Origin: Minisyncoccota bacterium
Lineage (GTDB): Bacteria > Patescibacteriota > Minisyncoccia > Phycocordibacterales > Phycocordibacteraceae
Direction of reading: 5' to 3'
Length of the DNA: 35,285 nucleotides
Assembly (NCBI GenBank): GCA_017991635.1
Contig: JAGOQE010000005.1
Location: forward strand, 1 to 35,285
The notes beneath the pieces were generated by a model, which had not been told where the DNA came from, searched no databases, and saw only the letters and a program-made list of their open reading frames with translations. A program made the translations under genes and the position numbers. Shown here one piece after another: positions 1 through 35,285 of the stretch (within the stretch, counting starts at the first letter, position 1; each line of letters opens with the position of its first letter).

Positions 1-722
1 CTGCTTCCGTGCTTCCATACGCGCTTGATGTCTTTGCCCGTATCACACCGCCAGTAATTGTGAAGCCTGCCCTTGGTTCAGGTTCGCGCCATACCATTCT
101 TCATATTCAAACAAAGGAAGAGCTTGAACGGGCGTTTACTATTGCCAATCAAGTCTCGCCGTTTGTCGTGATTGAGGAGGAGTTAGTTGGTCCCGTGTAT
201 CGAGCGACAGTAGTGAACGGAAGACTAGAAGCAACTCTTCGTCGCGATCCACCGCACGTTGTTGGCGACGGGGTTTCTACTATCTCTGAACTTATAGAAA
301 AGGCAAACGAAAATCCAAAACGTAGTGGCCCATACTACTCAAAGCTGGCGCTTAATGAGAAAGCACAAGAAGAACTTTCGTACCAAGGTCTAACGGAGTC
401 TTCTGTGGTTCCAGAAGGGAAGAATGCGTACTTGCACCAGAAGGTGAATTGGAGCGTGGGAGGAACGACTGCAGACGTGACCGATGATGTTCACGAGGAT
501 AACAAGGTTCTCTTTGAAGAGGTCTGTAACGCGCTCAACGCACCTATTACGGGCATTGATTTCATCATTGAGGATATAAGTCGTTCATGGAAGGAGCAGG
601 AGCGTTGTGGAATTCTGGAGTGCAACTCCATGCCGTTCTTTGATAATCACCACCTGCCGTTTGAAGGCACTCCAAGAAACGTAGCGGCAGCAATCTGGGA
701 TATGGTGCAACCGCAAAGGTAA
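1..722 (+). CDS. ATP-grasp ligase, cyanophycin-synthetase-like (5' partial)
   Basis: The open frame runs in from the left edge, so the true start lies outside the window; about 237 residues are visible. It resembles the C-terminal two thirds of an ATP-grasp domain: a strand with VKPALGSGSRH (nucleotide-binding lysine and small loop), an EEELVGPVYRATVVNGRL segment, then RDPPHVVGDGVSTISELI, which is the pattern of the cyanophycin synthetase and glutamate-cysteine ligase ATP-grasp families. Near the end, GIDFIIEDI and GILECNSMPFFDNH supply the usual metal-binding acidic/Asn residues. Such enzymes join a carboxyl group to an amine through an acyl-phosphate. The substrate cannot be told from this fragment. 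The family call is fairly sure, the specific function is not. Confidence 0.7.
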   Translation, partial: ASVLPYALDVFARITPPVIVKPALGSGSRHTILHIQTKEELERAFTIANQVSPFVVIEEELVGPVYRATVVNGRLEATLRRDPPHVVGDGVSTISELIEKANENPKRSGPYYSKLALNEKAQEELSYQGLTESSVVPEGKNAYLHQKVNWSVGGTTADVTDDVHEDNKVLFEEVCNALNAPITGIDFIIEDISRSWKEQERCGILECNSMPFFDNHHLPFEGTPRNVAAAIWDMVQPQR

Positions 723-861
723 GCCGTATTTTGTAGTTTTTTATGCTCTCAAATTGATTGCGCCATGGTTCCTAGGTTGTATACTGTATAGACGGTCGAG
801 ATCATTGCCAGCCAATCCTAGTCTGGTCTTTCTTTTTTGAAAGCCGGACACAAAAACTACT

Positions 862-987
862 ATGGATGATACACAGAACACAAACCCAGAAATGGAACCT
901 GTTATGGACGCACCTGAGGAGACTGCTGCTGAAGAAGTAGCAGAAGCCCCAGCTGAGGAAAGCAATGACGAGGCAGCTGCTGCCTAA
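862..987 (+). CDS. Acidic Ala/Glu-rich micro-protein, 41 aa
   Basis: A 41-residue frame opening MDDTQNTNPEMEPVMDA and ending in EEVAEAPAEESNDEAAAA. It is extremely acidic and low in complexity, with no hydrophobic segment, so it is probably disordered. It has its own setting: a TATACT box at 780-785 about 75 nt upstream and a strong hairpin terminator right after the stop. No Shine-Dalgarno sequence is evident. No family recognised. The isolated transcription signals argue that it is real rather than chance; function unknown. Confidence 0.55.
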   Translation: MDDTQNTNPEMEPVMDAPEETAAEEVAEAPAEESNDEAAAA

Positions 988-988
988 G

Positions 989-1043
989 TCACGCACATAA
1001 ACGAAGGAAACCACCTCAACGGTGGTTTTTCTCGTTTATGCGC
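989..1043. terminator. Bidirectional hairpin terminator
   Basis: AACCACC-TCAAC-GGTGGTT core with a T-run, extended by an outer stem CATAAACGA/TCGTTTATG. It lies between convergent genes (the acidic micro-protein and trxB); the outer arm overlaps the last codons of trxB. Confidence 0.7.
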
Positions 1044-1968
1044 ACTTGGTCTTAATCCACTGATAGATATCCTCAAGTGCCTTCACAGCGTCGCCTGCAG
1101 CGATATTGTTTTGGTGGTAGAGCTCGTCGGTGCAGTCTCCCGCAGCCCACACACCCTCGACAGACGTGTGTTGATTCCGTGCGTCAGTAACCACGCGTCC
1201 TACAGCGTCCACCTCCACCAAGTCCTTTGCATAGCTGGTGTTTGGAAGAACGCCAATTTCAACAAAGACTCCAGAGACCGCGAGCGTTTCCTCTGAGCCT
1301 GTTTCTTTATTCCGTACCTTTAGGCCTGACACAAACTGCTCACCAAGCACCTCTGTGGGCTCTGTGTTAAGTAGTGTCTTCATGTTGGGGTGCTTCAAGA
1401 CACGCTCAACGGTAATTGGGTCTGCCTTAAATTCCTTATGGCGGTGAATAAGGGTGACGGATTTTGCGTACGCGAGGAGTTGCGCAGCTGTTTCAATACC
1501 AGCATTTCCTCCCCCGACAACAGCCACATCCATACCTGAAAAGAGGGGTCCATCGCAGGAAGCACAGTAGGAGAGACCCTTATTGTCGAAGGTCTCTGCA
1601 CCAGGCACTTCAAGCTTTCTCCGTGCTGCACCTGAGGCAATAAGGACTGCTTTTGCCATGTAGGACTTTCCGCTCTTCGTGGTGGCAGTAAAGGTGCCCT
1701 CAGGAGTGCGTACAAGGCTCTCTACGCGCTCTCCTTCTACAGTCTCTACCATATCGCGCTTATACGCATACAAGTGCTCCTTGAGCGATTTTGCGAGGTC
1801 GGCACCAGAAATCTTTACCGTACCTATCCAGTTCTCAATACCGTCAGAGACAGTTGATTGACCGCCGAATTCTTCAGTAATAAGCACAGTCTTCAAACAC
1901 TTACGGGCTGCGTAGACTCCAGCGGCAACTCCTGCTGGTCCTCCACCGATGATGATAAGGTCGTTCAT
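1036..1968 (-). CDS. trxB: Thioredoxin reductase (FAD/NADPH)
   Basis: 310 residues, normal for the low-molecular-weight thioredoxin reductase family. The N-terminal FAD Rossmann motif is GGGPAGVAA (8-16), the redox-active pair is CASC at 135-138 (CATC in most members), the NADPH-binding motif is GGGNAGIETA, and the FAD-ribose motif GVWAAGDCTD is near the C terminus. It transfers electrons from NADPH via FAD to the CxxC and on to thioredoxin or a similar small redox protein in the cytoplasm. It lies 44 nt downstream of the TraB-like gene on the same strand, so the two are probably co-transcribed. Confident family assignment. Confidence 0.93.
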   Translation of the reverse strand: MNDLIIIGGGPAGVAAGVYAARKCLKTVLITEEFGGQSTVSDGIENWIGTVKISGADLAKSLKEHLYAYKRDMVETVEGERVESLVRTPEGTFTATTKSGKSYMAKAVLIASGAARRKLEVPGAETFDNKGLSYCASCDGPLFSGMDVAVVGGGNAGIETAAQLLAYAKSVTLIHRHKEFKADPITVERVLKHPNMKTLLNTEPTEVLGEQFVSGLKVRNKETGSEETLAVSGVFVEIGVLPNTSYAKDLVEVDAVGRVVTDARNQHTSVEGVWAAGDCTDELYHQNNIAAGDAVKALEDIYQWIKTKCA

Positions 1969-2012
1969 AGTTTCCCAAGTATACCTGAACTACTTCGTCT
2001 GTGTCTTGTGCA

Positions 2013-2879
2013 TTAGTCCATGAGCGCGCGAAGGGCTGGTTCAAGGGTGACGGCATGTCCAGAGCCATAGACCACCATAATGCGGTCATGCTTCTTGAGT
2101 GCCTCGATAACACGCGTGAGTATGTAGGTGTCTCGGTAGTGAGTGAGTACTGAGGAAATCTCATTTCCAACGGTATCAATACGTCCCTCACGGGGCATTG
2201 GGTCCACACGTTCTTTCATTGAGGTTTCAACAGTCTTGCTGATGTCCTCTCGAACTCCCACCGCGAGACCAGCAAACTCTTCAGGAGGAATACCTGAGCG
2301 AGCTTCTACTTCGAAAAGAGTTTTATCAATGAACTCATCCTTGCGAGAAGCGAACGCGTCTTCATCCGTACGGTAATACTGCTCCAGTTGTCGGGTGACG
2401 TAGTGCAATATAATGTCACGCTTACTAAAACCCTCTCGGATAAGAAATGTAGTTTGAGAGGAAAGTGTTGGTTCAGGTGATTCAAAATCAATTCCGGATT
2501 CAGAAGCTCGTTTCAGTGCGTACATGTTTTCACCAAGTGTCTTTGCTTCCGTGTCGCTCATGCCGAGCACCTTGTTCAGCACCTTCTCCTTCTGGTCTTG
2601 GATTCCTTCCATGCCCTCCACAAGAACAAGGTCGGGTTTATGAAAGTTCATATGCTCACTAATGTAGTGATACATAGGATCCTCAGGGTTGTGCACGTGA
2701 GGAACGCCAAGCATAGTAAGTCGTTTGTTTCCCTTAGCGAGCTCGTAGCTGTAGGCACGGGTTCGCTCTGGAGAGGTAACCCAAAAGTGCTCGCTGTATT
2801 CCTTGGGAGTCAGAATGAGCTTTTGTAGCGCCTTGATTGTGGGGCCGGTTTCCTTTCTTGGTGCCGAGTCAAAAGACAT
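2013..2879 (-). CDS. TraB/PrgY (GumN-like) family protein
   Basis: 288 residues from the chosen ATG at 2879. The frame stays open further upstream but that part lies in repeat DNA and overlaps ftsZ, so it is rejected. Family features: LTMLGVPHVHNPED near the N-terminal third, a PDLVLVEGMEG segment and a final VVYGSGHAVTLEPAL, matching the paired conserved His/Glu blocks of TraB-PrgY proteins, which are suspected metalloproteases or pheromone-shutdown factors. No transmembrane segment is obvious. The start is supported by TGC-TACACT placed 6 nt before the ATG (leaderless layout). trxB follows. Family call moderately sure; biochemical role unknown. Confidence 0.65.
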   Translation of the reverse strand: MSFDSAPRKETGPTIKALQKLILTPKEYSEHFWVTSPERTRAYSYELAKGNKRLTMLGVPHVHNPEDPMYHYISEHMNFHKPDLVLVEGMEGIQDQKEKVLNKVLGMSDTEAKTLGENMYALKRASESGIDFESPEPTLSSQTTFLIREGFSKRDIILHYVTRQLEQYYRTDEDAFASRKDEFIDKTLFEVEARSGIPPEEFAGLAVGVREDISKTVETSMKERVDPMPREGRIDTVGNEISSVLTHYRDTYILTRVIEALKKHDRIMVVYGSGHAVTLEPALRALMD

Positions 2880-2885
2880 GTCCAA

Positions 2886-2894
2886 AGTGTAGCA
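2886..2894 (-). promoter_or_regulatory. Extended -10 promoter of the TraB-like gene
   Basis: TGC-TACACT (minus strand) ends 6 nt before the ATG at 2879; no room for a leader or ribosome-binding site. A GC-rich terminator hairpin sits directly upstream, where a -35 box would be. Confidence 0.6.
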
Positions 2895-2895
2895 G

Positions 2896-2923
2896 AAACC
2901 CCGCGCCATAAGGCGCGGGGTTT
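2896..2923 (-). terminator. GC-rich hairpin terminator
   Basis: 12-bp perfect stem AAACCCCGCGCC / GGCGCGGGGTTT with a 4-nt loop, immediately upstream of the TraB-like -10 box; probably insulates that gene from transcription coming from ftsZ. Confidence 0.6.
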
Positions 2924-2930
2924 CTCTCTC

Positions 2931-2975
2931 ACGGAGCGAGGTGTTCGATTTGAAACCGTAAGAATTTAGAGGTAC
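2931..2975 (-). repeat. Dispersed repeat, copy A (13-nt loop plus CTCGCTCC box)
   Basis: On the minus strand: ACC, the 13-nt core TCTAAATTCTTAC, GGTTTCAAATC, then CTCGCTCCG. It matches the copy at 8144-8184 almost base for base, but the 5' stem arm is lost, so only ACC/GGT can pair. Confidence 0.7.
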
Positions 2976-2988
2976 AGACTTTATCCTA

Positions 2989-3040
2989 CGGAGCGAGATA
3001 CAAAAAACGGCACCGTAAGAATTTAGAGGTGCCGTTTTTT
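2989..3040 (-). terminator. ftsZ terminator carrying the 13-nt repeat loop (copy C)
   Basis: A 13-bp stem, positions 3002-3014 with 3028-3040, ends in a T-run on the minus strand, so it is a normal intrinsic terminator for ftsZ. Its loop, 3015-3027, is exactly the same 13 bases (TCTAAATTCTTAC on the minus strand) as in the other copies, although the stem sequence differs; a CTCGCTCC box follows at 2990-2998. Confidence 0.75.
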
Positions 3041-3057
3041 CGTATCGAGCGGAGCTC

Positions 3058-4326
3058 TTACTTTTTGTGTCGACGAAGGAAACTTGGAATTGCACCCCAT
3101 GCCTCATCATCTTCTTCAGGAGCCTGAGGAAGTGGCTTCTCATCACGAGGCTTGGCAGTCACGATAGGCTCTTCACGGCGTGTGATAGGAGTCTCATCAA
3201 TGACCGGGAGAACAGTTTCGCGTGTCTCTTCTGGCTCAGGGCGCTTGTTTCCAAGGATGCCAGTCTTAGCCTGTACTTCGTTGAAAATCATGCCACGAGA
3301 AGGCTCGGCTTCAGCCTTAAGTGGTTGAGCAAAGAGTGAACGCTCTGGTGAACTTGATTCACCTGAGATGTCAGGGAAACCGGTTGCGATAACGATAATG
3401 CGGATTTGACCCTTCTTAAGCTTCTCATCGCGCATGATACCGAAGATAACCTTCGCACCCTTATCAACTGATTCAGAAACGACCTTTGCTGCTTCTTGAA
3501 CTTCAAGAATACCGAGGTCATCACTTCCCGCAACGACAAAGAGGATTCCCTTAGCGCCATTGATAGATACATCAAGGAGTGGGGAATTAACGGCAAGAGC
3601 TGCAGCCTCACGTGCACGGTTGTCGCCGTCGGCAACACCGATACCCATAAGGGCAGGACCAGCACCTTCCATGATGGCCTTAATATCATTGAAGTCCGTA
3701 TTGATTTCTCCTGGAGTAGTGATGATGTCTGAAACACCCTCAACTGCTTGACGGAGAATCTCGTCACACATAGCAAAGGCATTACGCGCTGTAGCTTGTG
3801 CGTCTACTACTGAGAGTAGCTTGTCGTTTGGAATAACGAGGAAGGCGTCTACTTCCTTCTTAAGCTCGGAAAGACCTTTCTCGGCGATATCCTTTCGCTG
3901 AGCACCCTCAAATGAGAATGGCTTGGTGACGACTGCAACGGTGAGTGCACCGAGTTCTTTTGCGATCCGTGCAACAACTGCAGATGCTCCAGTTCCCGTA
4001 CCACCTCCCATACCGCAGGTCACAAAGACCATGTCAGAACCTTGGAGTGCTTCTTGAATTTCCTGACGGGTTTCTTCTGCTGCGCGTCGGCCAAGTTCTG
4101 GATTCATTCCAGCACCAAGTCCACGAGTCAGATTTTTTCCGATGTGAATTTTCTTTCGTGCAAGAGAACGGTGAAGATCTTGTGCGTCAGTATTAATTGC
4201 GATGAACTCAACTCCTTTCACCTTGGAGTTAATCATGTGATTGATCGCGTTGTTTCCAGAACCGCCGACACCAACGACGCGGATGCGTGCGAAAGTCTCA
4301 ATCTCAGGGGTAACGCGCTTGGACAT
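3058..4326 (-). CDS. ftsZ: Cell division GTPase FtsZ
   Basis: 422 residues. The tubulin signature GGGTGTG is at 107-113, preceded by [17 protein letters not shown], with NTDAQDL and the T7-loop region ([14 protein letters not shown]) that completes the GTPase site of the next subunit. A variable linker of about 90 residues leads to the conserved C-terminal tail [11 protein letters not shown], the part that binds membrane tethers such as FtsA. FtsZ polymerises at mid-cell into the division ring. It lies 91 nt downstream of ftsA on the same strand, the normal bacterial order; the gap holds a possible promoter and no Shine-Dalgarno sequence is visible before the ATG. Very confident. Confidence 0.98.
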
Positions 4327-4417
4327 AGGTAGATAAATAAGGCCTCAGGTAATAATCCCTATGATACCAAAGGGATTTTCGATGCAAATATTGACAGAAG
4401 TGATAACCGTGTTGCTT

Positions 4418-5584
4418 CTACGGCATGAATTGCTTCAAAAATGTAGCAATTGATTCAGAAAATCCAGAAAAAGGACTCTTCTTAGTGGTCTCTGTTTCTC
4501 CAGTAAGTCCCCAAAGAGCCAGTCCGTAGGCTACGGACCACGTGGCGTCTCTAATTTTAGTGTCTGAAGAAAGCTTCAAATCCGCGATGCGTGAAGGGAG
4601 GGCAAGAGAGCCTTTTGCGATGTCTGCGATTGAACCTTGTCCACTGCCTCCACCTGACAAAATGATGCCGGCAGGCAAATTTCCACGTCTTCCGATGGCG
4701 CGGAGGTGTTTATCGATTAAATCAAACATGTGTTTAAAACGAGCCGTGATGATTTCCTCAATGCGTTTTCTTGAGTACATTGCGCCACCAAGTCGTCCTA
4801 ATTTAATGCGTTCTGCGTCCTCAAGAGAGATTTTAAATCCAAGAGCGAGGTCATCAGTGATGTTTGTTGAACCTATTGGAAATACTTTAAGTGAAATGGG
4901 AACGCCTTCGTCGTACACCACAATCGAAACAGTTTCAGCGCCAATATTTGCGAGAACACAGCCCTTCATTTTTTGGTCACGGGTAAGCGTTACATAGGAG
5001 CCGGCAAGAGGAGATGCCATGCGATCGATAACTTCAACTTCAGCGGCTTCAACGACATTCGTGAGAAGGCTTGCGTGTTGTGCGAGACAGGTGACAAAGA
5101 GGTACTCCACCTCAAGTTTGGTGCCCTTCATACCAATAGGATCACCAAGAACCTTCTGGCCATCCACTCGGAAGGAAAGTGGAATCTCATGGAGCACTTC
5201 ACGGTTTACAAAATTAGGAGAGGCACTTTCCCTGGCCATTGAAGAAGCCTTCTCAAGGTCGTGCTCAGTGATGAGCTGGTCAGGGCGCACGATAATGGTC
5301 TCACCGCTACTCCTCGTCTCATCTAGAGAGACACCACCAACAGCGAGAAATGCTCCTTTCACTTCAACACCAGCTGACTTCTCGGCCTGGAGCTTCGCAC
5401 TCATTACGGCCTTTGCAGCGTCCTCTAAATCAACAACGTATCCGTGGCGTAGGCCATCACTCTCAGAAAGTCCCGTACCAATAATTTTAAGTTGTCTTCC
5501 GTCAGGAGTGCGCACCTCTTCAACAATCACGACCTTCGTTTGTCGTGTACCAATGTCTATGCCTGTAGCAATGCGTCGTGCCAT
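4418..5584 (-). CDS. ftsA: Cell division protein FtsA
   Basis: 388 residues with the actin-like ATPase fold: phosphate-1 motif ATGIDIGTRQTKVVIVEE at the N terminus, a second block GCVLANIGAETVSIVVYDEG, and the adenosine motif GIILSGGGSGQG. The C-terminal 20 residues (SESIATFLKQFMP) form the amphipathic membrane-targeting helix typical of FtsA, which tethers FtsZ polymers to the membrane. The start is 4 nt after the ybeY stop, so ybeY-ftsA are co-transcribed, with ftsZ following. Confident. Confidence 0.96.
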   Translation of the reverse strand: MARRIATGIDIGTRQTKVVIVEEVRTPDGRQLKIIGTGLSESDGLRHGYVVDLEDAAKAVMSAKLQAEKSAGVEVKGAFLAVGGVSLDETRSSGETIIVRPDQLITEHDLEKASSMARESASPNFVNREVLHEIPLSFRVDGQKVLGDPIGMKGTKLEVEYLFVTCLAQHASLLTNVVEAAEVEVIDRMASPLAGSYVTLTRDQKMKGCVLANIGAETVSIVVYDEGVPISLKVFPIGSTNITDDLALGFKISLEDAERIKLGRLGGAMYSRKRIEEIITARFKHMFDLIDKHLRAIGRRGNLPAGIILSGGGSGQGSIADIAKGSLALPSRIADLKLSSDTKIRDATWSVAYGLALWGLTGETETTKKSPFSGFSESIATFLKQFMP

Positions 5585-5588
5585 GGTA

Positions 5589-5981
5589 TTAGTGTTTTAA
5601 GGAAACGCGAAGAAAGGAAGCCATAAGCTTTTCCTCGTATCTCTCCATTCTAGTGCCGTGTGGCAATCCCTTCAAATGAAGTAAACCGTGGATAAACAAA
5701 TATGCGACAAACTGCGGGTAGGTGAGACCGTACTCGGGTGCCTGTCGTCTTGCTTCTGTAAGACAGATAATTATTTCTCCACTCTTCTTTCCGCTTAGGT
5801 ACGAAAGTACATTAGGGATGTAGTCCTTGTTTCGAAGTGACTTATTTAACGCGCGTGCGCGTGTTTCTCCCGCAAAGACAAGAGAAATGTCAAAACCTGG
5901 AAGCACCGATTCAGCAAGCTTTCCGTACGGGTGCTTGGGTGGAGTAAGTCTGGTGAAAGAGCGAATATCTACACACGTCAT
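5589..5981 (-). CDS. ybeY: Endoribonuclease YbeY (rRNA maturation)
   Basis: 130 residues, slightly short for the family. The zinc site HxxxHxxxxxH is present as HGLLHLKGLPH (His98, His102, His108), and NVLSYLSG stands in for the conserved DVLSFP block. YbeY is a metal-dependent RNase needed for 16S rRNA 3'-end processing and ribosome quality control. It heads the ybeY-ftsA(-ftsZ) unit. The start is fixed by a TATAGT box 6 nt before the ATG, giving a leaderless message. Confident. Confidence 0.92.
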   Translation of the reverse strand: MTCVDIRSFTRLTPPKHPYGKLAESVLPGFDISLVFAGETRARALNKSLRNKDYIPNVLSYLSGKKSGEIIICLTEARRQAPEYGLTYPQFVAYLFIHGLLHLKGLPHGTRMERYEEKLMASFLRVSLKH

Positions 5982-5987
5982 GTGTAC

Positions 5988-5993
5988 ACTATA
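5988..5993 (-). promoter_or_regulatory. Extended -10 promoter of ybeY-ftsA
   Basis: TGC-TATAGT on the minus strand, 6 nt before the ATG; the T-run of the rpsU terminator lies directly upstream. Confidence 0.65.
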
Positions 5994-6000
5994 GCAAATA

Positions 6001-6021
6001 AAAAACGGGACTTTCGTCCCG
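6001..6021 (-). terminator. rpsU terminator
   Basis: CGGGAC-GAAA-GTCCCG hairpin (minus strand, 6006-6021) followed by six T; abuts the ybeY promoter. Confidence 0.8.
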
Positions 6022-6025
6022 CTCT

Positions 6026-6283
6026 TTATTTCCTCTTTCCGCGACGTGCAGAAGGGTCGATTTTTCCGAGCTTCACGAGCTCGTGGTACTTAACGCGCTT
6101 GGCGAGATTTACCAAGGCACGCTTGTGGTCCACATTCTTTGATTTTTCGCGTTCATGGTAGCGACGGCCACGCATCTCCTTAACCACACCCAGGCTCTGG
6201 GCACGGCGAGAGAAACGACGAATAAGCGAGGTGGCGCTTTCGTTTTTACCGCGACGAACTTCTACGCGTGTTGCGTTTTGCAT
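6026..6283 (-). CDS. rpsU: Small ribosomal subunit protein bS21
   Basis: 85 residues starting MQNATRVEVRRGKNESA. The middle, SLIRRFSRRAQSLGVVKEMRGRRYHE, follows the S21 pattern (basic helix, GV, then RRRxxxE). It is highly basic and ends in SARRGKRK. bS21 sits on the 30S platform near the anti-Shine-Dalgarno and assists initiation. A longer in-frame start nine codons upstream is possible, but the TGC-TAGTAT box lies 7 nt before the chosen ATG and favours this start. Single-gene transcript with its own terminator. Confidence 0.9.
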   Translation of the reverse strand: MQNATRVEVRRGKNESATSLIRRFSRRAQSLGVVKEMRGRRYHEREKSKNVDHKRALVNLAKRVKYHELVKLGKIDPSARRGKRK

Positions 6284-6290
6284 AAGGGGA

Positions 6291-6299
6291 ATACTAGCA
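6291..6299 (-). promoter_or_regulatory. Extended -10 promoter of rpsU
   Basis: TGC-TAGTAT on the minus strand, 7 nt before the ATG at 6283. Confidence 0.55.
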
Positions 6300-6332
6300 T
6301 AGATAGGCATTTCCTGTCTATATGGGGTACAG

Positions 6333-6374
6333 AAAAGCGCCCCGCGGTCTATTTCCAGACTGCGGGGCGCTTTT
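6333..6374. terminator. Strong hairpin terminator after the HisRS-like gene
   Basis: AAAAGCGCCCCGC / GCGGGGCGCTTTT arms with an additional AGTCTGG/CCAGACT inner stem; the flanking T-run fits a terminator for lepB-hisS-like reading leftward. Confidence 0.8.
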
Positions 6375-6383
6375 CTAAGCTAA

Positions 6384-7526
6384 TTAGGCAACCAATTTAA
6401 GCCTATCAATCAGCGAATCAAGGGGGATGAAGGTTTCAGTGTGGTTTGCGCGTTCACGAAGAATTACGGTGCGCTCAAGGGCCTCCTTGCGTCCCATAAT
6501 GATGAGGTACTGAGGATTGAGTGTTTCTGCAAAGTGAAGCTGTTGTGTGAGGGACTGTAATCCAAGGGCTTGTGCGAGGGGTATACGAGCGCGACGCAGG
6601 TCATCTGCCATCTTCATGCTCTCGCGCTTCGCCTCGTCTCCAATGTGCACAAAGACAAATCGGGGTCCCGGGCGTTCCTTTACCGCCTCAACCTGTGAGC
6701 GGTCTTCAAGGGTGATGCGAATGACGGCGCCCACTGAAGGGAGTGCTGTCTTAAAGAATGCCTTGGTCATCTCTCCGTAGCGAGAACCCCATGCCTGGCT
6801 GCGTTCGTCTCCACGCAAGTCAAAACAAGTCTCAGTCCATGATGCACCTCGAGAGAGAAGGTTTGGCGAGAGTTCGTACGGAGTGTCCGTAGACTCAAGG
6901 TACTCAAGTACGCTCTCGAAATGTTTTCGACTTGCCTCGGACAAGTGATCGGTAGGTGAAGGAAGCATACCACCTTGCGCGTCATCGTTTACGAGAAGTT
7001 CTGCCGCCTCAAAGACGTCCTTCTTTGCACACGACACGCAGTCAGGCGGAAGTACTTGGCCGTGCTTCCTGAAGAAGTTTGAAAGCTCGCGTGCAAAGCG
7101 CCCACGCGTCTCTTTGTCACCCATGCTGTTAATGCGAAGGATAGGCTCGTTCTTTGAAATGTCTTTAAGGAGAGAACGCACCGCACGGATAAGTACGACG
7201 TCAGCAATGGCATGATCAACACCAATGGCATGGAATTGAATCGTGATTGCTTTAGGCGACTGACGACCTGGTGCGATATTGGTGTGCCACACAAACAGAG
7301 GTTGTTCCTTTGTCGGTGTGATGCCTGCATCGCGCACATGTTTCAAGAAAAGTGCGGTCTCTTTTGCTTCTTGGTCTAGGGTGTCAAACGCAATGCTCTC
7401 TGGCATCGGCTCGTTCTTCTTTGAACGCATTTTGAGCGCAATTTTGGAAAGAGGAGTAAAGCCGTAGTAGGTACCAATGGCGTGCGCTCGCTTCAACACA
7501 TCATCGGATTTTAAAGCAGTACTCAT
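6384..7526 (-). CDS. Histidyl-tRNA synthetase-like protein (divergent)
   Basis: 380 residues. The C-terminal 100 residues (FVFVHIGDEAKRESMKMADD onward, ending in RTVILRERANHTETFIPL) match the HisRS anticodon-binding domain, and ITIQFHAIGVDHAIADVVLI matches the class II block that follows motif 2. The motif 2 arginine context of true HisRS is degraded (QPLFVWHTNIAPGRQ), the usual LVRGLDYYT signature is only LLSRGASWTETCFDLR, and the N-terminal motif 1 region is short. A CxxC pair (CVSCAKK) lies near residue 170. It follows lepB by 3 nt, so it is co-transcribed. It could be a HisZ-like regulatory or paralogous protein, or an unusual sole HisRS. Confidence 0.7.
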   Translation of the reverse strand: MSTALKSDDVLKRAHAIGTYYGFTPLSKIALKMRSKKNEPMPESIAFDTLDQEAKETALFLKHVRDAGITPTKEQPLFVWHTNIAPGRQSPKAITIQFHAIGVDHAIADVVLIRAVRSLLKDISKNEPILRINSMGDKETRGRFARELSNFFRKHGQVLPPDCVSCAKKDVFEAAELLVNDDAQGGMLPSPTDHLSEASRKHFESVLEYLESTDTPYELSPNLLSRGASWTETCFDLRGDERSQAWGSRYGEMTKAFFKTALPSVGAVIRITLEDRSQVEAVKERPGPRFVFVHIGDEAKRESMKMADDLRRARIPLAQALGLQSLTQQLHFAETLNPQYLIIMGRKEALERTVILRERANHTETFIPLDSLIDRLKLVA

Positions 7527-7529
7527 AGG

Positions 7530-8081
7530 TTATTGAGGAAGGGTAACGTTACCTGGCAATACGCCAAAAGCAGTTGGTGGAAATACACGAATAAAGGCAC
7601 GGCCCATAATATTTTCTTTCGGAAGCACGCCCCAGTAGCGTGAATCTGAACTGCGAGGGCGATTATCACCCATTACAAAGTACTGATCCTCACCAAGTGT
7701 TGTCGTGCCTTCATACGTAACATCCTCAGCGACGACGTAGGGTTCTTCAAGGACGATAGTCTCACCATTAGTTTTAAGTACAGAGACCTGTCCGTGGTCA
7801 ACAGAGACGGTTTCTCCAGGAAGGCCAATGATACGCTTTATGTAAAAGACAGAAGGGTTTTTAGGGTAGCGAAAGACGATAGGTTCACCACGTAGTGGTT
7901 CACGCATACGATACGAGAGCTGATCCACAATGAGATAATCAGCATTTTTAAATGTGGGATACATCGATTCACCATCAACGAGAAATGGTTGTGCGATGAA
8001 AAGACGAATTGGCACAACGATGATGACGGCGAGTACAGCGAATGTCGCAACTTCTCTAAACGCATCACCGAGGAACTTCAT
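7530..8081 (-). CDS. lepB: Signal peptidase I
   Basis: 183 residues, short as in Gram-positive-type enzymes. One N-terminal membrane helix (about 11-30), catalytic Ser39 in DGESMYPTF, general-base Lys82 in YIKRIIGLPGE, and box E GDNRPRSSDSRYWG. It removes signal peptides from exported proteins, such as the VirB2-like proteins further along. First gene of lepB-hisS-like; TACAAT stands 7 nt before the ATG (leaderless). Confident. Confidence 0.95.
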   Translation of the reverse strand: MKFLGDAFREVATFAVLAVIIVVPIRLFIAQPFLVDGESMYPTFKNADYLIVDQLSYRMREPLRGEPIVFRYPKNPSVFYIKRIIGLPGETVSVDHGQVSVLKTNGETIVLEEPYVVAEDVTYEGTTTLGEDQYFVMGDNRPRSSDSRYWGVLPKENIMGRAFIRVFPPTAFGVLPGNVTLPQ

Positions 8082-8088
8082 TACGCGT

Positions 8089-8094
8089 ATTGTA
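8089..8094 (-). promoter_or_regulatory. -10 box of lepB
   Basis: TACAAT on the minus strand, 7 nt before the ATG at 8081; no Shine-Dalgarno sequence possible in the short leader. Confidence 0.55.
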
Positions 8095-8130
8095 TTCTTG
8101 TTTTTCCCGGCGTCAAATAATTCCGCTCGG

Positions 8131-8184
8131 CCTTTGATTTGAAACCTCTAAATTCTTACGGTTTCAAATCAAAGGCCTCGCTCC
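8131..8184. repeat. Dispersed hairpin repeat, copy B
   Basis: Perfect 16-bp stem (8131-8146 with 8160-8175) around the 13-nt loop TCTAAATTCTTAC, followed by CCTCGCTCCATG. The loop is identical to those at 2958-2970 and 3015-3027 while the stem differs from the ftsZ-terminator copy. It lies in the 387-nt gap between divergent lepB and the hydrolase gene. Confidence 0.8.
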
Positions 8185-8224
8185 ATGCGTAGAAAGAGTT
8201 ACTGCACTACTTACTAGCGAGTGA

Positions 8225-8410
8225 GTGCATTCTGGATTCTTATTCAGAATACCGAGCGAGCGCAGTAAGGAAGAACGTCTGACGTTCTTACGCTTAACCC
8301 TTCTTATTTCAAGTCCTTCGCTCCATGCCAAATTCTTACGATGTCAAATAAACAACGCCTCGCTCCATACAAAATTTATATAGTTTCAAATTGAACACCA
8401 TGCTCAATAC
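8225..8410. repeat. Degenerate tandem copies of the dispersed repeat
   Basis: No gene is seen here. The stretch holds decayed copies of the same unit: TTCTTACG ... TTTCAAGTCCTTCGCTCCATGCC (8287-8329), AAATTCTTACGATGTCAAAT ... GCCTCGCTCCATAC (8331-8370), and a weaker AAATTTATATAGTTTCAAAT ... CATGCTCAATAC (8372-8410). A small hairpin AGAACGT-CTG-ACGTTCT precedes them. Confidence 0.6.
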
Positions 8411-8455
8411 AGATTTCACAATGCATAGCAAGAGTGCAGAGTAATTGTTTATTGG

Positions 8456-8461
8456 TATGAT
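8456..8461 (+). promoter_or_regulatory. Extended -10 promoter of the hydrolase-pth pair
   Basis: TGG-TATGAT, 7 nt before the ATG at 8469. Two ATGs lie inside or beside the box itself, so the later start is preferred. Confidence 0.5.
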
Positions 8462-8468
8462 GCAGGAA

Positions 8469-9245
8469 ATGTCTGAGTCGCTGGTGATACTGAATAGGAA
8501 GGGTAAGCGCATGCCGGCGGTGTACGCACAATCACCAACTTCATCGCGTGGTCTCGCTATTATCTTTCACGGCTTGGGTGGGTATCAAGAACTTCCTGTG
8601 CTTAAAGACGCACGCGAAGCGTTCGTTTCTCTTGGATATAACGTGTTTTCGTTTGATTCTTCTGATGGAGCAAAGGGTCCTGATGCAGATTTCTTTAACA
8701 ACACTAATACCGGGTATGTTGAGGACATTGAGGATGTGATGGCGCACATCAAAACACTGTCATGGTTCACACAGCCAACACTCATGCTTGGGCATAGTCA
8801 GGGAGCACTTGTCTTGCTCGCATATCTACACAAGCACCCAGACGAAGAGTCAGAAAATATTATTTTGCTCGCGCCGGCTGTATCGTGGAGACACAGTCTC
8901 TTTTCACTTCACGGTATTGGAAGTCTTTTGTGGATAGGTAAGTGGTTGGTGCTCGGCGAAGTGCCTTGGCCTGGACCTGACGGAACGCCTCTTCGTTTGG
9001 GACGACGCTGGCTACTTGATTTTCTTACCTATGACGGAACATGGTATGCAAGTGCTATCACCGCAAATGTACTATTGGTTTCTGCTGAGCGTGATCAAAC
9101 CGTTGCTACACCGAAGTATCATAGAGAATTTGCGAAGCATTTTGCGCACGTACGTCACGTTGTCATCAAAGATGCTCTCCATGCCTTTCCAAACCACACA
9201 AAAGCAGTTGCTGATACAATACGCACATGGCTATCGTCGTCGTAG
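8469..9245 (+). CDS. Alpha/beta hydrolase (serine esterase/lipase-like)
   Basis: 258 residues from the chosen ATG. The fold signatures are AIIFHGLGG (oxyanion-hole strand-loop), nucleophile elbow GHSQG (Ser110), acid Asp209 in SAERDQTV, and His238 in DALHAFPNH, giving a complete catalytic triad. The layout is like monoacylglycerol lipase or small carboxylesterases; no signal peptide is seen, so it acts in the cytoplasm. The substrate is unknown. The last 19 nt overlap the start of pth, implying translational coupling. Confidence 0.85.
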   Translation: MSESLVILNRKGKRMPAVYAQSPTSSRGLAIIFHGLGGYQELPVLKDAREAFVSLGYNVFSFDSSDGAKGPDADFFNNTNTGYVEDIEDVMAHIKTLSWFTQPTLMLGHSQGALVLLAYLHKHPDEESENIILLAPAVSWRHSLFSLHGIGSLLWIGKWLVLGEVPWPGPDGTPLRLGRRWLLDFLTYDGTWYASAITANVLLVSAERDQTVATPKYHREFAKHFAHVRHVVIKDALHAFPNHTKAVADTIRTWLSSS

Positions 9246-9826
9246 GACTTGGAAATCCTGGTGGAGAATATACTCACACCAGACATAATGCAGGGCGCAT
9301 GGCAGTTGAGGCGTTTCAAAAGGCGTACAACTTCCCAGAGTTCACGCTTAAAAAGACCGCACAGGCATACGTGAGTGAGGGAAGTCTAGGAAAAGAGAAA
9401 GTGGTGCTAGTTCTTCCTGACGTATATATGAATCACTCAGGTAAGGTAATGCCATCATTTGTAAAAAGCGTTCCTGCTGCTAAAAAATGCATCATTGTGC
9501 GTGATGAGTTAGATATGCCTCTTGGTGCTGTAAAGATGACCGTACCAGGACGTGGAAGCGGAGGACATAAGGGTGTAGAGAGTGTCTCGCGCGCACTTAA
9601 AACTAAAGAGTTTTATCAAGTGAAGATTGGCATTTCGGGCGCCACACCTAAAGGAAAGCTAAAGAAGCCACAAGGAGAAGAAAAAGTGGTGAAGCATGTC
9701 ATTGGAAAATTTTCACCAAAGGAAGAGCCTGAGCTAAAGAAGATTCTTAAGAAGACACGAGAGGGAATCGCGCTTTTCATAGAAGGGGATGCCGAGCAGG
9801 CGCTCATGCACATCAATACTGCCTAG
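9227..9826 (+). CDS. pth: Peptidyl-tRNA hydrolase
   Basis: 199 residues. Family motifs: VVVGLGNPGGEYTHTRHNAG with catalytic His20, the YMNHSGK loop, IVRDELDMPLG, and GRGSGGHKGVESV. It cleaves peptidyl-tRNA released by drop-off, recycling tRNA. It overlaps the end of the hydrolase gene (ATG at 9227), so both are made from one message. Slightly extended lysine-rich C terminus. Confident. Confidence 0.95.
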   Translation: MAIVVVGLGNPGGEYTHTRHNAGRMAVEAFQKAYNFPEFTLKKTAQAYVSEGSLGKEKVVLVLPDVYMNHSGKVMPSFVKSVPAAKKCIIVRDELDMPLGAVKMTVPGRGSGGHKGVESVSRALKTKEFYQVKIGISGATPKGKLKKPQGEEKVVKHVIGKFSPKEEPELKKILKKTREGIALFIEGDAEQALMHINTA

Positions 9827-9879
9827 CGTATAACGCGTTGTGTGCTACGTTGACCCTAGAGTTTTTGAGGGGTGACAAC

Positions 9880-10491
9880 GTGTCCTTACAGTTCTTACGA
9901 ATTTCAAGCAAGCGTGCGCTCGTGTCAGTTCTGAGGGCAAACGCCATCGATACGTCACGGTGGGGCAAAGAGGGTCCCACAAAGACCGTAGCGCGCCTGT
10001 ATGGAGAAATCCGTGATGGCGAAGCGGGTCTCGCAGTCTTTAAGGGGAACCTCACACGCTTTGTGTGGCGCTCTCAGGCGATGATTTTCCACACAGATGA
10101 GGACGGAGACATTCTGTTCCTTGCCGAAGGTCCGCAAACCTTTGCGACTGGCTTTGTGCGTGAGCACGACCGGGTCATCAGTATGAGCGAGAAGGTGCGT
10201 CGGCTGAAGCACGAGTCTTACAAGGCCGGCCTTGTGCGTGGTATTCGTGAAGAGCTTGGTATTCGAAGAGTTAATCCTCGCTTACTGAGCCTTATCCGCG
10301 AAGACCGCACGAGAAAAGCGTCTTCAACGTCGTATCCTGGACTTGCCGTTCGTTCGCGTGCCCATGTCTATTTGTGGGAAATGCACGCTAAGCACTTTAA
10401 GCCTGACGGCTATGTTGAAGTTGCTCGCGAAAAGACCACGACGTGCAATTGGCGAGCGTGGGATGGTCCACTTCCGGCACCGCTGAAGTAG
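9880..10491 (+). CDS. Nudix-like hydrolase (divergent box)
   Basis: About 203 residues from GTG at 9880, which has GAGGGG upstream; a start further left (9838, just after TATAAC at 9829) is also possible. The segment HESYKAGLVRGIREELGI fits the Nudix box E-x7-REUxEExGU except that the first glutamate of REU is replaced by glycine; the metal-binding REE pair is kept. The C-terminal half has VEVAREKTTTCNWRAWDGP. The family normally hydrolyses nucleoside diphosphates linked to another moiety. Substrate unknown and the missing residue leaves activity open. Monocistronic, between pth and a shared terminator. Confidence 0.55.
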   Translation: MSLQFLRISSKRALVSVLRANAIDTSRWGKEGPTKTVARLYGEIRDGEAGLAVFKGNLTRFVWRSQAMIFHTDEDGDILFLAEGPQTFATGFVREHDRVISMSEKVRRLKHESYKAGLVRGIREELGIRRVNPRLLSLIREDRTRKASSTSYPGLAVRSRAHVYLWEMHAKHFKPDGYVEVAREKTTTCNWRAWDGPLPAPLK

Positions 10492-10512
10492 AACGTATAT
10501 AAAAATACGAAA

Positions 10513-10540
10513 ACAGCCTCAACGCTTGCGTCGAGGCTGA
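10513..10540. terminator. Bidirectional terminator
   Basis: CAGCCTC / GAGGCTG hairpin with T-rich DNA on both sides, between the convergent Nudix-like and rpsA genes. Confidence 0.8.
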
Positions 10541-10557
10541 ATTCTTTTTAGAGAGAA

Positions 10558-11688
10558 TTACTTCTTTCCCTTCTTTGCACCCTGGAAGGTGAGCGTCATG
10601 CGCTGATCCTTAGGCTCAAAGAGTGAGATGGTGAATGGGTAGCTCTTACCAAGTTCAAGAGTCTCACGAAGTTGTGCAGGAGTTTCAAACTCGCTGATGT
10701 GCACCAAGCCCGCAACACCTTCCTCAATTGAGGCGAGAGCACCGTGCTTGTTGTACTTGATGATAACGCCTGAGACTTCTGCACCCTTGGTGTAGCGGTC
10801 AGAAGCTGTTTTCCAAGGATTCTCCTTAAGGGCCTTGATTGAAAGAGAAATCTTTCCGTCCTTAATTTCAATAACCTTAACTTCAACCTTGTCGCCAACC
10901 TTAAAGAGTGTGCGAGGGTCCTCAACAAGTCCCCAATCGAGTTCGCTGATATGCACGAGTCCTTCAAGACCCTGCTCGAGCTTCACGAAGACACCAAAGT
11001 CAACGGCGCCAGTAACTTCACCCATGACGGTGTCGCCAACCTGGTACTTGTCGATAAGGGAAGTCTTCTCCTCGTCCTCAGCACCTGAGCGCTCAGTGAA
11101 GATAAGTTTTCCTTCCTTAGGGTCTGCAGTGATGATGCGAACGGCAAGCTGGATACCTTCAAGACGCTTGAGCTCAGCAAAGATTTTCTCCTTGTCTCCC
11201 TCTGGTACGCGTGGGTAGTGCTCCTTAGCAAGCTGACTTGCAGGAAGGAATCCTGAAATACCTTGCCAAGAAAGAATAAGTCCTCCCTTGTTAGCCTCCT
11301 CAACCGTGAGGTTGTAGATGGTCTGTGTAAGAATTGCCTGCTCAGCTTCGCCCCAGATAGCAGCCTGACGAGCCTCCTTAAGAGAAAGCTCGATGTAGCC
11401 GTCGATACCTGAAGGGTCAACGACTTTTGCAGTAATCATGTCACCGCTGTTTGACTTGCGGAGAACGTCGGCTGCATTTAGGTACTCGCGACCGTAGATA
11501 ATTCCTGAACCGTAGGGAGGAAGATCTACATAGAGGCGACCACGCACGAGGGCGATAATCGTTCCCTCTACCAAATCTCCCGCCACAGGCGGATTAGGGA
11601 TGTCATTTATAAAACGGGCCATTGGATGACCTGGGTCAATCTCAATGGTTGGTGCTACGGGAGTAGCAACCTTCTTTTCATCAGTCAT
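10558..11688 (-). CDS. rpsA: Small ribosomal subunit protein bS1 (four S1 domains)
   Basis: 376 residues with four S1/OB-fold repeats at roughly 38-107, 120-205, 216-287 and 303-372; repeats three and four have the clear GEVTGAVDFGVFVKLEQG and GVIIKYNKHGALASIEEG patterns followed by GLVHISE. E. coli S1 has six domains, so this is a short form as in Firmicutes and CPR. It binds mRNA on the 30S subunit. No Shine-Dalgarno sequence precedes the ATG; the leader is about 105 nt and could host self-regulation. Confident. Confidence 0.93.
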   Translation of the reverse strand: MTDEKKVATPVAPTIEIDPGHPMARFINDIPNPPVAGDLVEGTIIALVRGRLYVDLPPYGSGIIYGREYLNAADVLRKSNSGDMITAKVVDPSGIDGYIELSLKEARQAAIWGEAEQAILTQTIYNLTVEEANKGGLILSWQGISGFLPASQLAKEHYPRVPEGDKEKIFAELKRLEGIQLAVRIITADPKEGKLIFTERSGAEDEEKTSLIDKYQVGDTVMGEVTGAVDFGVFVKLEQGLEGLVHISELDWGLVEDPRTLFKVGDKVEVKVIEIKDGKISLSIKALKENPWKTASDRYTKGAEVSGVIIKYNKHGALASIEEGVAGLVHISEFETPAQLRETLELGKSYPFTISLFEPKDQRMTLTFQGAKKGKK

Positions 11689-11810
11689 GAAGATATGTCA
11701 AAGCAGGGTATGCAGTCGGGTACTAAGGATGAGCCTCAGGGATAGCCCGCGTGCGTCTTCTAAAACCTGCCTAATACGAACTTTTGCACCATACCATATA
11801 TATAGTAAAT
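11689..11810 (-). promoter_or_regulatory. Long leader of rpsA
   Basis: Roughly 105-120 nt between a TATATA/TATGGT-rich promoter-like stretch (11790-11808) and the rpsA ATG, much longer than the leaders of neighbouring housekeeping genes. Small GC-rich inverted segments are present. Autoregulatory role is inference only. Confidence 0.35.
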
Positions 11811-11852
11811 AAAAAACCCCTCACCAAAACCATTGCTGGTAATGATGAGGGG
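11811..11852 (-). terminator. Terminator closing the structured region
   Basis: CCCCTCA/TGAGGGG stem (11817-11823 with 11846-11852) with inner ACCA/TGGT and a six-T run on the minus strand. Confidence 0.75.
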
Positions 11853-12069
11853 GTGGTATCGGACTTTCGTCCGGTAGAACGGATCCGAAGATCCGGTCAG
11901 TAGAGTGATCCGAAGATCCCTCTTCATCACGCGTCCCGAAGGGTTGTGCGTGATGTCGTCTTGGCGCTTGCGCGCTCACGAGTGTCTCTCGCAAATCCGA
12001 AGAAATGAAAGAGACGGATCTGGGCGGAGTGCCTTCTCGGAAGCTAATGCCCTAGAGCATTACTCCCAG
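11853..12069 (-). ncRNA. Highly structured RNA (3' region of a micro-protein transcript, or separate ncRNA)
   Basis: On the minus strand a string of compact hairpins with ultra-stable loops: 12045-12062 (TAATGC/GCATTA) inside a wider CTGGG/CCCAG stem (12020-12069), 11964-11975 (GCGC-GCAA-GCGC), 11925-11955 (CATCACGC/GCGTGATG with inner CCC-TTC-GGG), 11907-11918 (GATC-TTCG-GATC), 11880-11895 (CGGATC-TTCG-GATCCG) and 11860-11873 (CGGAC-GAAA-GTCCG), then a terminator. No believable frame lies inside. It follows the 45-aa cassette gene. No tmRNA, RNase P, SRP or 6S signature was recognised. Confidence 0.5.
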
Positions 12070-12089
12070 ATGGCGGCGCCGGCCAGCGT

Positions 12090-12227
12090 TCAGGCGGTGG
12101 TGATGATCGAGGCGGCCGACACGGAGTCGGAGCCCAGGATCGGCGAGCCGCGGGCGGCGCCGGCCAGGTCGGAGATGGAATCCACACAGAAGCCGATGTT
12201 CGGCGGGCCGTTCGTGGTGTCGCGCAT
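12090..12227 (-). CDS. Class B micro-protein, 45 aa
   Basis: Opens MRDTTNGPPNIGFCVDSISD and ends SAASIITTA, preceded by AAAGGAGGG at ideal distance from the ATG. Codons are mostly C/G-ending, unlike the housekeeping genes. The upstream region has TTGACA-17-TACTGT and a small leader hairpin GTCC/GGAC. Residues are small and polar with one Cys and a mildly hydrophobic middle; no family recognised. The longer frame starting before this ATG is rejected because it would begin upstream of the ribosome-binding site. Expression signals make it likely real. Confidence 0.6.
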   Translation of the reverse strand: MRDTTNGPPNIGFCVDSISDLAGAARGSPILGSDSVSAASIITTA

Positions 12228-12271
12228 GGCGAACCCTCCTTTGTGCATGTCCACTGATTCAGGACCCATAC

Positions 12272-12300
12272 ACAGTAGCATAGGGGTCAAAATTTGTCAA
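12272..12300 (-). promoter_or_regulatory. Class B promoter of the 45-aa gene
   Basis: TTGACA (12295-12300), 17-nt spacer, TACTGT (12272-12277), minus strand; starts a few bases after the terminator of the 39-aa gene. Confidence 0.65.
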
Positions 12301-12307
12301 TAGGTAA

Positions 12308-12342
12308 GAAAAACCCGTGTGTAGCCGTAGGCTACACACGGG
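12308..12342 (-). terminator. Terminator of the 39-aa micro-protein gene
   Basis: Perfect 13-bp stem CCCGTGTGTAGCC / GGCTACACACGGG with a 3-nt loop and T-run on the minus strand. Confidence 0.85.
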
Positions 12343-12370
12343 CACTGTGTCGACTTCCTTACAAACGTGC

Positions 12371-12490
12371 TCACTTCGGGCTCTCAGGGGCCTGACTTTC
12401 CGGTTTCTTCGCCGGAATGGGAGCTCCGTGCTGTTGCTCGGGGTGTTGTTTTGTCGGCACAAGGAGACTCGACTGCTGTTGGAATTCCAC
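12371..12490 (-). CDS. Class B micro-protein, 39 aa, Gln/Pro-rich
   Basis: GTG-initiated 39-residue frame beginning (M)EFQQQSSLLVPTKQHPEQ and ending KKPESQAPESPK. GGAGG (12495-12499) stands 4 nt before the GTG. Upstream are a leader hairpin GGTGGC-AAA-GCCACC (12516-12530) and TATAAT with TGT in front; downstream is a perfect terminator. Composition (Gln, Pro, Lys, Glu) predicts a disordered peptide. No family recognised. It has the same promoter-leader hairpin-SD-gene-terminator layout as its neighbours, which is the main reason to call it. Confidence 0.6.
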   Translation of the reverse strand: MEFQQQSSLLVPTKQHPEQQHGAPIPAKKPESQAPESPK

Positions 12491-12515
12491 GAAACCTCCA
12501 CAAGAAACGACAAAA

Positions 12516-12545
12516 GGTGGCTTTGCCACCGGTGCATCAATTATA
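12516..12545 (-). promoter_or_regulatory. -10 box and leader hairpin of the 39-aa gene
   Basis: TGT-TATAAT (12540-12548) with leader hairpin at 12516-12530. The -35 position falls in the T-run of the upstream terminator and is a poor match to consensus. Confidence 0.55.
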
Positions 12546-12561
12546 ACACAAAACTGGAATT

Positions 12562-12585
12562 AAAAAACTACCTTTTGAGGGGTAG
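12562..12585 (-). terminator. Terminator upstream of the 39-aa gene
   Basis: CTACC-8 nt-GGTAG with six T on the minus strand; ends transcription from the 38-aa gene and its structured tail. Confidence 0.65.
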
Positions 12586-12590
12586 TCGTT

Positions 12591-12790
12591 CTGTGGTGCT
12601 GTCTGTAAAGACTGCACCGGTAGAGAACAAATGAATGCAAGAGAGGGAGGTTGGCTCAGCCAGAGTGGGCGGTCGCGAGAGGCGATTGTTGGCTCTGGCT
12701 GAGCCGGTTCCCGAAGCGCACTAGTCCGGGGGAACGTTAGTGTGCGCTTCTACTGAAGGTGATTCAAGAACCGAAGTTCAGGAATCAGGC
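12591..12790 (-). other. Gene-free stretch with large inverted repeats
   Basis: No gene seen. Holds a 13-bp stem (12653-12665 with 12693-12705, with an inner TCGC/GCGA), a second stem (12713-12723 with 12738-12750, two-base bulge), and GGTGC/GCACC around 12593-12620. It forms the 3' tail of the 38-aa gene transcript and resembles the structured tail of the 45-aa gene. Confidence 0.45.
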
Positions 12791-12801
12791 GGGCGCCGGC
12801 G

Positions 12802-12918
12802 TCAGGACGATTCGGGGTCCAGGTGGCCGGCGGCGGAGTCGACGGTGGCGGTCACAGCGGCGTTGATCGCGAAAGCGACGGTGTCGATGTGACCGGTGGG
12901 GTCGTGGGTACGCGGCAT
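12802..12918 (-). CDS. Class B micro-protein, 38 aa
   Basis: Begins MPRTHDPTGHIDTVAFAINA and ends AGHLDPESS. GAAGGGAG lies about 10 nt before the ATG. C/G-ending codons dominate. Upstream is a palindromic leader hairpin AGGGCG-T-CGCCCT and a TGC-TAGACT box near 13010-13018, giving a leader of about 90 nt. A central VAFAINAAVTATV stretch is helix-prone and weakly hydrophobic. No family recognised. The same frame remains open far upstream to 13140 but that extension is rejected as it precedes the ribosome-binding site and runs across the promoter. Confidence 0.55.
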   Translation of the reverse strand: MPRTHDPTGHIDTVAFAINAAVTATVDSAAGHLDPESS

Positions 12919-13103
12919 TGTAGTAACGCTCCCTTCAGCTCGGTTGTAGACAGGGCGACGCCCTATCCATTCATATCCTTGACTTCCCTTGCGGGTTCGC
13001 GGATTCACAGAGTCTAGCACTACTTTCCTACTTGTATAGGGTGTAAGCCATCGCCTGTGCATAAGTAAAAGAGGTGAGCATGACCACAAAAAGAAGGTGA
13101 TTT

Positions 13104-13113
13104 GTGCTATACT
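13104..13113 (+). promoter_or_regulatory. Extended -10 promoter of the MBL-gyrA unit
   Basis: TGTGC-TATACT with the box at 13108-13113, 9 nt before the ATG at 13123. Confidence 0.6.
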
Positions 13114-13122
13114 AAGGACAAT

Positions 13123-13764
13123 ATGGTTATCACGCACCACAAGGGTCAGTGCTTCAAAGTCACGTTTGGCGATTTCACTCTCGTCTTCGACCCAATCTCA
13201 AAGGAGAGCTCTTTGCCCGCTGTTCGATTTGGTTCAGATATTGCACTTATCTCACGAAACCATCCCGACATGAACGGAAGTGATGAAGTTTCCTTTGGCG
13301 GAAAGGAGCCGTTTGTTATTTCTGGTCCTGGTGAGTACGAAAAGGAAGGCGTTACCATTCAGGGTTTTCTTACTAAAAGTCAGTACGGAGTTCCTAAAGG
13401 GAAGCTGGATGCGGTGAACACGGTGTACGCGGTGAAGCTTGAGGGTATGACGCTTGTACACCTGGGTGCACTCTCTGACCCAATGCTCTCGCAAGATGCG
13501 CGCGAGGCAATTGATGACATTGATGTTCTCTTCGTGCCTGTTGGAGGCGCAGGAGTACTTACGCCAGCAGAGGCATCAAAAATTGCGACCGTACTAGAGC
13601 CGAGGATTATCATTCCCATGCACTTTGAGGGCATCGGAGATAAGTCAGCTCTCGCAACCTTCTTGGCTGAAGCGGGAGGAGAGCATGAGACTGTGGACAA
13701 GCTCACACTTAAGAAAAAGGATGCACAAGAGAAAGACGGTGCTATCATAGTAATTACTCCGTAA
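13123..13764 (+). CDS. MBL-fold (UlaG-like) protein
   Basis: 213 residues. The order of blocks, ITHHKGQCFKV, DFTLVFDPIS, IALISRNHPDMNGSDE, FVISGPGEYEKEGV, DVLFVPVGG and RIIIPMHFEG, is that of the metallo-beta-lactamase superfamily branch annotated as UlaG/Zn-dependent hydrolases. The canonical HxHxDH is degraded (SRNHPDMN), so metal binding may be altered. Cytoplasmic. Its start is fixed by the nearby TATACT box. It leads an apparent operon with a small membrane protein and gyrA. Specific substrate unknown. Confidence 0.75.
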   Translation: MVITHHKGQCFKVTFGDFTLVFDPISKESSLPAVRFGSDIALISRNHPDMNGSDEVSFGGKEPFVISGPGEYEKEGVTIQGFLTKSQYGVPKGKLDAVNTVYAVKLEGMTLVHLGALSDPMLSQDAREAIDDIDVLFVPVGGAGVLTPAEASKIATVLEPRIIIPMHFEGIGDKSALATFLAEAGGEHETVDKLTLKKKDAQEKDGAIIVITP

Positions 13765-13768
13765 GCCT

Positions 13769-14125
13769 ATGATGGACTTCATAGAACGACTCCGCGCAAA
13801 ACCAGAACACGTCCGCAATCGGATTGCGCTTGGTACTGCTTCTGTAATCACAGGTGTTATAACCCTCGGCTGGTTCGGTGCACTTATCGCTGGAAACGCT
13901 TTTGACTTAAGTTCTCCTAATACGACCGAAGTGGTGAATCTTGGTGGCGGTGATGGTTCTACGCTTCCAGACGCTGTTGCAAACGCTAAGACGGGATTCT
14001 CCGCGCTCTTTAGTGGTTCTGAGGAATCAGGCACCTCTCTTGATTCAGGTCTCACCATTATTGATGTCACTCCTGAGGAGGAGCCAGCTCCAAGCGTTGA
14101 GTCTCGTACCATCATTCCGTTTTAA
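13769..14125 (+). CDS. Small single-pass membrane protein
   Basis: 118 residues. A charged N-terminal segment ([20 protein letters not shown]) precedes one membrane helix (about 22-45, [21 protein letters not shown]); the rest is a Ser/Gly/acidic-rich tail, likely outside the membrane and disordered, ending RTIIPF. It starts 4 nt after the MBL gene and ends 2 nt before gyrA. Proteins of this kind commonly occur as unknowns in Parcubacteria. No function assigned. Confidence 0.7.
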
Positions 14126-14127
14126 TC

Positions 14128-16602
14128 ATGGCTAAGAAAGATGTATCAAAGAGTGACGAAGTAGTGCCTATTGGTGGGCGCGTTATTGACCAGTCCATTA
14201 CGAGCGAAATGCGCTCTTCCTATATTGACTACGCGATGACCGTTATTACGGCTCGTGCGCTTCCTGATGTGCGAGACGGCTTGAAGCCTGTGCACCGACG
14301 CATTCTCTACTCTATGCAGGAGAACGGTCTTACCTCAAGCGCAAAGACTAAGAAGTCAGCTGCGGTGGTTGGAGACGTGATTGCAAAATATCATCCGCAC
14401 GGCGACGTGGCTGTCTATGACGCGATGGTGAAGCTCGCTCAGCCTTTTTCTACGCGCTACCCGCTTATCATTGGTCAGGGTAACTTCGGTTCCGTTGATG
14501 GTGATCCGCCTGCAGCCTACAGGTACACCGAGGCAAAGATGTCAAAAGTGGGTGGGGAAATGCTCACTGACTTTGATAAAGAGACCGTTGAGTGGGTACC
14601 TAACTATGACGGCACTAAGAAAGAACCAACAGTCCTACCAGCTGCAGCACCAAACCTTCTATTGAATGGTGCATTGGGTATCGCTGTTGGTATGGCCACC
14701 AACATTCCTCCGCACAACTTGCGAGAGGTGATTGGTGCTACCACGCACCTTATTGATACGCCTGATGCAACCACAGAAGATTTGCTTCAGTACGTGAAGG
14801 GTCCTGACTTCCCTCTTGGCGGTATTGCGTTTAATCAAGCAGACATCAAGCACGCCTACGCAAACGGAAAGGGAGGTGTTGTGGTGCGCGGTGAGGCGGA
14901 AATCGTAGAGGAGAAGAAGGGAACGTCTATCATCATTACGTCTATTCCATATCGCGTGAACAAGGCAGACCTTATTACCCGTATTGCTGATTTGGTACGT
15001 GATAAGAAACTTGAAGGCATTAAGGACCTACGGGACGAATCAACCGATGACATTCGTGTTGTTGTTGAACTTAAGGGTACTGCACATCCGCAGGCCGTTT
15101 TGAACAATCTCTTTAAATACACAGAACTCGAGAGCACCTTCCACTACAACATGCTTGCCCTTGTTGATGGTGTTCCGCAAACACTTTCTTTGAAGGGAAT
15201 GCTCACCGAGTTTATTGCCCACCGCTTGGTAGTGGTAGAGCGCCGTACACGATATGAGTTGCGTAAGGCAGAAGAGCGCGAGCATATTCTCCTTGGACTT
15301 TCTAAGGCACTTGATCACATTGATGAAGTTATTGCCATTATTAAGAAGTCAAAGGATGTGGGCCAAGCCTCACTCGCCCTTCAAAAGACCTTTGGATTTT
15401 CACCAATTCAAGCGCAGGCAATTTTGGACATGCGCCTTCAGAAGCTCGCTGGTCTTGAGCGTCAGAAGATTGAAGACGAGCTCACGGAAGTGCAAGCAAT
15501 CATCAAGCGCTTGAAGGCAATCCTTTCATCAAAGAAAAATATTCTCGATGTCGTTCGCGCTGAGCTTCAGGCTATTAGCGAGAAGTATGGAGACGACCGT
15601 CGCACAAAGATTGTGAAGGGTGGAGTGAAGAATATTTCAGTAGAAGATTTGGTGCCAGATGACGAATCAGTCTTGGTCCTCACCGCAGGCGGATATGTAA
15701 AGCGTACCAACCCTGACGAATACAAGAAACAGAAACGCGGTGGTGTTGGTGTTATTGATATGTCTACAAAAGAAGAGGATGTGGTGACGCACTTTGTGGT
15801 CGCGAGTGCACACGCAGAACTTTTGTTCTTCACTGATTTTGGTAAGGCGTACCAGATAAAGATGTACGAGATTCCAGAAGGAAAGCGCGCAACAAAAGGA
15901 AAGTCCATCATGAACTTCCTTCAGCTGTCAGGTGAAGAGAAGGTCACCTCAGTATTGCCAGTGCCTAAGGGTGCCGAGCGCGATGCGTTGTGTGTAGTTT
16001 TCGTAACGAGTGAAGGAGTAGTGAAGAAGGTTGAGGCAAAGAGTTTTGCTGATGTTCGTCGTTCTGGCATCATCGCAATTAACCTAAAGGGTACTGACAA
16101 ACTTGTCTCAGCAAGTCTCGCTTCAACTGGCGATTCGCTCTCGCTTGTAACTGCGAAGGGTCAGTCGATTCGTTTTGCTGAAGAGGAACTTCGCGCTATG
16201 GGACGTACTGCAGCTGGCGTACGTGGTATGAGTGTCAAAAAGGGAGACCGAATTGTGTCTGCTGAAGTGGTACCTGCAGGAAGTGAATCAACCGCAGCGC
16301 TCCTCGTTGTTATGGATAAGGGATACGGCAAACACACGGCACTCACTGAGTACAAGCTTCAAGGACGAGGTGGTTCAGGTATTAAGACTGCTGAAGTAAC
16401 AGCAAAGACCGGAGAAATTATCGGTGCTGCAGTTCTCTCGGCTGAAGCGTTGGAGGAAGAAGAGATTGTGGTGATTTCAAAGAAGGGTCAGGTTATTCGT
16501 GTCGGTGCACATGAAATTCCATCACTGAGTCGCGCTACGCAGGGAGTGAGGATTATGAAGATGAGGGAGGGGGACTCAATCGCCTCAATGGTTGCTCTGT
16601 AA
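14128..16602 (+). CDS. gyrA: DNA gyrase subunit A
   Basis: 824 residues. The N-terminal quinolone-region block [28 protein letters not shown], the catalytic tyrosine Tyr133 in [12 protein letters not shown], and a coiled-coil DNA gate ([15 protein letters not shown]) are present. The C-terminal half is a six-bladed beta-pinwheel with a GyrA-box-like QKRGGVGV, which supports gyrase rather than topoisomerase IV. With GyrB it introduces negative supercoils using ATP. gyrB is not in the window. Last gene of the MBL unit; a structured RNA element begins at the next base after its stop. Confidence 0.96.
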
Positions 16603-16723
16603 GAGCACACAAAATTCCGCGAATTGCTTCGTTGTGGGCACCCCGCAATTATTTCCACCGTATACATATACGTTTCCAATAATTGCGTACCCACGCCTCG
16701 CACTTCGCGTCTTTTGCGCGCTC
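16603..16723 (+). ncRNA. Structured RNA element, copy 1
   Basis: A 121-nt long hairpin directly after gyrA. Outer arms GAGC/GCTC, CAAAA/TTTTG and CGCGAA/TTCGCG; middle stem GTGGG/CCCAC; inner stem GCAATTATT/AATAATTGC; apex CACCGTATA-CA-TATACGTTT. Copy 2 at 19169-19294 keeps the same architecture, the same apex and the same internal loops (TTYGTT opposite GCCTCG), while the stems differ by paired changes, e.g. GTGGG/CCCAC versus ACGGG/CCCGT. Selection on an RNA (or single-stranded DNA) fold is the simplest reading. No known family recognised; strand is inferred from position. Confidence 0.65.
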
Positions 16724-16776
16724 TATTCCTTGCAGGCGCACTACATACGTATCTGTCGACCGTGGTGTGGTGCGTT

Positions 16777-16804
16777 TTGACTAAGACAGGAATAGGAGTA
16801 TAAC
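16777..16804 (+). promoter_or_regulatory. Class B promoter of paralog 1
   Basis: TTGACT (16777-16782), 16-nt spacer, TATAAC (16799-16804). Confidence 0.75.
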
Positions 16805-16819
16805 GGTACTGGACCTGAG

Positions 16820-16866
16820 TCCCGAGCATTTCGCTCGAGTACCACTGAAACCTCTAAATGGGAGGC
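16820..16866 (+). promoter_or_regulatory. Leader hairpin and Shine-Dalgarno of paralog 1
   Basis: TCCCGAGC-loop-GCTCGAGTAC (core stem 16823-16837) near the 5' end of the message, then GGGAGGC at 16860-16866, 5 nt from the ATG. Nearly the same leader precedes paralog 2. Confidence 0.7.
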
Positions 16867-16870
16867 TTAC

Positions 16871-17407
16871 ATGCCCCAGACCGCTACCACTGAAAAGCCC
16901 GAAATGGCTACCACTGCTTTCAAGCGCGTGGAGGAAGCCATTCTGGCGACCGACGCCACGACCTACAACCCGGACGATCGGACCTACTGCAAACATTACG
17001 TCGTCGCCGGTACCGTCACCAGTGAGTGGCTCCAGAAGCAGATCACCCTCTGGGCGCAATCGATCAAGCGCAAGGATGAACTCGTTGCGCTTCTGCGCGC
17101 TGAAGGTGCCAGCCCGGATCCGGTGAAGGTCGATGAGTACGACGATGTCGCCATGAAGGTGCGCATCCTCAACGATCTGGTCATGGCCGATCTGCGTGCG
17201 ACTTTCCCTGACCTGAAGAAGGCCATGGAAGGTGTCAGTATCGACCGTGCCTGGGTGGTCCGGTACGGCGACCACTCAAGTGTCGAAGATGACGATGATG
17301 TGCCGGACGGCGTTGAGAACATTCTCGAGTCCATCTTCGGCCGTGGCAGTGTACGCGTTGTATTCGCTGGCGGCGGTCGCGGGAAAGACAAGCCTCCGCT
17401 TCAGTAG
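16871..17407 (+). CDS. Class B paralog 1 (unknown), 178 aa
   Basis: A GC-rich gene with C/G-ending codons. It shares with the next gene an N terminus MPQTATTEKPE, a block DATTYNPDDRTYCKHYVVAG (residues ~28-47, conserved D-TTY-P-T-C-HYV-G) and a block WVVRYGDHS (~130). Between them is an alpha-helical region likely to be coiled. The tail is acidic (EDDDDVPDG) and then Gly/Arg/Lys-rich. No signal peptide or membrane helix. Known families were not recognised. It has its own promoter, leader hairpin, GGGAGG site and terminator, so it is a self-contained unit. Confidence 0.75.
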   Translation: MPQTATTEKPEMATTAFKRVEEAILATDATTYNPDDRTYCKHYVVAGTVTSEWLQKQITLWAQSIKRKDELVALLRAEGASPDPVKVDEYDDVAMKVRILNDLVMADLRATFPDLKKAMEGVSIDRAWVVRYGDHSSVEDDDDVPDGVENILESIFGRGSVRVVFAGGGRGKDKPPLQ

Positions 17408-17408
17408 C

Positions 17409-17462
17409 TCACCCGTAAGGTGAGCGATGGCCCGGATTGCGCAAGCAATCCGGGCCATCATT
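17409..17462 (+). terminator. Terminator of paralog 1
   Basis: Small CTCACC/GGTGAG hairpin, then GATGGCCCGGATTGC-GCAA-GCAATCCGGGCCATC (15-bp stem, GNRA loop) and a short T-run that runs into the next -35 box. Confidence 0.85.
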
Positions 17463-17490
17463 TTGACTTTGGCTGGAAAAATGCTATAAC
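17463..17490 (+). promoter_or_regulatory. Class B promoter of paralog 2
   Basis: TTGACT (17463-17468), 16-nt spacer, TATAAC (17485-17490, with TGC in front). Same boxes and spacing as paralog 1. Confidence 0.78.
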
Positions 17491-17505
17491 AGTTTTGGAC
17501 ATGCG

Positions 17506-17552
17506 TCCCGAGCCTTTGCTCGAGTACACCACATCAACTTTTATTGGGAGGC
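17506..17552 (+). promoter_or_regulatory. Leader hairpin and Shine-Dalgarno of paralog 2
   Basis: CGAGC-CTTT-GCTCG (17509-17522) followed by GGGAGGC (17546-17552), 4 nt from the ATG; near-duplicate of the paralog 1 leader. Confidence 0.72.
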
Positions 17553-17556
17553 TTCA

Positions 17557-18243
17557 ATGCCCCAGACTGCCACTTCCAAAAAGCCCGAGACTACAGGTCA
17601 CGTGTCGGTCCTCGCGAAACTCATGCAGAGTCTCGCTGAGGTCGACCTGACGACCTACGCCCCGGAAGAGCCCACCAAGTGCTCGCACTATGTGGAGCTT
17701 GGCGTCGTCGAAAACGATGAGACCCGGCGCATGGTTGCGCTGCGTCTGTCGCTTATCGCGGACTATAACGCCAAGGCCAAGGTCCTCAACGCTGAAGGCA
17801 AGAAGAAGGATGAACAGGACCAGGCGGTGGTTCGCGAGCTTGAAGAGACTGCCTTTTTGGTCGAGACTCTGACTTCGGCCATCAGGTTCGACGTGAATCA
17901 GATGTTCGATCTGAGTGACCTCGACGTTGCTCTCGATTTCGGTCCGGGCTGGGTTCTGTCTTACACCGATCATAGCCCGGAAAACTTCTTCAAGGACCTC
18001 TTCGGCGAAGACGGTCCGTTCGGAAAGATTGGCGAAGGCGGTCTTCCCGAGGGTTTCGAGAAACTCTTCGGGGAACGTCCGTCCAATGCCGGCGATGGAC
18101 TCTTCGGTGCTCTCTTCGGCGAAGCCGATGATGCTCCGAAGGGCGGTCTTCTCGACGCACTCCGGCGCGCCGGTGTCCGGGTCGAAGTGATGCGCTCCGG
18201 CGAACGTCGTCGGCCGAGTATCTTCGACCTTCTTCGTCGCTAG
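17557..18243 (+). CDS. Class B paralog 2 (unknown), 228 aa
   Basis: Starts MPQTATSKKPET and carries the same two shared blocks as paralog 1: DLTTYAPEEPTKCSHYVELG (~50-69) and WVLSYTDHSPENFF (~140). The central region is a charged helix pair. The C-terminal extension absent from paralog 1 has repeated Phe-Gly patches (FKDLFGEDGPFGKIG, FEKLFGERP, LFGALFGEA), then GGLLDALRRAGVRVEVMRSG. No membrane helix or signal peptide. Function unknown. The FG-rich tail could mediate weak multivalent contacts, which is speculation. Own promoter and terminator. Confidence 0.78.
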   Translation: MPQTATSKKPETTGHVSVLAKLMQSLAEVDLTTYAPEEPTKCSHYVELGVVENDETRRMVALRLSLIADYNAKAKVLNAEGKKKDEQDQAVVRELEETAFLVETLTSAIRFDVNQMFDLSDLDVALDFGPGWVLSYTDHSPENFFKDLFGEDGPFGKIGEGGLPEGFEKLFGERPSNAGDGLFGALFGEADDAPKGGLLDALRRAGVRVEVMRSGERRRPSIFDLLRR

Positions 18244-18268
18244 ACCAAGCAGGAAAAGTTGATTTCGC

Positions 18269-18305
18269 CCCCGGAAGCCATAGGTTTCCGGGGGCGTTTT
18301 CTTTT
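18269..18305 (+). terminator. Terminator of paralog 2
   Basis: CGCCCCCGGAAGCC / GGTTTCCGGGGGCG stem with T-run overlapping the next TTGACT box. Confidence 0.85.
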
Positions 18306-18362
18306 GACTGTCCGCACGCTCTATGCGATAACTAAAAGACCCGACACGGAAACGTGCTCGGG
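18304..18362 (+). promoter_or_regulatory. Class B promoter and leader hairpin of the 53-aa gene
   Basis: TTGACT (18304-18309), 17-nt spacer, GATAAC (18327-18332), then leader hairpin CCCGACACG-GAAA-CGTGCTCGGG (18340-18362, one bulge). Confidence 0.65.
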
Positions 18363-18402
18363 ATTTCTGTTTCACCACTGTACCTAGGGGAGAACTTCGG
18401 GC

Positions 18403-18564
18403 ATGGCCGAAGCGAGTAGTATAAATCATCACCACGAGGACGAAATGCAGAGAGAGCGGGAAGATGGGCGGGAATTTGGTGACGTGCTCTTTGCGCGTCC
18501 CAACGAGCCCTCAGGTCTCCTCGCTGCCCTTGCTGGCTACCACGACCTGAATCGTCGCGACTAG
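18403..18564 (+). CDS. Class B small protein, 53 aa
   Basis: Reads MAEASSINHHHEDEMQRERE through FGDVLFARPNEP to LAGYHDLNRRD. Strongly charged N-terminal half (His/Glu/Arg) and a short helix-prone GLLAALAGY near the end. GGGGAG stands about 10 nt before the ATG. It has the class B layout: TTGACT-type promoter, leader hairpin, ribosome-binding site, own terminator. It is directly downstream of paralogs 1 and 2 and may act with them. No family recognised; confidence rests on the expression signals and clean frame. Confidence 0.6.
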   Translation: MAEASSINHHHEDEMQREREDGREFGDVLFARPNEPSGLLAALAGYHDLNRRD

Positions 18565-18588
18565 TTCGTCGCGCATCTTGTGGGACTG

Positions 18589-18617
18589 ACCCCAGACGTC
18601 TTAGACGTCTGGGGTTT
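18589..18617 (+). terminator. Terminator of the 53-aa gene
   Basis: CCCCAGACGTC-TTA-GACGTCTGGGG followed by TTTTC; 9 nt upstream of the next -10 box. Confidence 0.85.
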
Positions 18618-18622
18618 TCACT

Positions 18623-18631
18623 TGCTATACT
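18623..18631 (+). promoter_or_regulatory. Extended -10 promoter of the methyltransferase
   Basis: TTGC-TATACT (box 18626-18631), 6 nt before the ATG at 18638. Confidence 0.68.
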
Positions 18632-18637
18632 TCACGT

Positions 18638-19168
18638 ATGAACTTTTGTGTACCTCGAGAAAATATTTTGCAGTTTGGTCTTCGTGAAGGAATGAAGGTG
18701 GGTGATCTTGGTGCAGGCTCAGGTCACTATGCACTTTCTGCCTCTCCTATTGTTGGACATACTGGAAAGGTGTATGCCGTAGACATTCAAGAAGATGTAC
18801 TTAAGCATATTCGAGAAGAGGCACGAGTGAAGGGACTTTCTAATATTGAAACCATTTGGGGAGACTTGGAGGAGAAAGGAGGAACACGTTTGCGCGACCA
18901 TACCCTAGATGCTGTCATTATTTCAAATACGCTATTTCAGGTGGAGAATCGTGAACGTGTAATTGATGAGATTAAGCGCATCATCCATCCTGGAGGTAAG
19001 GTCCTCGTTATTGATTGGGCAGGGTGTTACGACGGTATTGGCCCTTCAGATGAGCGAGTTATTACGGAGTTTGTTGCCCACGACCTTTTTATTACGGCCG
19101 GTTTTCATAAGGTAAAGGATTTTAGGGCGGGGCCGCATCATTACGCTATAGTCTTCACCGCCCCTTAG
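18638..19168 (+). CDS. Class I SAM-dependent methyltransferase
   Basis: 176 residues. SAM-binding motif I is VGDLGAGSGHYAL, the acidic ribose-binding residue is in VYAVDIQED, motif III/IV is LDAVIISNTLFQVENRE, and PGGKVLVIDWAG follows. Size and layout match the UbiE/Methyltransf_11-type group of small-molecule methyltransferases; the substrate is unknown. Codon usage and the leaderless TATACT start are of the housekeeping class, in contrast to the three class B genes just upstream. A structured RNA element begins right after its stop. Confidence 0.85.
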   Translation: MNFCVPRENILQFGLREGMKVGDLGAGSGHYALSASPIVGHTGKVYAVDIQEDVLKHIREEARVKGLSNIETIWGDLEEKGGTRLRDHTLDAVIISNTLFQVENRERVIDEIKRIIHPGGKVLVIDWAGCYDGIGPSDERVITEFVAHDLFITAGFHKVKDFRAGPHHYAIVFTAP

Positions 19169-19294
19169 TCGCGCTACAAAAAGCACCAGTGTCTTTGTTA
19201 CGGGTCCCACAGATTTCTTTCACCGTATAGCATATACGTTTACAGAAATCTGTCTCCCGTGCCTCGACACTGACACTTTTTGTACACGCGAGTC
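19169..19294 (+). ncRNA. Structured RNA element, copy 2
   Basis: A 126-nt hairpin directly after the methyltransferase stop. Stems: TACAAAAAG/CTTTTTGTA, CAGTGTC/GACACTG, ACGGG/CCCGT, ACAGATTTCT/AGAAATCTGT; apex CACCGTATA-GCA-TATACGTTT. The apex, the TTTGTT internal loop and the opposing GCCTCG match copy 1 at 16603-16723, while the stems are compensated. Both copies begin immediately after a stop codon of a housekeeping gene. No known RNA family recognised. Confidence 0.65.
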
Positions 19295-19342
19295 TATGAA
19301 GATTTGTACACTGTGTAAAAGAGTAATTGTCCTGCACTCAGA

Positions 19343-19348
19343 TATACT
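19343..19348 (+). promoter_or_regulatory. -10 box of the solute-binding-like gene
   Basis: TATACT 10 nt before the ATG at 19359. Confidence 0.5.
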
Positions 19349-19358
19349 AAGAGTACGT

Positions 19359-20669
19359 ATGGACCTACTCAAAATGCACCCGTTTCAAATAATTATTATC
19401 GCAGTCTTCGGCGTACTCGGATTCATCGGTCTCTTTTTGTTCGCTACTTATAAGCCAGATGGTCCGGGTAGTGGGGCAGTTGGTACGGTCATTGTTTGGG
19501 GAACGCTTCCTGATGCTGAATTTTCTACCGCTCTGCAGAACTTCACTCGGACAAACAAAAACTATGCAGGCGTTAAGTACGTAGAGAAGTCTGAAGAAAC
19601 GTTTGCAACTGACTTGGCGGAAGCCGTAGCCTCTGGCAAAGGTCCTGATCTCATCATCATCTCCGAAGAACGTCTCTTGTCTCAAACTAATAAAATCGCA
19701 CTGCAGTCATTCAAGACGTTTTCAGAGAGAGACTATACGGATACGTACGTACCACTCTTTGATTTGTTTTTAACTGACACGGGAGCGTATGCAAGACCGC
19801 TTCTGGTTGATCCCTTGGTGCTTTATTACAACAAAGGCCAAGTAGCCTCTGCAGGTGTTGCCACTCCTCCGCAAACGTGGGAAGCAATTACTGCTCTTGC
19901 AGGTTCGATGACACGCACACTTCCTGACCAGACTATTACGCGAAGCACCATTGCTCTTGGTGAGTACGACAATATTGGAAATGCACGGGCAATCCTCTCA
20001 CTCCTACTTCTACAGTCTGGCTCAAAGGTAACGGAAATGACCAAGAACGGCGTACGTGCATCTCTTTCAGGTGGAGCAACAGGTGAGACGTTTGGCATTA
20101 CTCCCGCAGAGTCTGCTGTCTCGTTTTACACACAATTCGCAAATCCAGGCAAAACTGTCTACTCATGGAACCGCTCACTCCCACAGGCTCGAGACTCATT
20201 CCTCGCTGGAGACTCAACATTCTACGTAGGGTTTGCCTCAGAGCGCCCGCTCCTTAAAGAGGGAAATCCGAATCTAAGTTTCGACATGGCACGTATTCCT
20301 CAGCCACAAACTGCTGACGGAAGAATTGCCTATGCGCACGGCTACGCAATCGCAAAGCTTGCTTCTTCAAGGGCAAAGGGAAATGACAAGGTTATAGAAG
20401 CACTTTCCGGAAAGGAGTTTTCAGCTTCAGTAGCCGAGTACCTTTCTATGGCTCCAGCACGCAAGGACAGTCTTACTCCGCCCGAAGGAGACCTCTTCGC
20501 GCCAGTCTTCTATAGCGAGTCGTTAGTAGCACGTGCATGGCTATCCCCAAGTCCCGAGGAAACGGACGTCATCTTCAGTACTATGATTAGAAATATAACT
20601 TCAGGAAGTAAGAATGTCCGCGACGCACTCTTTACTGCAGAGAAATCGCTTGATGCTTCACTAAAATAA
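19359..20669 (+). CDS. Membrane-anchored extracellular solute-binding-like protein
   Basis: 436 residues from the chosen ATG; a longer in-frame start at 19296 would overlap the RNA element and lies upstream of the TATACT box. An uncleaved N-terminal helix (about 9-30) is followed by the SBP_bac_1 fold: VIVWGTLPDAEFSTALQNF, a GPDLIIISEE strand, RPLLVDPLVLYYNK, PPQTWEAI, DSFLAGDSTFYVGFASE, and YAHGYAIAKLA. There is no lipobox and no ABC permease nearby. It starts the operon with the VirB2-like genes (1-nt gap to the next gene), so a role with that surface or secretion system, rather than sugar import, is plausible. Confidence 0.75.
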   Translation: MDLLKMHPFQIIIIAVFGVLGFIGLFLFATYKPDGPGSGAVGTVIVWGTLPDAEFSTALQNFTRTNKNYAGVKYVEKSEETFATDLAEAVASGKGPDLIIISEERLLSQTNKIALQSFKTFSERDYTDTYVPLFDLFLTDTGAYARPLLVDPLVLYYNKGQVASAGVATPPQTWEAITALAGSMTRTLPDQTITRSTIALGEYDNIGNARAILSLLLLQSGSKVTEMTKNGVRASLSGGATGETFGITPAESAVSFYTQFANPGKTVYSWNRSLPQARDSFLAGDSTFYVGFASERPLLKEGNPNLSFDMARIPQPQTADGRIAYAHGYAIAKLASSRAKGNDKVIEALSGKEFSASVAEYLSMAPARKDSLTPPEGDLFAPVFYSESLVARAWLSPSPEETDVIFSTMIRNITSGSKNVRDALFTAEKSLDASLK

Positions 20670-20670
20670 T

Positions 20671-21084
20671 ATGACTACACTTTCTCGCTTCTTCATCTCA
20701 CTGCTTGTGTTCACGGCTCTTGCTCTACCGGCCGTTGGTGTGTTTGCGCAGACAAGTCCTGGAAACCCAACTTCGCCAGCAAACCCTACGTCTCCAGGCA
20801 ACCCAACATCGCCTGGAGGGGGTAGTGCGCTAGTAAATCCACTTCAAGTAGATTCGCTTGAAGAATTGTTTGGCAAAATCCTTGATGCCATCATCCAAAT
20901 TGGAACCATGGTACTCGTTCTCATGATTGTCTTTGTTGGCTTCAAGTTTGTGGTTGCTAGGGGTAATCCAGAGGAAATCAGTTCAGCACGCTCAGCGCTT
21001 ATGTGGACGGTGATTGGTGGATTGATACTACTCGGTGCGAAGGCCATACAGCTCGTTATTACAGAGACAGTGGGAAATCTATGA
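20671..21084 (+). CDS. TrbC/VirB2-like membrane protein with NPTSP repeats
   Basis: 137 residues. A signal peptide (1-26, ending VGVFA) is followed by tandem NPTSP repeats (GNPTSPANPTSPGNPTSP) and then two membrane helices separated by a short charged loop, GFKFVVARGNPEEISSARSALMWTVIGGLILL, as in VirB2/TrbC conjugative pilins. It begins 1 nt after the solute-binding-like gene and its stop overlaps the next ATG (ATGA). Likely a pilin or membrane-channel subunit; no complete type IV secretion operon is visible here. Confidence 0.75.
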   Translation: MTTLSRFFISLLVFTALALPAVGVFAQTSPGNPTSPANPTSPGNPTSPGGGSALVNPLQVDSLEELFGKILDAIIQIGTMVLVLMIVFVGFKFVVARGNPEEISSARSALMWTVIGGLILLGAKAIQLVITETVGNL

Positions 21085-21395
21085 TCAAGCCAGTACTTCG
21101 CGCGTCAGCACTCGCCCTTCTGCTTACGCCAGTGTTTGCGCACGCAGAATCCTTTAAGGAAATTGTTAACAGTAAAATTTTGCCACTAGCAGACAGCGTC
21201 ATACAGCTGATGTACGCGCTCGCATTTATTTTCTTCCTTGTAGGTGTGGTTCGCTTCATGATGACTAAGAGTGAAGAGGAGCGTACTGAAGGTAAGAAAT
21301 TTATGTTGTGGGGAGTCATTGCCTTTGTTGTTCTCTTTGGTGTGTGGGGCTTTGTAAAGCTCTTTCTCTCCGTTCTCCCCACTGGGGCAGCGTAA
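21081..21395 (+). CDS. VirB2-like small membrane protein
   Basis: 104 residues. Signal peptide (…LLTPVFAHA), then two helices around an EEERTEGKKFMLWGVIAFVV loop. The motif GKKFxLWG-IAFVV-FGVWGxV is shared with the next three genes. Starts within the stop of the preceding gene, so translation is coupled. Confidence 0.75.
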   Translation: MIKPVLRASALALLLTPVFAHAESFKEIVNSKILPLADSVIQLMYALAFIFFLVGVVRFMMTKSEEERTEGKKFMLWGVIAFVVLFGVWGFVKLFLSVLPTGAA

Positions 21396-21421
21396 TCACT
21401 GATTCGGGGCTTACAGCCTGG

Positions 21422-21427
21422 TACCAT
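21422..21427 (+). promoter_or_regulatory. -10 box of the third VirB2-like gene
   Basis: TACCAT, 6 nt before the ATG at 21434. Confidence 0.4.
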
Positions 21428-21433
21428 ACTTCT

Positions 21434-21838
21434 ATGAAATCTTTGAAACCATTTTTACAGGGCGTGGGCCTCTTGGGACTCTTGGCCAGCGCTAGTATCA
21501 CTCGTGCGGCTGAATTGAACACATCGGAGCTCACAAGTTTTGTGCAAAGCATCTTGGACGTTATCGATAGTGTGGTTATCCCGGTAATATTTGCCGTTGC
21601 CTTCCTGGTGTTTATTTGGGGCGTGTACCGCTACTTTATTGCGGGTGCAGCGCAAGAGGAGAAGCGAGATGAGGGCAAGAAGTTTGTTTTGTGGGGCATT
21701 ATTGGTTTTGTGGTAATGATTTCTGTGTGGGGTATCGTAAACCTTCTTGTGACAACGCTCGGCTTTGATAATGGAACGCGCCCTTGTCTTCCAACTATTT
21801 CAGGGGAGTGTAGGGAGGCCGGTTCTGCTACCCAATAG
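21434..21838 (+). CDS. VirB2-like small membrane protein
   Basis: 134 residues. Signal peptide ending SITRA-A, helix 1 VIPVIFAVAFLVFIWGVYRYF, loop QEEKRDEGKKFVLWGIIGFVVM, helix 2 ending SVWGIVNLLV, and a Cys-containing tail (CLPTISGEC) which could form a disulfide outside the cell. It may have its own leaderless promoter in addition to read-through from the genes before it. Confidence 0.75.
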   Translation: MKSLKPFLQGVGLLGLLASASITRAAELNTSELTSFVQSILDVIDSVVIPVIFAVAFLVFIWGVYRYFIAGAAQEEKRDEGKKFVLWGIIGFVVMISVWGIVNLLVTTLGFDNGTRPCLPTISGECREAGSATQ

Positions 21839-21872
21839 CGTTTTCCACATACGAGGGTATTTTCCCTTGATT

Positions 21873-21900
21873 CCACCCATAAAGGGACTATCCTTATAGA
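21873..21900 (+). promoter_or_regulatory. Promoter of the fourth VirB2-like gene
   Basis: TTGATT, 16-nt spacer, TATCCT near 21890; about 35 nt from the ATG, an exception to the leaderless rule. Confidence 0.45.
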
Positions 21901-21930
21901 GTACCGGCTTTATTTCACCTAACGAATCCT

Positions 21931-22287
21931 ATGAAAAAGAAACTCGCCTATATCGGCTCAGCGCTTATGTTCCCAGCGCTCGCGTTCGCGCAAATTGATA
22001 ATATTCAGGAGCTTGGTCGATTTGTTATCGACGACATGATTAACGGCGTTGCTGTTCCGTTTATCTTCGCAATCGCCTTCTTGGTCTTCATCTTTGGTAT
22101 CTTCCAGTACTTCATTCAAGGGGGACATGATGAGGAAGCAAAGGATAAGGGAAAGTCACTTATGATTTGGGGCTTGATTGGTTTCTTTGTCATGGTTTCT
22201 GTATGGGGATTGGTAAGTATTCTCACCAACACCTTTGAAACCAATAACGACCCAATTGACGTGCCTTCAGCAGGTGGTATTCGCTAG
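21931..22287 (+). CDS. VirB2-like small membrane protein
   Basis: 118 residues. Signal peptide ending ALAFA-Q, helix 1 VPFIFAIAFLVFIFGIFQYF, loop GGHDEEAKDKGKSLMIWGLIG, helix 2 FFVMVSVWGLVSIL, short polar tail. Clearly a paralog of the preceding and following genes, with Asp/Glu-rich loop and WG-IG-VM-SVWG-V motif. Confidence 0.75.
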   Translation: MKKKLAYIGSALMFPALAFAQIDNIQELGRFVIDDMINGVAVPFIFAIAFLVFIFGIFQYFIQGGHDEEAKDKGKSLMIWGLIGFFVMVSVWGLVSILTNTFETNNDPIDVPSAGGIR

Positions 22288-22313
22288 TCCAACAGCCGGA
22301 TTTCTCCACTAAA

Positions 22314-22338
22314 GAACCCGCGCCTTTGGCGCGGGTTC
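22314..22338 (+). terminator. Terminator of the fourth VirB2-like gene
   Basis: Perfect 11-bp stem GAACCCGCGCC / GGCGCGGGTTC with 3-nt loop; directly followed by the next extended -10. Confidence 0.8.
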
Positions 22339-22339
22339 T

Positions 22340-22348
22340 TGCTATCAT
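22340..22348 (+). promoter_or_regulatory. Extended -10 promoter of the last VirB2-like gene
   Basis: TTGC-TATCAT (box 22343-22348), 6 nt before the ATG at 22355. Confidence 0.65.
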
Positions 22349-22354
22349 AAACGT

Positions 22355-22603
22355 ATGGAAGCACTCACTACGTTTTTAGGAAAAGTTCAAACGGAAATCA
22401 TTGATCCTATCTTGGCTCTCATCACAATTGCGGCCTTCCTTGTCTTTGTATGGGGCGTTGTTGAGTTTATTAGAAAGGCTGACAACGACGAGGCGAGAAA
22501 GACCGGTCAGCAGCATATGATCTGGGGAATAATTGGACTTGTCATTATATTTGGGGCACAGGGCATACTCATGCTTATGAAGGGGTTTGTAGGGACTCCA
22601 TAG
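22355..22603 (+). CDS. VirB2-like small membrane protein without signal peptide
   Basis: 82 residues, the shortest of the array. It lacks the N-terminal signal peptide but keeps the two helices (LALITIAAFLVFVWGVVEF and MIWGIIGLVIIFGAQGIL) and the ADNDEARKTGQQ loop. Without a cleavable leader it probably inserts directly; it might be an assembly or cap subunit rather than an exported pilin, which is speculation. Confidence 0.72.
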   Translation: MEALTTFLGKVQTEIIDPILALITIAAFLVFVWGVVEFIRKADNDEARKTGQQHMIWGIIGLVIIFGAQGILMLMKGFVGTP

Positions 22604-22615
22604 CTAATGTGACTA

Positions 22616-22660
22616 TAAAAAAACGGCCCGCACTCCTGGATAGGAGGGCGGGCCGTTCTC
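22616..22660. terminator. Terminator between convergent genes
   Basis: ACGGCCCGC / GCGGGCCGT stem, inner CTCCT/AGGAG; seven T on the minus strand make it the terminator of the SPFH pair, and it may also stop plus-strand transcription. Confidence 0.8.
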
Positions 22661-22673
22661 GCGCGCTGCAGCC

Positions 22674-23147
22674 CTAGGGGTTGTAGCGGAAGCGAGTAGT
22701 TACCTGGATGGTGCGTGACGAGGTGGACTGGTAGCCCACAGCGTACGCGCCGTCAGGGCACAAGCCAGTCGTGTCGGTCTCACGCTTGGTGTTGAGACAG
22801 ACACGGGTGTAGCTGATGCCCATGCCGGGAGTTTGAGGCACTGCTTCGCAGTGTCCCATCGGAATCGACACCCATTCAGGCGTGGTACCGGCAGGTCGCG
22901 CAGTCACAGTGACCGCGGGGTTGCCGGCGCACGGGTCGGTGGCGACAGGTGCCGCTTGCGCGGGCTGTTGTACCGGTCCCGTTTGGACAGCGGCCAGACC
23001 TTGCGGGGTGTTTGCAGTCCCGTTGCCCTTACCGCCACCACACTTGCTGATGGCGAAAAGCACGATGATCAGGAGGACAATAGTCCCCATGACGGTTTTC
23101 AGACCGCCTTTTCCGCCCCCCGAGGGAGCGGGCGCATGAGTTGTCAT
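22674..23147 (-). CDS. Class B single-pass membrane protein, 157 aa
   Basis: N-terminal MTTHAPAPSGGGKGG, one membrane helix (about 18-34, TVMGTIVLLIIVLFAI), a low-complexity Gly/Ala/Gln/Pro linker, then a C-terminal domain with four cysteines (DPCAGNP, GHCEAVP, RVCLNTK, GLCPDGA) suited to disulfides outside the membrane. Codons are GC-rich. AAGGAGGC lies 5 nt before the ATG, and the start is 12 nt after the SPFH stop, so the two form an operon. No family recognised; probably a partner exposed at the cell surface. Confidence 0.7.
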   Translation of the reverse strand: MTTHAPAPSGGGKGGLKTVMGTIVLLIIVLFAISKCGGGKGNGTANTPQGLAAVQTGPVQQPAQAAPVATDPCAGNPAVTVTARPAGTTPEWVSIPMGHCEAVPQTPGMGISYTRVCLNTKRETDTTGLCPDGAYAVGYQSTSSRTIQVTTRFRYNP

Positions 23148-23159
23148 GGTTGAGCCTCC

Positions 23160-24101
23160 TTAGCTCTTCTTTCTGTTGATCCAGTTTTGCAGAACTCCAG
23201 CGACGATGTCGCCGAAGCGGTCGATACCTTCCACACGGAAGACCTGACGGTTGAGTGTGGATTTACCGCGCTCAGTCTGGATGATTTCATACGCTTTGTC
23301 GACGGTCATGCCGTCGATCTTCATCAGGTCAGCAACACGCTGAGTTACGTTATCAAGCTCAATCTTCTCAGACTGTGCTTGGATGCCTTCTGCCTTGATC
23401 TTCTCGTACTCGGCCTCAATATTGGCCGGCGGACGAATTTCAGGCTCGAAGACTTCAGTAACATCGATGCCAAAGTCACGAAGAGCGATGATGCTCAACT
23501 TGTCGTCGACAGCCTTGCCGATATCCTTCTTTTGCTTCTTGTCATGGAGTAGCACTTCCATGTCAGTCGCGGAGTAGATTTCACGGACAGGCGACTCAGC
23601 AACGGCCTTAAGGGACGCAAAGCCGTCCTCGGCACTCAGGAATCGGTACGGATACTTTACCTGAGCCTTGAGAACGAAGTACGCCCGCATCAGGATGTTG
23701 TCCTGCGACAGGCCGACAATCTCTGGCAGATCGATGGTATTGACCTTCGTGCTGACATCAATTTTCGTCATAAACGCCGGAATAAGCCAGTGCTTTCCTT
23801 CAGCAAGACAGAAGCTCTTCAGACGAGTTCGGAAGAGCTCCGGAACGCCGACGTGGCCGGTAGGCACATTGAAGTCATACCCTTCGTCGAAGATGGTGAA
23901 ACCGGTGACGACAAAGAGAATGAGGAATGCGACAATCCAGTAGTCAGGCGCAATCGGAAAGAAGAGCGATGCGATGGTGAGTACGGTGAGGGCGAGCAGA
24001 GCTCCAGCGCCGGCGGAGAGGGCAATGCCCGCTCCGATGGTCTGGAGCGCACTCACTTTTCCGTGGACACCATCATCATCGTGGGACGATGTGTGCGCCA
24101 T
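23160..24101 (-). CDS. SPFH/Band 7 (prohibitin-stomatin-like) membrane protein
   Basis: 313 residues. Two hydrophobic segments (about 20-48 and 53-72) anchor it, followed by an SPFH-like domain (VPTGHVGVPELFRTRLKSFCL ... IDVSTKVNTIDLPEIVGLSQDNI ... VREIYSATDMEVLLHDKK) and a long helical region (ANIEAEYEKIKAEGIQAQSEK) typical for oligomerising SPFH proteins. Such proteins form membrane microdomain cages. GC-rich codons; AGGAGGCGCTC precedes the ATG; TTGACT-18-TATAAT promoter. First gene of a two-gene class B operon located just beyond tRNA-Leu(TAG) and its repeated fragments. Confidence 0.8.
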   Translation of the reverse strand: MAHTSSHDDDGVHGKVSALQTIGAGIALSAGAGALLALTVLTIASLFFPIAPDYWIVAFLILFVVTGFTIFDEGYDFNVPTGHVGVPELFRTRLKSFCLAEGKHWLIPAFMTKIDVSTKVNTIDLPEIVGLSQDNILMRAYFVLKAQVKYPYRFLSAEDGFASLKAVAESPVREIYSATDMEVLLHDKKQKKDIGKAVDDKLSIIALRDFGIDVTEVFEPEIRPPANIEAEYEKIKAEGIQAQSEKIELDNVTQRVADLMKIDGMTVDKAYEIIQTERGKSTLNRQVFRVEGIDRFGDIVAGVLQNWINRKKS

Positions 24102-24148
24102 GAGCGCCTCCTATAGTTTCAACAAGGACCAATTGCGGTCTATGTATA

Positions 24149-24178
24149 TTATATCACACAATATGCATAAAAGTCAAG
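24149..24178 (-). promoter_or_regulatory. Class B promoter of the SPFH operon
   Basis: TTGACT (24173-24178), 18-nt spacer, TATAAT (24149-24154), minus strand. The 14 nt TACTTGACTTTTAT around the -35 box also occur in the metalloprotease promoter at 34366-34379. A small GACC/GGTC leader hairpin follows (24128-24141). Confidence 0.78.
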
Positions 24179-24193
24179 TAAGGTAGTGTACGC

Positions 24194-24239
24194 GCATACA
24201 GCTAAATAGCCCGTATATACGGGCTATTTAGCTGTATGC
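24194..24239. repeat. Perfect 46-bp palindrome
   Basis: Two perfectly complementary 23-nt arms with no spacer, arms beginning GCATACAGCTAAATAG. It lies between the SPFH promoter and the repeated tRNA-Leu fragments. No T-run on either side, so a simple terminator is unlikely; a protein-binding or recombination site is possible. Confidence 0.75.
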
Positions 24240-24248
24240 AACCATGCT

Positions 24249-24344
24249 GTGCTGGAGTAGTTGGAACTCGCTTAGTTAATTAGTCTGACAGACTCTGTTT
24301 AATCTCTTTATTCTATTGGTGCTGGAGTAGTTGGACCTCGCTTA
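24249..24344 (-). repeat. Two repeats mimicking the tRNA-Leu(TAG) 3' end
   Basis: A 26-nt unit at 24249-24274 and 24319-24344 (25/26 identical). On the minus strand each ends ACTCCAGCAC, the 3' terminus of the adjacent tRNA-Leu, and the real tRNA end falls another 71 nt on, so the three ends are evenly spaced at 70 and 71 nt. Confidence 0.65.
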
Positions 24345-24387
24345 CGTACGTAGCTTACTAGGCTCAAGACTTTATTAAAACTTTGTT

Positions 24388-24472
24388 TGGTGCTGGAGAG
24401 AGGACTTGAACCTCCACCCCCGAAGGGACCTGCTCCTAAGGCAGGCGTGTATACCAATTTCACCACTCCAGC
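24388..24472 (-). tRNA. tRNA-Leu(TAG)
   Basis: Acceptor GCTGGAG / CTCCAGC, discriminator A and encoded CCA (24388-24390). D arm TGGTGAAATTGGTA, anticodon loop CTTAGGA (anticodon TAG), a variable arm with CCCTTCGGGGG, T arm GAGGTTCAAGTCCTC. Class II tRNA with the long variable region of leucine tRNAs. Reads CTA/CTN codons. Confidence 0.93.
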
Positions 24473-24493
24473 AGTAAGCACCTTCTGTGCTAG

Positions 24494-24566
24494 TCCGCCC
24501 ACTAGGATTTGAACCTAGGACCATCTCCTTAAGAGGGAGTTGCTCTACCAACTGAGCTATGGGCGG
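24494..24566 (-). tRNA. tRNA-Lys(CTT)
   Basis: Acceptor CCGCCCA / TGGGCGG, D arm GCTCAGTTGGTAGAGC, anticodon loop CTCTTAA (anticodon CTT), T arm CTAGGTTCAAATCCTAG; discriminator A, CCA not encoded. Upstream member of the Lys-Leu tRNA pair. Confidence 0.92.
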
Positions 24567-24577
24567 TGATGTCGGGC

Positions 24578-24583
24578 ATAATA
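24578..24583 (-). promoter_or_regulatory. -10 box of the tRNA-Lys/tRNA-Leu unit
   Basis: TATTAT on the minus strand, 11 nt before the tRNA-Lys 5' end. Confidence 0.45.
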
Positions 24584-24621
24584 CCGTTTTACAGACGATT
24601 CGTCCACCCATAGGGGGAGAA

Positions 24622-25764
24622 TTACACCACCACCCGTTTAAGATGTTCGGGAATATGGGCCAGTATCACGTAAGGAGTGGTGCTTGCATCCTCCGCCATC
24701 TGCGTCACAGAATTTCTGTCTGAAGCATTGTTACTCACTACGAGCACTTCGTCTCCAGGAAGAATTCCGGGAACAGATGAAACGCCAACCGTACTCATGT
24801 TCATGGAAACGCGACCTCTAAACGGACACCAGACACCCCTAATGTAGACACCGCCCTTGTTTGAGAGTGCTCGGTCCACACCTTCGTAGTAACCTGTTGG
24901 AATTGTTGCAAGAGTTTCTTCTTCCTCTGTCGTGTACGTTCCGTTATAGCCAACAGACTCACGAGCAGAGACAGTACGTACAGAACTTACGGACGTGTGC
25001 ATTGAAAGGGCAGGCTTGAGTGGCATCTGTTGCGTCGTCGAAGTGTCAAAGCCATAGAGTCCAATACCAAGGCGTACTACCGTAGTGCCCGTCTCCTCAA
25101 GATATGGCGCACCCTTTGTGGCGCTAATGTGACGGAAGGGGATGTCGCCAAATACCTGCACCAACGCATCTTGTGCTTGTGTAAATCGTTCAATTTGTCT
25201 CCTGGTGAGAGCGGAGTTTTCGGTATCAGCATCAGCAAAGTGCGAGCACACTCCAGAGACTACAAGGCTTGAGTTTTGCTGTATGAGACGAATGGCCTCA
25301 TCAAGTTCTTCGGGTAGTATGCCTTGGCGGTGCATACCTGAATCAATCTTGAGATGTATGCGTGTGTTACCTGTAGCCAAGCCTGCAAGCTCTTTAAGTT
25401 GTGAGAGACTCGTGATGGCAAAATCAATCTGTGAGAGCGTGTTTGAAGCAATGGTGCGTGGACGCACATAGCCCATAACAAGGATGCGCTTCTTAATTCC
25501 TCCAGCACGGAGCTTCTTTGCTTCATAGAGTGAGTCCACCATAAAAAAGGCAATAGGCTCTCTCTCTAAAATTCGAGCGACAACACAGAGTCCGTGCCCG
25601 TATGCATTACTCTTTAGTACAGGAGCAAACTCCGCTTCTGGATACTCTCTTTGGTATGCACGGAGATTCTGTAGCAGCGCTTCTTTGTGTATTGAAATAG
25701 TGATGAGTGGCTCATCTTTTGGAAACAGTGCATCCCTAATTTTTCGTACAACAGTGCGCATCAT
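24622..25764 (-). CDS. alr: Alanine racemase
   Basis: 380 residues. PLP lysine Lys51 is in FAPVLKSNAYGHGL; the TIM-barrel block HLKIDSGMHRQGI and the C-terminal catalytic tyrosine region SVGYNGTYTTEEEE with TIPTGYYEGVDRAL are present, and GRVSMNMSTVGV closes the active site. It converts L- to D-alanine for peptidoglycan. The ATG lies 4 nt after the 3' end of tRNA-Leu(TAA) on the same strand and there is no separate promoter, so the message is probably released by tRNA 3' processing, which would leave an almost leaderless mRNA. Confident function. Confidence 0.95.
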   Translation of the reverse strand: MMRTVVRKIRDALFPKDEPLITISIHKEALLQNLRAYQREYPEAEFAPVLKSNAYGHGLCVVARILEREPIAFFMVDSLYEAKKLRAGGIKKRILVMGYVRPRTIASNTLSQIDFAITSLSQLKELAGLATGNTRIHLKIDSGMHRQGILPEELDEAIRLIQQNSSLVVSGVCSHFADADTENSALTRRQIERFTQAQDALVQVFGDIPFRHISATKGAPYLEETGTTVVRLGIGLYGFDTSTTQQMPLKPALSMHTSVSSVRTVSARESVGYNGTYTTEEEETLATIPTGYYEGVDRALSNKGGVYIRGVWCPFRGRVSMNMSTVGVSSVPGILPGDEVLVVSNNASDRNSVTQMAEDASTTPYVILAHIPEHLKRVVV

Positions 25765-25768
25765 AGTG

Positions 25769-25853
25769 TGCCGAGAGTGGGAATCGAACCCACACGACCG
25801 TTATGGTCTGGGGATTTTAAGTCCCCTATGTCTACCAATTCCATCATCCCGGC
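25769..25853 (-). tRNA. tRNA-Leu(TAA)
   Basis: Acceptor GCCGGGA / TCTCGGC (one G-T pair), D arm ATGGAATTGGTAGACAT, anticodon loop CTTAAAA (TAA), long variable arm, T arm GTGGGTTCGATTCCCAC; discriminator A, CCA not encoded. Reads TTA/TTG. Directly followed by alr. Confidence 0.94.
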
Positions 25854-25867
25854 CTAGGAGAGACGAT

Positions 25868-25896
25868 ATCATATTTCCAACTAAAACTTATACCAA
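25868..25896 (-). promoter_or_regulatory. Promoter of tRNA-Leu(TAA)-alr
   Basis: TTGGTA (25891-25896), 17-nt spacer, TATGAT (25868-25873), 14 nt before the tRNA; touches the distal tRNA-Cys repeat. Confidence 0.6.
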
Positions 25897-25951
25897 CGAG
25901 TTATTGAGAGACACGACTCTCTCAAACACAATGAGGCCCGAGCGGGAATTG
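25896..25951 (-). repeat. Distal copy of the tRNA-Cys 3'-end repeat
   Basis: 56 nt, 54 identical to 26043-26098: the last 18 nt of tRNA-Cys plus 38 nt downstream, including the hairpin TTGAGAGA/TCTCTCAA. The 91 nt between the copies contain no gene. Confidence 0.85.
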
Positions 25952-26042
25952 GCCACTCCTTGCTAATTCGCATGCTCATAAGCAGTATCGGCCCCGTCTC
26001 GCGTCCTCGAAGACTCGGACATGCTCCGACTTTCAATTCCCG

Positions 26043-26098
26043 ACGAGTCGTTGAGAGACACGACTCTCTCAAACACAATGAGGCCCGAGCGGGAATTG
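26043..26098 (-). repeat. Proximal copy of the tRNA-Cys 3'-end repeat
   Basis: Overlaps the 3' end of the intact tRNA-Cys (26081-26098) and its downstream hairpin (26051-26072). Offset from the distal copy is 147 nt. Confidence 0.85.
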
Positions 26099-26152
26099 AA
26101 CCCGCGCATGGGAGTTTTGCAGACTCCTGCGTTACCACTTCGCCATCGGGCC
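26081..26152 (-). tRNA. tRNA-Cys(GCA)
   Basis: Acceptor GGCCCGA / TCGGGCC, discriminator T (usual for Cys), D arm GGCGAAGTGGTAACGC, anticodon loop CTGCAAA (GCA), T arm GCGGGTTCAATTCCCGC; CCA not encoded. A TATTAT box at 26163-26168 lies 10 nt upstream. Confidence 0.94.
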
Positions 26153-26162
26153 TATGCCAAAG

Positions 26163-26168
26163 ATAATA
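26163..26168 (-). promoter_or_regulatory. -10 box of tRNA-Cys
   Basis: TATTAT on the minus strand between the rbfA stop and the tRNA. Confidence 0.5.
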
Positions 26169-26175
26169 GCGCGTA

Positions 26176-26517
26176 CTAGGGAGTTTCGCTACGTGGTATC
26201 TCGCGGGAGATTTCGTCTAAGCGCTGTCGATTCTTTTCGCCGTAATCAAGCTCAAACTTAATGAAGGGAAGCATAGAAAGTCGCGCCTTCTTCTTGAGAG
26301 AATTTCTAAAAAGGTCCTTGTGGCGCGCGAGAAAGGCAAGGGCATGAGGACCCTGTTCTTCAGGAAAGACACTTACGTAAATGGTGGCGTTCTTGCGGTC
26401 TGGGCTCACCGAGGCACGTAGGGGAGTGATAAGTGTGCCGCGCCCTGCCTCGCGAGCAATGTACTCTGCCGCTAGGTGGATGATGAGTGCTGCTGCGCGA
26501 TCGTCTCGAAGGCTCAT
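26176..26517 (-). CDS. rbfA: Ribosome-binding factor A
   Basis: 113 residues. RbfA pattern: AAEYIAREAGRGTLITPLRASVSPDRKNATIYVSVF followed by a helix LFRNSLKKKARLSMLPFIKFELDYGEKNRQRLDEI with the usual PxIxFxxD ending. It is a 30S assembly factor with a KH-like fold. Its ATG overlaps the infB stop (ATGA), so infB-rbfA are translationally coupled, a widely conserved gene order. Confidence 0.85.
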   Translation of the reverse strand: MSLRDDRAAALIIHLAAEYIAREAGRGTLITPLRASVSPDRKNATIYVSVFPEEQGPHALAFLARHKDLFRNSLKKKARLSMLPFIKFELDYGEKNRQRLDEISREIPRSETP

Positions 26518-27989
26518 ACGGTAGTTACGGTGAATGAGGTAATCGTGTCTCCCTGAGCGATGTCTTCCTTGGTTTCAATTTGAGCACCAAACTCTCCTTC
26601 TACGCGAAGTTCCTTCACGTCTGCACGTGCTTGCTGGAGATTCACTACCTTGCCGTAGCCAAGCTCAAGACCGCGTCGTGAAAGCTTTACCTGGTCCCCT
26701 ACCTTCATTTCTCCGTGAAGAAGATTCGCACCAAGGACGTGCTTGTTTCCCGTAGCGCTGAAAATTTTAATAATCTTCGCTTCACCCTTAGGAGTTTCTA
26801 CCTGTACCTTCGGTGCTCGCTCGGCAACCACATCGCGCATGCGCTTCTCAAGGTCATAGATAATTGAGAAGGACTCAATCGCGACATCAGTTCTGTCGGC
26901 GAGGTCCTTTGCAATTTGGTCAGTACCTACAGTAAAGGCAAGAATAAGTGCACCACCTGCTTGAGCCTGCTTCACATCTCCCTCAGAGACTGAACCAATG
27001 CCTTCAGCAATGATGCGAATGTGCGCGCGGTCATGGGTAATTTTTGCTAGTTCATGACGCACTGCCTCAATACTTCCAGACACATCAGCCTTTACAATGA
27101 CGGGCACGTCCACCTTTCCTTCCTCAGATGAACTTTGCACAAAGGTCGGAACTTGCTCCTCCCTATGTTCAAGAATGTATTTCTCAGCCTCCTTCTTTGA
27201 AGGGAACGTGTTAAATGGTTGTCCTGCCTGAGGAAGTTCGTCCCATCCAGAGATACGTACGGGCTGTGAGGGAAGTGCCTTATTAATACGTGCTCCGGCA
27301 AAGTTCTCAATGAAGCGTACGGGTGCCTGTGCATTTCCAGCAACAACAACGCTTCCTGTAGAAAGTGAACCGTCCTTAATGATGAGCGTTGCCTGAATAC
27401 CACGCTTGGGGTCTTGTGAAGACTCAAGCACAAAGCCTTGTGCGGGAAGTGTTTCGTCACCGGTGAACTCGGAAAGATCTGCAGTCAGAAGGACGAGGTC
27501 AAGAAGCTCAGGAACACCCTCCCCAGTCTTTGAAGAAATACCCGTATACGCAATGTCTCCACCAAGTCCTTCAAGGTAGATGCCATGCTCAAGTACTGAT
27601 GACTGTGCACGGGTGAGGTCGGCGCCGTTCTTGTCCATCTTGGTAAATGCAATAACAAAGGGAATGTCGCTCTCCATAATGGCAGCGTGCGCTTCCATGG
27701 TCTGTGGCTTTACACCTTCGTCCCCGGCAACGACGAGAATTGCAATGTCTGCAGCCTTTGCGCCACGAGCACGAAGGGTGCGAAACGCTTCGTGACCTGG
27801 AGTATCAAGAAAGGTGATGGTGCGAGGCGTACCCTCGTACTCATGCACTGCCTCGTACGCTGACACGTGTTGCGTAATACCGCCCGCCTCGCTTGCAGTG
27901 GTGTTTGCGCTTCGTATGTAGTCCAAGAGTGAGGACTTGCCGTGGTCGATATGACCCATAACGGCGACTACTGGTGGTCGCGTACTCAT
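26514..27989 (-). CDS. infB: Translation initiation factor IF-2, minimal form
   Basis: 491 residues from the ATG at 27989. The G domain begins at once: G1 GHIDHGKSS (T replaced by S), switch region GGITQHVSAYE, G3 DTPGHEAF, G4 TKMDKNG. Domain II and the C-terminal fMet-tRNA-binding beta-barrels follow (AKIIKIFSATGNKHVLGANL). The N-terminal extension of most bacterial IF-2 proteins (several hundred residues in E. coli) is absent. An upstream in-frame start would add only 12 residues. It places initiator tRNA on the ribosome using GTP. Divergent from the desulfurase gene. Confident. Confidence 0.95.
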   Translation of the reverse strand: MSTRPPVVAVMGHIDHGKSSLLDYIRSANTTASEAGGITQHVSAYEAVHEYEGTPRTITFLDTPGHEAFRTLRARGAKAADIAILVVAGDEGVKPQTMEAHAAIMESDIPFVIAFTKMDKNGADLTRAQSSVLEHGIYLEGLGGDIAYTGISSKTGEGVPELLDLVLLTADLSEFTGDETLPAQGFVLESSQDPKRGIQATLIIKDGSLSTGSVVVAGNAQAPVRFIENFAGARINKALPSQPVRISGWDELPQAGQPFNTFPSKKEAEKYILEHREEQVPTFVQSSSEEGKVDVPVIVKADVSGSIEAVRHELAKITHDRAHIRIIAEGIGSVSEGDVKQAQAGGALILAFTVGTDQIAKDLADRTDVAIESFSIIYDLEKRMRDVVAERAPKVQVETPKGEAKIIKIFSATGNKHVLGANLLHGEMKVGDQVKLSRRGLELGYGKVVNLQQARADVKELRVEGEFGAQIETKEDIAQGDTITSFTVTTV

Positions 27990-27996
27990 TGGCACA

Positions 27997-28002
27997 AGTA
28001 CA
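27997..28002 (-). promoter_or_regulatory. Possible -10 box of infB
   Basis: TGG-TGTACT on the minus strand, 7 nt before the ATG at 27989. Confidence 0.4.
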
Positions 28003-28030
28003 CCACGAAATGAAGGCAATTGCAATTATG

Positions 28031-28039
28031 TGGTATCCT
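28031..28039 (+). promoter_or_regulatory. Extended -10 promoter of the desulfurase gene
   Basis: TGG-TATCCT (box 28034-28039), 8 nt before the ATG at 28048. Confidence 0.55.
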
Positions 28040-28047
28040 GCCTAGTA

Positions 28048-29223
28048 ATGAGGGGACGTCGTATTTACCTTGACTACGCTGCCGCAACGCCTGTTTCTAG
28101 TCAGGCAAAACAAGCCTTTCTTAAGGCGCTTCCGTACTTTGGAAATCCACTCTCCTTTCACAAAGAAGGCACCGAAGCGCACGCACTTCTGGAACACGCA
28201 CGCATTACTATTGCGCGACTCGCCGAAGCAAAGGAAGATGCTGTTATTTTCACGTCTGGTGCAACTGAAGCTAATACACTGGCACTGTTAGGCACTATTA
28301 CGCACCTGCTTGAAAGCGGAAAGAAGGGTAGTGATTTGCATGTGCTCTACACGCCTTCTTCGCACGCTTCTGTGCGTGAAGTGATGAAGGTGATTGCTTC
28401 GCGCGGCGTTCTTGTTGAGGATATTTCAGTTCTCGGAGGGGTTATTGATACTACGAAGTTGCTTGCACAGATTCGTCCTGAAACGTGTCTGATTTCTATA
28501 GACAGTGTGTGTGGCGAGACTGGTGTACGGTTTGATACACGTAGTGTGCGTCGCATGCTCGATACTGAGGCTAAGCGTCCAGATATCCTTCTCCATACAG
28601 ATGCAAGTCAGCTCCCTTGCGTCGAATCATTTCTAAAGACAAGACTCGGTGCCGACCTCGTAGTACTGGATGCGCAAAAGGTGGGTGGCATTCGCGGAAT
28701 TGGTGTTTTGTTGTCGCACAGACGTAACGTCCTCTCACCAGTTCTTTTTGGTGGAGGGCAAGAGGATGGCCTTCGCCCAGGCACTCCCTCTCCTCAACTG
28801 GCGGAAGCGTTTGCGAGTGCGCTTACTGTGTGCGAGAGAGAACGTACTGTGCTTCTCGAGAAGGCACGTTTTTGGCGACAGGTAATTACTGATGCACTTG
28901 GTTCACGCATTGTAGTTAACGAGGGCGCTACTCAGGCACCGCACATACTTAACCTTTCATTTCCTGGAATTGATACGGAGTACCTTTCTGCACTTCTTGA
29001 TAGTCGTGGCGTGTCTGTTTCTGTACGGAGTGCCTGTGATGGAGATGCGATACGCTCGAGTGCTGTTTTTGCTATGACGGCTGACGAAGAGCGAGCAACG
29101 CATACGCTCCGCATCTCATTTGGGCACCAAACCAGCATGAAGGATATTCGTGGATTTCTCGGACGCATTGAGAACTGTCTTACCCTTATCGACACACAGG
29201 AAGTAAGTCGCCACAAAAACTAG
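28048..29223 (+). CDS. Cysteine desulfurase (IscS/NifS family)
   Basis: 391 residues. Family blocks: YLDYAAATPVSSQ at the N terminus, VIFTSGATEANTLAL, PSSHASVREVM (cofactor-stacking His), HTDASQLPCVESF, PLP lysine Lys211 in LDAQKVGGIRGIGVL, and the catalytic Cys330 in VSVRSACDGDAIRSS. The residue before the PLP lysine is Gln where IscS has His, and the Cys loop lacks the usual SACTS. It mobilises sulfur from cysteine for Fe-S clusters or tRNA thiolation. No IscU or MnmA gene is adjacent. Confident family call. Confidence 0.9.
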   Translation: MRGRRIYLDYAAATPVSSQAKQAFLKALPYFGNPLSFHKEGTEAHALLEHARITIARLAEAKEDAVIFTSGATEANTLALLGTITHLLESGKKGSDLHVLYTPSSHASVREVMKVIASRGVLVEDISVLGGVIDTTKLLAQIRPETCLISIDSVCGETGVRFDTRSVRRMLDTEAKRPDILLHTDASQLPCVESFLKTRLGADLVVLDAQKVGGIRGIGVLLSHRRNVLSPVLFGGGQEDGLRPGTPSPQLAEAFASALTVCERERTVLLEKARFWRQVITDALGSRIVVNEGATQAPHILNLSFPGIDTEYLSALLDSRGVSVSVRSACDGDAIRSSAVFAMTADEERATHTLRISFGHQTSMKDIRGFLGRIENCLTLIDTQEVSRHKN

Positions 29224-29230
29224 AGAGCGG

Positions 29231-29236
29231 TATACT
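29231..29236 (+). promoter_or_regulatory. -10 box of the protease-like membrane gene
   Basis: TATACT, 8 nt before the ATG at 29245. Confidence 0.6.
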
Positions 29237-29244
29237 ACTTCAGT

Positions 29245-30003
29245 ATGAATATAGAGGACCTTACAAAATCTCAGCTGTTATTGCTTACGGTTCTCGTGAA
29301 CTTTATTACTTCAATTGCAACAGGCGTTCTCACCGTGTCGCTTTTGGATAGCGCTCCGCCCTCAGTTACTAAGACCGTGAATCAAATTGTTGAACGTTCT
29401 GTAGAAACCGTTACAGAGACTCCAATTACAATCATTCAACCGTCTAAACCTACTCCAGTAGTAACTGACGAAGAACTGCTTACGAGCGCTATTTCCTCAG
29501 CAGCGCTCCGCGCAGTCTCTATCTCAAGCACGAAGCCAGGCTCTCCGCCTGTTGCTATCGGTGTCTATTTCTCAAAGTCTCGCGTAGTCGCAACATTGGT
29601 TGGACCAGCACTTCCAAAAGAAGCAATTATTACATTCTCCGACAGTACGACGGTGCAAGCATCTCTTTCAAAGAAAGGTGACACGGTTGCGGTGTACGGT
29701 TTTGCCGACGCTGCAGCTCTTCCAGAGATACCTTCAGCAGCACGTGTATCCATTGCCTCACTTAAGCAAGGTCAAACAGTCGTCGCGTTGACTAGTGATA
29801 GGGCAGCGGCAACCGGCATCATTTCAAAGGTTGACGCTTCGGGTATTTACACCACGCTTCCCGCAGTGCCTGCAGGTACTGCTGCGGTGAATCTCTCAGG
29901 GGACGTCATTGGTCTTTCTAGTGGTGCCCCGGGTGTCTTTGTGAGCGCGGAACTTATCTCAACGCTCTTGCAGGGCACAACTACAGCAAGTCTTGACCGG
30001 TAG
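29245..30003 (+). CDS. Membrane-anchored trypsin-fold (HtrA-like) protein, probably inactive
   Basis: 252 residues. One N-terminal helix (about 10-35, LLLLTVLVNFITSIATGVLTVSLL), a Thr/Val/Pro-rich stalk, then a beta-rich domain. The order of strands resembles the trypsin-like domain of HtrA proteins: GVYFSKSRVVATL, a TVQASLSKKGDTVAVYGF segment, KQGQTVVALTS, and PAGTAAVNLSGDVIGLSSG, which aligns with the GGPLVNxxGEVIGI segment. The catalytic His, Asp and Ser positions are not recognisable (no GNSGGP), so this looks like a pseudo-protease. It lies between the desulfurase and clpB; each has its own promoter. Confidence 0.5.
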   Translation: MNIEDLTKSQLLLLTVLVNFITSIATGVLTVSLLDSAPPSVTKTVNQIVERSVETVTETPITIIQPSKPTPVVTDEELLTSAISSAALRAVSISSTKPGSPPVAIGVYFSKSRVVATLVGPALPKEAIITFSDSTTVQASLSKKGDTVAVYGFADAAALPEIPSAARVSIASLKQGQTVVALTSDRAAATGIISKVDASGIYTTLPAVPAGTAAVNLSGDVIGLSSGAPGVFVSAELISTLLQGTTTASLDR

Positions 30004-30048
30004 AAATTCCTGTTTCAGAATGCTCATATGTAGCACTGATTATTAGCG

Positions 30049-30054
30049 TATCTA
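30049..30054 (+). promoter_or_regulatory. -10 box of clpB
   Basis: TATCTA, 7 nt before the ATG at 30062. No CIRCE-type heat-shock inverted repeat seen. Confidence 0.45.
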
Positions 30055-30061
30055 CCCCTTT

Positions 30062-32749
30062 ATGCCTCCCTTCAAAAACTTCACCACCAAAGCAAAAGAA
30101 GCCATCAGAAAGGCTCATGAAATCGCTATTGAGCGAGGACAGAATCACGTTAGTCCGCTTCACCTGTTGACGGCGCTCGTGCATCAAGAGGAAAGCCTCG
30201 TCTTCTCTGTGTTGGACCGTATGGATATCGACACACTTCACCTTTCAGACACACTGCTTGAGATGCTTGAAGTCCCTGAGACTACATCAGTACTTTCTCC
30301 TTCATACAACTTGTACCTCACACCAGATTTAGCTTCTGGACTTGAGGCCGCAGGGAAAATTGCTGCACGCATGAATGACCCGTTTGTGGGAACAGAACAT
30401 CTCTTTGTTGCCGTGCTTGAGCACCCAGGACCAGCAGGCGATGCACTTTCTCGTTTCAAGATTGATGCCGAAACAGTTCTTCAGATTTTGAAGGAACTCA
30501 AAACTTCAAAGGAAGGACAGGTTGCTGAGCCAAAGCGCTTCCGCGCTCTTGCAAAGTACACACGAAACCTCACTAAACTTGCTCAGGACAATGCACTTGA
30601 TCCGGTCATCGGTCGTGACCAGGAAATTGGTCGTGTAATTCAAATCCTTTCTCGTCGCACTAAGAATAACCCTGTCTTGATTGGGGAGCCTGGAACAGGA
30701 AAGACTGCAATTGCAGAGGGACTCGCTGTGCGTCTTGCGCAGGGGGATGTACCTGAGTCGCTTAAGAATAAGGAACTATTGTCTCTTGATCTCGGTCTCA
30801 TGATTGCCGGGACTAAATACCGCGGTGAATTTGAAGAGCGCATGAAAAGCGTGATGAAGGAAGTAGAGAAGGCAGAAGGGAAGGTCATTCTTTTTGTTGA
30901 CGAACTTCACACTATCGTGGGCGCTGGTGCTGCAGAGGGTGCTATGGATGCATCAAACATGCTCAAGCCCGCACTCTCACGCGGTGAGCTTCGCATGATT
31001 GGCGCAACAACGCTCAAGGAGTACCAGCAACACATTGAGAAAGACACTGCGCTCACGCGTCGTTTCCAGCCTGTCTTTGTTAACGAGCCATCAACGGAAG
31101 ACGCCGTGGCTATTCTTCGTGGTCTTCGCGATAAGTATGAACTCTTTCATGGCGTACGTATTACAGACGGTGCGATTGTCTCTGCAGTAGAGCTTTCATC
31201 TCGTTACATCACCGACCGATTCCTTCCTGATAAGGCCATTGATCTTATTGATGAAGCTGCATCAGGTCTTCGCATTGCTCTTGAAAACAAGCCGCCACTT
31301 CTTGAGGAGACAGACAGAAAGATTCGCCGACTCACTATTGAGCGTGAAGCTCTGAAGAAGGATGAGGAAGTTGCAACTCAAGGCGGACGCACTGCCGAGC
31401 TAAAGGAAATTAAGGAACGCGTGAAGAAGATTGATACAGAGGTGGCTGACCTCAAGGAAAAGACATCTGAGCTTGAACTCAAGTGGAAGAATGAGAAGGA
31501 GGTGCTCCAGGGAATTAGAACTGCAAAAGGTGAACTTGAAAAACTGCGCCAGCAGGCTGAAGCTGCAGAGGCGTCATCTGATCTTGGAACTGCAGCGGAA
31601 ATTCGCTACGGAAAGATTCCAGCGCTCACCAAGGATATTGAAGCTAAAACAAAACGCTTGAAGGCACTTCAGAAATCTCGTCGTATTTTGCACGAGGAAG
31701 TTACTGAGCACGAAATTGCGAGTGTGGTCTCACGATGGACAGGTATTCCTATCATCAAGATGCTTGAAGAAGAGGCTGCAAAGCTTTCTCGTATGGAGAG
31801 TGATTTGCGAGGCGCGGTCATTGGACAGGAGGGTGCTGTGAAGGCTGTCGCTGACGCTGTGAAGCGTTCACGCGTCGGTATTGCAGACCCTAATCGACCT
31901 ATTGGTTCCTTTATGTTCCTTGGTCCAACGGGAGTAGGAAAGACCGAGCTCTCTCGCAGACTCGCTGAGTTCATGTTCAATGACACAGAGGCACTGGTTC
32001 GTGTTGATATGAGTGAATTTATGGAGAAGCACTCAGTCGCAAAACTTATCGGTGCTCCTCCAGGCTATGTGGGACATGACGAAGCAGGTTCTCTGACTGA
32101 ACGTATTCGTCACCGCCCGTATGCCGTCATTCTGTTTGATGAGATTGAAAAGGCGCACCCGGAAGTCTTTAACATTCTTCTTCAGGTGCTTGATAGCGGC
32201 CACTTAACTGACGGCAAGGGAAGAAAGGTTAACTTCAAGAACACCATCATCATTCTTACCTCAAACGTGGGTTCTGAGTTCATGGATAAAATGTCACGCT
32301 TTGGATTCACCACGAGCGAAGCAGAGAGCAATCATGAAGAAATGAAGGAAAAGGTTATGGGAGTTCTTAAAGACCATTTCCGTCCGGAATTTTTGAATCG
32401 TCTTGATGACATCATCATGTTCAATGTGCTTACGAAGGAAGCACTCGCCGAAATTGTTGAGAAACAAGTTGAGGAAGTTATTCTCCGCCTTCAAGGCAAG
32501 CGCATCACGCTTTCAATTGCGCCTGAAGTGCGCGCCTGGCTTGCTGAGAAGGGCTACAATCCTCAGTACGGCGCACGTCCTCTGAAGCGTGCCATCCAGG
32601 ATCGAATTCTTACGCCCATTGCAGGCATGATGATTGACCAGGGTGTAATGGAGGGAGGCACTGTCTCAGTAAGTATCAAGAACGGAGAACCTGTCTTTGA
32701 GGTCAAAAAGAAGGCCGTTCGTGCCAAGAAGGTAGCAGTTCCTGTCTAG
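30062..32749 (+). CDS. clpB: AAA+ disaggregase ClpB
   Basis: 895 residues. An N-terminal Clp-N double repeat (about 1-150) leads to AAA domain 1 with Walker A GEPGTGKT (208-215) and Walker [15 protein letters not shown], a coiled-coil middle domain of about 130 residues (roughly 420-550), and AAA domain 2 with Walker A GPTGVGKT (621-628) and [14 protein letters not shown]. The long middle domain and absence of an obvious ClpP-docking IGF loop favour ClpB over ClpC. It threads aggregated proteins through the hexamer pore using ATP, usually with DnaK. Ends in a Lys/Val-rich tail. Confident AAA+ Clp call; B versus C slightly less so. Confidence 0.92.
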
Positions 32750-32776
32750 GCGCTGGTTGCCAAGATAGGCATATTC

Positions 32777-32785
32777 TGGTAGATT
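32777..32785 (+). promoter_or_regulatory. Extended -10 promoter of rpmG
   Basis: TGG-TAGATT (box 32780-32785), 6 nt before the ATG at 32792. Confidence 0.5.
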
Positions 32786-32791
32786 TCTCTC

Positions 32792-32944
32792 ATGTCACAG
32801 GATCATCTCGCAAAGATCAAGAGCGCCTCAGGGCACGTGATCTTCACCCGAAGAAACAAGAAAAAGGTTGAGCGAAAGCTTGAGCTTAAGAAGTTTGACC
32901 CAACTACCCGAAAGCACGAAGTGTTTAAGGAGGTCAAGAAATAA
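32792..32944 (+). CDS. rpmG: Large ribosomal subunit protein bL33
   Basis: 50 residues: MSQDHLAKIKSASGHVIFTR, then RNKKKVERKLELKKFDPTTR and KHEVFKEVKK. The segment RNKKKVERKLELKKFDPTTR corresponds to the TxKNKKxxxxRLELKKYxPxxRKH signature of bL33. The zinc-binding CxxC pairs found in many L33 proteins are absent (C-minus form). Single gene with leaderless promoter and own terminator. Too short for most automatic gene callers but clear. Confidence 0.88.
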   Translation: MSQDHLAKIKSASGHVIFTRRNKKKVERKLELKKFDPTTRKHEVFKEVKK

Positions 32945-32976
32945 GAAAAACGCCCCGAGAGGGGCGTTTTTCTTAT
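32945..32976. terminator. Bidirectional terminator
   Basis: AAAAACGCCCC-GAGA-GGGGCGTTTTT between convergent rpmG and a membrane-protein gene. Confidence 0.88.
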
Positions 32977-33464
32977 TTCTCCACCACGTGTACTTCCTGA
33001 GTAACGTATTCTGCGATGAAATACGGAACGAGGACAGAAACCACTACGGCAAGCACTGAAATAAAAATGGCGACCCATGAATACATTCGAGCTTCACGTG
33101 CATTTGCTCTCGCGTGCTTCAATTCCTGGTAATCTAAGTAATTAAAATAGGAACTAAAGTTGATGATAAAGAGATTCATCTCACTTTGATGGTCAAGCTG
33201 GTCAATTCTGATTGCAAAGAAAGGTGTTTCTCTGTTGGTACTGCTACCAGGTACTCCTGACCCGTGTTTATTTCCGACAGCATTGTCCAAATAATCTGCA
33301 ACAATCTTCTCCTCCCAATCCTTTGGGCACACGGCGCCAAGAATTTCGCTTCGAGTAAATCCGTCAGGACGAGTAAGTCCATACTCAATCATGCGGAGGA
33401 AAATACTGCTCTCCAAGTCGCCATCAGTAGCTCTTCTGCTGATGGGCTCTACGTTCTTCTTCAT
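32973..33464 (-). CDS. Membrane protein with C-terminal helix, 163 aa
   Basis: Mostly soluble N-terminal part (FLRMIEYGLTRPDGFTRSEIL resembles a small helix-turn-helix-like or DNA-binding-like fold but this is weak), a middle YFNYLDYQELKHARANAREAR helix that may form a coiled coil, then one membrane helix near the C terminus (about 131-152, WVAIFISVLAVVVSVLVPYFI). Layout is that of a tail-anchored cytoplasmic sensor. No family recognised. TGC-TACACT lies 6 nt before the ATG. Confidence 0.7.
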   Translation of the reverse strand: MKKNVEPISRRATDGDLESSIFLRMIEYGLTRPDGFTRSEILGAVCPKDWEEKIVADYLDNAVGNKHGSGVPGSSTNRETPFFAIRIDQLDHQSEMNLFIINFSSYFNYLDYQELKHARANAREARMYSWVAIFISVLAVVVSVLVPYFIAEYVTQEVHVVEK

Positions 33465-33470
33465 GAGTAA

Positions 33471-33479
33471 AGTGTAGCA
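33471..33479 (-). promoter_or_regulatory. Extended -10 promoter of the 163-aa membrane protein
   Basis: TGC-TACACT on the minus strand, 6 nt before the ATG at 33464; the same box as in front of the TraB-like gene. Confidence 0.6.
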
Positions 33480-33510
33480 TCTGATCTCGGTGGAATTTCC
33501 GAACTTAGCA

Positions 33511-33566
33511 AACAGAAAACCGCCTCGCCGAAAGACCAGTAAGACGGGTCTCTGCGACGGGCGGCT
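33511..33566 (-). terminator. Terminator of the metalloprotease gene
   Basis: Nested stems GCCGCC/GGCGGT and AGAGACC/GGTCTTT, then TTTT on the minus strand. Confidence 0.6.
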
Positions 33567-33574
33567 GTGGGCTG

Positions 33575-34303
33575 TTAGGCCCGGAGCACACCAGCCTCCT
33601 TCGCTTCATCCTGAACCCCTTGCCACCAGCACTCGATGTGAGTACGGCACTTGGGACACAGGTTAGCGTGGGAGCAGGAGTAGTGCATGTTACACGCAGG
33701 CGTATACGGAAGTCCCGCAACATTTTGGTAGTCGTCGCAGTGGCAGTACATGCCGAGGAGATGGTTGGTCTCATGAAGAGCCACCTTCCTCAAGAAGTCA
33801 GAGTTCCGATGTCGTTGCCCGTGAAGGCAGAACATCATGGCTCCGTACTTGAAGGAGGCAGCCGCCCACGAAACAGGGTCGCCGACGAACTGCTTGGTCG
33901 TGATGTAGATGTCGGCGTGCTGCCGACCACCACGAGCTTGGTCGCGCCACGGCTCCAAGGCCGCAAGCGAGAACAGTTTGTCTGGGTCGAGCTGACCCTG
34001 CACCAATGCCCCCGAGACTTGCCCGGCGGAACTGGTGTCGTTGCCATAGAGTTGGAAGGTAAATTCCAACCCGACGGTCTCTCGTGCTCGCTGATCTACA
34101 GCGTTCACGATGAGGTCGACGGTTTGTCTGGAGACACTCGGTTCCCAGAAGACCCTCACCTCGCCATTGAGCCACCACTGTGAGGCGTACCGATGGTGTC
34201 CGTGGGCATCCACGGTGTAGGTGCGAGTTGCTTTGCGAGCCAGGTCATAGACATGCTCGCAGAACGACGCGCGGGTAAACGGCTGGCGTTTATCCCAGGT
34301 CAT
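33575..34303 (-). CDS. Archaemetzincin-like zinc metalloprotease (class B gene)
   Basis: 242 residues from the ATG at 34303; the GTG two codons earlier lies inside the AGGAGGTG ribosome-binding site and is rejected. The active-site motif is HETNHLLG (His177, Glu178, His181, Gly184) followed by MYCHC, a CNM turn (Cys204, Met206) and CPKC (216-219). This matches the archaemetzincin (M54) plan of HExxHxxG, a Cys-rich segment, CxM, and CxxC, but the spacings differ: about 14 extra residues before CxM and a shorter stretch to CxxC. Cysteine stands where the third zinc His is expected, with His one residue later. GC-rich codons, TTGACT-17-TATAGT promoter. No signal peptide. Confidence 0.75.
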   Translation of the reverse strand: MTWDKRQPFTRASFCEHVYDLARKATRTYTVDAHGHHRYASQWWLNGEVRVFWEPSVSRQTVDLIVNAVDQRARETVGLEFTFQLYGNDTSSAGQVSGALVQGQLDPDKLFSLAALEPWRDQARGGRQHADIYITTKQFVGDPVSWAAASFKYGAMMFCLHGQRHRNSDFLRKVALHETNHLLGMYCHCDDYQNVAGLPYTPACNMHYSCSHANLCPKCRTHIECWWQGVQDEAKEAGVLRA

Positions 34304-34348
34304 AAGCACCTCCTGTGCTGGTGTGAAATTGAAAAGGGCCTGTGTATT

Positions 34349-34377
34349 ACTATACTACCATTTTATATAAAAGTCAA
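34349..34377 (-). promoter_or_regulatory. Class B promoter of the metalloprotease
   Basis: TTGACT (34372-34377), 17-nt spacer, TATAGT (34349-34354); TACTTGACTTTTAT is shared with the SPFH promoter. Confidence 0.75.
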
Positions 34378-34407
34378 GTATTGAATCTGCAATTTGAGTA
34401 TGAAAGC

Positions 34408-34660
34408 AGTAGGAAGTTCACATTCTCTAAATCACTATGCTCGCAACATCTTCGATTCCTACCGTAGGACCGCGATTACGCTTATCGATCCTTACAGGAT
34501 CAGTACACGTTGCGGATATTCTGTCGCGCAGCTCCACAATATGCTCGCAACATCTTCGATTCCTACTCGCAGGCGCCCCGCGCCTGCTTGGGCCCGCATA
34601 TTGAAAAACCGCCGAGGGGCGGTTTTTCAATATGCGGGCCCAGTAGGAAGTTCACATTCT
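34408..34660. repeat. Decayed tRNA-Trp-derived repeats
   Basis: No gene seen. A 27-nt direct repeat (34436-34462 and 34540-34566) contains TTCGATTCCTAC, the T-arm of the nearby tRNA-Trp. A 19-nt direct repeat AGTAGGAAGTTCACATTCT occurs at 34408-34426 and 34642-34660. TTCGATTCCTAC occurs once more near 34766. The pieces lie in both orientations relative to the intact tRNA. Confidence 0.75.
34589..34642. repeat. 25-bp perfect hairpin ending in tRNA-Trp acceptor sequence
   Basis: Arms 34589-34613 and 34618-34642 pair perfectly around a 4-nt loop. The outer ends are TGGGCCCGC/GCGGGCCCA, the tRNA-Trp 3' acceptor strand, so it looks like a copy of the tRNA end plus its downstream hairpin. Confidence 0.8.
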
Positions 34661-34800
34661 ATAATTCATTTCATTCATAACAGAATTAGTTCACGCATCG
34701 GTCACCCATAAATCTCTGCTGAGATTTTGGTCGACCCCCGCTCGCCGTCGTCACGGCTCCGCGTTTCGATTCCTACCGTACGATTCCCCGAATCGTACTC

Positions 34801-34843
34801 TGGGCCCGTAATGCAAATACCGCCTTTCGGCGGTTTGCTTGGC
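34801..34843 (-). terminator. Hairpin downstream of tRNA-Trp
   Basis: ACCGCC-GAAA-GGCGGT type stem (34819-34834) with an outer TGGGCCCG (34801-34808) able to pair with the 3' strand of the tRNA acceptor, competing with the tRNA fold. Confidence 0.55.
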
Positions 34844-34913
34844 GGGCCCAGTAGGAATCGAACCTACACTATCGGTTTTGGAGACCGATGTTCTACCACT
34901 AAACTATGGACCC
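34840..34913 (-). tRNA. tRNA-Trp(CCA)
   Basis: Acceptor GGGTCCA / TGGGCCC, discriminator G (usual for Trp), encoded CCA (34840-34842), D arm TAGTTTAGTGGTAGAAC, anticodon loop CTCCAAA giving anticodon CCA, T arm GTAGGTTCGATTCCTAC. Confidence 0.93.
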
Positions 34914-34923
34914 TATGTGCTCT

Positions 34924-34952
34924 ACGATAGCGTTAATGGGGGTTGTGGGCAA
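34924..34952 (-). promoter_or_regulatory. Promoter of tRNA-Trp
   Basis: TTGCCC (34947-34952), 17-nt spacer, TATCGT (34924-34929), 10 nt before the tRNA. Confidence 0.5.
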
Positions 34953-34977
34953 GTATCTGGATTTCTCATCTACAGGC

Positions 34978-34983
34978 TACAAT
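34978..34983 (+). promoter_or_regulatory. -10 box of the right-end gene
   Basis: TACAAT, 6 nt before the ATG at 34990. Confidence 0.55.
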
Positions 34984-34989
34984 GAAGCT

Positions 34990-35285
34990 ATGCGGGCACG
35001 GCTTTTAGTTCTCCTGATTCTCCCAGTGTTGTTTTTCATGCTTCCAACAGAGGCGAGTGCTGCCTCTACGTTCTTTGGTCCTATTGTCCCTCCTGAGTGT
35101 AATTGTGAGCCTGAGGGTGGCATAACAGGGGACGGAGTCACTGTGAAAGCTTCAGCGGCTGATTACGGCTGTGTCTTGCAGACTATTCAGAACGCAACGA
35201 ACTTCGCTGTCTCTATGGGGGCAATTATGGTCGTTATTGCGATTGCGTACGCGGGTGCGCTTTTGATGCTTACCCCAACTAATCC
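34990..35285 (+). CDS. VirB2-like/pilin-type membrane protein (3' partial)
   Basis: 98 residues are visible before the window ends. Signal peptide MRARLLVLLILPVLFFMLPTEASA, a short segment with a CNCEPEGG cysteine pair, ADYGCVLQTIQNATNF, and a membrane helix starting VSMGAIMVVIAIAYAGALLML. The layout resembles the VirB2-like genes at 20.7-22.6 kb, with added cysteines. Leaderless start. The full length and any second helix lie outside the window. Confidence 0.65.
   Translation, partial: MRARLLVLLILPVLFFMLPTEASAASTFFGPIVPPECNCEPEGGITGDGVTVKASAADYGCVLQTIQNATNFAVSMGAIMVVIAIAYAGALLMLTPTN

Follow-up and report, generated by a model that had tools for sequence, protein, structure and literature searches.

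Hairpins that begin at stop codons in Patescibacteria genomes are probably copies of a MITE-like mobile DNA element with TA flanks

ERIC, NEMIS (Correia) and RUP are short elements that form hairpins and have terminal repeats, with TA at their ends; ERIC reportedly affects mRNA in an orientation-dependent way (PMC2229807). REPINs and REPs form hairpins of about 100 bp in which compensatory changes are common, lie no more than about 20 bp from the 3' ends of genes, and may provide a TAG stop codon (PMC3116915, PMC3733652). Here, we describe a hairpin family that resembles ERIC, NEMIS and RUP in being an imperfect palindrome of 100-200 bp, intergenic and near genes, such that transcripts would form long hairpins, and, as far as some copies show, in its terminal repeats and TA ends. 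The family differs from these elements in that its stems and outer arms diverge freely while the unpaired strands and the pairing are kept across several phyla, in its strong sense-orientation link to stop codons, and in that no related insertion sequence was found. Like REPINs and REPs, it folds into a hairpin of roughly 100 bp, shows compensatory changes and sits near gene 3' ends. The family is not described in the literature searched, whose coverage left out most subscription papers, and a text search of the literature for the terminal repeat sequence gave no relevant match. Our reading, to which we assign a probability of roughly three in four, is that the two hairpins of the locus studied, elements A and B, are old, diverged copies of a non-autonomous, MITE-like mobile DNA element of about 120-170 bp that inserts at TA.

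The window analyzed is the whole 35,285-nt contig JAGOQE010000005.1 (C7) of a 726-kb genome (G000, assembly GCA_017991635.1), whose relatives are Patescibacteria. An earlier note on this DNA had placed hairpins at 16603-16723 and 19169-19294, each directly after a stop codon, and the sequence confirms both placements, with element A beginning directly 3' of the gyrA stop TAA (16600-16602) and element B directly 3' of the stop TAG (19166-19168) of a methyltransferase gene. With the last base of the stop included, the entire hairpins, both on the plus strand, span 16602-16723 (A, outer arms AGAGCACACAAAA.. / ..TTTTGCGCGCTC plus core) and 19168-19294 (B, outer arms GTCGCGCTACAAAAAG.. / ..CTTTTTGTACACGCGAGTC plus core). 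Element A folds at -46.7 kcal/mol (z -5.5 against dinucleotide shuffles) and element B at -51.8 kcal/mol (z -7.5), and in each case 0 of 200 shuffles folded as well. The apex CACCGTATA..TATACGTTT, which the note had seen in both hairpins, is found twice in the window by pattern search, at 16656-16675 in A (CACCGTATACATATACGTTT) and 19221-19241 in B (CACCGTATAGCATATACGTTT), against an expectation of 0 from shuffles. The shared internal loop, TTYGTT opposite GCCTCG, is likewise present, its conserved unpaired strands being TTCGTT at 16628-16633 and GCCTCG at 16695-16700 in A, and TTTGTT at 19194-19199 and GCCTCG at 19261-19266 in B, and the stems indeed differ yet stay paired (GTGGG/CCCAC in A, ACGGG/CCCGT in B). 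All these features, apex included, lie on the plus strand, as do the cores, which correspond to positions 1-89 of the covariance models R1 and R2 described below and lie at 16620-16708 in A (98.0 bits with R1, 86.6 bits with R2) and 19186-19274 in B (100.1 and 89.1 bits). An Rfam search with both hairpins matched no family even at permissive thresholds, which agrees with the view that they belong to no known RNA class. On the left, each element abuts a TA that is part of the stop itself (16600-16601 within the gyrA TAA, 19166-19167 within the methyltransferase TAG), for A a candidate target site in the light of the TGA avoidance and mirrored TA described below, and on the right a TA follows at 16724-16725 and 19295-19296.

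Between A and B, the region 16780-18600 holds small genes of foreign look, two of which (16871-17407 and 17557-18243) are about 29% identical to each other and have nearly the same leader, CCCGAGC..GCTCGAGTAC, plus GGGAGGCTT before the start. These foreign-looking genes are absent in congeners, where the methyltransferase gene or other, unrelated small genes come next after gyrA. At the gyrA locus of the congener G020 (L100) only the 5' half of the element is left, G035 (L128) carries a diverged element, and at the same spot 3' of gyrA G018 (L104) and G006 (L117) have quite different long hairpins with arms of more than 20 bp. A hairpin behind a stop codon, with copies that sometimes stand as same-strand pairs on either side of foreign-looking genes, this window included, recalls an attC-like site at which gene cassettes recombine. 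Yet the copies follow syntenic core genes, the order gyrA - methyltransferase - solute-binding protein being kept in the genus, and polymorphic sites with resumed homology show no cargo alongside the hairpin, so that we regard such a site as extremely unlikely.

A loose pattern based on the apex found two more copies in the source genome, 3' of a ribonucleotide reductase gene and of a gene encoding a protein of 190 residues, and a single copy 3' of rpmG in another genome (genes named by eye). The covariance model R1 was built from five copies (four from the source genome and the rpmG copy), and R2 from 35 copies. The earlier note had suggested a covariance-model search of related Patescibacteria genomes, and this yielded many further copies, in the same genome and elsewhere. 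The source genome has about 10, with an element of about 125 bp, and R1 matches occur in 99 of 397 genomes of the order, often with at least 10 per genome and with only four same-genus genomes having matches, while R2 finds 17 copies in the complete chromosome of Candidatus Campbellbacteria GW2011_OD1_34_28 (G164; CP011215.1, 752,630 bp) and matches in 36 of 287 genomes across Patescibacteria. A named scan found the family in Campbell-, Kaiser-, Lloyd-, Azam-, Doudna- and Kerfeldbacteria, WWE3 and Saccharibacteria. Copies of the same architecture, with cores of 67-70% G+C, score 63-71 bits in Rokubacteria, and two Clostridia-type bins also carry copies, the host phyla being assigned from MAGs, in which binning errors are possible. 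No DNA similar to the element was found in plasmid and phage collections, and the model did not confirm the one pattern match in viral contigs. In its size (100-200 bp), lack of coding sequence, copy number (10-17 or more per genome) and dispersal the family thus agrees with MITEs, and its distribution is patchy among close relatives. One contig of the source genome (C16, L085) ends within an element copy (16724-16810), and several contigs of another genome, G634, begin beside the terminal repeat of the element; assemblies seem to break at the hairpin, which makes the copy numbers lower bounds. In Campbellbacteria GW2011_OD1_34_28, one copy lies about 250 bp upstream of a 23S rRNA gene that contains a group I intron (L043:6767-7001, minus strand).

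Evidence of mobility comes from a presence/absence comparison of the complete genome G164 with two others, G308 and G085. One species carries the element behind a gene while the orthologous gene in another species lacks it, several such pairs of genes being 90-99% identical; where the flanks align at these polymorphic loci, homology picks up shortly past the element. At loci that the species have in common (EF-Tu, YchF, L7/L12), the elements are quite different from each other, and at L218 unrelated flanks surround two cores that are 99% identical and separated by 400 bp. In G634 and G736, genomes of another family, the hairpin forms the interior of a near-identical, recently amplified unit of 160-173 bp with perfect terminal inverted repeats (GGACTTACGC..GCGTAAGTCC), longer variants of which contain inserts. 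Shared terminal inverted repeats of the MITE kind are therefore seen in these two genomes, whereas the outer arms in the source genome are palindromic inside each copy and different between copies.

A stop codon lies within 30 nt on the 5' side, in sense orientation, in 106 of 140 copies (frames of at least 60 codons), as against a frame end on the 3' side in 16 of 139 and about 5% for random positions in a similar test. The distance from stop to core is mostly 11-21 nt, that is, the base of the hairpin touches the stop codon. The upstream genes are ordinary and often highly expressed, including those for EF-Tu, L2, L7/L12, NusG, SSB, NDK, GyrA, GyrB, FtsZ, SecY and MreB (some named by eye), and downstream genes such as those for S10, L11 and ATP synthase B indicate that some copies sit within operons, for example at nusG-rplK and EF-Tu-rpsJ. 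The exceptions either border an antisense gene at its start codon or fall within 5' leaders. Insertion after RNA genes was rejected, given that the exceptional copies mark antisense start codons and leaders, not RNA gene ends. An unusual intrinsic terminator would suit the gene-end location and the A-tract/T-tract that many copies carry in their outer arms; nevertheless, the normal terminator of the host gene is retained downstream of the element at several polymorphic loci, copies occur inside operons, and the T tract is missing in several copies, and we give this explanation hardly any credence.

TA occurs in TAA and TAG, not in TGA. The stops at the elements are TAA in 75 cases, TAG in 27 and TGA in 4, where 22.9 TGA would be expected from the same genomes, a deficit as deep as which appeared in 0 of 100,000 simulations. 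In a mixed Patescibacteria group, 29 of 53 copies have a mirrored TA, equally far out on the right side, compared with 14.1 ± 3.0 (0 of 2000). This enrichment is weaker in the A+T-rich Campbellbacteria group, is not significant for the nine copies of the source genome alone, and has no counterpart in the Rokubacteria copies, whose right side is without TA. Among the clean units of G634 and G736, TA is found on both sides in 12 of 13, which, with the enrichment elsewhere, may correspond to the fixed TA duplication of MITEs; in relatives of these genomes the flanks are too diverged and no clean empty site, with just one TA, was obtained, so the TA may be the repeat's own end and not a target duplication.

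The earlier note took changes on both arms as a sign of selection for the fold, and part of this stands. In an alignment of 128 copies, two-sided changes occur in 27 of 27 pairs, and 87.7% of cells are paired, compared with 34-53% for slid partners and 57.6% in shuffles, a contrast that is somewhat inflated since the alignment was fitted to the structure; a structure predicted afresh from 35 copies agrees with the fitted one. The further step, from covariation to selection on an RNA fold, is not supported as it stands, as G-U pairs make up 31 of 2969 paired cells in the 128 copies (1.0%), whereas tRNAs of the same genomes have 5.5% and the column composition would predict 14.6%. Given this near-absence, pairing looks maintained at the DNA level (or on both strands), and the scarcity of G-U points to a hairpin used as DNA, or to arm-to-arm copying by template switching, and is not the usual mark of RNA. 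Outside the Campbellbacteria group, 85 of 97 copies have arms that match each other better than 95% of cross-matched arms do. Another small palindrome, CCTGCCTGCCGGCAGGCAGG, is inserted in several element copies and at other places in the same genomes (G164:179629, 445350 and 452310; L145:213; L300). At G164:304760-305182, an ordinary-looking terminator follows a stop codon, and the 5' arm of its stem reaches back through the stop into the coding sequence, as if a palindrome had been lengthened by template switching.

Strong covariation, together with sense orientation directly after the stops of genes such as those for EF-Tu, L2, L7/L12, NusG, SSB, GyrA and GyrB, would be expected of a functional 3'-UTR RNA, a hairpin selected behind highly expressed genes for, e.g., mRNA 3'-end protection or protein binding. 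This we consider improbable, because the near-lack of G-U pairs, presence and absence behind orthologues 90-99% identical, the exceptions at antisense start codons and in 5' leaders, the avoidance of TGA stops, and the near-identical units with terminal repeats all speak against it. Of the three guesses that the earlier note had offered, a mobile hairpin element is the best supported, while an ncRNA or a 3'-UTR regulator as the primary nature of the hairpins is unfit in view of the presence/absence pattern, the near-identical dispersed copies with terminal repeats, and the TA flanks. The sense bias, unexplained by insertion alone, leaves room for a secondary role at the RNA level, such as a 3'-UTR effect.

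The search for a partner enzyme covered three transposase profiles. The Y1/RAYT profile (PF01797) has no match in eight element-rich genomes (G000, G362, G127, G219, G222, G334, G355 and G412), DDE_3 (PF13358, IS630-type) is found in 0 of the 40 genomes tested, the source genome being without it, and DDE_Tnp_1 (PF01609) is absent from most of 40 genomes tested, the source genome included. An autonomous relative such as MITEs have was therefore not seen with these profiles in the source and many element-rich genomes, and among the genes neighboring the copies no transposase family stood out; the genomes may have lost the enzyme or receive it from another source. A REPIN, that is, a REP doublet mobilized by a RAYT (Y1 transposase), would share the long hairpin, the compensatory changes, the position close 3' of genes and the patchy occurrence, and PF01797 is weakly associated with the element (odds ratio 1.6, p 0.056); however, the eight element-rich genomes that lack a Y1 match include the source, a GTAG/CGTC-tagged REP was not recognized, and TA at both ends is not a REPIN feature, which makes this reading very improbable. 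As a tentative and rather unlikely possibility, a mobilizing enzyme without a known transposase domain might read the shape of the hairpin and its conserved unpaired strands in place of a terminal sequence. Recognition by shape would account for divergent stems and terminal repeats alongside pairing and loops that are retained from phylum to phylum.

Under the mobile-element reading, the element is a single long imperfect palindrome whose outer arms would serve as terminal inverted repeats and whose core, inside these arms, carries the conserved unpaired strands, namely TTYGTT opposite GCCTCG and the strands around the apex CACCGTA..TACG. It would be transposed by an enzyme supplied in trans and would insert at a TA dinucleotide, often the TA of a TAA or TAG, the TA flanks then possibly representing a target duplication rather than the repeat end. 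Within a stop, the first base of the element (A or G) would restore the stop codon and leave the gene unharmed, and, as insertion at the stop's TA would spare the gene, copies would gather right behind stops, even in operons or upstream of the gene's own terminator. The stem sequence would then drift with Watson-Crick pairing kept, the hairpin being used as DNA and/or one arm being copied onto the other by template switching; the arms may be corrected against each other in this way, and the upstream mRNA might be affected. Counting against the mobile-element reading, the three profiles (Y1, DDE_3, DDE_Tnp_1) gave no partner, the outer arms in the source genome vary by copy where ordinary MITEs have fixed terminal repeats, and insertion of a near-palindrome does not predict a strong sense orientation.

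A pattern scan also found hairpins in Comamonadaceae (Variovorax, Polaromonas and Rhodoferax; loci L157, L170, L173, L174, L181, L187, L229, L245, L256 and L258) with the same apex, TCACCGTAC..GTACGGTTC, and an ACCTCG strand. They are dispersed and their arms begin near stop codons, but TGA stops look common among them, unlike in the present family, and their lower part differs (CTACTGCG..CCGATCT / CTCGCTACG). A single one of them reaches the covariance model, at 26.6 bits. Judged by these sequence features, the Comamonadaceae hairpins are possibly a sister family or a case of convergence.

With these findings, the small and streamlined Patescibacteria genomes gain a widespread hairpin element, and TA targeting would explain a striking pattern in them, namely long hairpins that start at stop codons. 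For RNA discovery they carry a caution, as DNA elements can yield strong covariation in intergenic hairpins, and the G-U deficit offers a cheap test for hairpins that belong to DNA elements. If the mobilizing enzyme lies outside the known transposases, a new enzyme awaits discovery.
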